From contig REEL01000088.1 of NCBI GenBank assembly GCA_007695095.1, positions 1-44,550 on the forward strand: 44,550 bases of DNA, given 5' to 3'. Both the position numbers and the translations under genes were made by a program. The notes below the pieces were generated by a model that worked only from the letters and a program-made list of their open reading frames with translations, was not told the origin of the DNA and ran no database searches. This document shows positions 1-44,550 of this stretch, piece by piece. The DNA comes from Chitinophagaceae bacterium (lineage in GTDB: Bacteria; Bacteroidota; Bacteroidia; Chitinophagales; REEL01). Each line of letters starts with the position of its first letter. Positions within the stretch are counted from its first letter, which is position 1.

Positions 1-1591
1 AGGCAGTAGAATACTCTGAGTCAGCTGTAACAGTATTTAACTTACCCCAAACGGTACCTCCTTCAGCTAAGCTTATATTATTCTCTCCCCAACCTGTACT
101 ATTTGTCCCATCTATTTCATTGCCTAATCCCCAAACAGTACCGTTTGAACCCCATGCTTCATTAAATAACCCCCATACTGTTGATAATCCACCATATGCG
201 ACATTTTCATAACCCCACACGCTTGATATAGTCCCATATGCAAAATTATTTAATCCCCAGGAGGTTGATTGAGTTCCTATTGCAAAAGTATTTTTTCCAA
301 ATGCAGTACTATTACTATCAGATGCTAATGTATTGTCTCCCCATGTCGTCGCATTGATACCGGATGCCTCAGTCTGATACCCCCATGCTGTTCCTCTTTC
401 TCCAGACACTTCATTTACATTGCCCCAAGCAGTACCATATATTCCTTCAATCGTATTATTCTTACCCCAAACAGTTGCATATTCTTCTTCTGCTTTATTT
501 TCTGTTCCCCAAGCAGTAGCATGATTCATTTCTGCAAGATTATTCGTACCCCATGCCGTTGAATAGTCCCCTACAGCAAATGCACCTTCTCCACCCCAGG
601 AGGTAGCATATTCTCCAAAAGCAGATGAGTTTCCCCAGGAAGTAGAAAATAGTCCTGTTGCTGCTGATTCCCCCCAGGCTGTCGAAAAAAGTCCATTTGC
701 TGTAGACTGCCCCCAGGCTGTTGCTCCACCACCATCTACGGAACTACCTAAACCCCAGGCAGTTCCGTGATCGCCAACTACTGAATTATCACTACCCCAG
801 GCAGTTGAATAAATCCCCGTAACAATATTATCTTCACCCCATACTGTACTTGCAAGACCACTATTCAAATTCCCAATACCCCAGCTTGTAGCAAATTCTG
901 CAAATTCATCCGAAACATTATTCTTTCCCCAAACTGTTGAACCTTCTCCTTTTGCTTCATTATTCTGACCCCAACCGGTACTATTCATTCCGTCAATTTC
1001 ATTGCCTAATCCCCAGGCTGTACTATGTAAACCATATGCCTGATTACCTATACCAAAGACTGTTGAAAGTCCACCAAAGGCTACATTATCATGACCCCAT
1101 GCCGTTGAAATACCACCAGATGCTATATTCTCCAAACCAAAAGCTGTTGTCATAATATCTGCCGCAATGTTGTCTAACCCCCATGCAAAACTATGATCTC
1201 CGATAAAACCGCCATCCCATTGATTACCACTAACTTGACCGACTCTGAAAGCAGCTTTCCCCGGAACCCACATTAACCTTGTTCCGGCTCCATCAACAGG
1301 AATATTTCCCATCCCCGTGAAAACCCCCGAAAATAAAACACTACTATCAGCAACATGCAAACGGGCTAATGGAAAGGGAAGCCCAACTCCAAGATTACCT
1401 TGTATAATTGCACCATTTACGGGAGATGCATATGTGTCAGCATAGGAGGCTCCTATTGAAAGCCCCCCCTCTACAGATAACTTAGATGCAGGAGTTGAGG
1501 TTCCGACACCCACATTTTGAGCCTGTATGCCATCAAAAAAACTGAAAATAAGGAATAAACCAGCTGTTAAAAAAAAGTAGATTTTTTTCAT
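1..1591 (-). CDS. Secreted surface protein with YadA-head-like 14-residue repeats (C-terminus beyond window)
   Basis: The reading frame starts at the ATG at 1591 and stays open to the left edge, giving 530 codons with no stop, so the C-terminus is missing. The N-terminus MKKIYFFLTAGLFLIFSFFD, ending near IQAQ (residues 22-25), looks like a signal peptide. It is followed by NVGVGTSTPASKLSV, a motif common at the start of Bacteroidota surface and tail-fibre-like proteins. From about residue 133 onward there are 28 tandem units of about 14 residues with core S/T-x-A/V/S-W-G. The core is WG in 25 units and FG in three. This pattern resembles the YadA head (Hep_Hag) repeat, which folds as a left-handed beta-roll and is usually trimeric. 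The role is probably adhesion or surface-layer structure; that is inferred. The unseen C-terminus (S74 chaperone, YadA anchor or T9SS domain) would settle export and assembly. Confidence 0.8.
   Translation of the reverse strand, partial: MKKIYFFLTAGLFLIFSFFDGIQAQNVGVGTSTPASKLSVEGGLSIGASYADTYASPVNGAIIQGNLGVGLPFPLARLHVADSSVLFSGVFTGMGNIPVDGAGTRLMWVPGKAAFRVGQVSGNQWDGGFIGDHSFAWGLDNIAADIMTTAFGLENIASGGISTAWGHDNVAFGGLSTVFGIGNQAYGLHSTAWGLGNEIDGMNSTGWGQNNEAKGEGSTVWGKNNVSDEFAEFATSWGIGNLNSGLASTVWGEDNIVTGIYSTAWGSDNSVVGDHGTAWGLGSSVDGGGATAWGQSTANGLFSTAWGESAATGLFSTSWGNSSAFGEYATSWGGEGAFAVGDYSTAWGTNNLAEMNHATAWGTENKAEEEYATVWGKNNTIEGIYGTAWGNVNEVSGERGTAWGYQTEASGINATTWGDNTLASDSNSTAFGKNTFAIGTQSTSWGLNNFAYGTISSVWGYENVAYGGLSTVWGLFNEAWGSNGTVWGLGNEIDGTNSTGWGENNISLAEGGTVWGKLNTVTADSEYSTA
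38..1192 (-). repeat. 28 tandem 42-nt (14-residue) coding repeats
   Basis: In the frame of the surface protein, an S/T-x-A/V/S-(W/F)-G core recurs about every 42 nt. The W codon shows on the plus strand as cca preceded by acc, tcc, ccc or gcc. I counted 25 W-G units and 3 F-G units. A few units are one to three residues longer or shorter. The DNA has diverged between units while the protein core is kept, so this is an old coding repeat under selection. Confidence 0.85.
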
Positions 1592-2128
1592 AATTTGATA
1601 ATTTAGTTTGATCTCAAAAATAAATAATTTTAATCAAATAACTTAAATGTAATATAAACAAACATTAACATCATAATAAATTACTATATCTTATATGCTT
1701 TATATCAATTTTTTATATTCTTTTATTACTAACAAAAGATATCTAAATTTACACTTATAGAACATTAATCAATTCATAATTTTAATGATTATAATTCTTT
1801 AGCTAACTTTCAATTACAAATTAATAACTATACATGGTTATAATTTATACTTAAAAAATAAAATATGTAGGCAATGTAAGCAAAGTCCTCTAAAAAAGTA
1901 TTAACTGATGATGTAAAATTTGCTTTGAACCGGAAGTAGTAAAGTGGAATAATAATTAAATGTTAATCATTATTTTCAAATTTTTCAATAAAAAACTAAT
2001 TGAATTAAATAAACAGAAACTAATTAACCTTGTAATGAATCTCTATAATCAAGAACACTGCTGATAAAAAAAGCATTAATATGACTCTCCCCTTATAGAT
2101 TTAATGGATTAAAACTATAATCTTGGAC
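1592..2128. other. AT-rich intergenic region, no gene seen
   Basis: About 540 bases between the surface-protein start and the symporter stop. It is very AT-rich with no credible reading frame and no stable hairpin that I can see. At 1615-1622 the minus strand reads TATTTTTG, which fits the Bacteroidota -7 element TAnnTTTG and lies just upstream of the surface-protein ATG. I see no matching -33 TTTG at the right spacing, so the promoter is only a possibility. Confidence 0.5.
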
Positions 2129-3841
2129 TTACTGTTGCAACTGTTTTTTCGGTAATACCGCTTGCAGCATAAAAGAAAAAATCATCACCAATCCACAACC
2201 AATCAGGTTGAGCCAGAGATATTCAATATGTAAGATTTCTGCTCTTTGCAGCAGGTAGATGGTTATAACGGCAATTTCAGCAAATATGGCTGCAATAAAC
2301 ACAGCGTGTCCGCGAATTTTTCTCATGAAAAAAGCCACGATAAAAATACCGAGTATTGTTCCATAAAAAAGTGAACCGAGAATATTAACCGCTTGTATCA
2401 AGTTTTCAAAAAGGGAGGCCGTCAGGGCAAAACCAATGGCAAGCAAACCAAAAATCAGTGTGAAAATTTTAGAGGCATTCAAAAAATGCTTTTCACTACC
2501 TTCCTGTTTGAAATTCCGTTTGTACATATCCACCGTTGTAGTTGATGCCAAAGCATTCAATTCAGCAGATGTCGAGGACATGGCAGCCGAAAAAATTACT
2601 GCCAGTAACAAGCCCACAAGACCAATTGGCAAATAATTCATGATGTAAGTGATGAAAATATAATCATGATCTCGTGTTTCCAAACTCGGGTTTGTTTCAG
2701 CAATAACTTCCGTTGCACGGTTTTTTAATTCACTTCTTTTTTCAAGACTTTGCAAAAGTAATTCCTGTTGTTGGTTAATTGCTGCTTCATCACCTGAAGA
2801 AAGTAATTGTAACATAGTCTGTGATTGGGATTTCTTTTCTTCCCACATCATTTGATATTCACCCTGCAAAGCCTGCCACTCCTCTTTAGAAGCAGATTGC
2901 TCCATATAAGTAGATGCGACATTATTGAAATGCAAAGGTTCTTTTTCAAATTGAAACAAAACAAAAACCAACACGCCGGTAATCAATATAAAAAACTGCA
3001 TGGGAATTTTCATCAATCCGTTAAACATCAAACCCATGCGGCTTTGCTTTACAGAACTTCCCGACAAATACCGTTGCACTTGAGATTGATCTGTTCCAAA
3101 GTAAGCAAGCTGTAAAAAAAGGCCTCCAATTAAGCCGGACCAAATGTTGTAACGATTGCTCAAATCAAATTCCAGGTCAATGATGTTCATGCGGCCCATT
3201 TTACCGGCAAGTTGCAGAGATTCTCCAAATGAGGCATACTCAGACAAATGCCAGATTAAAACGCCAAAAGCGATAAACATGCCAGTAAAAATCACAGCCA
3301 TTTGCTGTTTATGGGTTTGAGTAACCGCCTTAGTTCCTCCTGTAACAGTATATAAAATCACTAAAACACCTATAAAAATAACAGTAAAAGAAAGACTCCA
3401 GCCTATAATTTGCGAAAGTATAATGGCAGGTGCGTAAATGGTGATCCCTGCTGCCAGTCCGCGTTGCAAAAGAAAAAGCATGGCAGTAAACACCCGTGTT
3501 TTCCGGTCAAAACGCCTTTCCAAAAACTCATAAGCCGTATATACTTTGAGGCGGTAATATAGTGGGATAAAAACCACTGCAATAATGATCATCGCTAAAG
3601 GCAAGCCAAAATAAAACTGCAAAAAGCGCATTCCGTCTTCATAGCCTTGCCCGGGAGTTGAAAGAAAAGTAATCGCACTCGCCTGTGTAGCCATCACCGA
3701 AAGGCCGATTACCCACCATCTGTCCTGATTATCCCCTTTTAAAAAACCACCTATATTTTTTTGACCACGGGTTTTCCAAATGCCGTATCCGACAATGAAA
3801 AAGAGCGTCCCCAACATGATGATCCAGTCAACCTGCGTCAT
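2129..3841 (-). CDS. Sodium:solute symporter (SSS family)
   Basis: 570 residues, mostly hydrophobic helices, in the inner membrane. The SSS family couples Na+ entry to uptake of a small solute such as a sugar, amino acid or organic acid. Family features visible are the N-terminal helices, the segment GLSVMATQASAITFLSTPGQ near residues 46-65, and GTDQSQVQRYLSG at 249-261. A charged, Gln/Glu-rich, helix-prone insert of about 90 residues (300-392) lies between membrane segments and is longer than in the bacterial sugar symporters. The start ATG overlaps the stop of the 48-residue upstream gene as ATGA, so translation is probably coupled. The PIG-L deacetylase gene lies directly upstream, which suggests uptake of an amino-sugar-type or deacylated product. 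The substrate is not readable from sequence. Confidence 0.9.
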   Translation of the reverse strand: MTQVDWIIMLGTLFFIVGYGIWKTRGQKNIGGFLKGDNQDRWWVIGLSVMATQASAITFLSTPGQGYEDGMRFLQFYFGLPLAMIIIAVVFIPLYYRLKVYTAYEFLERRFDRKTRVFTAMLFLLQRGLAAGITIYAPAIILSQIIGWSLSFTVIFIGVLVILYTVTGGTKAVTQTHKQQMAVIFTGMFIAFGVLIWHLSEYASFGESLQLAGKMGRMNIIDLEFDLSNRYNIWSGLIGGLFLQLAYFGTDQSQVQRYLSGSSVKQSRMGLMFNGLMKIPMQFFILITGVLVFVLFQFEKEPLHFNNVASTYMEQSASKEEWQALQGEYQMMWEEKKSQSQTMLQLLSSGDEAAINQQQELLLQSLEKRSELKNRATEVIAETNPSLETRDHDYIFITYIMNYLPIGLVGLLLAVIFSAAMSSTSAELNALASTTTVDMYKRNFKQEGSEKHFLNASKIFTLIFGLLAIGFALTASLFENLIQAVNILGSLFYGTILGIFIVAFFMRKIRGHAVFIAAIFAEIAVITIYLLQRAEILHIEYLWLNLIGCGLVMIFSFMLQAVLPKKQLQQ

Positions 3842-3984
3842 GAGAGCATTCTTGTGATGATATAATACAATACAATCTGAAATACCAAAAAGCCAATCAG
3901 TACGTAATACCAGCCTTTCCAGCGTCCGAATAGCGGAGCATCATTTTCCGGCGGAGTTTTGTCATCCATGAAATCATCTTCCAT
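3838..3984 (-). CDS. Small single-helix membrane protein, likely symporter partner (48 aa)
   Basis: This frame runs from the ATG at 3984 to the TGA at 3838-3840 and encodes 48 residues. The first 18 residues are acidic (MEDDFMDDKTPPENDAPL), followed by FGRWKGWYYVLIGFLVFQIV and a hydrophobic stretch ending YYIITRMLS: one membrane helix with an aromatic/basic border. Its start overlaps the end of the deacetylase gene by 11 bases, and its stop overlaps the symporter start as ATGA. The overlaps on both sides and the sensible membrane topology argue that it is a real gene. Small membrane partners encoded beside SSS transporters are known (YhdT with PanF, YjcH with ActP), and I infer a similar role. 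No homology search was possible. Confidence 0.72.
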   Translation of the reverse strand: MEDDFMDDKTPPENDAPLFGRWKGWYYVLIGFLVFQIVLYYIITRMLS

Positions 3985-6463
3985 AATCTATCATATTACT
4001 GAGTAAACGAAAAATTCCCGGCACTCCGGCCGGCATTACCCTGAAAAAAGAAATGCCGGTGTACATAAAATGACCTTCGCCGTAAGGAGCGATAATGAGA
4101 CTGCCCTGATGCGGTTCTTCACCGGGGTCGTTCATTTCAAAAACAGTGTAGTAACGATCATCCCAGTTTTCAGCAAAATACAAACCCCGCTCCTGCACCC
4201 AGCCTTCAAAATCAGCTTCTGTGAGATTGTTAGGTTTAGAAGTAAGGTTTTTCCCGGTTTCCAAAATGTTCATTTTTGCCTGATGGTCTGTCACCCGTCC
4301 ATGGTCTATTTCAAAAGGATAAGGACCGATTTTATCCGTCAGCAATCCTCTGGTTGTCTGATATTGCACAATCAGGTTGCCTCCTTTTCTGATGTAATCC
4401 ATCAGTTCCTCATATTTCTGTACAAGCCACTCCTCGGTATTGTAAGCCCGGATACCAACCAAAATAGCAGGAAACTGAGACAAATCAGTAGCATCAAAAT
4501 TATTTTCATCCAGCATTACAACTTCATATCCGGCCTCTTCCAGATTTCTGTTTACCAAGTCCCCTGCTCCCATGATATAGCCGACTCTTTTTGTCTGATG
4601 GGCACTTTCAAGCCGGAGCAATCTGCCCTCCGCTTCAGCAAACATGCTTTGATAAGGAATATGGTCGTAACGGATATCCTCAAAACTCATACTCCATTGA
4701 GTTCCTCCGGAAACAAACAAAGGCCTCAATTTTCCGATTTCTCCTTCTGACGGAGGCCTGACATTGAAATTAAAATTTCGCTCTCTGCCGGCTTCTTGTA
4801 TATCCACTTGAATAGATTCCGGCTCTGAAGTCCAGCCTTGAGGTAAATCTAATTTGAGTGTGCCTTTCAGATTTTCTTTCCAGGTTCTGAGCTGAATATT
4901 TACTCTTCTTGCATCTATAGTTGGGAAAATATAAACATCATTAGCCAGATTCATGCTGACATCGGGTGCTATGAAAAACGGACGATACAACTCCCCTTTC
5001 ACACGATCAGTCCATTTGTATTCCAAAGGAATTGTATAATTAATTAAAGCTCCTTCTATATTTAGCGTAACGGTAGCTGTAACAGCCGGGTCATTTTCTG
5101 CTTTAGCTGTGTACTCCATGTCAGGATGTTTAAACATCCCAATATCATCCTGCTGCTCGCGTAACCAATATGCTTGATTCACAAGTGCATCAGATGCTAT
5201 TTCCAGCTCTGTTTTGACGGTTTCGAGTTGATTATTTTTGAGTAAATCCGGTTTTTCAAACGAACTGTTTTTGGCACTAAATTGAATTTCTGCTACCCGT
5301 ACATCGGCATCGCTTCGATTCAACAGATGCAGATCAACATTGATTTTTCCTCCGCGAACACTATAGAAATTTTCGGCCACAACTTCCAGATGTAAACCCG
5401 CAACTGCATATATGACTTCCTCTAATTCCGTTAATTTAATATCCGCATAAAAATTTCCCTTGTGCTTTTGTAATTCTTTATGAGCGTTAACTAATAATGG
5501 TAAAATCGCCTCCGGATTTTGCGGGTCAAAACTGTTACTTGCTTCATGCAAAAGTTCACCAACTCTTTCTGCACCGGGCACTCTTCCCCAGGTCAAATCT
5601 ATGCCTTCAAACAATTCATTATACGCAGAGTCACCCATGACAAACTCTAAATATTCAGGTTGCATGCCCCTGCTTTGGGCTGTACCAAAACCCTGACTTC
5701 TATGCTGACTTCTGCTTACTGCTGCTATTTCCGAACAGGAATACCCCAGTTCCGGCAGGTAAGCCCCAAAATCAACAATCAGCTTTCCGGTAGTGTCGAG
5801 CCGCTGTCCTGTCCTGCGATAAAACCAGTGTGATGTGTTCCAGTACAATCTCTTGGGCGACCATAGTTCCAGTGATTCCAGTTGTTCCGGAAAGGCTTCG
5901 GAGTCTCCTGCCATTTCAAAAGCTTGTTCGGCAAGAACAGATGAAGCAGTGTGGTGGCCGTGAGTAGGGAATTCATATTTTTTTGGAGGAAAGCGTGTTA
6001 TCAATACATCCGGTCGAAATTTTCGGATGATATAAACCATGTCTTCCAGCACTTTATCTTCGTCCCAAAATTGCATAGTTTCTTCATGTGTTTTGGAATA
6101 TCCGAAATCTACAGCACGGGTAAAAAACTGATGTCCACCGTCAATTTCTCTGGCAACAATCAACTCCTGTGTGCGGATAATGCCGAGGTTGGTGCCAATT
6201 TCCGTGCCTATCATATTTTGCCCGCCATCACCGCGTGTAATGGAAAGATAGCCGGTGCGGATATTGCGTTTTTTAGATAGCCATGTAATCAGGCGGGTGT
6301 TTTCATCATCGGGATGAGCAGCGATATGGAGTGCACTGCCAAGGTTGTTAAGGTTTTTCAACATAAGTTGAATTTCCCCTGCATTTTTGTTTTGAGGCTG
6401 TTGAGCAGCCATATTATATCCGTAAACTACCAAAAACAAAACAAAGCAAACAATTCTCAGCAT
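3974..6463 (-). CDS. Large secreted PIG-L/LmbE-family deacetylase
   Basis: 829 residues. Residues 1-20 are hydrophobic and end in MAAQQP, consistent with export to the periplasm or outside. The catalytic PIG-L domain covers roughly residues 40-300. AHPDDE at 49-54 and HGHH at 168-171 carry the zinc ligands and the general base of this family, which removes acetyl groups from N-acetylglucosamine-type substrates. The long C-terminal part is beta-rich and ends in a region (about 640-829) resembling a glutamine-amidotransferase/ThuA-like fold, with VGIRAYNTEEWL and the segment LIVQYQTTRG. At more than 800 residues it is far larger than bacillithiol BshB (about 240), so it is not that enzyme. It is first in an operon with the small membrane protein and SSS symporter, suggesting that it processes a sugar that is then imported. 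Confidence 0.85.
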   Translation of the reverse strand: MLRIVCFVLFLVVYGYNMAAQQPQNKNAGEIQLMLKNLNNLGSALHIAAHPDDENTRLITWLSKKRNIRTGYLSITRGDGGQNMIGTEIGTNLGIIRTQELIVAREIDGGHQFFTRAVDFGYSKTHEETMQFWDEDKVLEDMVYIIRKFRPDVLITRFPPKKYEFPTHGHHTASSVLAEQAFEMAGDSEAFPEQLESLELWSPKRLYWNTSHWFYRRTGQRLDTTGKLIVDFGAYLPELGYSCSEIAAVSRSQHRSQGFGTAQSRGMQPEYLEFVMGDSAYNELFEGIDLTWGRVPGAERVGELLHEASNSFDPQNPEAILPLLVNAHKELQKHKGNFYADIKLTELEEVIYAVAGLHLEVVAENFYSVRGGKINVDLHLLNRSDADVRVAEIQFSAKNSSFEKPDLLKNNQLETVKTELEIASDALVNQAYWLREQQDDIGMFKHPDMEYTAKAENDPAVTATVTLNIEGALINYTIPLEYKWTDRVKGELYRPFFIAPDVSMNLANDVYIFPTIDARRVNIQLRTWKENLKGTLKLDLPQGWTSEPESIQVDIQEAGRERNFNFNVRPPSEGEIGKLRPLFVSGGTQWSMSFEDIRYDHIPYQSMFAEAEGRLLRLESAHQTKRVGYIMGAGDLVNRNLEEAGYEVVMLDENNFDATDLSQFPAILVGIRAYNTEEWLVQKYEELMDYIRKGGNLIVQYQTTRGLLTDKIGPYPFEIDHGRVTDHQAKMNILETGKNLTSKPNNLTEADFEGWVQERGLYFAENWDDRYYTVFEMNDPGEEPHQGSLIIAPYGEGHFMYTGISFFRVMPAGVPGIFRLLSNMIDYGR

Positions 6464-6764
6464 AAATCAGTTATTTAAGTTTGCTAAGATAAAAAAAATC
6501 AGACAGTAGAGCGTTTCATGGATATGCAGTAAAGTTGATTCAAAATAACTGCAATTGAACAAGAATGAGGAGGGAAGGTTGGGAGGGATAAGTTTTTTAG
6601 CTCTTTGAGATTTTTGATTTGTTTATTCCTAAACCCATCTGATGAAGGTTGAGAACCGTTCCGACGAGAGGTTTACCGGCATAAACCCGAAGGGCTAACA
6701 TGACTATAGCAATAAATCTAATTTTTAACAAGACCCGGAAAGGGTGAAATTAAATTCCTTTTCC
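6464..6764. other. Intergenic region with a candidate dispersed repeat
   Basis: About 300 bases upstream of the deacetylase operon and downstream of yraN. No gene is seen. The half nearer yraN (about 6628-6755) looks like an intergenic repeat and is listed separately. The rest is AT-rich with no clear promoter. Confidence 0.5.
6628..6755. repeat. Candidate dispersed intergenic repeat with small hairpins
   Basis: This stretch is richer in G+C than its surroundings and contains ACCGGCATAAACCCGAAGGG and, 38 bases further, a GACCCGGAAAGGGT motif. Each holds a short hairpin (CCC-GAA-GGG and ACCC-GGAA-AGGGT). I recall very similar text between genes in other Bacteroidota genomes, which suggests a dispersed non-coding repeat. 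Only one copy is in this window, so the repeat status is inference. Confidence 0.4.
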
Positions 6765-7157
6765 TTAATCTACACTGCGAAATCCTTCATCATCCTCTAT
6801 CATAAAAAAAGCATCTTCTATATGATAAATTTTTCGTTGGGTATTTGTGATTATTATGGATATTACATCAAAACGCACCTCAACTTCAAATGCATAATCC
6901 TCCAAAAAATTATTAGCCCCCCTTTGCAACATCTTCTTTTTTTGCTTTCCAATACTTTCCTCCGGATGTCCAAAATAATCCGTTGACCTTGTTTTTACTT
7001 CAGCAAAAACTAATGTATTTTCAATTTTAGCTATAATATCAATTTCCGACCTTCCACTCCGCCAGTTTTCAGCTATAATTGAATAGCCCTTGTTTAAAAG
7101 ATATTCTTTGGCCAATTTTTCGCCTTTTTTTCCTTTTTCTAAATTCTCCATACTCAT
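6765..7157 (-). CDS. UPF0102 (YraN-like) nuclease-fold protein
   Basis: 130 residues, the normal length for UPF0102. The family fold is that of Holliday-junction resolvases and restriction endonucleases. The N-terminal GKKGEKLAKEYLLNKGY, the central NWRSGRSEIDIIA (E38, D40) and FAEVKTRST (E53, K55) give the acidic-x-K active-site pattern of PD-(D/E)XK nucleases. The cellular role of the family is not established; DNA processing is likely. The ATG follows the TAA of the upstream ykuK-like gene with no gap, so the two are probably translated from one message. An in-frame ATG two codons later could also serve. Confidence 0.88.
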   Translation of the reverse strand: MSMENLEKGKKGEKLAKEYLLNKGYSIIAENWRSGRSEIDIIAKIENTLVFAEVKTRSTDYFGHPEESIGKQKKKMLQRGANNFLEDYAFEVEVRFDVISIIITNTQRKIYHIEDAFFMIEDDEGFRSVD

Positions 7158-7616
7158 TTATTTGCAATGCCGGTTAGCTCCTGAAGTGGCTGCCCAGGAG
7201 TAAGGTTTACCGGCAGCTATAAAGCCCAGAGAATTTATCAATCCAATACTGGCATCATACAGCCTGTTTGAATTATATCTCGGGTCTGCATTAATATCTA
7301 TGTGTACATTTATGGGTTTAATCTCCCTTAGGATTTCAGCTACTTCAATAGCTTTTGAAACTTCTGTCCACAATCGGGTATACAAGTCAGGCGGTCGCTT
7401 CATAATTTCTGTTTTGAAAATTTCATGCACTCCCCGTCCAACATCCCATAGACATATTACCGTAGCATACACAACTATGTCACCGCGCACTTTAGAATCA
7501 GTACCCACATAAATCTGCCCTTCCGGATGAATAGATATCCAGGAAACTACAAATTCCTGAACATTTATAATTCGTTCTCCGTAGTGATTCTTAAAAAAAT
7601 GATGCGGCTTATTCAT
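7158..7616 (-). CDS. YkuK-like RNase H-fold protein (DUF458)
   Basis: 152 residues. The sequence QIYVGTDSKVRGD (35-45, D40) opens an RNase H-like fold, and VHIDINADP (104-112, D107 and D111) supplies further acidic residues. The C-terminal SWAATSGANRHCK is the family ending, usually close to AWAASSVADRHTK. This is the YkuK family of predicted ribonuclease H-like proteins, whose substrate is not known. It is first of a two-gene operon with the yraN-like gene, pairing two predicted nucleic-acid enzymes. Confidence 0.8.
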   Translation of the reverse strand: MNKPHHFFKNHYGERIINVQEFVVSWISIHPEGQIYVGTDSKVRGDIVVYATVICLWDVGRGVHEIFKTEIMKRPPDLYTRLWTEVSKAIEVAEILREIKPINVHIDINADPRYNSNRLYDASIGLINSLGFIAAGKPYSWAATSGANRHCK

Positions 7617-7953
7617 TTCTAACTTTTCATTAATAATTAATGGTTTAATTAAAATTTTGTTTGAAATAACCTTTAAAACTAAAGCTCGTTAAATGTAATT
7701 GACATGTGAAGTTAATAAAATTTAAAATCTTAGGCATTTTGCTTAATATTGCATTTGATATAAATACCACAATGAATTTCAATAAGATAATTTAGAAAAG
7801 TATAAAAAGGCTTTTATCTGTATAAAAAAATCGATGTTCACACTTATTCGTTAAATGAAAAAAATATTGTAAACTGAGATGTTTAATTTACCGGACATGC
7901 TAAAGAAATTTTAGATTTAAAATTCGCAAAAACAAATCAGAAAATAAACCCTT
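7617..7953. other. Divergent AT-rich intergenic region, no gene seen
   Basis: About 340 bases between the divergent ykuK-like gene and the cation exchanger. It must hold promoters for both directions, but I find no convincing TTTG / TAnnTTTG pair. No reading frame or strong hairpin is visible. Confidence 0.45.
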
Positions 7954-8922
7954 ATGGAAAATGCAGGCTTTTGGATAATTGTTTTTGTCGTCAGCTTGGC
8001 TGCATTGCTAAAATCCTCAGATTTATTTGTAAAAGCTTCTGAAAAAATAGGCGTATCTTTTGGTCTGTCACCTTTTGTAGTAGGGGCATTGATTTTAGCT
8101 TTGGGAACATCCTTGCCGGAATTAGTCAGCGGTGTTATTGCTGTGTTCAATGACGTTCCGGAAGTTTTAATCGGTAATGTTATCGGCTCAAATATCACAA
8201 ATATTTTTTTCGTCCTGGGCTTTGTAGCGCTGGTTTCTAAAAAAATTCAACTGAATTACGATATCATTAAAATAGATTTACCATTAATGGTTGGGTCTGC
8301 TGTTTTATTGGCCTTTGCTTTTCACGATGGAGTTTTTCAATTATATGAGTCTATATTTTTTATCATTGCCTTGGGAGTTTACCTGCATTATGTGATTACG
8401 CAAAGAAATGTGGCAGAAGTACTTGAGTTAAGTGCTGAGGAAAGAAAAAAAATTGCCAGCAGAAAATCCTTTTCCAACAACTGGAAACAATATGCACTCC
8501 TAATAATAAGCGGAGTTGGTATCTATTTTAGTGCCGATTTCAATATCCAATCAATTATAAAGCTCTCTGAAATTTATAATATTGGTGGTGAGTTTATTGC
8601 ACTTACTTTTGTAGCTTTAGGAACTTCGCTACCCGAGTTAATCGTATGCATGGTGGCAATTTTTAGAGGAAATCCTGAAATGGCCATTGGGAATATTGTA
8701 GGCTCAAACATTTTCAATACCTTCGCTGTAATGGGTATTCCGGGATTGTTTGGAGCCATTATTATCCCTGAGACTATTTTGACTTTCAGTTTACCGCTTA
8801 TGATAGCGGCAACCCTTCTTTTCTTTTTTATGATACAGGATAAACTGATAAGTCGCTGGGAAGGTGCTCTGCTGTTAATTCTATATATTTTCTATATTGT
8901 TCAACTATTTTTAATGTTATAA
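7954..8922 (+). CDS. CaCA-family Na+(K+)/Ca2+ exchanger, YrbG-like
   Basis: 322 residues with about ten hydrophobic helices, in the inner membrane. The family exports Ca2+ in exchange for Na+ or H+. Both alpha-repeats are visible: GTSLPE at 51-56 with GNVIGSN at 74-80, and GTSLPE at 223-228 with GNIVGSN at 246-252. The paired glutamates bind the cation. A more polar loop between the halves (about 150-175, including EERKKIASRKS) connects the two inverted repeats. The gene is complete and converges on hemH with only 8 bases between the stops and no visible terminator. The ion specificity cannot be read from sequence. Confidence 0.92.
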   Translation: MENAGFWIIVFVVSLAALLKSSDLFVKASEKIGVSFGLSPFVVGALILALGTSLPELVSGVIAVFNDVPEVLIGNVIGSNITNIFFVLGFVALVSKKIQLNYDIIKIDLPLMVGSAVLLAFAFHDGVFQLYESIFFIIALGVYLHYVITQRNVAEVLELSAEERKKIASRKSFSNNWKQYALLIISGVGIYFSADFNIQSIIKLSEIYNIGGEFIALTFVALGTSLPELIVCMVAIFRGNPEMAIGNIVGSNIFNTFAVMGIPGLFGAIIIPETILTFSLPLMIAATLLFFFMIQDKLISRWEGALLLILYIFYIVQLFLML

Positions 8923-8930
8923 TCTCAGAA

Positions 8931-9998
8931 TTATACTGAAGGGCTTCCGGTTATTTTACTTATCGGGTTTCCTGCATTCAGATAGCTCTGCAAATATTTT
9001 GCAAATCCTTCCACCCAAAAATCTTCATCATTTAAACTATGAACCAGTTCAAGTTTTTCACCACCTTTTTCGACAAACTCTTCATTATATTCCTCGCCGA
9101 TTTCAATAGTTGTTTCTAAGCAATCTGTAACAAATGCCGGACAAAAGACCAAAACTCTTTTCACTCCCTTTTCAGCTAATTCCTCTATCACATCTGAAGT
9201 GTAAGGCTGTGTCCAGGGGTCTTTTCCCAATCGAGACTGAAAACAAATAGAATATTTTTCCTTTGGAATGCTCAATTCTTCGGTTAACAATCGGGTCGTT
9301 TCATAACATTGTGCACTATAACAAAAGTGATTATCATCACAGATGCTCCCACAGCAGTTTTCCTTTTTCAGGCAATGATTTCCCGGATCGGATTTTACCA
9401 AATGCCTTTGAGGCAGACCGTGATAACTAAATAAAATATGTTCGTAATTTTCCGGATTATACTTTCGGCCAATATTCACAAAACTGTTTATAAAAGAAGG
9501 CTCACTGTAAAAATTATTTATAAAATTAACTTCCGGAATAGTCTCCCAGGTACTCACTACTTCCATGACTTTATCGTGTATAGATCCGGTTGTTGCGGAG
9601 GCATATTGCGGAAACATAGGCACTACAAGTATTCTGTCAGCTTTCATTTCCCTTATTTTCAATAGTTTCTTTGTTAGTGAAGGGTTCTTATAACGCATAG
9701 CTAACTCAACATGGATTTCTTCACCTAATTCCTTTTTCAATTTAGATGTAAAGCTTTCACTATACAATAATAAAGGGGAACCCTCATCTGTCCATACCTC
9801 CTTATATACTTTGGAAGACTCCTTGGAACGAAAGGGAGCGATAACACCATTTACCAGTAAAAACCTCAATATCGGATTAACATCTATAACCCTGGGGTCA
9901 GATAAAAATTCTCTAAGGTAAGTATAAACATCCCAACGAGAAGGGGAATCCGGTGTACCAAGATTTACTATTAAAACGACTGTTTTTTCTTTTCTCAT
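8931..9998 (-). CDS. hemH: Ferrochelatase
   Basis: 355 residues. Ferrochelatase inserts Fe2+ into a porphyrin as the last or next-to-last step of heme synthesis. The N-terminal VVLIVNLGTPDSP is the family opening, SYHGLP carries the catalytic His193, and the conserved acidic residue lies in CLETTIEIGEEY (E295). Residues 208-231 are cysteine-rich, with Cys at 209, 215, 216, 220, 226 and 231. Some bacterial ferrochelatases bind a [2Fe-2S] cluster through cysteines in an internal segment, so this copy may too; that is inference. The ATG lies 2 bases after the response-regulator stop, so hemH is the third gene of a kinase-regulator-hemH operon, an arrangement pointing to control of heme synthesis by this two-component system. 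Confidence 0.95.
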   Translation of the reverse strand: MRKEKTVVLIVNLGTPDSPSRWDVYTYLREFLSDPRVIDVNPILRFLLVNGVIAPFRSKESSKVYKEVWTDEGSPLLLYSESFTSKLKKELGEEIHVELAMRYKNPSLTKKLLKIREMKADRILVVPMFPQYASATTGSIHDKVMEVVSTWETIPEVNFINNFYSEPSFINSFVNIGRKYNPENYEHILFSYHGLPQRHLVKSDPGNHCLKKENCCGSICDDNHFCYSAQCYETTRLLTEELSIPKEKYSICFQSRLGKDPWTQPYTSDVIEELAEKGVKRVLVFCPAFVTDCLETTIEIGEEYNEEFVEKGGEKLELVHSLNDEDFWVEGFAKYLQSYLNAGNPISKITGSPSV

Positions 9999-10000
9999 TT

Positions 10001-10705
10001 TTACTTTTTATGAGGATTTTCAAATTTGTACCCTATTCCTCTTATTGAATGGAAGTAACGTGGATTTTTAGGGTCTTGTTCAAAATATTTTCGAAAAGCC
10101 AAGACAAAATTATCTATAGTGCGGGTTGAAGGGTAGATGTCATATCCCCAAACACTTTGCAGAATCTGCTGTCTGGATACCACAGATCCTTCCTTTTCTA
10201 TTAATAATTTAAGTAGTTTTGCTTCTTTATTTGTCAGTTGTATTTCACCTTGTCTGCTAGTTGCCAAATAGGTTTGAAAATCTATTTTATTAGAACCAAA
10301 AGTGTAAACATTAAGCACTTTTTCTTCTTCCGTCCCTTTCAGGCTGTGTTTTACCAATACTTTTACCCGAAGTAAAAACTCTTCTAAATTAAAGGGCTTA
10401 GTGAGATAATCATCGGCTCCGGCTTTGAGGCCTTCTATTTTATCCTGCCCGGTATCTTTTGCTGTTAAAAACAAAACCGGTACTTCCGAGCGTTCCAGTC
10501 TTATCTGTTCACACAATTGAATACCATCCATATCCGGTAACATTATATCAAGTATTATCAGGTTAAAATGCTGGTTTTTAATTATAGAAAGCCCCTTAGC
10601 ACCATTAGTTGCCGTAATCACTTCATAACCTTCCATTTCCAGATTTATACGCAGTGCTTCTAAAATACTTTCTTCATCCTCTACTATTAGAATTCTGGGC
10701 TTCAT
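10001..10705 (-). CDS. OmpR-family response regulator
   Basis: 234 residues. The receiver domain (about 3-118) has the acidic pocket VEDEE, phosphoacceptor D53 in LIILDIMLPDMDG, T81 and K103 (LTKPF). The C-terminal winged helix (about 135-230) contains TNKEAKLLKLLIEKEGSVVS and VWGYD, with a typical RGIGYKF ending. It should be phosphorylated by the overlapping upstream kinase and bind DNA as a dimer. The start overlaps the kinase end by 32 bases and the stop is 2 bases before hemH. It resembles the RprY type common in Bacteroidota, but orthology is not proven here. Confidence 0.93.
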   Translation of the reverse strand: MKPRILIVEDEESILEALRINLEMEGYEVITATNGAKGLSIIKNQHFNLIILDIMLPDMDGIQLCEQIRLERSEVPVLFLTAKDTGQDKIEGLKAGADDYLTKPFNLEEFLLRVKVLVKHSLKGTEEEKVLNVYTFGSNKIDFQTYLATSRQGEIQLTNKEAKLLKLLIEKEGSVVSRQQILQSVWGYDIYPSTRTIDNFVLAFRKYFEQDPKNPRYFHSIRGIGYKFENPHKK

Positions 10706-11750
10706 AGTCTAACTGTTTATTTTTTAACTCTTCTTTATTAGAATCTGCTATATTAGCAAATTTCCCCGGTATAACCACTTTAAAAGTTGTACCTCCCTCA
10801 GAATTATCTTCCACTTTTATTTGTCCGTTTAAAAGTTTCAGCATTTCCTTTACGAGGAATAAGCCTAATCCTGTACCTTTCGCCTTTCGCGTATTTTCAT
10901 TTCCAACTCTGTAAAACTTTTCGAAAATCTTTTTCTTTTCTACATCAGGAATCCCCTGTCCCCTGTCACTAATTTCAATATGAAGTGCCTCGTTTTTTTG
11001 AAAAACTTTTAGCAAAATCTCCGAACCTTTATCTGCATATTTATGGGCATTTTCCAAAATATTCGTTACTACAGATATCAAAATTTGCTTATCTGTATAA
11101 AAAACCAAAACGGAATCGGCACTCAGCTCAACATCATGACTGTAACGGTACTGTTCACTTAAATTAGTAACTATCTGCTTAAACAAACTGTTAATTTCCA
11201 CCTTTTCAATTTCAGGGTTGAAAGCTTTATTATCTAATCTGGCCGTTAATAATATATTGTCTATCAAGGAAGCTAAACGATCCGATTCTTTTAAATTTGA
11301 TTGGATTAGCTTTTGTTCTTTTTCTTCTCCTTTTATTAGTCTTGAAAGGGTCTCCAAACCTAACTTAATAGAAGCAAGGGGAGACTTTAGCTCATGGGTT
11401 ACAGACATCAAAAAATTCTTTTGCCTTCGAGCCATCTCTACCTCTCTGAATAAAGTTGTTTTCAATCTCCAAATACCGAGTATAAGTAACACAAACAAAA
11501 CAATTCCCTCTCCGGCAATCATTAATCGCTGACGTTTATGGCGGGAACTTAACTGACTATATTGCTCACTTTCATAAAAGATGTCTGTATTGGTCTCTCC
11601 ACTCAATAAATATTCTAATCTCGCATTTTCTACAGCCAGATGGTATGCTTCATCGTTTTTATCCCAGATGAGATATCCCCACCAAACGAATGCAAGTATT
11701 GTATATACAACAAGCGTGTAAAACAACCATTTTAAATTCTTTCCCGGCAA
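10674..11750 (-). CDS. Membrane sensor histidine kinase
   Basis: 358 residues. Two membrane helices (about 8-28 and 77-95) flank a short periplasmic stretch of about 48 residues that is too small for a known ligand domain. The HisKA motif SVTHELKSPL holds H119. The ATPase domain carries NILENAHKYA (N box), ISDRGQGIP (G1) and GTGLGLFLVKEML (G2). The small sensor loop suggests sensing within or near the membrane. It is first in the operon with its response regulator and hemH. The last 30 or so residues are polar, Asn-rich and overlap the regulator gene. The signal is not known. Confidence 0.92.
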   Translation of the reverse strand: MPGKNLKWLFYTLVVYTILAFVWWGYLIWDKNDEAYHLAVENARLEYLLSGETNTDIFYESEQYSQLSSRHKRQRLMIAGEGIVLFVLLILGIWRLKTTLFREVEMARRQKNFLMSVTHELKSPLASIKLGLETLSRLIKGEEKEQKLIQSNLKESDRLASLIDNILLTARLDNKAFNPEIEKVEINSLFKQIVTNLSEQYRYSHDVELSADSVLVFYTDKQILISVVTNILENAHKYADKGSEILLKVFQKNEALHIEISDRGQGIPDVEKKKIFEKFYRVGNENTRKAKGTGLGLFLVKEMLKLLNGQIKVEDNSEGGTTFKVVIPGKFANIADSNKEELKNKQLDYEAQNSNSRG

Positions 11751-11892
11751 AACAAATAGTTTAAATAAAAAATAGGAAACACTCTTTCAACAAAAATACA
11801 ATCGTAAAGATGACAAAGAGCAATGAAAATAAAAACTTTCTAACAATCAGATTAAAAAGTAAAAATGGGAAATAATAGTTCATTATAATACT

Positions 11893-11900
11893 TAACTTTG
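11893..11900 (+). promoter_or_regulatory. Possible -7 promoter element of the suf operon
   Basis: TAACTTTG matches the Bacteroidota sigma-70 -7 consensus TAnnTTTG, 131 bases upstream of the sufB ATG. I find no TTTG at the expected -33 distance, so support is partial. Confidence 0.3.
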
Positions 11901-12031
11901 CAATAATTTCAAGAATAAACTTTAATTTTTTTATTTGAAAAGATACTCAAAAAAAAAATGAATTAAGGGAAACTTTTTCTAAAAAATCATGTTTTAAGGT
12001 TAACTAATTAGAAACAATCTAAATAAAATTT

Positions 12032-13483
12032 ATGTCAAAAAAAGATCAAGATCAAATAATTGAAGAATTTACGAGTGGTGAATACAAATACGGATTTGTC
12101 TCAGATATAGATTCTGACGACGCTCCAATTGGATTAAACGAGGATACTGTTCGTTTAATTTCAATGAAAAAAAACGAACCGGAATGGTTGCTAAACTGGC
12201 GTTTGAAAGCCTACAGAAATTGGCAAAAAATGACAGAGCCAAAGTGGCCTAAAGTGAGCTACCCTGACATTGACTTTCAAAATATGATTTATTACTCAGC
12301 ACCTAAGCCTAAGAAAAAATTGGAAAGCTTAGATGAGGTAGATCCTGAATTACTAAAAACTTTCGAAAAATTAGGGATTAGTCTGCAAGAGCAAAAAAGA
12401 TTAACAGGTGTAGCTGTTGATGCCGTTGTTGACAGTGTTTCAGTCGCGACTACATTTAAAGATAAATTGGCAGAGCTGGGAATTATCTTCTGTAGCTTCA
12501 GCGAAGCTGTTAAAGAGCACCCTGATTTAATTAAAAAATATTTAGGCAGCGTTGTCCCTCCAACAGACAATTTCTATGCAGCTCTAAATTCAGCTGTTTT
12601 CAGTGATGGTTCTTTTTGCTATATCCCCAAAGGAGTAAGATGCCCGATGGAACTGTCTACATATTTCAGAATAAACGCCGCTAATACAGGGCAGTTTGAA
12701 AGAACGCTGATAGTTGCTGAAGAAGGCAGCTATGTCAGTTATTTGGAAGGTTGTACAGCTCCCATGAGAGATGAAAATCAATTACATGCTGCTGTTGTAG
12801 AGATTATTGCTGAAAAAGACGCTGAAGTTAAATATTCAACTGTTCAAAACTGGTATCCCGGTGATAAAAACGGAAAAGGCGGAATTTACAATTTTGTTAC
12901 TAAAAGAGGTATCTGCAAGGGCGACAATAGTAAAATAAGCTGGACTCAGGTAGAGACCGGGTCTTCCATAACCTGGAAATACCCAAGTGTAATCCTTAAA
13001 GGTGATAATTCAATTGGTGAATTTTATTCAGTTGCTGTTACTAATAACTATCAGCAAGCTGATACCGGTACTAAAATGTTACACTTAGGTAAAAACACCA
13101 AAAGCCGTATCGTTTCAAAAGGTATATCAGCAGGAAAAAGCAACAATAGTTACAGAGGTTTGGTGCGTTTTTCAAAAAATGCTGCTAAAGCCTATAATTT
13201 CTCTCAATGTGATTCACTACTAATAGGTGATAAATGTGGAGCTCATACTTTCCCATACATTGAGTCTTCAAATGCATCTTCATCTGTAGAGCATGAAGCA
13301 ACTACCTCCAAAATTGGAGAGGACATTCTATTTTATTGCAACCAAAGAGGACTTAGCGAAGAAGATGCTGTGAACTTAATCATAAACGGATACTGTAAGG
13401 AAGTATTCAACAAACTACCGATGGAATTTGCCGTTGAGGCACAAAAACTGCTTTCTGTAAGTCTGGAAGGCTCTGTCGGATAA
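12032..13483 (+). CDS. sufB: SufB, Fe-S cluster scaffold subunit
   Basis: 483 residues. SufB forms the SufBC2D complex, on which Fe-S clusters are built in the cytoplasm from sulfur delivered by SufS/SufE. The N-terminal segment [13 protein letters not shown], the central beta-helix region with [18 protein letters not shown], and [20 protein letters not shown] near the C-terminus are SufB hallmarks. The GCTAP cysteine and the C-terminal cysteine are in the expected regions for sulfur transfer and cluster assembly. Full length for the family. It is first of the suf operon, 28 bases before sufC. Confidence 0.97.
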
Positions 13484-13511
13484 TTTTAAACTAAATAAAA
13501 ACAAATAAAAA

Positions 13512-14270
13512 ATGCTTGAAATAAAAGACCTAAAGGCTTCTATTAATGGAAAAGACATACTAAAAGGCCTTAATTTAAATGTAAAGAAAGGAGAGATTCA
13601 TGCTATAATGGGTCCTAATGGCTCCGGAAAGAGTACGCTTGCATCTGTATTAGCAGGAAAAGAAGAATTTGAAGTAGAAGGTGGTACCATTCAATTTAAT
13701 GGTAAAGACTTATTTGAACTGGAACCGGAAGAAAGAGCCAGAGAAGGCGTTTTTCTTGCCTTCCAGTATCCTGTTGAAATACCGGGAGTAAGTATTGCAA
13801 ACTTTATGAAAGCTTCTGTAAATGAAATAAGAAAGTACAGAGGTCAGGATGAACTGAATGCAATGCAGTTTTTGAAATACATGAAAGAAAAGATGAAGTC
13901 TGTTGATTTTGACCAAAAGTTTATGTCAAGGTCATTAAATGAAGGTTTCTCCGGCGGAGAAAAAAAGAAAAATGAAATCTTTCAGATGGCCATGCTTGAA
14001 CCGACTTTAGCTGTATTAGATGAAACAGACAGCGGTTTAGATATTGATGCTTTAAAAACTGTGGCAAACGGAGTAAATAAACTTCGCACTAAAGACAATG
14101 CATTTGTGGTTATTACTCACTACCAAAGACTACTTGACTTTATTGTTCCTGATTTTGTACATGTTCTTTTTGACGGAAGAATTGTTAAAAGTGGAGACAA
14201 AAGTCTGGCTTTAGAACTTGAAGAAAAAGGTTATGACTGGATTAAGAAAGAAGTAGTTCCATCTATATAA
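13512..14270 (+). CDS. sufC: SufC, Fe-S assembly ATPase
   Basis: 252 residues, a soluble ABC-type ATPase of the SufBC2D complex. Walker [10 protein letters not shown] is at 34-42, the signature FSGGE at 146-150, Walker [13 protein letters not shown] at 166-177, and the switch histidine is H203 in VITHYQRLL. SufC dimerisation on ATP binding changes the SufB-SufD shape so that the cluster can form. It lacks membrane segments, as expected. It lies 28 bases after sufB and 10 before sufD. Confidence 0.97.
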
Positions 14271-14280
14271 AAAATAAAAT

Positions 14281-15585
14281 ATGAAAAACACAGATAACTT
14301 TTTGAAAGAAATAGATTTACATATTTCTCAAACAAAAGATGCGTCTGAAGAAATAGATTCGATTAGAAATAATGGTTTAAATTTATTTAAAGAAAAAGGA
14401 TTGCCTACTTTAAAAAATGAAGAGTGGAAATATACAGATGTTCGAAAATTTCTGGATCACTCTTTCAAATTTAAAAAAGAAGCTGTCAGTCAGGAGCAAT
14501 TAAGCGATATAATTCCTGAATACCTAAAGTCTCTTGAGGCTTATTATATCGTACTTGTAAATGGAAAACCTGACTTTGAAATTTCCAATCTTCCGGATGT
14601 AAAAGGAATACATATACTTTCATTAAAAAAGGCACTGGCTGATAAAAACCCTGTTTTAAAAGAGAGATTTAATACGCTTAGTGATGAGAAAGAAGAAAGC
14701 TTTTCTGCATTAAACAGTGCTTTTCTCGAAGATGGCCTTTTTGTACATATTGAAAAAAATGTAAGACTGGAGAAACCTCTTTTTGTAGTAGAGTACGGAA
14801 AAAGCAAAGAATCCAATAGCTTTTTTACTTCCAGAAACTTTATCTATGCCGAGGAAAGCGCAGAAGCATCTCTTATTTGGCTGTATAAAGCTTCTGAGGA
14901 AGGTAAAGAAATCTTTTGCAATGAGTTGAATGAAGTCTTTATATCTGATAATGCGGACATAAAAATTGACCGTTTACAAGTGAATCAGGATAAGTTTCGA
15001 CTGGTAAGTTCCAACTTTTTTGCTTTGGGACGCGACAGCCGTATGCATACTTTCAGTTATAACCTTGGGGGTACATTCAGCAGAAACAACTTTGATGTAA
15101 AGCTAAATGGCGAAAACGGATATGCTGCATTGAGTGGTGTTTTTCTAAGTGATAATAACGCTCTGATCGATAATCATATCCTCATTTCACATATGGTTCC
15201 AAATTGTATTAGTGACCAATTGTTTAAAGGTATTTTGAAAGATAAAGCGCAGGGTGTTTTCAATGGAAAAATCTATGTTGAAAGAGATGCTCAGAAAACT
15301 GCAGCTTATCAAAATAATAAAAATTTACTTTTATCTGAAGGTGCCGGAATTTACACGAAACCTCAGTTAGAAATTTATGCTGATGATGTGAAGTGCAGCC
15401 ATGGTGCCACAACCGGTCAAATAGATGAAAATGCTTTATTTTACTTGCGTACAAGGGGTATGAATAAAAATGAAGCTCGTACGATACTAACTTTAGCCTT
15501 TGCAAAAGAAGCTATTGAAAAGGTAAATAACCAGGCTTTAGTAGAAGTTCTCGGAGAATTAGCAGAGAAAAAACTCAACAATTAA
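14281..15585 (+). CDS. sufD: SufD, Fe-S scaffold subunit
   Basis: 434 residues, a SufB paralogue that completes the SufBC2D scaffold and helps acquire iron. The N-terminal helices include NEEWKYTDVRKF, a known SufD segment, and the C-terminal region has CSHGATTGQIDENALFYLRT, whose histidine matches the conserved SufD position implicated in cluster assembly. As usual for SufD, it lacks the SufB GCTAP cysteine. The start ATG is 10 bases after sufC. Confidence 0.95.
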   Translation: MKNTDNFLKEIDLHISQTKDASEEIDSIRNNGLNLFKEKGLPTLKNEEWKYTDVRKFLDHSFKFKKEAVSQEQLSDIIPEYLKSLEAYYIVLVNGKPDFEISNLPDVKGIHILSLKKALADKNPVLKERFNTLSDEKEESFSALNSAFLEDGLFVHIEKNVRLEKPLFVVEYGKSKESNSFFTSRNFIYAEESAEASLIWLYKASEEGKEIFCNELNEVFISDNADIKIDRLQVNQDKFRLVSSNFFALGRDSRMHTFSYNLGGTFSRNNFDVKLNGENGYAALSGVFLSDNNALIDNHILISHMVPNCISDQLFKGILKDKAQGVFNGKIYVERDAQKTAAYQNNKNLLLSEGAGIYTKPQLEIYADDVKCSHGATTGQIDENALFYLRTRGMNKNEARTILTLAFAKEAIEKVNNQALVEVLGELAEKKLNN

Positions 15586-15619
15586 ATTTGAGCTTCTCAG
15601 CCAATCTAAATGAACCAAA

Positions 15620-16867
15620 ATGAGTAAAATAGAACAAATGACTTCCTTAAATCGCTTGAGTGAAATACGTAAGGACTTTCCTATTTTATCCAGGTTAGTT
15701 AACGGATTACCCTTAGTATATCTTGATAATGCTGCGACTTCTCAGAAGCCGATAAAAGTTATAAATGCTTTAAAAACGTATTACTCAGAAACAAATAGTA
15801 ATATTCACCGGGGAGTACATCATTTAAGTCAGGTTGCTACAAATCAGTATGAAGCGAGCAGGTTAAGTATTCAAAAATTTATCAATGCTGCTGAAAGTGA
15901 AGAGATTAATTTCACTAAAGGAACAACTGAAGCTATAAACCTGGTTGCATATTCTTACGGCAGAAAATTTGTAAAGCAAGGTGATGAAATAGTAATAAGT
16001 GCTCTTGAGCACCACTCAAATATTGTTCCCTGGCAAATTTTGTGTGAAGAGAAAGGTGCCGTACTCAAAATAATACCGATAGATGATGAAGGGGTTTTAG
16101 ATTTAAAGGCTGCGGAGTCAATAATCACAGATAAGACGAAAATCATTTCTTTAGTTTATGTTTCCAATGCTTTAGGCTTAAAAAACCCGGTAGAAGAAAT
16201 TATTTCTTTAGCCAGAAAACAAAAAAATGCAGTTGTATTTTTAGATGCTGCTCAGGCAGTAACTCACTTTCCCGTTGATGTTCAAAAACTGGATTGTGAC
16301 TTTTTAGCTTTTTCAGGACATAAATTACTGGGACCAACCGGCATAGGTGTGCTATACGGTAAAAGGAAGCATTTAGAAGCCATGTTGCCTTATCAATCCG
16401 GTGGAGAAATGATAAAAACCGTAAGTTTTGAAAAAACTACTTATAATGAACTTCCCTTTAAGTTTGAAGCAGGAACCCCAAATATAGCAGGTGGAATTGC
16501 CTTTAAAAGTGCCCTGGAGTATATAGAACAGATTGGTTGGGATTTTATCTCTGAGCAGGAGACGAACTTAGTAGAATATGCTGATAATGGGTTAAAGAAA
16601 ATTGATGGTTTGCATATCTACGGAGGTACCCAAAAAAGATACGGAGTCATAGCCTTTAATGTAAGCGGAATACATCATTATGATATTGGGGTATTGCTCG
16701 ATAATCTGGGCATTGCTATTCGTACCGGACATCATTGTTGCCAACCATTAATGCAAAGATTTGAAATTGAGGGAACTTGCAGGGCTTCTTTTTCTTTTTA
16801 TAATTCAGAAGAAGATGCAGATCGTTTTGTAAAAGGTGTTGAAAAAGCCGTTAAAATGTTACGATAA
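15620..16867 (+). CDS. sufS: SufS cysteine desulfurase
   Basis: 415 residues, PLP-dependent. It takes sulfur from cysteine, leaving alanine, and passes the persulfide to SufE. The PLP lysine is K235 in FSGHKLLGPTGIG, D209 contacts the cofactor, and the catalytic cysteine is C373 in RTGHHCCQPLM. The extra Cys right after it (C374, where alanine is common) is a small oddity. The short active-site loop fits group II desulfurases. The stop and the sufE start overlap by one base (TAATG). Confidence 0.96.
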   Translation: MSKIEQMTSLNRLSEIRKDFPILSRLVNGLPLVYLDNAATSQKPIKVINALKTYYSETNSNIHRGVHHLSQVATNQYEASRLSIQKFINAAESEEINFTKGTTEAINLVAYSYGRKFVKQGDEIVISALEHHSNIVPWQILCEEKGAVLKIIPIDDEGVLDLKAAESIITDKTKIISLVYVSNALGLKNPVEEIISLARKQKNAVVFLDAAQAVTHFPVDVQKLDCDFLAFSGHKLLGPTGIGVLYGKRKHLEAMLPYQSGGEMIKTVSFEKTTYNELPFKFEAGTPNIAGGIAFKSALEYIEQIGWDFISEQETNLVEYADNGLKKIDGLHIYGGTQKRYGVIAFNVSGIHHYDIGVLLDNLGIAIRTGHHCCQPLMQRFEIEGTCRASFSFYNSEEDADRFVKGVEKAVKMLR

Positions 16868-17301
16868 TGGAGCAAGAAACTATAGATATAGAAAAAGTAC
16901 AGGATGAAATCATTGAAGAGTTCTCGATGTTTGATAACCCAATGGACAAATATGAGTATATCATTGATTTAGGTAAAGCCTTACCCCCATTAGATGAACA
17001 TCTGAAAACGGAAGAAAACATTGTTAAGGGTTGTCAGTCAAAAGTTTGGCTGTGGGCCGGCACTGAAAATAGCACCATACATTATAAAGCTGATAGCGAC
17101 ACGGTTATAACAAAAGGAATAATTGCATTACTAATAAGAGTTCTATCCGGAAGAAAAGCCGATGAAATTCTGAATACCGATTTGCGTTTTATTGATGAAA
17201 TAGATTTAAGAGCTCACTTGAGTTCTCAGCGCTCAAATGGATTAAATGCAATGATTAAGCAAATAAAATTTTATGCAATAGCACTAAATAACAAAAAATA
17301 A
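16867..17301 (+). CDS. sufE: SufE sulfur acceptor
   Basis: 144 residues, the normal SufE length. SufE accepts the persulfide from SufS and stimulates it. The acceptor cysteine is C56 in ENIVKGCQSKVWL, the most conserved motif of the family, preceded by the YIIDLGKALPPL segment. It overlaps sufS by one base and is followed after 5 bases by the sufT-like gene, so the sulfur-transfer pair is translated together. Confidence 0.95.
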   Translation: MEQETIDIEKVQDEIIEEFSMFDNPMDKYEYIIDLGKALPPLDEHLKTEENIVKGCQSKVWLWAGTENSTIHYKADSDTVITKGIIALLIRVLSGRKADEILNTDLRFIDEIDLRAHLSSQRSNGLNAMIKQIKFYAIALNNKK

Positions 17302-17306
17302 AGATC

Positions 17307-17642
17307 ATGGAAAAAGAAAATATGCCCGACAGATCATTTGCAGAAATTAAAAATGATATAATTGAAATTATCAAAACCATCTACGACCCTGAAATACCGG
17401 TAAATATATACGACCTGGGTTTGATTTATGAAGTAAATGTAGATCCGGCGAATAATGTTCACCTTGTGATGACATTAACGTCACCTAACTGCCCGGTAGC
17501 AGAATCACTGCCACAGGAAGTTAAAGATAAAATTAAAACTGTTCCCGGTGTTAACTCTGTTGATCTTGAATTAACATTTGACCCAACCTGGGATCAGGAT
17601 ATGATGACTGAAGCAGCCAAATTAGAACTTGGCTTTTTATAA
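17307..17642 (+). CDS. sufT: SufT-like MIP18/DUF59 Fe-S maturation protein
   Basis: 111 residues, a single DUF59 domain. Visible motifs are IYDPEIPVNIYDLGLIYEV at about 22-40 and LTSPNCPVAESLPQEV with the family cysteine. Proteins of this family help deliver Fe-S clusters to target proteins. Its place as the sixth gene of the suf operon, 5 bases after sufE, supports SufT rather than the phenylacetate PaaD branch. The exact client proteins are unknown. Confidence 0.9.
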   Translation: MEKENMPDRSFAEIKNDIIEIIKTIYDPEIPVNIYDLGLIYEVNVDPANNVHLVMTLTSPNCPVAESLPQEVKDKIKTVPGVNSVDLELTFDPTWDQDMMTEAAKLELGFL

Positions 17643-17681
17643 ATTACACTTTCACAATTTTTAACTTTAAAATAAAATAAT

Positions 17682-18095
17682 ATGTACCCGGATTACTTAG
17701 TTGCCCCAATGAAAGAAGACCTCACCATAGCAGGTTTTCAAGAGCTCACCAATGCTGAAGAAGTAGAAGCTCTTTTAAATAAAAAAGAAGGAACCGTTTT
17801 TGTCGTAGTAAATTCTGTATGTGGTTGCGCTGCAGCTAATGCAAGACCTGCAGCAAAGATTGCTGTAAACAACTCTAAAAAACCTGATAATACAGTCACT
17901 GTTTTTGCAGGAGTTGATAAGGAAGCAGTTGCTAAAGTAAGAGAATTTACCGCCCCTTATCCACCTTCTTCGCCTTCTATGGCATTGTTCAAGGACGGAA
18001 AACTCGTGCATTTCATTGAAAGATTGCAAATTGAGGGAAAACCGGCTGAAATGATTGCCGAAAATTTAAAAGCAGCTTTCGATACGTATTGCTAA
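17682..18095 (+). CDS. Bacilliredoxin-like protein (BrxA/BrxB, DUF1094 family)
   Basis: 137 residues with a thioredoxin-like fold. The CGC motif at 47-49 in VVVNSVCGCAAANARPA is the hallmark of the YphP/YqiW bacilliredoxins, which remove bacillithiol from oxidised protein cysteines. The later APYPPSSPSMALFKDGKLV is also typical. It is the last gene before the strong terminator, 39 bases after the sufT-like gene, so it is probably transcribed with the suf operon. That would link repair of bacillithiol-modified cysteines to Fe-S assembly. No bacillithiol synthesis gene is in the window. Confidence 0.9.
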   Translation: MYPDYLVAPMKEDLTIAGFQELTNAEEVEALLNKKEGTVFVVVNSVCGCAAANARPAAKIAVNNSKKPDNTVTVFAGVDKEAVAKVREFTAPYPPSSPSMALFKDGKLVHFIERLQIEGKPAEMIAENLKAAFDTYC

Positions 18096-18130
18096 GCTGT
18101 AAAGTTTAATTCCCGTTTTAAAAAACAAAA

Positions 18131-18166
18131 AAAGGCTGTGCTCATTATTGAGTACAGCCTTTTTTT
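18131..18166 (+). terminator. Intrinsic terminator of the suf operon
   Basis: A 14-base-pair stem (AAAGGCTGTGCTCA / TGAGTACAGCCTTT, one G-U pair) with a TTAT loop, followed by a T run to 18166. It lies 36 bases after the bacilliredoxin stop. Confidence 0.92.
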
Positions 18167-18278
18167 GTAGTAAAAATCAAACCTAATAGCATTCATGTTA
18201 AGAATGCCGGCTTCATATTTCCAAAATTTAATCTTTACAGATTTGCTACACTCATCACTAAACAGAAAGAAAGCATAC

Positions 18279-18313
18279 TTTGATTGGCATTTTCGAAGAT
18301 TTTAGTATATTTA
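18279..18313 (+). promoter_or_regulatory. Possible promoter of the T9SS esterase
   Basis: TTTG at 18279-18282 is followed after 23 bases by TATATTTA at 18306-18313, one base off the TAnnTTTG consensus. The ATG follows 32 bases later. The spacing is at the long end. Confidence 0.35.
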
Positions 18314-18345
18314 CTTTAATCAAAAACACTTAGTTAGCATTATCA

Positions 18346-20115
18346 ATGAGAAAATTCATTCTTTACTGTCTCTTTTTTATGCTTTCCGCTTCTCTGTTTT
18401 TACCTGCTAAAGCATGTGAAAGCTATCGCTATATTGAAGAGACTTTTGATAATGTCACAGTTCAGCAAAATGTTGTATACGGACAAGCGGTAAATTACCT
18501 TGGAATTAACCAGAACTTAAGAATGGACATTTTTTCTCCGGCAGGAGATACCCTTGCATACAGGCCATTGGTGTTATTCTTCTTTGGAGGAGCATTTGTG
18601 ATTGGAGATAAAAGCCATGCTGATATGCAAACCTGGTGTGATAGCTTATCACGTCTGGGTTATGTATGCGCTGCTGTAAACTACAGAATAGGTTTAAATG
18701 TAAGTAGTGCTACAAGTGCAGAAAGAGCTGTTTACAGAGCAGTACAAGATGCAAGAGCTGCTGTGCGATATTTTAAGGAATACGCTGATATATACAATAT
18801 CGATACTACACGTATATTTTTAGGCGGTAACTCTGCCGGAGCAATCACATCTTTGCATACTGCTTTTTTAGATAAAGAGTGGAAAAGGCCGCCATCCACT
18901 TACGCTAATACATTATTACTGAGGCCTGACCTGGGTTGTCTAGACTGTTCCGGTAATTCCTATCAGCATGATGTCTTTATAAAAGGTGTTATAAATCTTT
19001 GGGGGGCCATTGGTGACACCAGCTGGATGGAGTATGGGCAACAAACTGCTTTACTTACAATTCATGGCACTGATGACCCGATTGTGCCTTTTGATCAGGG
19101 AGTCCCATTTACCGTTGGGTATAATTTCCCCTATTTATACGGAGCCTTGCCGATAAATGATCGTGCCGATAAAATCAATATTTACCATGAGTTCTATCCT
19201 TATGTTGGGGCTGACCATACTTTTTACGGTTTACCGGATGGGATTGTAACATTTCCTAATCAATATTGGGAGCCGGTGTTTAATCAGGGTAAAAACTTTC
19301 TATATCAATTACTGAAATTTGAAAGCGGACATATTATCGGAGATACTTTAGTTTGTGAAAGCGATACCGTTACATATATTGTCGCTCAGGGAAATCCTGA
19401 CTGGAAATATTGCTGGGATATTCAGGGTGGAATCATAACATCAAACCCCGATAGTAATATAGTTAAAGTTTTGTGGACACAGCCAGGAAACGGCTCCTTA
19501 AAAGTAAAAGCAAAAAATGAAATAGATGTTACCGGCAATCCTTCACCTGCTTTTGATGTACAAATAAATCCGCTTCCTGTTTCAGGTATTGAAATTATTG
19601 AGGAATACGAGATAGTATATGTAATATCACAATCAAACTATACTATACATGAGTATCTGTATTTTGAACATTTAGATACTTTTCTGTACTTTATTAATGA
19701 CACTGCCAAATTTATACTCAATGAATCCGGACTTTTTTCGATTAAACATTTTACTGAAAATGCTTGCGGCTACGATACCTTAGAAAAGTATTGGGTGAAT
19801 TTTAATCATCAAATACCGGAAGATACAACAACCGTATCCACCGGTACAGAGTTGCAAACTCTAATATTTCAGGTATATCCAAACCCTTTAAGTCAAAACA
19901 CTTTTTACTTAGTAAAACCGCAGAAGTTTAAAAATCAAAATCTAATTTTCCGGCTATATTCCACCCGCGGGAGTTTGATTTTTGAAAAATATACCTATCA
20001 GCATCAATCAAAGATTGTTTTAGAAAAAATTCCACCTACGGGGATATATGTTTGGGTGATTACATCTACCGAGAATAAGCAAAAAGCTTATGGAAAGTTA
20101 AATATAGCTAACTAG
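18346..20115 (+). CDS. Secreted alpha/beta-hydrolase esterase with T9SS sorting domain
   Basis: 589 residues. Residues 1-23 form a signal peptide. The hydrolase domain (about 35-325) has the oxyanion-type FFFGGAFVIG, nucleophile S163 in GGNSAG, an acid in HGTDDPIVPF (D243 or D244) and H291 in GADHTFYG: a complete triad of the carboxylesterase/HSL type. A beta-sandwich linker follows, with cysteines (about 330-440). Residues from about 510 carry VYPNPLSQNTFYLV and the closing TGIYVWVITS, a type A T9SS sorting domain, so the enzyme should cross the outer membrane and be attached to or released from the surface. It likely cleaves ester groups on polymers or lipids; the substrate is unknown. Confidence 0.88.
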   Translation: MRKFILYCLFFMLSASLFLPAKACESYRYIEETFDNVTVQQNVVYGQAVNYLGINQNLRMDIFSPAGDTLAYRPLVLFFFGGAFVIGDKSHADMQTWCDSLSRLGYVCAAVNYRIGLNVSSATSAERAVYRAVQDARAAVRYFKEYADIYNIDTTRIFLGGNSAGAITSLHTAFLDKEWKRPPSTYANTLLLRPDLGCLDCSGNSYQHDVFIKGVINLWGAIGDTSWMEYGQQTALLTIHGTDDPIVPFDQGVPFTVGYNFPYLYGALPINDRADKINIYHEFYPYVGADHTFYGLPDGIVTFPNQYWEPVFNQGKNFLYQLLKFESGHIIGDTLVCESDTVTYIVAQGNPDWKYCWDIQGGIITSNPDSNIVKVLWTQPGNGSLKVKAKNEIDVTGNPSPAFDVQINPLPVSGIEIIEEYEIVYVISQSNYTIHEYLYFEHLDTFLYFINDTAKFILNESGLFSIKHFTENACGYDTLEKYWVNFNHQIPEDTTTVSTGTELQTLIFQVYPNPLSQNTFYLVKPQKFKNQNLIFRLYSTRGSLIFEKYTYQHQSKIVLEKIPPTGIYVWVITSTENKQKAYGKLNIAN

Positions 20116-20135
20116 AGCTAAGGTTTCATGAGTAA

Positions 20136-21083
20136 CTAAGGCCTGCCAAATATTGAAAAGCGAACATATCGCTGTGGATTATCTTTCAAATCTTTAATCA
20201 ATAAATCCAGATTTTCGGAAGCGTTATTTAAGTTTTCATAAAGTTCCGGATCATTCAATAACATGGCAATTGAACCATCTCCTTCGTTCATCTTAACAAG
20301 TGTTCTGTTTATTTCTTCAAAGGTAGCTTCTGCATTAGCTATCAACTGTTTAAGATTTGAAGTTGAAAGACTGTCACTTATATCAGCCATATTTTGAATG
20401 AATCTCGCTAATTCGTGATTTTGCTGCTCAAGGTTTGTACTTATACTTTTGATATTATCTAAGATTATAGCTATATTATTACTTTCATCTTCAACCAAAG
20501 TATCAATTCTGCCGGCAGTTTTTGCCAAATTGCCGATAGCATTTTCAAACTGCTGCAAAGCTCCCACTATCTGACCATCGTCTAAGATAGATTTTGCAGT
20601 AATAAATAAAGAATCTATAGAACCTAATAATTCCTCAGCCCTGTTTTTTACCGGTAATATTTCTCTTCTAACTTCATCTGCTAAATCACCTTGAATATCA
20701 GCAATTAAAGTATCTCCGGGAGTATAGAAATTGGGAGAATCAGAAAATTCAAGTGTAATAGATTTGGTACCCAATAAGTCAGTACTGGTAATTTTTGCAA
20801 CAGTTCTTCTGGGGATCTGAAGATTTGGTCTGACTAAAAATGAAACTAAAATTCTGGATGATCCGTCACCCATTAAATCAATATTTTCAACACGACCAAT
20901 TCGGAATCCGTTTAAAACAATAATGTCCGATGTTTTTAAACCATCAATTTTTTCATAAACGGCGAAATATCTATCTTCTTTTACAAACAGATTTTTACCT
21001 TTTAAGAAATTGAATCCAATTATTAGGACTACTAAGCTGAATATGAGTAAAAGACCGACTTTTATTTCTTTAGAAAACTTCAA
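20136..21083 (-). CDS. MCE-domain (MlaD-like) lipid transport protein
   Basis: 315 residues. One N-terminal membrane helix (about 7-27) anchors the protein, followed by an MCE domain (about 37-115) with VYEKIDGLKTSDIIVLNGFRIGRVENI. The rest is helical, with long stretches of coiled-coil character (about 150-290). MCE proteins form rings or tubes that move phospholipids between the two membranes. The permease and ATPase partners are not in this window. It lies 73 bases downstream of the amidase stop on the same strand. The neighbouring amidase and LptD genes also place it in envelope assembly. CAAAGATA at 21099-21106 gives TATCTTTG on the minus strand, a possible -7 element very close to the start. 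Confidence 0.9.
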   Translation of the reverse strand: MKFSKEIKVGLLLIFSLVVLIIGFNFLKGKNLFVKEDRYFAVYEKIDGLKTSDIIVLNGFRIGRVENIDLMGDGSSRILVSFLVRPNLQIPRRTVAKITSTDLLGTKSITLEFSDSPNFYTPGDTLIADIQGDLADEVRREILPVKNRAEELLGSIDSLFITAKSILDDGQIVGALQQFENAIGNLAKTAGRIDTLVEDESNNIAIILDNIKSISTNLEQQNHELARFIQNMADISDSLSTSNLKQLIANAEATFEEINRTLVKMNEGDGSIAMLLNDPELYENLNNASENLDLLIKDLKDNPQRYVRFSIFGRP

Positions 21084-21156
21084 TGTTATATTTTTTTACA
21101 AAGATAAAAAATAATGGTGTTATGATTCTAAAACTTTTTTAAAATGCTTAACTTGC

Positions 21157-22293
21157 TTATTCGTATTTTGCTGCTTCCTGCCAGCTAATACGTTCTCCAT
21201 TATAATACGGGACTAGAAAGGCGTCTCCGAACCCATTATTTATCAGCTCCTTATGATGAGTAGAAGCCTCTTCTCTCTGATTAAAAGGGCCTACGACAAA
21301 GCGGTAAAAATCACCGGCTCTTTCAACATGAAATTTTTGAAGATTCTGAAATTTAGCATTATCCTTGTCTGACATGTTTTGAGTAGCATAAATTTGAACC
21401 TTAAAAGCTAATGCTGAACTTGGATTATCTTCCTGAGTAACTTCATTTTGAATAATATCTTCCGGAATCGGTACAGAACGATCTGCCAAATAACGATGAC
21501 TTCCTCTGGCTTCAATTTCCTCCTTATATTCCCGAAAAGCTCTGAAAAGAGCAGAGGCTAAAAAACTTTGGCCTTCTTCGGAACCTAAATATCTGGCTTC
21601 AGCAGGATTTGTTAAAAAACCTAACTCCACCAACACACTAGGCATAGTTGTCTGATAAAGTACTAAAAATCCGGCTTGTTTAACGCCTCTCGACCTTCTG
21701 AGTGCTCTGTTTTCAAACTGATCCTCAACTTTGGAAGCAAAATGAATACTTTGCTCTAAATAGGCATCCTGAAATAATGAAAAAATAATATGGCCCTCCG
21801 GAGAAGTGGGGTCAAATCCATCGTAACGCTCCACATAATTATCTTCCAATAAAATTACACTGTTCTCTCTTTTGGCAACTTCTAAGTTCTGTGCTGACCT
21901 GTGTAAACCCAAAACAAAAGTTTCAGTTCCATTGGCTGACCTGCTGTTCGTAGCATTTGCATGAATGGAAATAAATAAATCAGCATTTGCTTTGTTTGCT
22001 ATATTCGCCCTTTCGTGTAAAGCAACAAATTTATCAGTTTCCCTGGTATATAAAACTTTTACATCCGGTAAATATTGGTTTATATAACTGCCTAATTTCA
22101 AAGCTACAGCCAATGCTACGTCTTTTTCTTTTATGCCGCCAACACCGATTGCACCCGGATCACGACCACCATGACCGGGATCTATCACAACAGTTCTCAG
22201 TTTATAGCCGTTTTGATGTTCTGCTTTTGTACTTTTGCTGGGAAAAGACAATAAAATAGCAGAAATAACTATTAAAAAAAATAGCTTTTTCAC
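21157..22293 (-). CDS. N-acetylmuramoyl-L-alanine amidase with SPOR domain
   Basis: 378 residues from the GTG at 22293. That start gives a normal signal peptide (KKLFFLIVISAILLSF, cut near residue 23). An ATG at 22341 would add 16 unlike residues and overlap the divergent lptD start. The Amidase_3 domain (about 33-250) has zinc ligands H41 (IDPGHGGRDPGA), E56 and H111 (SIHANA) and the catalytic glutamate E223 (VELGFLTN). The enzyme cuts the bond between peptide and glycan in peptidoglycan, usually for cell separation. The C-terminal SPOR domain (about 292-370) binds septal glycan lacking side peptides. It is divergent from lptD and upstream of the MCE gene, a grouping I recall from other Bacteroidota. 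Confidence 0.92.
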   Translation of the reverse strand: MKKLFFLIVISAILLSFPSKSTKAEHQNGYKLRTVVIDPGHGGRDPGAIGVGGIKEKDVALAVALKLGSYINQYLPDVKVLYTRETDKFVALHERANIANKANADLFISIHANATNSRSANGTETFVLGLHRSAQNLEVAKRENSVILLEDNYVERYDGFDPTSPEGHIIFSLFQDAYLEQSIHFASKVEDQFENRALRRSRGVKQAGFLVLYQTTMPSVLVELGFLTNPAEARYLGSEEGQSFLASALFRAFREYKEEIEARGSHRYLADRSVPIPEDIIQNEVTQEDNPSSALAFKVQIYATQNMSDKDNAKFQNLQKFHVERAGDFYRFVVGPFNQREEASTHHKELINNGFGDAFLVPYYNGERISWQEAAKYE

Positions 22294-22359
22294 AATTTTG
22301 AGCTTGATAATAAAGTATTTTGAGTCAAAAAAATTACCCATTTTTACATTTCAAAGTTA
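22294..22359. promoter_or_regulatory. Very tight divergent start region between amidase and lptD
   Basis: The GTG of the amidase and the TTG of lptD are only 26 bases apart, so each promoter must lie inside the other gene. On the minus strand TAACTTTG (22359 to 22352) is an exact TAnnTTTG element for the amidase. On the plus strand TACTTTTG at 22230-22237 could serve lptD. Neither has a clear -33 partner at standard spacing. Confidence 0.35.
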
Positions 22360-25079
22360 AAGATTTTATTTCATTTAAATATAGTCTTACCCTTTGCGTG
22401 CTACTAATATCATGCCTAAATACTGCTTTTGCACTCGGCAGTGTACAAGATGATATACAGTTTGCTATGCAAACAGGTATTGATACTGTTGATAACCCTA
22501 ACAACTTAAGGCCGGGAGCTTCTGAAGGATTTATACCGGTTGAAATAATTACAGATAGAAACGATACAATTCCTGAAAATGATACTACAGCTGTAGTTGA
22601 GGAACAATCATTTTTACCTCTTTCGCCCGATGCACCTGAGGCTCCCATTATATACTCTGCTGAAGATTCCATCATTTATGATATTCTAAATAATAAAATA
22701 TACTTATTTGGTAACGCTAAAATGGAGCATAAGAATATAAGTTTGGAAGCTGATTTTATAATTTATGATTGGTCAATCAATGAATTAACAGCAGAAGCTA
22801 AAAAAGATAGTCTCGATAACTACATTGATTTTGCTAAATTTTCAGAAGCCGGAAACGAATACCAGGCTCGCAAAATCAGATATAATTTCACTTCTACAAG
22901 AGGCAAAGTATACGAAGCCAGAACACAGGAAGGAGAAGGATTTATACATGGCAGAGAGGTTAAAAAAACGACTGAAGATGTATGGTATGGAGCAGATGCC
23001 AAATATACGACCTGTAATTTGGATGAACCGCATTTTCACATAGCTGTTAACCGCTACAAACTAATTCCTGAAAAAGTGATGGTTTCCGGGCCGGCAAATC
23101 TTGTGATAGCAGATATTCCCACTCCACTTTACATTCCCTTTGGAATTTTTCCGGTGCAGGATGGCAGAACATCGGGAATTATCTTGCCTGAATATGGTGA
23201 AACGGCCAGTCAGGGTTTTTTCCTGAGAAACGGAGGCTATTATTTTGCCTTAAGTGATTATTTCGATTTAGCTTTGCGGGGAGATATTTACAGCCGGGGA
23301 AGCTGGGGACTGAGAGCCACCAGCAATTATCGTTTACGTTATAAATTCTCGGGTACTTTTAATACTCAGTTTGCACGTACCAGACTTGGAGACCCAATTT
23401 TACCGGAATCTCAGGTATTAAATGATTTCAAAGTAAACTGGACACATCAACAAGATCAAAAAGCAAGACCAAACAGCAACTTTTCAGCAAATGTAAATTT
23501 TGGTACAGCTACTTATGATCAGAATTATTCTGTGGCTCCGCAACAAGTACTAAACAATTCATTTCAGTCAAATATATCCTTCCGTCAAAGCTTTCCCGGA
23601 AGGCCTTTTTCTTTTAATGCAAATATCAGACATGATCAGTCTTTAACGACAAATCGGGTAAACCTTGAGTTGCCTACATTATCTTTTAATGTAAACAGAA
23701 TAAATCCCTTCCAGCGTGAAGGATCGGGTGCAGACAGAAGCTGGTACGAAAATATTGGATTTAGCGTAAACTCTGATTTTAAAAATGTGATTTCCGGTAT
23801 TGATTCTACTTTTTTTACCCAGGAAACTTTTGATAATGCTCAGTTTGGAGCTAGATTTGGTGTGCCGATTTCTACTTCTTTTAATCTTTTTAACTATCTG
23901 AATATTGAGCCCTCCATTCAATACAATCAAAGAATGTATTTTGAAACAATTGAAAAAACCTGGGATCCTACAATGGTGATTATAGGTGAGGAAGCACCCT
24001 TAGACACATTAGACGGACGTGTAATTACAGATACTATTCCGGGTATCAGGGCTCCGGCAGATTTTTCATTCTCCCTCTCTGCAAATACCCGACTTTACGG
24101 TATGTTTAATTTTGGAGATGGAAATATCAAAGCTATAAGACATATTTTTAGCCCTACTTTATCATTTGAATACCGGCCGGATTTTGCAGATCCTTTTTGG
24201 GGCTATTACAGGGAAGTCCAAAAAAATCAGGAAGGCGATACAGAGCTTTATTCTGTTTTTCAAAGTTCATCCAACCTCTATGGACTACCACAACAAGGTG
24301 AAGTAGCCGGACTGAGACTAAATTTGAATAATAATATCGAAATGAAAGTGGCTGCTCCAAGAGATACCACCAGGTCTGACAGAAACATAAAAATTTTAGA
24401 ACGATTTAATATTTCTACTTTTTACAATTTTGCCCGCGATTCCGTTCACCTCTCCCCCATCAATATGTCTGCTTACACCACCTTATTTGAAAGAATAAAC
24501 TTAAATGCCTCAGCAAATTTTGACCCCTATATTGCTGATCCTGAAAACATTAATAACCGCTTAGACCGTTTTGAATGGGAAGAAAATAAAAGACTTGCCC
24601 GCTTAACCAATGCCAATATTGGTATCAGTTCCAATTTTTCAGCGGATCGTATGGGCTCCCGGCAAACCGATGCCGGTACTGAAGAAGAGCGACAAATGGT
24701 TTACCGAAACCCGGAGCTATATGCCGATTATAACATTCCCTGGAGTTTTGGATTTGGCTATAACCTGAATTTGACAAAAGGTACGACTGCCAATCCGGAC
24801 AGCTTACTGCTTACTCAATCACTTACATTTAATATGGATATTAACGTTACCCCAAACTGGAAACTTATGGTTAATTCCGGTTATGATTTCGTAAACAATG
24901 AACTAACTTATACAACGATTAATATTACAAGAGATTTACATTGCTGGGAAATGCGTATTACCTGGGTCCCTTACCCGGCTGAAAGACAACTTTACAGTAT
25001 TGACATAAATGTAAAATCTGCCGTGTTACAGGATTTGAAATTATCCCGAAGAAGAGATCGTTTTGATGCTGTATTTTAA
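22320..25079 (+). CDS. lptD: LPS transport outer-membrane protein LptD (Bacteroidota type)
   Basis: 919 residues. An in-frame stop at 22311-22313 and no ATG near the signal peptide leave the TTG at 22320 as the best start. The signal peptide core is SLTLCVLLISCLNTAFA. An OstA-like domain (about 115-225) contains NNKIYLFGNAKMEHKNISLE, a jellyroll that receives LPS. The remainder is a large beta-barrel that begins around IPFGIFPVQDGRTSGIILPE, a segment highly typical of LptD in this phylum, and ends in an aromatic residue (Phe) as outer-membrane barrels do. LptD places LPS in the outer leaflet. The EEP hydrolase follows after 26 bases and is probably co-transcribed. Confidence 0.9.
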   Translation: MSQKNYPFLHFKVKDFISFKYSLTLCVLLISCLNTAFALGSVQDDIQFAMQTGIDTVDNPNNLRPGASEGFIPVEIITDRNDTIPENDTTAVVEEQSFLPLSPDAPEAPIIYSAEDSIIYDILNNKIYLFGNAKMEHKNISLEADFIIYDWSINELTAEAKKDSLDNYIDFAKFSEAGNEYQARKIRYNFTSTRGKVYEARTQEGEGFIHGREVKKTTEDVWYGADAKYTTCNLDEPHFHIAVNRYKLIPEKVMVSGPANLVIADIPTPLYIPFGIFPVQDGRTSGIILPEYGETASQGFFLRNGGYYFALSDYFDLALRGDIYSRGSWGLRATSNYRLRYKFSGTFNTQFARTRLGDPILPESQVLNDFKVNWTHQQDQKARPNSNFSANVNFGTATYDQNYSVAPQQVLNNSFQSNISFRQSFPGRPFSFNANIRHDQSLTTNRVNLELPTLSFNVNRINPFQREGSGADRSWYENIGFSVNSDFKNVISGIDSTFFTQETFDNAQFGARFGVPISTSFNLFNYLNIEPSIQYNQRMYFETIEKTWDPTMVIIGEEAPLDTLDGRVITDTIPGIRAPADFSFSLSANTRLYGMFNFGDGNIKAIRHIFSPTLSFEYRPDFADPFWGYYREVQKNQEGDTELYSVFQSSSNLYGLPQQGEVAGLRLNLNNNIEMKVAAPRDTTRSDRNIKILERFNISTFYNFARDSVHLSPINMSAYTTLFERINLNASANFDPYIADPENINNRLDRFEWEENKRLARLTNANIGISSNFSADRMGSRQTDAGTEEERQMVYRNPELYADYNIPWSFGFGYNLNLTKGTTANPDSLLLTQSLTFNMDINVTPNWKLMVNSGYDFVNNELTYTTINITRDLHCWEMRITWVPYPAERQLYSIDINVKSAVLQDLKLSRRRDRFDAVF

Positions 25080-25105
25080 TCTCTAATTCTATAAACTCTA
25101 ATCCC

Positions 25106-26032
25106 ATGAAGCTCTTTTTATTTCCTTTTTTCTTACTCACGGTTTGCATTTTTACAGACAAATCTTTTGCTGAAAACACTACAAATGCTGTAGCAGATTC
25201 AACTGAAGTAAGTGAACCCTACAGGATTTTATCCTGGAATATATACATGCTTCCCAGAGTTTTATTACCGGTAAGAGTTGGCCCCATTCGTAGAGCAAGA
25301 GTTATGGCTCAAATTTTAAAAGAAGAAGCCTATGACGTTTTAGTGTTGCAGGAAGCCTTTGACAGAAGAACCCGAAGGATTTTAAGGCGACAACTCAAAG
25401 AAATATATCCCTATGAATACGGACCGGCCAATGAACGCAAAATTTCATTCAAAACCAATAGCGGTATTTGGATTTTAAGCCGTTATCCAATGAAACACAT
25501 TGCTGAAATACAATACGATGAAGCAGTAGGACCGGATGCCTGGGCCAGAAAAGGAGCCCTGATGGTAGAAGTTGATTTTGACGGACAGCCGGTGCATATA
25601 ATCGGAACCCATTTGCAGGCAGGAGCCGGCAGAAGCGGGGATACTATACGCTTTAACCAAAACAAACAAATCAGAGAAGAACTTTTAGACAAATACAGCA
25701 AAGAAAATATTCCCGTATTGCTCTGCGGAGATTTTAATGTCCGTCATAATAATGAAATCTGGTATAACAAAATGCTGGAAGTTTTAGGTGCAGAGGATGG
25801 TTCTTTTCTGAGTGACTTTCAATATACCGTTCATGGAGAAAAAAATGACCTCACCGGTGGAGGAGCAAATAATGTAAAAGTTCTCGACTATATTTTTACC
25901 ATTGACAAAAAAGATAAATTGAAGCGAATTGAACGCTATGTAAAAATTTATCAAAAAAGATGGAGCAAAGATCATAAAGACATATCCGACCATTTTGCAG
26001 TAAAAGCCCTGATTTGGTTAAGCAAAAACTGA
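25106..26032 (+). CDS. Exported sphingomyelinase-like phosphodiesterase (EEP family)
   Basis: 308 residues with a signal peptide (MKLFLFPFFLLTVCIFTDKS, cut near residue 22). The endonuclease/exonuclease/phosphatase fold is complete: N45 in LSWNIYMLP, E83 in LQEAF, H169 in GTHLQA, D209 and N211 in GDFNV, and D295-H296 in SDHFAVKA. WNIY, GTHLQ and the overall length are closer to bacterial neutral sphingomyelinases than to DNA-repair nucleases. The likely reaction is hydrolysis of a phosphodiester in a lipid head group in the periplasm or outside. It sits 26 bases after lptD, so it may take part in outer-membrane lipid turnover. A secreted nuclease is the alternative. Confidence 0.82.
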   Translation: MKLFLFPFFLLTVCIFTDKSFAENTTNAVADSTEVSEPYRILSWNIYMLPRVLLPVRVGPIRRARVMAQILKEEAYDVLVLQEAFDRRTRRILRRQLKEIYPYEYGPANERKISFKTNSGIWILSRYPMKHIAEIQYDEAVGPDAWARKGALMVEVDFDGQPVHIIGTHLQAGAGRSGDTIRFNQNKQIREELLDKYSKENIPVLLCGDFNVRHNNEIWYNKMLEVLGAEDGSFLSDFQYTVHGEKNDLTGGGANNVKVLDYIFTIDKKDKLKRIERYVKIYQKRWSKDHKDISDHFAVKALIWLSKN

Positions 26033-26096
26033 TGAAATAAAAAAAGCTTTTGTATAATAAAAACCAATTATACTTAAACTAAATATATGCATTTTG

Positions 26097-26129
26097 TTTG
26101 GGAAATTGTTACATAAGTTATTATATTTG
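26097..26129 (+). promoter_or_regulatory. Bacteroidota sigma-70 promoter of the subtilase
   Basis: TTTG at 26097-26100, a 21-base spacer and TATATTTG at 26122-26129 match the phylum consensus TTTG-N19-23-TAnnTTTG. The ATG is 26 bases further on. This is the best promoter match in the window. Confidence 0.6.
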
Positions 26130-26155
26130 AGAGAGAAACACAAATATTTATATTT

Positions 26156-29100
26156 ATGCAAAAGCTCGTCTGTTCTCTTTCTGTTTTCTTTCTGTTTTTT
26201 CTCAGCTCTTTTTTTAATCCACTCAAAGCAGATAAAATCTATTTTGAAGACCAATTGATTATTCAGTTATATCACAACGAAGACGCTGAACAGTTTGTGG
26301 AAATGTTGAATAACAGTCAAAATCCGGCTGAATGGTATTTAAAAAGAAACTTAGTCCCTTCTTCAAATATTTGGCTTTTAGCTTTTAATCCAAACTTGAA
26401 AAGTGTTGAAAATGCACTTGATTTCATCTCCCGCCAACAAGAAATACAAATAGCCCAATTTAATCATACAAATTTAGTACAAAGAGCCATCCCAAATGAT
26501 GCCAGTTATGGAAACCAGTGGAGCATGCCCATGATTTCCGCACCTGATGCATGGGATATAACCACCGGAGGAACTACTTCTACAGGTGACAGAATTGTAG
26601 TAGCTGTAATAGATGACGGCTTTCGCTTATCGCATAATGATTTAAACTTTTTTGAAAACATACACGAAACTAATAACGGGCAAGATACTGACGGAAACGG
26701 CTATGTAGATGATGTGAACGGCTGGAATGCCTATCAAAATTCCGGTAATGTAACTTCCTCTTTTCACGGAACGCATGTATCCGGTATAGTAGGAGCCATT
26801 GGGGATAATAACATAGGCGTTGCCGGTGTTAACTGGGATGTAGATGTAATGGCTATACAGGGTTCTTCCGGCAATGAAGCTACTGTGGTCGCAGCTTATG
26901 GCTATGCATTAACCATGCGCCAGGTTTATGACCAGACAAATGGCCAGCAGGGAGCCTTTGTGGTTTCTACCAATGCCTCTTTCGGAGTAGATTACGGGAA
27001 CCCGTCCAATTATCCCATTTGGTGTTCGTTTTATGACACTTTAGGACGATACGGAATACTTTCAGCCGGAGCAACAGCAAACATCAATCTGAATGTGGAT
27101 GTGCAGGGAGATGTCCCCACCGCTTGTCCCAGCCCGTATATGATAGCTGTCACAAACACCAACTCAAGTGATAATAAAAATAACTCGGCAGCTTACGGAG
27201 CCAATACTATTCATTTAGGTGCTCCCGGAACCAATATCTACAGCACAGGCTCAAGCAATGATAATGATTACCGAAATGCCACCGGAACTTCAATGGCAAC
27301 TCCCCACGTTGCCGGAGCTATTGCACTTATGTATGCCGCTGCCTGCCCCGGATTAATTGAAGATTACAAAATGTATCCGGATAGTTTTGCGCTGATTTTT
27401 AAAAATCTTCTTTTAGATAATGTAGACCCAAACAGCTCCCTAAGCGGAATAACCATTACCGGCGGGAGACTCAACCTCCATCAGGCGGTACAGGCTGTCG
27501 TTGATTACTATTCCGCACAGGAATGTTCGCTTGACAGGCCTCCTTCCAGTGATTTTTCGGCTGTGCCGCTTACGATTTGCAATCCGCAGGAAATAGAATT
27601 TACCGATAAATCAAACTTTGACCCTCAAAGCTGGTTCTGGGATTTTGGAGACGGAAATACCTCTACTGACCAAAACCCTACGCACACTTATATGCAAAAC
27701 GGAGTGTATAATATTACCCTGATTACAACAAATACTTTCGGGAGTGATACCACTATCAAACAAGCTTATTTAGAAATTAATACACTTTCAGTTCCTGATT
27801 TTGTAAGCAGCAACAATATATGCTCAAATACAGATGAAGACCTGCAGGCTTCTCCGGTTTCCGGTGGAAATATCTTTTGGTTTGATGACCCCGAAACGCC
27901 TAATTCATTACACAAAGGAAACACTTTTACGGTTAATGTATCAAACGGACAGCACGAATATTACATACAGGAAATTGAAGATACCGTCATACAAAATGTA
28001 GGTGAAACAGACAACAATCATAACGGAAACTTTTTCACTTCAAACACCGACAGATTTATGTATTTTGACGCATTTGAAGATTTAGTGATAGAAAGTGTTA
28101 AAGTTTATGCCAACAATGCGGGAAACCGAACGATTGAGCTAAGGGGCAGTAATGGCAATGTAATAGAATCCTTAACTGTAAATATTCCCGGTGGTGAAAG
28201 CCGGGTCACTTTAGACTTTATGGTTCCTCAGGGGAATAACTATCAATTAGGCTTGGGGGGTAATAACAACGGGCTTTTCAGAAGTGACGATCAGTCCGCT
28301 ATAAACTATCCTTACACAGTTTCCGGATTGATTTCAATTACCGAATCAGATGCAGGCGCTGACCTTGGATTTCCTAACAGATATTATTACTACTTTTTTG
28401 ATTGGGAAGTGTATAAAACTACATGTTCCAGTCCCCGAAAGCTGATTACGGTAAATGCCGGTCCGTGCTCTTCAGCGCCGGTACCCAATTTTTCTGCTTC
28501 AACCACACAAATCTGTGAAGGCGAAACCATTAACTTTACGGATCAGTCATTGGGAAATACCACTGCCTGGAACTGGCAATTTACAGGAGGCAGTCCTTCT
28601 GTTTCAACCGACCAAAACCCTTCCATCACCTATAATACGCCCGGCGACTATGCAGTAAGCTTACAAGTTACAGGACCGGATGGTGACAGCAGTGTGACTT
28701 TCACGGGTTATATCAATGTATTACCGGAACCGGATTTACAATTTGATGCAACCAACTACCATATTTGTGAAGGAGAAAGCATAGAAATAAATGTTAGTGG
28801 TGCAGCATTCTTTAACTGGAACCCATCAAGTGGTTTAAATCAATCTTCGGGCAGCAGCGTAATAGCTTCTCCACAGCAAACCACCACATATACTGTTGAG
28901 GGCCAAAGCGGGAGTTGCAGCACTACCGAAACAATCACGGTAGAAGTCAGTCCGCAGCTATCTGTTCCCCCGCTCATTGTCTCCAATAATCAACTATCGG
29001 TAACCGTTCCCGGGCCGGGCTATCAGGTACAGTGGTTTAAAAACAACCAGGAAATCAATGATGCCAACAATTTAGTATTTAAAGCTCAAAAAAGCGGCGA

Positions 29101-29455
29101 ATACTTTGCGGTAATTACACCTCCCGGTGGCTGTCCTGTGCAGACCGAATCTGTAGAGATTACTGTTGTCGGCTTTGACAATCTTGATTTACAAGAAATG
29201 CAATTTACGGTTTACCCAAATCCGGGCAATGGCTTATTTAATGTGCATTTTGAAAATTTACCTTCAGAAACATTGCACGTAATAGTTTACAACAACATAG
29301 GTGCAGAAGTACTGTTAAAAGAAATTCGTCATGAACATATTTACCGGGAATTTCATTTTGAGATAGACCTGCGTGACAAATCCAGTGGTATCTATTTCTT
29401 AGAAGTACAAAGCAGTGAATACATCTATCCGTTACAAAAGCTGATTATCTACTAA
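26156..29455 (+). CDS. Secreted subtilase (S8) with PKD domains and T9SS sorting domain
   Basis: 1099 residues. After a signal peptide (1-25) and a propeptide-like region (about 26-110), the subtilisin domain has D153 (VAVIDDGF), H204 (FHGTHVSG) and S379 (GTSMATPHVAGA): a complete triad. A first PKD domain (about 460-540) has WFWDFGDGNTSTD. A domain of about 170 residues follows that ends near CSSPRKLITV, then a second PKD domain (about 775-860), an Ig-like region with cysteines, and a C-terminal sorting domain with VYPNPGNGLFNV and SSGIYFLEV. It should be exported by T9SS and digest extracellular protein. A clear promoter lies upstream. Outer domains likely bind surface polymers or act as spacers. 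Confidence 0.92.
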   Translation: MQKLVCSLSVFFLFFLSSFFNPLKADKIYFEDQLIIQLYHNEDAEQFVEMLNNSQNPAEWYLKRNLVPSSNIWLLAFNPNLKSVENALDFISRQQEIQIAQFNHTNLVQRAIPNDASYGNQWSMPMISAPDAWDITTGGTTSTGDRIVVAVIDDGFRLSHNDLNFFENIHETNNGQDTDGNGYVDDVNGWNAYQNSGNVTSSFHGTHVSGIVGAIGDNNIGVAGVNWDVDVMAIQGSSGNEATVVAAYGYALTMRQVYDQTNGQQGAFVVSTNASFGVDYGNPSNYPIWCSFYDTLGRYGILSAGATANINLNVDVQGDVPTACPSPYMIAVTNTNSSDNKNNSAAYGANTIHLGAPGTNIYSTGSSNDNDYRNATGTSMATPHVAGAIALMYAAACPGLIEDYKMYPDSFALIFKNLLLDNVDPNSSLSGITITGGRLNLHQAVQAVVDYYSAQECSLDRPPSSDFSAVPLTICNPQEIEFTDKSNFDPQSWFWDFGDGNTSTDQNPTHTYMQNGVYNITLITTNTFGSDTTIKQAYLEINTLSVPDFVSSNNICSNTDEDLQASPVSGGNIFWFDDPETPNSLHKGNTFTVNVSNGQHEYYIQEIEDTVIQNVGETDNNHNGNFFTSNTDRFMYFDAFEDLVIESVKVYANNAGNRTIELRGSNGNVIESLTVNIPGGESRVTLDFMVPQGNNYQLGLGGNNNGLFRSDDQSAINYPYTVSGLISITESDAGADLGFPNRYYYYFFDWEVYKTTCSSPRKLITVNAGPCSSAPVPNFSASTTQICEGETINFTDQSLGNTTAWNWQFTGGSPSVSTDQNPSITYNTPGDYAVSLQVTGPDGDSSVTFTGYINVLPEPDLQFDATNYHICEGESIEINVSGAAFFNWNPSSGLNQSSGSSVIASPQQTTTYTVEGQSGSCSTTETITVEVSPQLSVPPLIVSNNQLSVTVPGPGYQVQWFKNNQEINDANNLVFKAQKSGEYFAVITPPGGCPVQTESVEITVVGFDNLDLQEMQFTVYPNPGNGLFNVHFENLPSETLHVIVYNNIGAEVLLKEIRHEHIYREFHFEIDLRDKSSGIYFLEVQSSEYIYPLQKLIIY

Positions 29456-29784
29456 TAGACAAAAGGCATTTCATAAAAAATTAAAAGTGAGAAGCATATT
29501 TTGGGCGTGCCCCCTCGAGTCGGACTATTCGCTCCAGAAGCACTTGCTGCATAGATTTTTAAAAGAAAAAACAGATGCATCCAGATTTTTCATTTGTATG
29601 ATTTTTAACCACAATAGCTTTGTGAACAACACAAAATTCTGTAGTTCATAAAATTAGAAAAATCTTTAAAAATGTATATAAAAATCCTGAAAAGTATATT
29701 AACTTCAGAGTTCGTATCATTACTTGATTAACAATTTATATATGATTAAGTTTTCTCCATCTAACAAGTTTTAATAGGAAAAGA
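29456..29784. other. Intergenic region with a possible repeat remnant
   Basis: About 330 bases between the convergent subtilase and propeller-protein genes. No gene and no convincing terminator. A G+C-rich stretch at 29501-29550 stands out and is listed separately. The rest is AT-rich. Confidence 0.5.
29501..29550. repeat. Candidate remnant of a dispersed intergenic repeat
   Basis: TTGGGCGTGCCCCCTCGAGT followed by CGGACTATTCGCTCC resembles a GGGCGT-GCCC ... GTCGG-CTAT-CGCT text that I recall as a common dispersed repeat between genes in Bacteroidota. It contains the small inverted pair GGGC/GCCC. It is much richer in G+C than its flanks. Only one copy is visible here, so this is recognition from memory. 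Confidence 0.4.
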
Positions 29785-32700
29785 CTATTCACGCAACACC
29801 ACTTTCTCTGTAAATCGCTTACTTTCACTTTCTATAACTATCATATAAATCCCTGATGCAGCAGTTTGCATATTAATTCTTGTTTGGTATGGCAGATTTC
29901 CAATTTGCTCGATGCGCTTAAATTCCCTGCCTGTAGCATCATAGATAGTTATACTTTTTGGTAAATCAGTCATTTCAGTTATGTTTAGCTCTATCTGTTT
30001 ACCAATAGTATAAATTTTAATCTGCTCTTTGTTTTCCAAGGTCTCTGTGGAAGAAATTACTTCACTGACTTTTAACTGCTGATAGCTTTCTGATACACAA
30101 TCTGCATTCTTTGCAATTAAGCTGATTTCATAATAGCCGGGTGCGGCATACCCATAAGTGAAATCATTTTCCTCAAACAACTGATTACCGTCTCCCATAT
30201 CCCAGATATATTGATTAGCTCCCGTACTTGCATTATTAAAGTAAACCTCCTCTCCGGTATATATTTCATCGCTACTAAGTGTAAATACTGAATGGACTTG
30301 AGCTTTTTCGCCTATTACAATAGTTTCTGATGTCGTATAACCACTTTCATGGATAAATTCTATGACATAATTACCCGAAGCTATAGCCTTTGAAACCAAA
30401 CCATCTATATCTCCTGAAGCTATTGGATTGGCGTCTTCATCTTTTAGGCTAAACTCCCAATTTCCGCTAAGATCTGTCAGTATTATTCGTCCATTTTCTC
30501 CTGCACAGCCTGCTTTTTCTGTTTCTAATGAAATAGGTTTGCTAATGTGCAAAAAGAATCTATGATCGTATTTGCCTTCTGAAAGATTTACCTCATATAT
30601 ATCTGTCTGACGTAAATCAGTAATTATGTTTGTTTCAGTATCTTCCAGATAAATCATGGCTGTTGACGGAAAGTCCTCTAAATCTGACAAACCAAGAGTA
30701 TAGTCTCCGCTTTCTCTAATAAAAACACCTAGTGGAATCGTGTATGCTTCTTCAAAGGCCGGCATAGACTTAATGCTGTAAGTATGTTCATCATCAATTG
30801 TATAAATACTTGGAACCCCAGTGCCGTTCAGCATTTTAACAGCATCATAACGTTCATCAAATTCAACTGTCTTTCCGGCTTCAAAATACAATACCATATC
30901 ATCTCTGAAATTCACATTTTCAGCATACAGCCTGATTAGAGAGCGTTCCGGTTTTGTTACTTTGTAAAAGCTGGTATTTGTTGCTACTCTGTGTGCATTG
31001 TTAAATTCTAATTGTGCACCCGGAGCTAATGATGAAGTTGTTTTTACTACAAAGCCCTGACCGGGAGCTATGACACCATTAAATCCATTAGGAGTGGATG
31101 CAACACCATTGATATAACTACGGTAAATTCCTCTGTAGGTATTTGTGGATAATGAATTGTCAAAAACATAGGCTGCATTGACCATACCCGAAGGCAAATC
31201 AATTGCTACGGTATCCCACTCAATAGAAGAAGGGTAAGGATTACCCACATAATTCCAACCGTCGTGAGCGGCATCATTTACAATATTTGAATATGATAAA
31301 TCTACGTTTACTTCCCCATTATGTACTGAAGAGCCGCTGAAAGTAAGTGTTTTATCACCCGAAGTATACACAAAATAACTACTTCCGGCATTCATAGTTC
31401 CATTTATATAAGCCTGCCAATAGCGGTAGTCTGTGCCTCCGATATTCTCCGAAGCAGATTCATCCCATATAAAAGCATTGGCTAATAGTGAATTCCAATT
31501 GTTAAAGCTTACATTCACATCAGCATCTATATAATCAGCAATGTAAAATTGGACTGTTGGATCTCCACTTGCTGAGAAGTTGTTAATATCTGAAATATCT
31601 AAGTTTAGAATCGGTGAGGCTATCAACCTGTAACCACTCAAATTACCCGGCAGAAAACGTTCTACATGAAATGTACCTGTTCCGTAAAGGGCACTGCCCG
31701 GAGTTTGAACTAAATTCCCACCACTTTCAATTGTAATACTTCCGTTATTTTGCAATTCTCCGTTAATAGTAATAGACTGATTGTTTGATATGGTTATAGT
31801 AACTCCGTTTTCTATTGTTAAGCCACCTATTTCGGGTACTCCATCAAAGACGGGATAATTACTGAGCCCAGAGGGAATAACTATATCACTTCCGGCTTCC
31901 GGCACTATTCCATTATCCCAATTATCAGGATTATTCCAATCTGTATCAGCTGCACCGGTCCAAACAAATTCTTGTATATCATACATAACAGCAAAACCAC
32001 TTCGAGTCATTCCGGCAATGGAGTTAAAACTCCCACCTATATAGACAGTATTGCCTTCTACAGCTAAAGCATTTATAAAATTGTTTGCATTAGGGTTCCA
32101 GGCAGTAGCATTAGCAGTAATAGCATCCAATGCAGCTATGTTATTTCGCGCCTCACCACCTATAAAGCTAAATTCTCCACCCACATATACCGTATTCCCC
32201 TCTACGGCCAAAGCGAAAACCTGATCATTAGCGTCTGGATCCCATAATGTAGCCTCTCCAAAAAATGACTCATCAAGTTCGAGTGCTGCAATATTGCTCC
32301 TCATTGTTGCACCAATGAAAGAAAAACTACCTCCGGCATAGACTGTAGTGTCTTCTATGGCTAATACACGGACAGAACTAACACCAACACCTCCGGCATT
32401 AGGATTCCAAAAAGTAGGAGTACCGGTAGTTGCGTCCAAAGCGGCTATATAAGTTCGTGCATCCCCTCCAATCGAAGTGAACAGCCCTCCTGCATAAATA
32501 ATGTTATCATCTATAGCCAGGGCACGCACGGTATTATTGGCTCCGGGATTCCAGGCAGTAGCATTGCCTGTATTTATATCAAGTGCTGCTATATTGCTTC
32601 GCGCTGCTCCACCAATGTTACCAAATGAACCACCTGCATAAACTGTACTACCGTCTGTAGCTAAGGCATAAATTAAACCGGTAACATTTGGATCCCAAGC

Positions 32701-33821
32701 GGTAGCTAAGCCGGTATTTACATCCAGAGCAGCTATTCGATTTCTTGATTCTCCACCAATAGATGCGAAAGCACCTCCTGCATAAACAGTGCTACCGCTT
32801 ACTGCAATTGTCCAGACAGTACTGCCGGCATTTGGATTCCAGTTGGTGGGGGCGCCGGTGGTCGCATCTAAGGCTGCTATATTATTGCGAGTCTGCTCGC
32901 CTATATTTGTGAATTCACCACCTGCATAGACCATGCTACCCGTTACTGTAAGTGTCCAGACATTATCATTAGCATTTGGATTCCAGGCGGTGGCATTGCC
33001 GGTGATCGCATCTAAGGCTGCTATACGATTTCTTGATTCTCCACCAATACTTGTGAACTGTCCTCCTACATAGACTATATTGCCACTAACTGCAATGTCT
33101 CTGACAATATTATTAGCATTCGGGTTCCAGATAGTTGCATTGCCGGTAGTGGTATCCAGTGCGGCTATGCGATTGCGTGACTCTCCACCTATACCTGTAA
33201 AATCACCACCCGCATAGACCGTACTTCCACTCACCGCTAAAGCACGAACAGGTTGACTGGCATCCGGATCCCAAGCGGTGGCATTGCCAGCGGCAACATC
33301 TATGGCTGCTATACGATTGCGTGACGCACCACCTATGTTCGTAAAATCACCCCCTACATAGATGATGCTACCGTTCAACGCTAAAGCGCGTACAGTGTTA
33401 TTGGCATTGGGGTTCCAAGGATGCAAACTGCCATCAGCATTGATTCGTGCTATTCTGTTACGAGGCTGATCCCCAACTTCGGTAAACTCGCCCCCAATAT
33501 ACCACCCCCACTGCCATCAGGTATAGATGTATGCACCTCAGCGTTTGGGTTTAAGAAAGTGATGTCAGGAATGCCGGAAGATGCGCTGATACTAGCACCA
33601 TATGGCTCAGAAGATGGGGCTATCGAACTAAAAATTCCGCCTAAGTACACCGTATTACCATCCCTTACCACTGCGTTTACAGTGCCGTCTGGCTGCCACC
33701 AATGCTCCTGAAGATAAGCCGTATTTTGAGCAACAATATCAACTGTTATTGTTAACATAATAAAGTAAAAAATAAAAAATACTTTAAGTGAAAGTTTGAA
33801 AAAATAAGTTTTCATAATCAA
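29785..33821 (-). CDS. Secreted propeller-repeat protein with PKD and T9SS domains, interrupted by one frameshift
   Basis: The gene is read in two frames: 33821 to about 33509, with a signal peptide (KTYFFKLSLKVFFIFYFIML), then the next frame down to 29785. In the first frame the repeat breaks after PDGSGGG. In the other frame the expected WYIGGEFTEVGDQPRNRIAR follows at once, in register, down to LHPWNPNAN. Adding one base to the C5 run at 33505-33509 restores a protein of about 1345 residues. Domains in order: signal peptide, about 12 propeller-type repeats of about 48 residues (VYAGGxFxxIGG...RNxIAALD...WNPNA), a beta-solenoid-like stretch starting WTGAADTDWNNPDNW, a long beta-rich region, a PKD domain (YIWDMGDGNQ) and a type A T9SS sorting domain closing with SGIYMIVIES. 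No catalytic motif is visible; adhesion or a surface matrix role is plausible. Confidence 0.8.
31972..33690 (-). repeat. About 12 tandem propeller repeats of about 144 nt
   Basis: Each unit of about 48 residues has the pattern V-x-A-L-A-x-x-G-x-x-V-Y-x-G-G-x-F-x-x-I-G-G, then R-x-x-I-A-A-L-D, then W-(N/D)-P-x-A. Ten regular units lie in the main frame and two more irregular ones upstream, one of them across the frameshift. This resembles beta-propeller blades. Several neighbouring units share long near-identical DNA, which suggests recent unit duplication. Confidence 0.85.
33505..33509 (-). other. Frameshift site at a homopolymer (C5 on the plus strand)
   Basis: The sequence ACCACCCCCACTG holds five C (five G on the coding strand). 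The signal-peptide frame and the main repeat frame meet here, and six would restore one continuous frame with GGWYIGGEF. It could be a sequencing error, a real mutation or a phase-variable switch. Confidence 0.75.
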
Positions 33822-34374
33822 GAGGTTTAATTAATGAAAAATCACATCATTTATATGGAGTATTAAATATCTTCTTGCTAATAGCTTTTATATAAATTCG
33901 GACATAAGATGAGCTAATCATAACTGTAAATAACTCTTCAGTAACACACTACATAATAATACAATTATAAATAAAAAATACTGTTTATCCAATATCTAAT
34001 TCAAATTTTCATACCACACTTATACAATTTGTCAATGTTTAAAATATTTTCAAGAGATAAAAAATTCAGGAAAATTTTAGTAGATACGGATTTAGATCGC
34101 AATCAAAAAGTTTTTTTTACTGGTCGTTTTAGATATTTTTAATTTTTTAGACACTATCCCTAAATGTGCATTACATTCTAAGCAAAAAATTCTCATTAAT
34201 TTTAAGTTAGATTGATAAGGAGCAATTTCTTTAAGTCAACAATAATTACCTTTCATGATTTGCATATTTTCTCACATAAAAAAGCGGAACATCCAATAAA
34301 GGACATCCCGCTTTTTATTTTTATTTTTTAACTTAATACAAGTAGAAAAGAATCAATTTGATTAAAATTTAACC
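33822..34374. other. AT-rich intergenic region with one terminator
   Basis: About 550 bases between the propeller-protein start and the hybrid-kinase stop, both on the minus strand. No gene is seen. The kinase-side end holds a hairpin listed as a terminator; the other side should hold the propeller-protein promoter, which I could not identify. Confidence 0.5.
34278..34316 (-). terminator. Probable terminator of the hybrid kinase gene
   Basis: On the minus strand AAAAAGCGG pairs with CCGCTTTTT across an internal bulge and TCC/GGA closing pairs, followed by T residues. It lies about 60 to 95 bases after the kinase stop at 34375. It is nearly symmetrical, so it could work in both directions. 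Confidence 0.65.
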
Positions 34375-37300
34375 CTAACCGGTAATTTTTTTCTTAAACT
34401 CATCGATTAAATATGTCAACTGAACAGAAACCTCATCTACTCTTTTCTCAGCGTTTTCTAAATTTTGCTCATTCTTAAAATCAATCTCCATGTTTAAGAT
34501 TAAATCGGTTGTTGGTTCAGCACCAATGGTAACTATAGAACCTTTGAGCTTGTGTGCCCTTGCACCGGCAGTTGACCATTCTTTTTTAGTTACAGCCTCT
34601 TTTAACTCTTTAAAGGTCTGTGGCACAGTCTCTATAAAAAGCCCCAGAATCTGATTCATCATTTCCGAATCACCACCGGTAATTTCGCTTATATTTTCTA
34701 AATTGTAGTTTACCATACTTTTTTGATTAAGAGACTTATCATCTTTAACTTTTCTTTTCGTTTGATAGTCTTTCATAAGACTTTCTTCTTTAGATACTTT
34801 CTTTGATTTTTTACGAGATGCCGGTGTCAAAGTTTCAGAAATTAATTTAATGAGATCCTTTTCTTTGAAGGGTTTAGACAAATAATTATTCATGCCTGCA
34901 CTTAGACAACTGTATTTCTGACCTTCAAAAGCATTAGCAGTAAGAGCAATAGCCGGCACTAACGCTTTCTTTTTATCAGACATCTTTCGTATTTTTTTAA
35001 TGAGCTGCAAACCTGTCAATCCCGGCATTTCAATATCTAAAAGTAACAAATCAAACTTTTTCTCATTATACATTTCCCATGCCATGAGACCATTATCTGC
35101 CAATTCATAATCTATATTCCAACTTTCTAAAATAGAGCGAATTAAATACTGATTTACAGTATTGTCTTCAGCTACCAAAACTTTTGCATTTTTAATTATA
35201 TGAGAATAATCTATTTCCTCAATTTTAATGGCATTACTTTTTACTAAATTATCTTTTACCAAAGAAAATGGTATTTGAAAAGTAAATGTACTTCCTTCAT
35301 TTAGTTTACTTTCAGCCTTTATACTTCCATTTTGCAATTCCAAAAGCTTTTTACATATCGACAGACCTAAGCCCGTTCCTGTAAATCCGTGATTTTTCAC
35401 CTGATTGAAGCTTTCAAAAATTGATTTCAATTTCGTTTTTGGTATTCCAATTCCGGTATCTTTTACAGTAAATTCCAAATTTATTTTCCCTGCACTTGTT
35501 TTTAATGGTTTACAGACTAATTCAATTGAACCTTTGTTAGTAAACTTAATAGCATTATTAATCAAGTTTATAATTACCTGCCCTAACCTATGCGGATCTC
35601 CTTTCAAACATAATGCCTCATCACAAAAATTCGTAAGTTTTAATTCAATTCCTTTAGCTGATGCTTTGTAATAAAAAGGCTTTAAATTTTTCTGAATAGT
35701 TTGAGCTAAATTAAAAGGAATCTCTTCCAAATTAAATTTACCGGATTCAATTTTTGCCAAATCCAGAATGTCATTGATGATTACCAAAAGGTTATCTCCT
35801 GAGTTTTGGATTACTTCCAGATATTCTCTTTGCTGCTTATCAAGATTTGTTTTTTCTAAAAGTGAGGATAAACCTAATATCCCATTTAATGGTGTTCTGA
35901 TTTCATGGCTCATATTAGCCAAAAACAACTCTTTGGCTTTAGCCGTATCCTCAGCCTTTTGCTTTGCTGTTTTAAGATGTTTTTCTATTAAAATTTGCTC
36001 TGTAAAATCAATAGCAACGGTATTATATACCGGATTTTCATCACTACCCCTTACTTTAAAAACATGATATCTCAAATAAATTGGGGTACCATTTCTATGT
36101 AAAACTTTAAAGATACCTATAAGGCTTTTTTTCTTTTTTAAATTCTTTAAATAATTTTTAAAATCGCTTTTATGATAGTCAGGCAAGAAATATGAAATTT
36201 TCTTACCAATAACTTCTTCCTGATTATAACCGATTTTTTTCTCAAAATAAGGATTCACACTTATGAAACGTCCTTCTGAATCATGAGTAGCTATTATAGC
36301 CTGGCTGTAATTAATGAGATCTTTATATTGCTGGTCAGATTTTAATAAAGCAATTTCTGATAGTTTTTGCTGAGTGATATCCCTTGTGGAGCTTTGTAAT
36401 TTCAATATCCTTCCGAAATTATCTTTTATAGCTTTTGTATAAGTTTCTACCCAAATATATGCCCCGTCTTTTTTTCTTAGCCTGTATTGAAATGTATTTT
36501 CAAAAATACCCTTTCTTTTATTTTTTCTGGCCTCGTTTTTTACCTTTTCAACGTCCTCGGGATGAACCATCTCATAAGGTGATGTATTTTCTAATTCACT
36601 GGATTTAAACCCCAGCATATCTTCACATGCCTTGGATAAATAAATATAATCTCCATTGGACTCATGTAAACAAATTAAATCACGACTGTATTGAGATAGC
36701 AATTTATACAGCTCTTTTTGTTTATTTAACTCATTTAAATTGTTTTTAATCTCTGTTACTTCCCGACAACTAATAACAATTCCGTTTATCAAAGGGTCTG
36801 CAGTTCTATCTTCAATTTTTAACTCTACATAAAAGTTTTTTTCGGAGGTGTCCGGACATATCCTAAACAAGTTACATTCTGGTTGAACATCCGGATTTGC
36901 AAATATTTGAAGAAATCGAACCTTATCATTTTCGTGTATTATGTCAACAAAAGGTTTCGCAATCAGTTCCTCTTCATTCAATCTCATTAATTCATTAACT
37001 CCGGAGCTTAGAAATAAAATCTTCCCTTCTTTATCAACTATAGTAAGAAAATCTTTAAAATTTGAAAGTAAGTACTTTAGTTTAGCGTCTTGCTCTTTGA
37101 CTATATAACTTTTTGTAACTTTTTTAGTCAGATTATTGATGTTAGTAATGATGAAATTAGTGTTCTGTATTGAAACAGATTTATAGTTCAATTCAAAATT
37201 GACTTTACCTCCTTCAAATTCAAGCTCATGAATAACTTTAACTGCTTCGCCTTGCTTAATATTTTCAACTATTTTATCCCAATCAGCTCGTTTATACAGA

Positions 37301-38388
37301 TTATTCGTCATCTGCGTTTCATCTACTTGCGGAAAAACTTCTGAAACTATGTTAAAAGCAGCCGGATTAAAATATAATACTTCATTTTTAGAATTAACTA
37401 CCTGTATACCTTCTCCCAGGAAACCATATATTTCATTAAAATATTCCTCAAGCTTAGGTGCCAATACATTATCTAAATATTGATTACATGATATAACTAT
37501 ATAATCGTCTCCGGTATGTAACTTTTTTACATTTACTTTATGAAAGTATCCGTCAAATGAATTTAAAAGATAAGTCTCCCCATCTTTCCATTCAAAAGCT
37601 GAGGACTCGCTTTCAGATATTTTCGGGAATACATCCGATAAATAAATTTCATGTTGTGAATGTGCTAGTGCTCCCCATTTTTCTTCGGCTTTTTCATTAC
37701 AATAAAGCAGTAAACGACTTTTTTTATCAAAAATTAATATTGGATTTTCAAAAGGCTGATATTGCTTCAGCAGCTCATCAAATACTTTATCGGCATTAGC
37801 TTGTACTGTGATATCTATAGATATAAAAACATTCCTTTTAAAATCCATGTCATCTTCTACAAAAAAGCAGTATGTTTTAATTATTCTTTCCTGTGCATTT
37901 AAATTTTCAACTGATGACTCCTGTATTGCAACCTGAAAAGGGGTTTTATGTAATTTATTAAATACTTTTTCATCAATTTTAAAAATTTCTTTAAAAGAGA
38001 ATGGGGTCGCATTAGCAAATATATCATTTTCATCCAGCCCTAAAAAGTCTGTTAATTTTTTATTTGAGTATTTGCAAACTCCATTTTCATCGGTAATACA
38101 AATCATCAAATTGTCTTCCACTAACCATTTGAAATCAACCTCATTTTTGATTAAGCATTCAATCACACGGCGTAATTCTTCATTTGGAACGACTTTCCAC
38201 ATATCTCTTTTACGCAGTTTTCGTTTGAGAGCTTTACTCTTCATTTGCTTTGATTTAGCATCATGGTTAATTAATTTATCAGTTAAATGTCTTTCATGTA
38301 CATTACACTGATTCAATAAATTCGGATTTTGATTTTTTTCAGATAAAAAAATGTCCCAAAAATTCTTAAAAACAAGTGATAATAACAT
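34375..38388 (-). CDS. Soluble multi-PAS hybrid histidine kinase with receiver and HPt domains
   Basis: 1337 residues with no clear membrane helix, so probably cytoplasmic. I see about six PAS-like units: roughly 80-190, 205-300, 315-415, 435-545, 560-675 and 685-800. The fifth and sixth are clearest (SSELENTSPYEMVHPEDVEK; NPYFEKKIGYNQEEVIGKKI). HisKA has H828 in NMSHEIRTPLNG. The ATPase domain has NLINNAIKFT, DTGIGIP and GTGLGLSICKKLL. The receiver has D1118 in LLLLDIEMPGLTG. The HPt domain has H1279 in AHKLKGS. All parts of an internal phosphorelay are present, but no output domain. The final response regulator is not adjacent. The ATG at 38388 gives a basic, unlike N-terminus; an internal Met near residue 49 (MKSKALKRK) is another possible start. 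Confidence 0.88.
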   Translation of the reverse strand: MLLSLVFKNFWDIFLSEKNQNPNLLNQCNVHERHLTDKLINHDAKSKQMKSKALKRKLRKRDMWKVVPNEELRRVIECLIKNEVDFKWLVEDNLMICITDENGVCKYSNKKLTDFLGLDENDIFANATPFSFKEIFKIDEKVFNKLHKTPFQVAIQESSVENLNAQERIIKTYCFFVEDDMDFKRNVFISIDITVQANADKVFDELLKQYQPFENPILIFDKKSRLLLYCNEKAEEKWGALAHSQHEIYLSDVFPKISESESSAFEWKDGETYLLNSFDGYFHKVNVKKLHTGDDYIVISCNQYLDNVLAPKLEEYFNEIYGFLGEGIQVVNSKNEVLYFNPAAFNIVSEVFPQVDETQMTNNLYKRADWDKIVENIKQGEAVKVIHELEFEGGKVNFELNYKSVSIQNTNFIITNINNLTKKVTKSYIVKEQDAKLKYLLSNFKDFLTIVDKEGKILFLSSGVNELMRLNEEELIAKPFVDIIHENDKVRFLQIFANPDVQPECNLFRICPDTSEKNFYVELKIEDRTADPLINGIVISCREVTEIKNNLNELNKQKELYKLLSQYSRDLICLHESNGDYIYLSKACEDMLGFKSSELENTSPYEMVHPEDVEKVKNEARKNKRKGIFENTFQYRLRKKDGAYIWVETYTKAIKDNFGRILKLQSSTRDITQQKLSEIALLKSDQQYKDLINYSQAIIATHDSEGRFISVNPYFEKKIGYNQEEVIGKKISYFLPDYHKSDFKNYLKNLKKKKSLIGIFKVLHRNGTPIYLRYHVFKVRGSDENPVYNTVAIDFTEQILIEKHLKTAKQKAEDTAKAKELFLANMSHEIRTPLNGILGLSSLLEKTNLDKQQREYLEVIQNSGDNLLVIINDILDLAKIESGKFNLEEIPFNLAQTIQKNLKPFYYKASAKGIELKLTNFCDEALCLKGDPHRLGQVIINLINNAIKFTNKGSIELVCKPLKTSAGKINLEFTVKDTGIGIPKTKLKSIFESFNQVKNHGFTGTGLGLSICKKLLELQNGSIKAESKLNEGSTFTFQIPFSLVKDNLVKSNAIKIEEIDYSHIIKNAKVLVAEDNTVNQYLIRSILESWNIDYELADNGLMAWEMYNEKKFDLLLLDIEMPGLTGLQLIKKIRKMSDKKKALVPAIALTANAFEGQKYSCLSAGMNNYLSKPFKEKDLIKLISETLTPASRKKSKKVSKEESLMKDYQTKRKVKDDKSLNQKSMVNYNLENISEITGGDSEMMNQILGLFIETVPQTFKELKEAVTKKEWSTAGARAHKLKGSIVTIGAEPTTDLILNMEIDFKNEQNLENAEKRVDEVSVQLTYLIDEFKKKITG

Positions 38389-38490
38389 TGTAGTTTTGTT
38401 GATAGCGTTTTATACGTGAAATAGACTGAGTAGTTAGAGAAATCTCGTCTTTTTATTAATTTTTTTTTATCTTAACAGACAAATTCAAGC

Positions 38491-38961
38491 ATGAAAAGCA
38501 ATATTAAAAAAAATTATGTTTTAGGAAGGGTTGATAAAATTGACTTACCGGATTTAGAACTTTTTGATTTAGATGCAAAAATTGATACCGGAGCTTACAG
38601 TTCTTCCATTCATTGTCATAATATTGAAATTGAAAAAGTTAATGGAAAAGAAATCTTAAAATGTAACTTATTGGATCCCAAACATCCTGTTTATAATGAA
38701 AAAGTTTTTCGTTTTGATGATTTTACCAGAACCAGGGTTAAAAGTTCAAATGGTCAGGTTCAAAAAAGGTTTTTAATCAGAACAGACATTTTACTGTTTG
38801 GCAACCGATTTTCCACCGATTTTACATTAAATGATCGTCAGGAAATGAAATACCCTATTTTACTTGGCAGAAAATTACTTAGACAAGGGTTTGTTGTTGA
38901 CGTTAAACAATTCAACCGAAGTTTCAGAAGGAAAAGTAAATTAGAGGCTGACAATAAATAG
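38491..38961 (+). CDS. Retropepsin-like RimK-associated family protein (zinc protease annotation)
   Basis: 156 residues. AKIDTGAYSSSIHC (D32-T33-G34-A35) is the aspartic-protease-like DTGA motif of the family named putative ATP-dependent zinc protease, often found beside RimK-type ATP-grasp ligases. Later motifs KSSNGQVQKRFLI and YPILLGRKLLRQGFVVDV are family-typical. One DTGA per chain implies a dimeric active site, as in retroviral proteases. No RimK gene is adjacent. It is divergent from the hybrid kinase (102 bases) and converges with the sigma factor (4 bases between stops). The function is not established. Confidence 0.82.
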   Translation: MKSNIKKNYVLGRVDKIDLPDLELFDLDAKIDTGAYSSSIHCHNIEIEKVNGKEILKCNLLDPKHPVYNEKVFRFDDFTRTRVKSSNGQVQKRFLIRTDILLFGNRFSTDFTLNDRQEMKYPILLGRKLLRQGFVVDVKQFNRSFRRKSKLEADNK

Positions 38962-38965
38962 TTTT

Positions 38966-39835
38966 CTACCCGAGATATTGCCTCAAGGCTTTACTCTTTG
39001 TAGCCTTTTTAAGTCTTCTGATAGCTTTTTCTTTAATTTGCCGAACTCTTTCTCTAGTGAGGCCATATATTTTACCAATTTCCTCAAGTGTATGTCCGGG
39101 TCCTCCATCTAATCCATAATAGATACAAACTATCTGAGCGTCACGCTCAGACAAGATACTCATGGCTGATTTTATTTCATTTTTTAATGAATCGCGAGAC
39201 ATATTCTGTTCAGTTTCTGAAATGTCATTGCAGGGAACTCTGTCTTTCAAACTGCCTGAATCTTCATCATTTTCAAAAGCAGGCGCATCAAAAGATACAT
39301 GTTTTCCTACTGAAGCCATTAAATCATGGATTTCAGATTTAGTAATTTGCAGTATTTCCTCTAATTCTTCATCGGTGGGTTCTCTTTGAAATTCCTGCTC
39401 AAAATCATTCATAACATTTTTGATTTTGTTAACAGACACCATTTTATTTACCGGCAACCGAATGATTCTGGCCTGCTCTACCAATGATTGCAAAATAGAT
39501 TGACGAATCCACCAAACAGCATAAGAAATAAATTTAAAGCCTTTACTTTCATCAAACTTTTGCGCAGCTTTAATTAATCCCAGGTTGCCCTCATTAATCA
39601 AATCACTTAGGGGAAGTCCCTGATTTTGATATTGTTTTGCAACAGATACGACAAAACGCAAGTTTGCCTTCGTTAGCATTTCAAGTGCTGCAGCATCACC
39701 CTTCTTTATTCGTTTTGCTAAAGCAACCTCTTCTTCTGATGTTAAAAGTTCTGTTTTGGCTATTTCCTGAAAATATTTCTCTAATAAAGGGCTATCCCTG
39801 TTAGTTATCTGTGTTGTAAGTCTTAATTGTTTCAT
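38966..39835 (-). CDS. rpoD: RpoD-type primary sigma factor (short Bacteroidota form)
   Basis: 289 residues with no region 1.1, the usual form in this phylum. Region 2 has ANLRFVVSVAKQYQNQGLPL, NEGNLGLIKAA and KFISYAVWWIRQSIL; region 3 starts near RLPVNKMVSV; region 4 has TLEEIGKIYGLTRERVRQIKEKAIRRLK and a YLG ending. Bacteroidota primary sigma recognises TTTG / TAnnTTTG promoters, as found for the subtilase here. Several positions differ from the primary sigma that I know (LSDL for LPDL, LPVNKM for LPLNK, a shorter and acidic linker), so a second-copy group 2 sigma is possible. I use rpoD for family, not proof of primacy. Confidence 0.85.
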   Translation of the reverse strand: MKQLRLTTQITNRDSPLLEKYFQEIAKTELLTSEEEVALAKRIKKGDAAALEMLTKANLRFVVSVAKQYQNQGLPLSDLINEGNLGLIKAAQKFDESKGFKFISYAVWWIRQSILQSLVEQARIIRLPVNKMVSVNKIKNVMNDFEQEFQREPTDEELEEILQITKSEIHDLMASVGKHVSFDAPAFENDEDSGSLKDRVPCNDISETEQNMSRDSLKNEIKSAMSILSERDAQIVCIYYGLDGGPGHTLEEIGKIYGLTRERVRQIKEKAIRRLKKATKSKALRQYLG

Positions 39836-39971
39836 CCTTCGTTGTTAATGGATTTTTCATTACTAAATCAAGCATTTTTAAAGTGCCTGATTTTACGAAG
39901 GATTCAGTCAAAAGTTACATTTTGTAATTAGTTCAGATTTTTTATAATGGTGGCGTAGAGAGATATAGAGA

Positions 39972-40322
39972 TTACATTTGATTCTTTTCCCACTCGTTTG
40001 TTTTTTGTGCCAGCTTTTCACAAAATTCTTTCATATCTGCCATTACATAAGGATTTCCGGTGGCTTTATGAAAACTTTCAGCTGATGTGACTAAAGTCTG
40101 CAAAAAATGGGTCCGCATCTCGTCAACACGCATTTCTTTTGTCCATAAGTCTAAACGCAGGGTGTTATTTTCTTTTGCGTCCCAAATAGAAAGCATAACC
40201 GATTTGGTGTCTTTAAATTCGTTTTGTTCATCAGGAAAAGTATTCCAACTTATTTTTTCCGGTATATTTTTATCATCTAATTCAACTTTAAAGATGATTT
40301 CAGATTTTTTGTCTTTTTGCAT
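39972..40322 (-). CDS. gldC: GldC-like gliding motility protein
   Basis: 116 residues, GldC length. The sequence begins with SEIIFKVELDDKNIPEKISW and has LSIWDAKENNTLRLDLWTKEM, VDEMRTHFLQTL and a Cys-containing tail. These match GldC, known from Flavobacterium as needed for efficient gliding; its biochemical role is not defined. It is soluble and probably cytoplasmic. The gene lies 15 bases after the thioredoxin-like gene. The three T9SS substrates here fit a cell with this secretion and motility machinery, though gldC can also occur in non-gliding species. Confidence 0.88.
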   Translation of the reverse strand: MQKDKKSEIIFKVELDDKNIPEKISWNTFPDEQNEFKDTKSVMLSIWDAKENNTLRLDLWTKEMRVDEMRTHFLQTLVTSAESFHKATGNPYVMADMKEFCEKLAQKTNEWEKNQM

Positions 40323-40337
40323 AAGAGGTTTTTGTTT

Positions 40338-40949
40338 TTATGAGCGCTTCCACCAAATTTTTGCGTTTTGAATTAATTCTTGTTGAGTTGTTTCTCCTTT
40401 ATCTTGTTTGTAGGCTGCTTCCATTTCTTCAATAAATTCATCTAATTCCTTATCAGGATTTGCCTTATATTCCAAAGCACGCTCTTGAATATGAGCCGGT
40501 CGCGGCCCCCAGGTTCCCAGAACCTTAAAGTCAGATTTACGAAGGCATACAAGTTTAGGAATTGATCTGGATTTATCCGTCAGAAAATTATCAAACAAAA
40601 CCGGATATTCTTCCCTGAATAAAATTTTCAGGTCAATTTTATCAGAATAATCAGCTACTTTCTTTATAGCCGGCAAAATGTGTGATGAATCGTCAGACCA
40701 TGCCTCAGAAAAAACTATCCAAATCCACTCAACATTTAAATCATCTAAAAACTCTTCAGCGGAAGAAATTAATTCTATATTTTCTTCTCCCCATTTCATA
40801 CGGTCTATATTCTTTAGTGTGTTCTTTACTAAAGCTCCCGACTGATTGGGGCCTGAAGTCCTGTTTTTACTGACTAATTCTATAACTCTGTTTTTATAAT
40901 CAGCATAAGTCAATCCCTGATCTATATGTCTTTGCTTAAATACACTCAT
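40338..40949 (-). CDS. Thioredoxin-like protein lacking the catalytic cysteine
   Basis: 203 residues. The family segment usually reads WLVLSEGWCGDAAQ, with a cysteine. Here it is WIVFSEAWSDDSSH, with S85 where the cysteine belongs. The fold is otherwise intact: a later SIPKLVCLRKSDFKVLGTWGPRP contains the cis-Pro region and the family's WGPRPA motif. Without the cysteine it is unlikely to act as a reductase, so a binding or scaffold role is possible. The N-terminal helices and a long charged C-terminal tail are typical of this Bacteroidota family. It is first of a two-gene unit with gldC. TAACTTTG on the minus strand (40974 to 40967) is a possible -7 element. Confidence 0.8.
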   Translation of the reverse strand: MSVFKQRHIDQGLTYADYKNRVIELVSKNRTSGPNQSGALVKNTLKNIDRMKWGEENIELISSAEEFLDDLNVEWIWIVFSEAWSDDSSHILPAIKKVADYSDKIDLKILFREEYPVLFDNFLTDKSRSIPKLVCLRKSDFKVLGTWGPRPAHIQERALEYKANPDKELDEFIEEMEAAYKQDKGETTQQELIQNAKIWWKRS

Positions 40950-41071
40950 TATTCAATGTTTTTTTGCAAAGTTAATGACTTATGACAAATTTTTTGAGGC
41001 AGAGGCTATAAATAGTTTCACTTTATAAAAATCGAGCTGAATTGTAAAAAGCTTTGGAAAAAGTAAAGAAA

Positions 41072-42199
41072 TTAATCTGTTAAATCATCCCACACAAAGC
41101 CCGGATCCTGAAAGGGGTTTTTAAAGTCCGGATTGTTCAAAAATTCATGATCGGTTAATGTGAGCAAAAAGGCATGTAAATCATTTTTTTCATTCTGTGT
41201 AAGCTGAACGCCTCCCTGAAAGAAAAACTCCATTAAGGGATCTACATTAGGCGAGTTTTTTAATCCACTACTGTAAAATTCTATAACTTCCATTAATGTG
41301 GCAAATTCACCATTATGCATAAAAGGTCCGCTGACTTCTGTATTTCTCAATGTAGGTGTTTTAAACTTTCCGTTATCCAGCGGATTTCCTGTTACAGCTC
41401 CCCTGCCTAAATCATTAAAGTCATTTAAAGAAGAAGCTTCCTGCAAAGCATTATTATGAAATAAGTTATCTGTGAATAAAATATTCCCATGACAATGAAA
41501 ACAATCCGCATCTTCACTGAAAAACATGTCGAAACCGTTCAACTCTGCATTTGTAAAAAAGGCTTCATTACGCTGAACTTTATCAAATTTGGAATTGCCT
41601 GAAATAAACGTTCTCAAAAACTGTGCGATTGCTTTGGCTGTAAGTTCCGGAGTTATTTCAGTTTCATCAAAGGCTTCCCTGAAAAGCTGAGGGTAATAAT
41701 TATGATTCATCAGGCGGTCAACTGCATCAGTCCAGGATAAATTCATTTCAATCGGATCGGGAACAGGTTTTAAAATCTGATCTTCCAGTGTTGGTGACCG
41801 GCCATCCCAGAAAAAGTGCGTGTTAAAACCGATATTAGCTAAAGACATAGATGTGCGTGTACCTTCTATTCCCTGCACACCTGTACTGAATTTATTTCCG
41901 CTGTCTGTAAAATTAAAACTTTGATTGTGACAACCGGCACAGGAAAGAGTAGAATCTAAAGAAAGTATCGGATCATAAAAAAGCAATCTCCCTAATAAAA
42001 TTCCTTCTTCAGTAAGTTGGTTATCCTGAGGTATCACCATTTCCGGGAAATTAGACGGCATATCAAGTGTAACCGGGGTGGGGTTATATACAAATGAATC
42101 CTTGGGGTCATCTTTAGGCGGTTCCGGCGGATCTTTTTTACACGCTTTAAAAGCAAAAATTAATGCGAAAAAAAAAGTAATAACAGCGAGCTTTTTCAT
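41072..42199 (-). CDS. Di-heme cytochrome c peroxidase / MbnH-like lipoprotein (copy 2)
   Basis: 375 residues. The N-terminus MKKLAVITFFFALIFAFKAC ends in an atypical lipobox (C20, with Lys at -2), so periplasmic anchoring is likely. Two heme c sites are visible: CAGCH at 87-91 and CFHCH at 233-237. FFWDGRSPTLEDQ (W131) is the conserved motif between the two hemes; that Trp carries electrons in bacterial peroxidases and MauG-type enzymes. MHNGEFATLMEVIEFY near 306-321 is the family C-terminal motif. The gene lies 41 bases after another di-heme gene and downstream of two MbnP-like genes, so MbnH function (oxidising a Trp of MbnP) is a better guess than simple H2O2 removal. The final stretch is rich in acidic and aromatic residues. 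Confidence 0.88.
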   Translation of the reverse strand: MKKLAVITFFFALIFAFKACKKDPPEPPKDDPKDSFVYNPTPVTLDMPSNFPEMVIPQDNQLTEEGILLGRLLFYDPILSLDSTLSCAGCHNQSFNFTDSGNKFSTGVQGIEGTRTSMSLANIGFNTHFFWDGRSPTLEDQILKPVPDPIEMNLSWTDAVDRLMNHNYYPQLFREAFDETEITPELTAKAIAQFLRTFISGNSKFDKVQRNEAFFTNAELNGFDMFFSEDADCFHCHGNILFTDNLFHNNALQEASSLNDFNDLGRGAVTGNPLDNGKFKTPTLRNTEVSGPFMHNGEFATLMEVIEFYSSGLKNSPNVDPLMEFFFQGGVQLTQNEKNDLHAFLLTLTDHEFLNNPDFKNPFQDPGFVWDDLTD

Positions 42200-42240
42200 A
42201 ATCTATCAAACATTTTGTTAATGAAAAAAGTTTCTTTCAA

Positions 42241-43230
42241 TTAGACCCCGTCATCTAAAACTAATAAAAATTTTACCAAAGCACTTTTATCTTCCTCAGA
42301 TAAATTCAAAGGTCTGATTCGGCTATCCTGATTCACATGTCCGGAACCTCCTGAGTTATAATGATTAACAACCTCTTCAAGCGTAGCTAAACTACCATCA
42401 TGCATATATGGGGCTGTTAGGGATACATTTCTTAAAGATGGGGTTACAAATCGCCCCTCATCATCCGGATTTAATGTAATGCGCATTCTGCCATTATCTG
42501 CATATACATCATATAAGCCATTATTATGAAACTTTTGATCGGTAAGCAAAAAACCTGTATGGCAGGACCCACAATTTGCTTCTCCGAAAAAAATTAGCAT
42601 TCCCTTCTTTTCCATTTTACTTAAAATCTGTTCATCACCGCTTTGCAGGTATTGATCATAACGACTGTTTCCCCCTATTAAAGTTCTCTGAAAAGCAGCT
42701 AATGAACGGGTTAGAACGAAAGGGTCCGGTTCACGACCAAAAGCTTTTTTACTGAGCGTTACATATTTTTCAATTTTTTTTAGTCTTTCAATAACTTCCG
42801 GAACACTAAAATCCATTTCAGCTGAGTCGCTAATTGGTGCTAAAGCCTGAAGTTCTAATGTCGGAACTCCTCCATCTTTAAAAAAAGACGTTCTGTATGC
42901 TGTATTTATCAAAGTTGGCGAATTACGCATGGAAAGTCTGCCATGAATCCCTATACTTTTTGGCAAGGCGTCTGTAAATTTTTTTTCCGGCAAGTGACAA
43001 GATGCACACGAAACAGTTGAATCTCTTGACAAAATAGGATCAAAAAAAAGCATCTCCCCCAGTTTTACACGGTCTTTTGTAAGGGGGTTATCTTCCGGAA
43101 TTATAGGTTGCGGAAAACCCCAGGGCAAATCAAGCTTATACATTTCCGGAAATTCTTTTATTTCTTCCTTTCCGCAAGAAACCAAAAGCAACAGAACTGA
43201 TAAAAAAAAGTAAACTACATTGCGATACAT
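42241..43230 (-). CDS. Di-heme cytochrome c peroxidase / MbnH-like lipoprotein (copy 1)
   Basis: 329 residues from the ATG at 43230, which gives a standard lipoprotein signal (MYRNVVYFFLSVLLLLVSC, lipobox LVSC, C19). A more upstream ATG at 43281 would overlap the previous gene by 38 bases and bury the lipobox, so I reject it. Heme sites are CASCH at 75-79 and CGSCH at 220-224. The inter-heme motif is changed to FFKDGGVPTLELQ, with K118 where Trp is expected. MHDGSLATLEEVVNHYNSGG is the family C-terminal motif. Loss of that Trp could weaken electron passage between hemes or change the reaction. It is third in the operon, 13 bases after the MbnP-like gene. Confidence 0.86.
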   Translation of the reverse strand: MYRNVVYFFLSVLLLLVSCGKEEIKEFPEMYKLDLPWGFPQPIIPEDNPLTKDRVKLGEMLFFDPILSRDSTVSCASCHLPEKKFTDALPKSIGIHGRLSMRNSPTLINTAYRTSFFKDGGVPTLELQALAPISDSAEMDFSVPEVIERLKKIEKYVTLSKKAFGREPDPFVLTRSLAAFQRTLIGGNSRYDQYLQSGDEQILSKMEKKGMLIFFGEANCGSCHTGFLLTDQKFHNNGLYDVYADNGRMRITLNPDDEGRFVTPSLRNVSLTAPYMHDGSLATLEEVVNHYNSGGSGHVNQDSRIRPLNLSEEDKSALVKFLLVLDDGV

Positions 43231-43243
43231 ACTTATATGATGA

Positions 43244-44044
43244 CTATTCCACAGAGATAGAAGAAACCAAATTATTAACAACTCTCTCCGCTAACTCAAA
43301 GTTATTTAACGTATGTGTTGAGTTTTCTGTTGCAAAATCTAACATATCATCAGGGTTTTCAAGTATTTTGTCCATGTCAAACTCTAAACGAATTTTATTA
43401 TCTGCATCAGCTGTGAAATCTTTTAACACTGGAAAAGTTAATACCACTTCCCTGTATAAATCCTCCAGACCTGTATGATATAATAAAGCCCGGTTATAAC
43501 TAGAACTTTGCCCGGGGTCAGTATTTACTCTACCCTCTATTTTGGTAAAAATATAACCGGTATTCCAGTCCCAATGTGTGCCATGATAAATGCTTAACGG
43601 ATGTTCCTGCGGATATTGAGCCGGATCGGAGAAATTTTTATCCTCACCTACTCCTATTCCAAACGATATGCTGTTGTATGCTCCTTTGGGAACCTCAAAG
43701 TTAAATTTTACACCGGAATTATCATCTGACATATGTGCATCATTGAACTTAACGAGCATAACATCACTTAAAAGAACCTTATTTTCATCTATATCTATCA
43801 AATAAATATCGTGAAAATAACTCATAAACATCTCTAACTGATAGGGATATCCGAGTGGGTGCATATATTGATTAAAAAGGATTAAGTTTTCTTCTCCCTT
43901 TACAGCTTTAAATTCAATAGTTATATTTGCTTTTAGCTCTTTATAGGGGTCTTCCGACTTGTCTTTTTTACATGAGTTAAAAGATATAACGAAAAAGGAT
44001 CCGAAAAATAATAAGGTTATAAATTGTTTAAATAAATTTTTCAT
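43244..44044 (-). CDS. MbnP-like copper-associated lipoprotein (copy A)
   Basis: 266 residues. The signal ends at a lipobox-like FNSC (C25), followed by KKDKSEDP, so this is a lipoprotein. The family signature is present: SDPAQYPQEHPLSIY, then HWDWNTGYIFTKIEGRV at 157-173 with W158 and W160. MbnP-like proteins (PF20243 as I recall it) occur with di-heme MbnH; in methanotrophs MbnH converts an MbnP Trp to kynurenine to make a copper site. That this gene directly precedes two di-heme peroxidase genes supports a substrate-enzyme pairing. No methanobactin precursor is nearby. The actual metal is not shown by sequence. Confidence 0.85.
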   Translation of the reverse strand: MKNLFKQFITLLFFGSFFVISFNSCKKDKSEDPYKELKANITIEFKAVKGEENLILFNQYMHPLGYPYQLEMFMSYFHDIYLIDIDENKVLLSDVMLVKFNDAHMSDDNSGVKFNFEVPKGAYNSISFGIGVGEDKNFSDPAQYPQEHPLSIYHGTHWDWNTGYIFTKIEGRVNTDPGQSSSYNRALLYHTGLEDLYREVVLTFPVLKDFTADADNKIRLEFDMDKILENPDDMLDFATENSTHTLNNFELAERVVNNLVSSISVE

Positions 44045-44145
44045 TCGATTATTTTATGTTTAAAAAGAAGATGCTAAATTATCTGTAAAGAGATAATGCA
44101 TACTAACCTTTAAACATATTCTGTGCATATAAAATTCAAAATGAG

Positions 44146-44550
44146 TTACTTTTTTGCTTTTAAATAAAAAGCTTTATTGAAGTTATCACTAAAAAGAATA
44201 GCATTTTGAATAGCAATTTCTCCTGAAATAGCCATTACTATTGGGTTATTTGCAACCTGAATGCCATCGAAAAGTTTATTAATATCTAATTTAATATTTA
44301 TATTAGCATTCTGTTCGGCATAAAGATTTGAATTCAGCAAAACAGATACTTGCTCATACAGCATATCGGTTCCAATATGATATGCTAAATCCTGATTAAG
44401 TTCAGCATTCGGGGGAATAGTATTATCAATCCTCCCTTCCAGTTTAAAAAATATATATCCCGGATTAATCTCCCAGTGCATACTTGGAGACTGATATCCT
44501 AAAGGATGTCCATGTGAGTATTCAGCCGGATTTATATGATTTAAGTGCTC
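44146..44550 (-). CDS. MbnP-like protein (copy B), N-terminus beyond window
   Basis: The frame is open from the right edge to the stop at 44146-44148, giving 134 visible residues. It begins EHLNHINPAEYSHGHPLGYQ, then MHWEINPGYIFFKLEGRID, which aligns well with copy A (HWDWNTGYIFTKIEGRV). The second Trp of that motif is replaced by Ile (HWEI). The region LAYHIGTDMLYEQVSVL also aligns with copy A (LLYHTGLEDLYREVVL). It precedes copy A by 101 bases. The signal peptide is outside the window. A duplicated MbnP with a changed Trp site suggests different partners or loss of modification. Confidence 0.82.
   Translation of the reverse strand, partial: EHLNHINPAEYSHGHPLGYQSPSMHWEINPGYIFFKLEGRIDNTIPPNAELNQDLAYHIGTDMLYEQVSVLLNSNLYAEQNANINIKLDINKLFDGIQVANNPIVMAISGEIAIQNAILFSDNFNKAFYLKAKK

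Follow-up and report, generated by a model that had tools for sequence, protein, structure and literature searches.

Two MbnP-like lipoproteins encoded beside two unlike MauG/MbnH-type diheme lipoproteins in a Chitinophagaceae bacterium

Described copper proteins and their diheme partners

In methanotrophs, the diheme enzyme MbnH makes the copper site of MbnP by oxidising a Trp to kynurenine. The closest described system is that of Methylosinus trichosporium OB3b (MbnP, 7L6G, TIGR04052; MbnH, 6e1c, TIGR04039), in which, as in the locus described here, a gene for a diheme MauG-like enzyme lies next to the gene for an MbnP with the same fold, Trp and His. One of our two enzymes, CCP-2, also has the inter-heme Trp and the CxHCH heme motif of 6e1c. 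OB3b differs in having one enzyme where two unlike ones are found here, the second of which, CCP-1, lacks both of these features. MbnP/MbnH pairs without methanobactin were already noted in 2013 (PMC3621798); such pairing is known, and what is new in this study is the Trp-asymmetric enzyme pair.

CorA/CorB of Methylomicrobium album BG8 and MopE/SACCP of Methylococcus capsulatus likewise combine a copper protein with a diheme peroxidase-like protein, and copper proteins of this type contain a Trp-derived kynurenine and are encoded with their diheme partner (PMC3912023). Their sequences have been described as lacking marked similarity to MbnP (PMC3621798), the diheme partner is single, and the copper site reported for them consists of two His and kynurenine. 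MauG, which acts in methylamine dehydrogenase biogenesis, shares superfamily and fold with the enzymes studied here, together with equivalents of its Gln103/Pro107/Glu113 pocket and Tyr ligand, but its substrate is preMADH and it has the Trp93 that is missing in CCP-1. This inter-heme Trp of MauG is reported as required for TTQ synthesis, and in BthA of Burkholderia thailandensis, a diheme enzyme in which Ser257 replaces it, bis-Fe(IV) is still formed (PMC6405878). BthA is only distantly related, with about 23-24% identity in the fold match. In CCP-1 proteins the Trp mostly gives way to Arg or Lys, and BthA is not known to be accompanied by a Trp-bearing paralogue next to an MbnP.

Gene cluster and family assignment

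The window, meaning the whole 44,550-nt stretch of DNA that was analysed, had initially been annotated with four consecutive minus-strand genes at 41072-44550, separated by gaps of 101, 13 and 41 nt. The gene calls bear this out and all three gaps are reproduced from the gene coordinates (Table 1), the 13-nt gap being that between MbnP-B and CCP-1. MbnP-A crosses the window edge and is complete on the contig, where it extends to contig position 45000 (284 aa; L006:6146-7000). The start of CCP-1 is placed at the ATG that yields a lipoprotein signal, although a longer TTG frame reaches 43281. All four protein sequences have a signal and a lipobox-like Cys at the N-terminus. The genes are probably co-transcribed; in relatives the two enzyme genes are tightly spaced, with many overlaps of 4 to 8 nt. 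A promoter and terminator scan gave about the same yield as shuffled sequence. A third MbnP is encoded elsewhere in the genome with no enzyme gene beside it, and no copper gene was found adjoining the cluster in the gene calls of the window and contig.

Table 1. Coordinates of the four genes and of selected residues and motifs within the window
Feature	Position	Strand	Evidence
MbnP-A, C-terminal 134 of 284 residues inside the window	44146..44550	-	PF20243, 118.5 bits
MbnP-A Trp176, first Trp of WxW site (HWEI)	44473..44475	-	Alignment
MbnP-A His208, conserved His of HxG	44377..44379	-	Alignment
MbnP-B, 266-aa lipoprotein	43244..44044	-	PF20243, 104.8 bits
MbnP-B Trp158 (THWDW), equivalent of the Trp oxidised in MbnP	43571..43573	-	Alignment
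MbnP-B His190, conserved His of HxG	43475..43477	-	Invariant in alignments A1 and A2
CCP-1, 329-aa diheme lipoprotein, Trp-less clade	42241..43230	-	PF03150, 174.1 bits
CCP-1 first heme motif CASCH, residues 75-79	42994..43008	-	
CCP-1 Lys118 at inter-heme Trp position (MauG Trp93)	42877..42879	-	Alignment, spacing
CCP-1 second heme motif CGSCH, residues 220-224	42559..42573	-	
CCP-2, 375-aa diheme lipoprotein, Trp-bearing MbnH-like clade	41072..42199	-	PF03150, 167.2 bits
CCP-2 first heme motif CAGCH, residues 87-91	41927..41941	-	
CCP-2 Trp131, inter-heme Trp retained	41807..41809	-	Alignment
CCP-2 second heme motif CFHCH, residues 233-237 (CxHCH as in MbnH)	41489..41503	-	

The MbnP-like and diheme MbnH/CcP-like identities given in the initial annotation stand, since MbnP-A and MbnP-B score above the gathering score of PF20243 MbnP (27 bits) and CCP-1 and CCP-2 above the cut-off of PF03150 CCP_MauG (25.6 bits); the former are PF20243 MbnP lipoproteins and the latter MauG/MbnH-type diheme lipoproteins. 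An AlphaFold model of MbnP-B gave six significant PDB matches, all of them chains of 7L6G (best E 4.4e-10, TM 0.54), and 6e1c was the best PDB sequence match for both enzymes and the best PDB fold match for CCP-1. In a further difference from OB3b, the NCBIfam equivalog cut-offs were not reached: the MbnPs scored 46.6 and 36.3 bits against TIGR04052 (cut-off 140 bits), and CCP-2 and CCP-1 scored 257.6 and 254 bits against TIGR04039 (cut-off 362.85 bits), which was still the best NCBIfam model for each. Neither was the MauG model TIGR03791 (cut-off 443.85 bits) reached by the two enzymes (183.6 and 223.5 bits). The methanobactin synthesis gene MbnB had no TIGR04159 match in this 98.6%-complete genome, which differs in this from OB3b and agrees with what had been noted from the window.

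Two unlike enzymes and their recurrence in relatives

Each enzyme has two CxxCH motifs. The inter-heme Trp of 6e1c, MauG and bacterial cytochrome c peroxidases is present in CCP-2 and absent in CCP-1, where Lys118 is spaced from Gln128, Pro132 and Glu138 as Trp93 of MauG is from Gln103, Pro107 and Glu113; elsewhere in the CCP-1 clade the replacement is mostly Arg. These distal-pocket residues are retained in 92-95 of 100 clade members, and the heme and pocket residues of CCP-1 in >90%. In classical bacterial cytochrome c peroxidases, the second heme has a distal Met ligand. Judged from the alignment, neither enzyme carries that mark, a Tyr standing in the MauG/MbnH Tyr column of both.

The arrangement recurs. 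The MbnP profile used in the survey was a second version, rebuilt with stricter criteria after the first had drifted into unrelated secreted proteins. Among 56 two-enzyme loci, the order P-C1-C2 with a single MbnP was found in 39, PP-C1-C2 in six and PPP-C1-C2 in two, and in all readable loci except one the enzymes were of two different kinds. Of 28 loci retrieved from the wider class, 18 likewise had an MbnP next to both a C1 and a C2 enzyme. As the P-C1-C2 block is present in dozens of genomes, the arrangement in the window goes far beyond chance. Of the 53 readable loci, 52 showed the Trp asymmetry, as did a further 17 of 17 readable pairs across the class, and CxHCH was the second heme motif of 51 of 53 paired CCP-2 proteins versus 0 of 52 paired CCP-1 proteins. 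Taken together, single-MbnP loci and two kinds of enzyme per locus indicate two unlike enzymes sharing at least one MbnP.

The cluster had been described as duplicated, which is misleading. MbnP-A and MbnP-B are 34% identical over 124 aa and occupy different regions of the MbnP tree, and CCP-1 and CCP-2 are 38% identical and belong to two separate old clades; recent duplication of an MbnP-MbnH unit was rejected on these grounds. An apparent CCP-CCP fusion in one genome (G042, 732-aa frame) was likewise rejected, a stop codon lying between the two.

CCP-2 is not always the adjacent partner: of 115 non-redundant cases of CCP-1 next to an MbnP, 42 have no CCP-2 there. As a raw association, which is strong, CCP-1 is Trp-less in 72 of 73 cases paired with CCP-2 versus 29 of the 42 unpaired ones; with only ~3 changes on the tree, the idea that the CCP-2 partner drove the loss of Trp has no independent support and was set aside. 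Distance correlations were lowest for C1-C2. In a sample of 295 genomes drawn from across the class, 70 matched the profile of the Trp-less clade, and some of these matches keep the Trp.

On the substrate side, the oxidisable first Trp is found in 164 of 170 MbnPs and the conserved His in 160 of 170. Trp158 of MbnP-B is invariant in alignments A1 and A2 and aligns with GMAWNW of 7L6G. Only MbnP-B has a complete WxW, the second position being Ile in MbnP-A, and MbnP-B has Thr at the M-x-W Met position, two residues before the Trp. By sequence there are two candidates for the copper-ligand Met of 7L6G.

Proposed function and alternative readings

The reading that we favour, with moderate confidence, is an operon that matures kynurenine/Cu(I) sites in MbnP by means of two specialised oxidases with shared MbnP substrate(s). 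All four proteins would be exported as lipoproteins, and the diheme enzymes, with peroxide, would convert Trp176 of MbnP-A and Trp158 of MbnP-B to kynurenine, after which the modified protein may bind Cu(I) close to the conserved His. The part of the MbnH-type oxidase would fall to CCP-2, with its inter-heme Trp and CxHCH. CCP-1 is an old paralogue that has Lys or Arg for Trp and retains its heme motifs and peroxide pocket; it would act with CCP-2 on the same MbnP(s), most likely as half of a heterodimer or in a separate oxidation step. A mismatched enzyme pair kept in dozens of related genomes suggests a possible division of labour. Trp-bearing and Trp-less enzymes maintained side by side next to their likely substrate offer a natural comparison that bears on the role of the inter-heme Trp in peptidyl-Trp oxidation, and the distribution points to kynurenine-type copper sites being common among Bacteroidota, far outside the methanotrophs.

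Several observations were counted against the shared-substrate model, namely the sub-cut-off NCBIfam scores, the lone CCP-1 cases, the low C1-C2 distance correlation, the lack of an adjoining copper gene, and the missing second Trp of MbnP-A and M-x-W Met of MbnP-B.

A stricter form of partnership, unlikely in our estimate, is an obligate two-enzyme Trp oxidase, that is, a hetero-diheme complex of CCP-1 and CCP-2 with the Trp relay in one partner and Arg or Lys in the other, where conversion of the MbnP Trp to kynurenine would need both. Also unlikely is a supporting role for CCP-1, which would then be a peroxidase or electron-transfer cytochrome, would clear excess peroxide or re-reduce CCP-2, and would leave MbnP untouched. 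Loss of the inter-heme Trp with a retained peroxide pocket would fit such a role, as would the requirement for this Trp in MauG, but CCP-1 usually adjoins MbnP and is sometimes the sole diheme gene there, BthA makes bis-Fe(IV) with Ser at the Trp site, and CCP-1 has the Tyr of MauG/MbnH instead of the Met ligand of classical peroxidases.

It is rather improbable that these MbnPs now have no copper site and that the operon has another redox or surface-protein function. The departures in the WxW and M-x-W positions and the absence of an adjoining copper gene would agree with this, but the MbnP Trp and His are nearly invariant and in some relatives the same MbnP-CCP block adjoins CusA/CzcA efflux, HYC_CC_PP and TonB-receptor genes. 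The copper role first proposed for the cluster stays plausible, on circumstantial evidence. Least probable is the initial proposal of two matched enzyme-substrate pairs, with a dedicated enzyme each for MbnP-A and MbnP-B in separate jobs, for although two MbnPs from different parts of the tree stand with two enzymes in the window, and the PP-C1-C2 loci repeat this, MbnP and enzyme numbers are decoupled (one MbnP in 39/56 two-enzyme loci, three in two), the order is P-P-C-C and not P-C-P-C, and the same Trp asymmetry is seen in one-MbnP loci.

Layout and family assignment of the four genes

Contig C88 is 122,870 bases long, the window being its first 44,550 bases, and belongs to a draft genome of 3.49 Mb that is 98.6% complete; G+C is 36%. 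At the window end, four minus-strand genes follow in the order MbnP-A, MbnP-B, CCP-1 and CCP-2, with intergenic gaps of 101, 13 and 41 nt. The window edge truncates MbnP-A, and the full gene is present on C88. In the ORF list, CCP-1 begins with a TTG within MbnP-B; an alternative ATG gives a standard lipoprotein signal and reproduces the 13-nt gap of the initial annotation. That annotation's assignment to the MbnP and diheme families was borne out by HMM searches, with PF20243 and CCP/MauG (PF03150) both well above cut-offs. Of the NCBIfam models, the MbnP and MbnH equivalogs rank highest here, with scores below their stricter cut-offs. All four products look like lipoproteins from their sequences, and the spacing of the genes, our sole basis here, suggests co-transcription.

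A profile built from 22 MbnPs and searched against PDB sequences found the M. trichosporium MbnP 7L6G (E = 5.7e-8), with GMAWNW aligned over the M-x-W-x-W site and VHVG over H-x-G. The AlphaFold model of MbnP-B (pLDDT 80) had significant PDB matches to 7L6G chains only. Manesis et al. are said to have found in 2021 that MbnH converts the first Trp of the MbnP WxW to kynurenine. Kynurenine copper sites are also described in CorA and MopE, proteins encoded together with a diheme enzyme (PMC3912023), and MbnP/MbnH pairs outside methanobactin producers were already remarked on in 2013 (PMC3621798).

Two enzyme clades and the inter-heme tryptophan

The first locus set was drawn from the window genome and other genomes of its order and comprised 82 loci, a few of them near contig ends. 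One MbnP was accompanied by one CCP at 52 loci and by two at 11, two MbnPs by two CCPs at five and by one at two, and 12 loci had MbnP without CCP. A CCP-1 profile was then run over 299 genomes of the order, 63 loci were fetched from its matches, and named public contigs (Saprospiraceae, Cryomorphaceae and others) were added, giving 56 loci in total with one enzyme from each clade (paired loci), including a few near-duplicates such as L119/L196 and L078/L189. Since the CCP-1 of Saprospiraceae locus L119 is identical to that of L196 (genome f18), Saprospiraceae fall within the window's order, which GTDB names Chitinophagales. Across the wider class, the CCP-1 profile matched 70 of 295 genomes, and the enzyme pair was present at 18 of 28 fetched loci.

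In enzyme trees, CCP-1 and CCP-2 belong to two clades, whether 139 rows are used or a 67-row subset, in which the split appears in 98% of sampled bootstrap trees with branch support of 86/87. The top structural match of the CCP-1 model (pLDDT 91) is MbnH 6e1c (rmsd 1.9 A, TM 0.85), and one aligned column holds Lys118 in CCP-1, Trp131 in CCP-2 and Trp in 6e1c. Because Lys118 is spaced from Gln128, Pro132 and Glu138 exactly as Trp93 of MauG is from Gln103, Pro107 and Glu113 (numbering of PMC6405878), it occupies the inter-heme Trp site. A Trp-less CCP-1 stands with a Trp-bearing CCP-2 at 52 of the 53 readable paired loci (36 CCP-1 proteins have Arg in place of Trp, 7 Lys, 5 Phe, 3 Met and 1 Leu), the lone exception, L076, having Trp in both; the same asymmetry holds for 17/17 readable pairs in the class-wide sample. 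The CxHCH form of the second heme motif, which CCP-2 has in common with MbnH 6e1c, occurs in 51/53 paired CCP-2 proteins (two are incomplete there) and in 0/52 paired CCP-1 proteins. CCP-1 also has arginines at positions 54, 166, 175 and 250 that are mostly absent from CCP-2.

Judged by its residues, CCP-1 is not a dead enzyme, since >90% of 100 clade members retain each of the heme Cys/Cys/His residues, each residue of the Gln/Pro/Glu pocket, and the distal Tyr. Trp is missing from 72/73 paired versus 29/42 unpaired CCP-1 proteins, a contrast with only ~3 tree changes behind it and therefore not independent evidence. Lone Trp-less CCP-1 genes adjoining MbnP occur, as seen at locus level only. 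At L146, L149, L150 and L151 (Rhodobacteraceae and relatives), two diheme genes neighbour each other without MbnP, and in the first of them His replaces the inter-heme Trp and Leu replaces the pocket Glu.

Proposed copper-site formation and the role of CCP-1

We propose that the MbnPs would be exported as lipoproteins, that the diheme enzymes would use peroxide to convert the conserved MbnP Trp to kynurenine, and that kynurenine and the conserved His would make up the finished Cu(I) site. CCP-2 is likely the main oxidase, with two signature MbnH features present in its sequence. The initial annotation described a duplicated operon and suggested two matched enzyme-substrate pairs; in our reading CCP-1 is most likely a partner working on the same MbnP as CCP-2, because its gene is usually the neighbour of MbnP, the two enzyme genes often share an overlap of 4 to 8 nt in relatives, and their pairing is of long standing. 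CCP-1 may be half of a heterodimer, catalyze a second step or serve as a protective peroxidase. The inter-heme Trp is reported as needed in MauG, whereas BthA has Ser there and still forms bis-Fe(IV) (PMC6405878), so absence of Trp is by itself no guide to function. Partial distance correlations (MbnP with CCP-2 0.54, MbnP with CCP-1 0.41, CCP-1 with CCP-2 0.23; intervals overlap) are suggestive at most, and show no preference for contact between the enzymes over contacts with MbnP. The two-enzyme arrangement may already have been noted in literature beyond open-licence papers.

The MbnPs and neighboring genes

In the MbnP tree, MbnP-A and MbnP-B lie in separate parts. MbnP-A groups with the MbnPs of most loci ordered MbnP, CCP-1, CCP-2, and MbnP-B elsewhere with that of L085, which itself adjoins a CCP-1/CCP-2 pair. 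Most MbnPs carry Met two residues N-terminal to Trp. Thr takes its place in MbnP-B and in the CCP-1-adjacent MbnPs of L049, L053, L194, L202 and L203; MbnP-A keeps this Met, and its second Trp is replaced by Ile. Either substitution may alter the metal site.

Features with coordinates
Feature	Position	Observation
CCP-1 alternative start	43230	ATG
Direct repeats 5' of MbnP-A	L006:7071-7568 (C88:45071-45568)	diverged, ~90 and ~30 nt, intergenic
MbnP-A N-terminal insert	L006, about 6830-6920	Cys-rich SCHDPDAENFHPAGGSACDDCCIY after lipobox; like insert in L062 and L068 MbnPs
Region of third MbnP in window genome	C148:39282-41556 (L007:8282-10556)	HWSW; no adjacent diheme gene
YHYH-domain protein	L045:4640-6061	T9SS sorting tail

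The third MbnP has a small GKCYLK-like protein on one side and an outer-membrane-like protein on the other. L049, L053, L059 and L203 hold the single run GKCYLK, outer-membrane protein, two MbnPs, CCP-1 and CCP-2, so the window genome seems to carry its parts at two sites. In a count without locus names, 11 of 16 aligned MbnPs (15 of the 16 from named contigs) had a sorting tail for type IX secretion (PF18962), hinting at surface export of MbnP; long MbnPs occur at L117, L119-L122, L138, L139, L142, L143, L145 and L158. Both window MbnPs lack the tail and are lipoprotein-like instead.

No copper gene adjoins the window operon. Among the 56 paired loci, the block is adjoined by HYC_CC_PP in 9, TonB receptors in 10 and CusA/CzcA efflux in 2 (plus seven loci with CCP-2 only), which is circumstantial evidence for a metal role. 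A YHYH-domain protein adjoins an MbnP/CCP-2 pair in ten loci, including L045.
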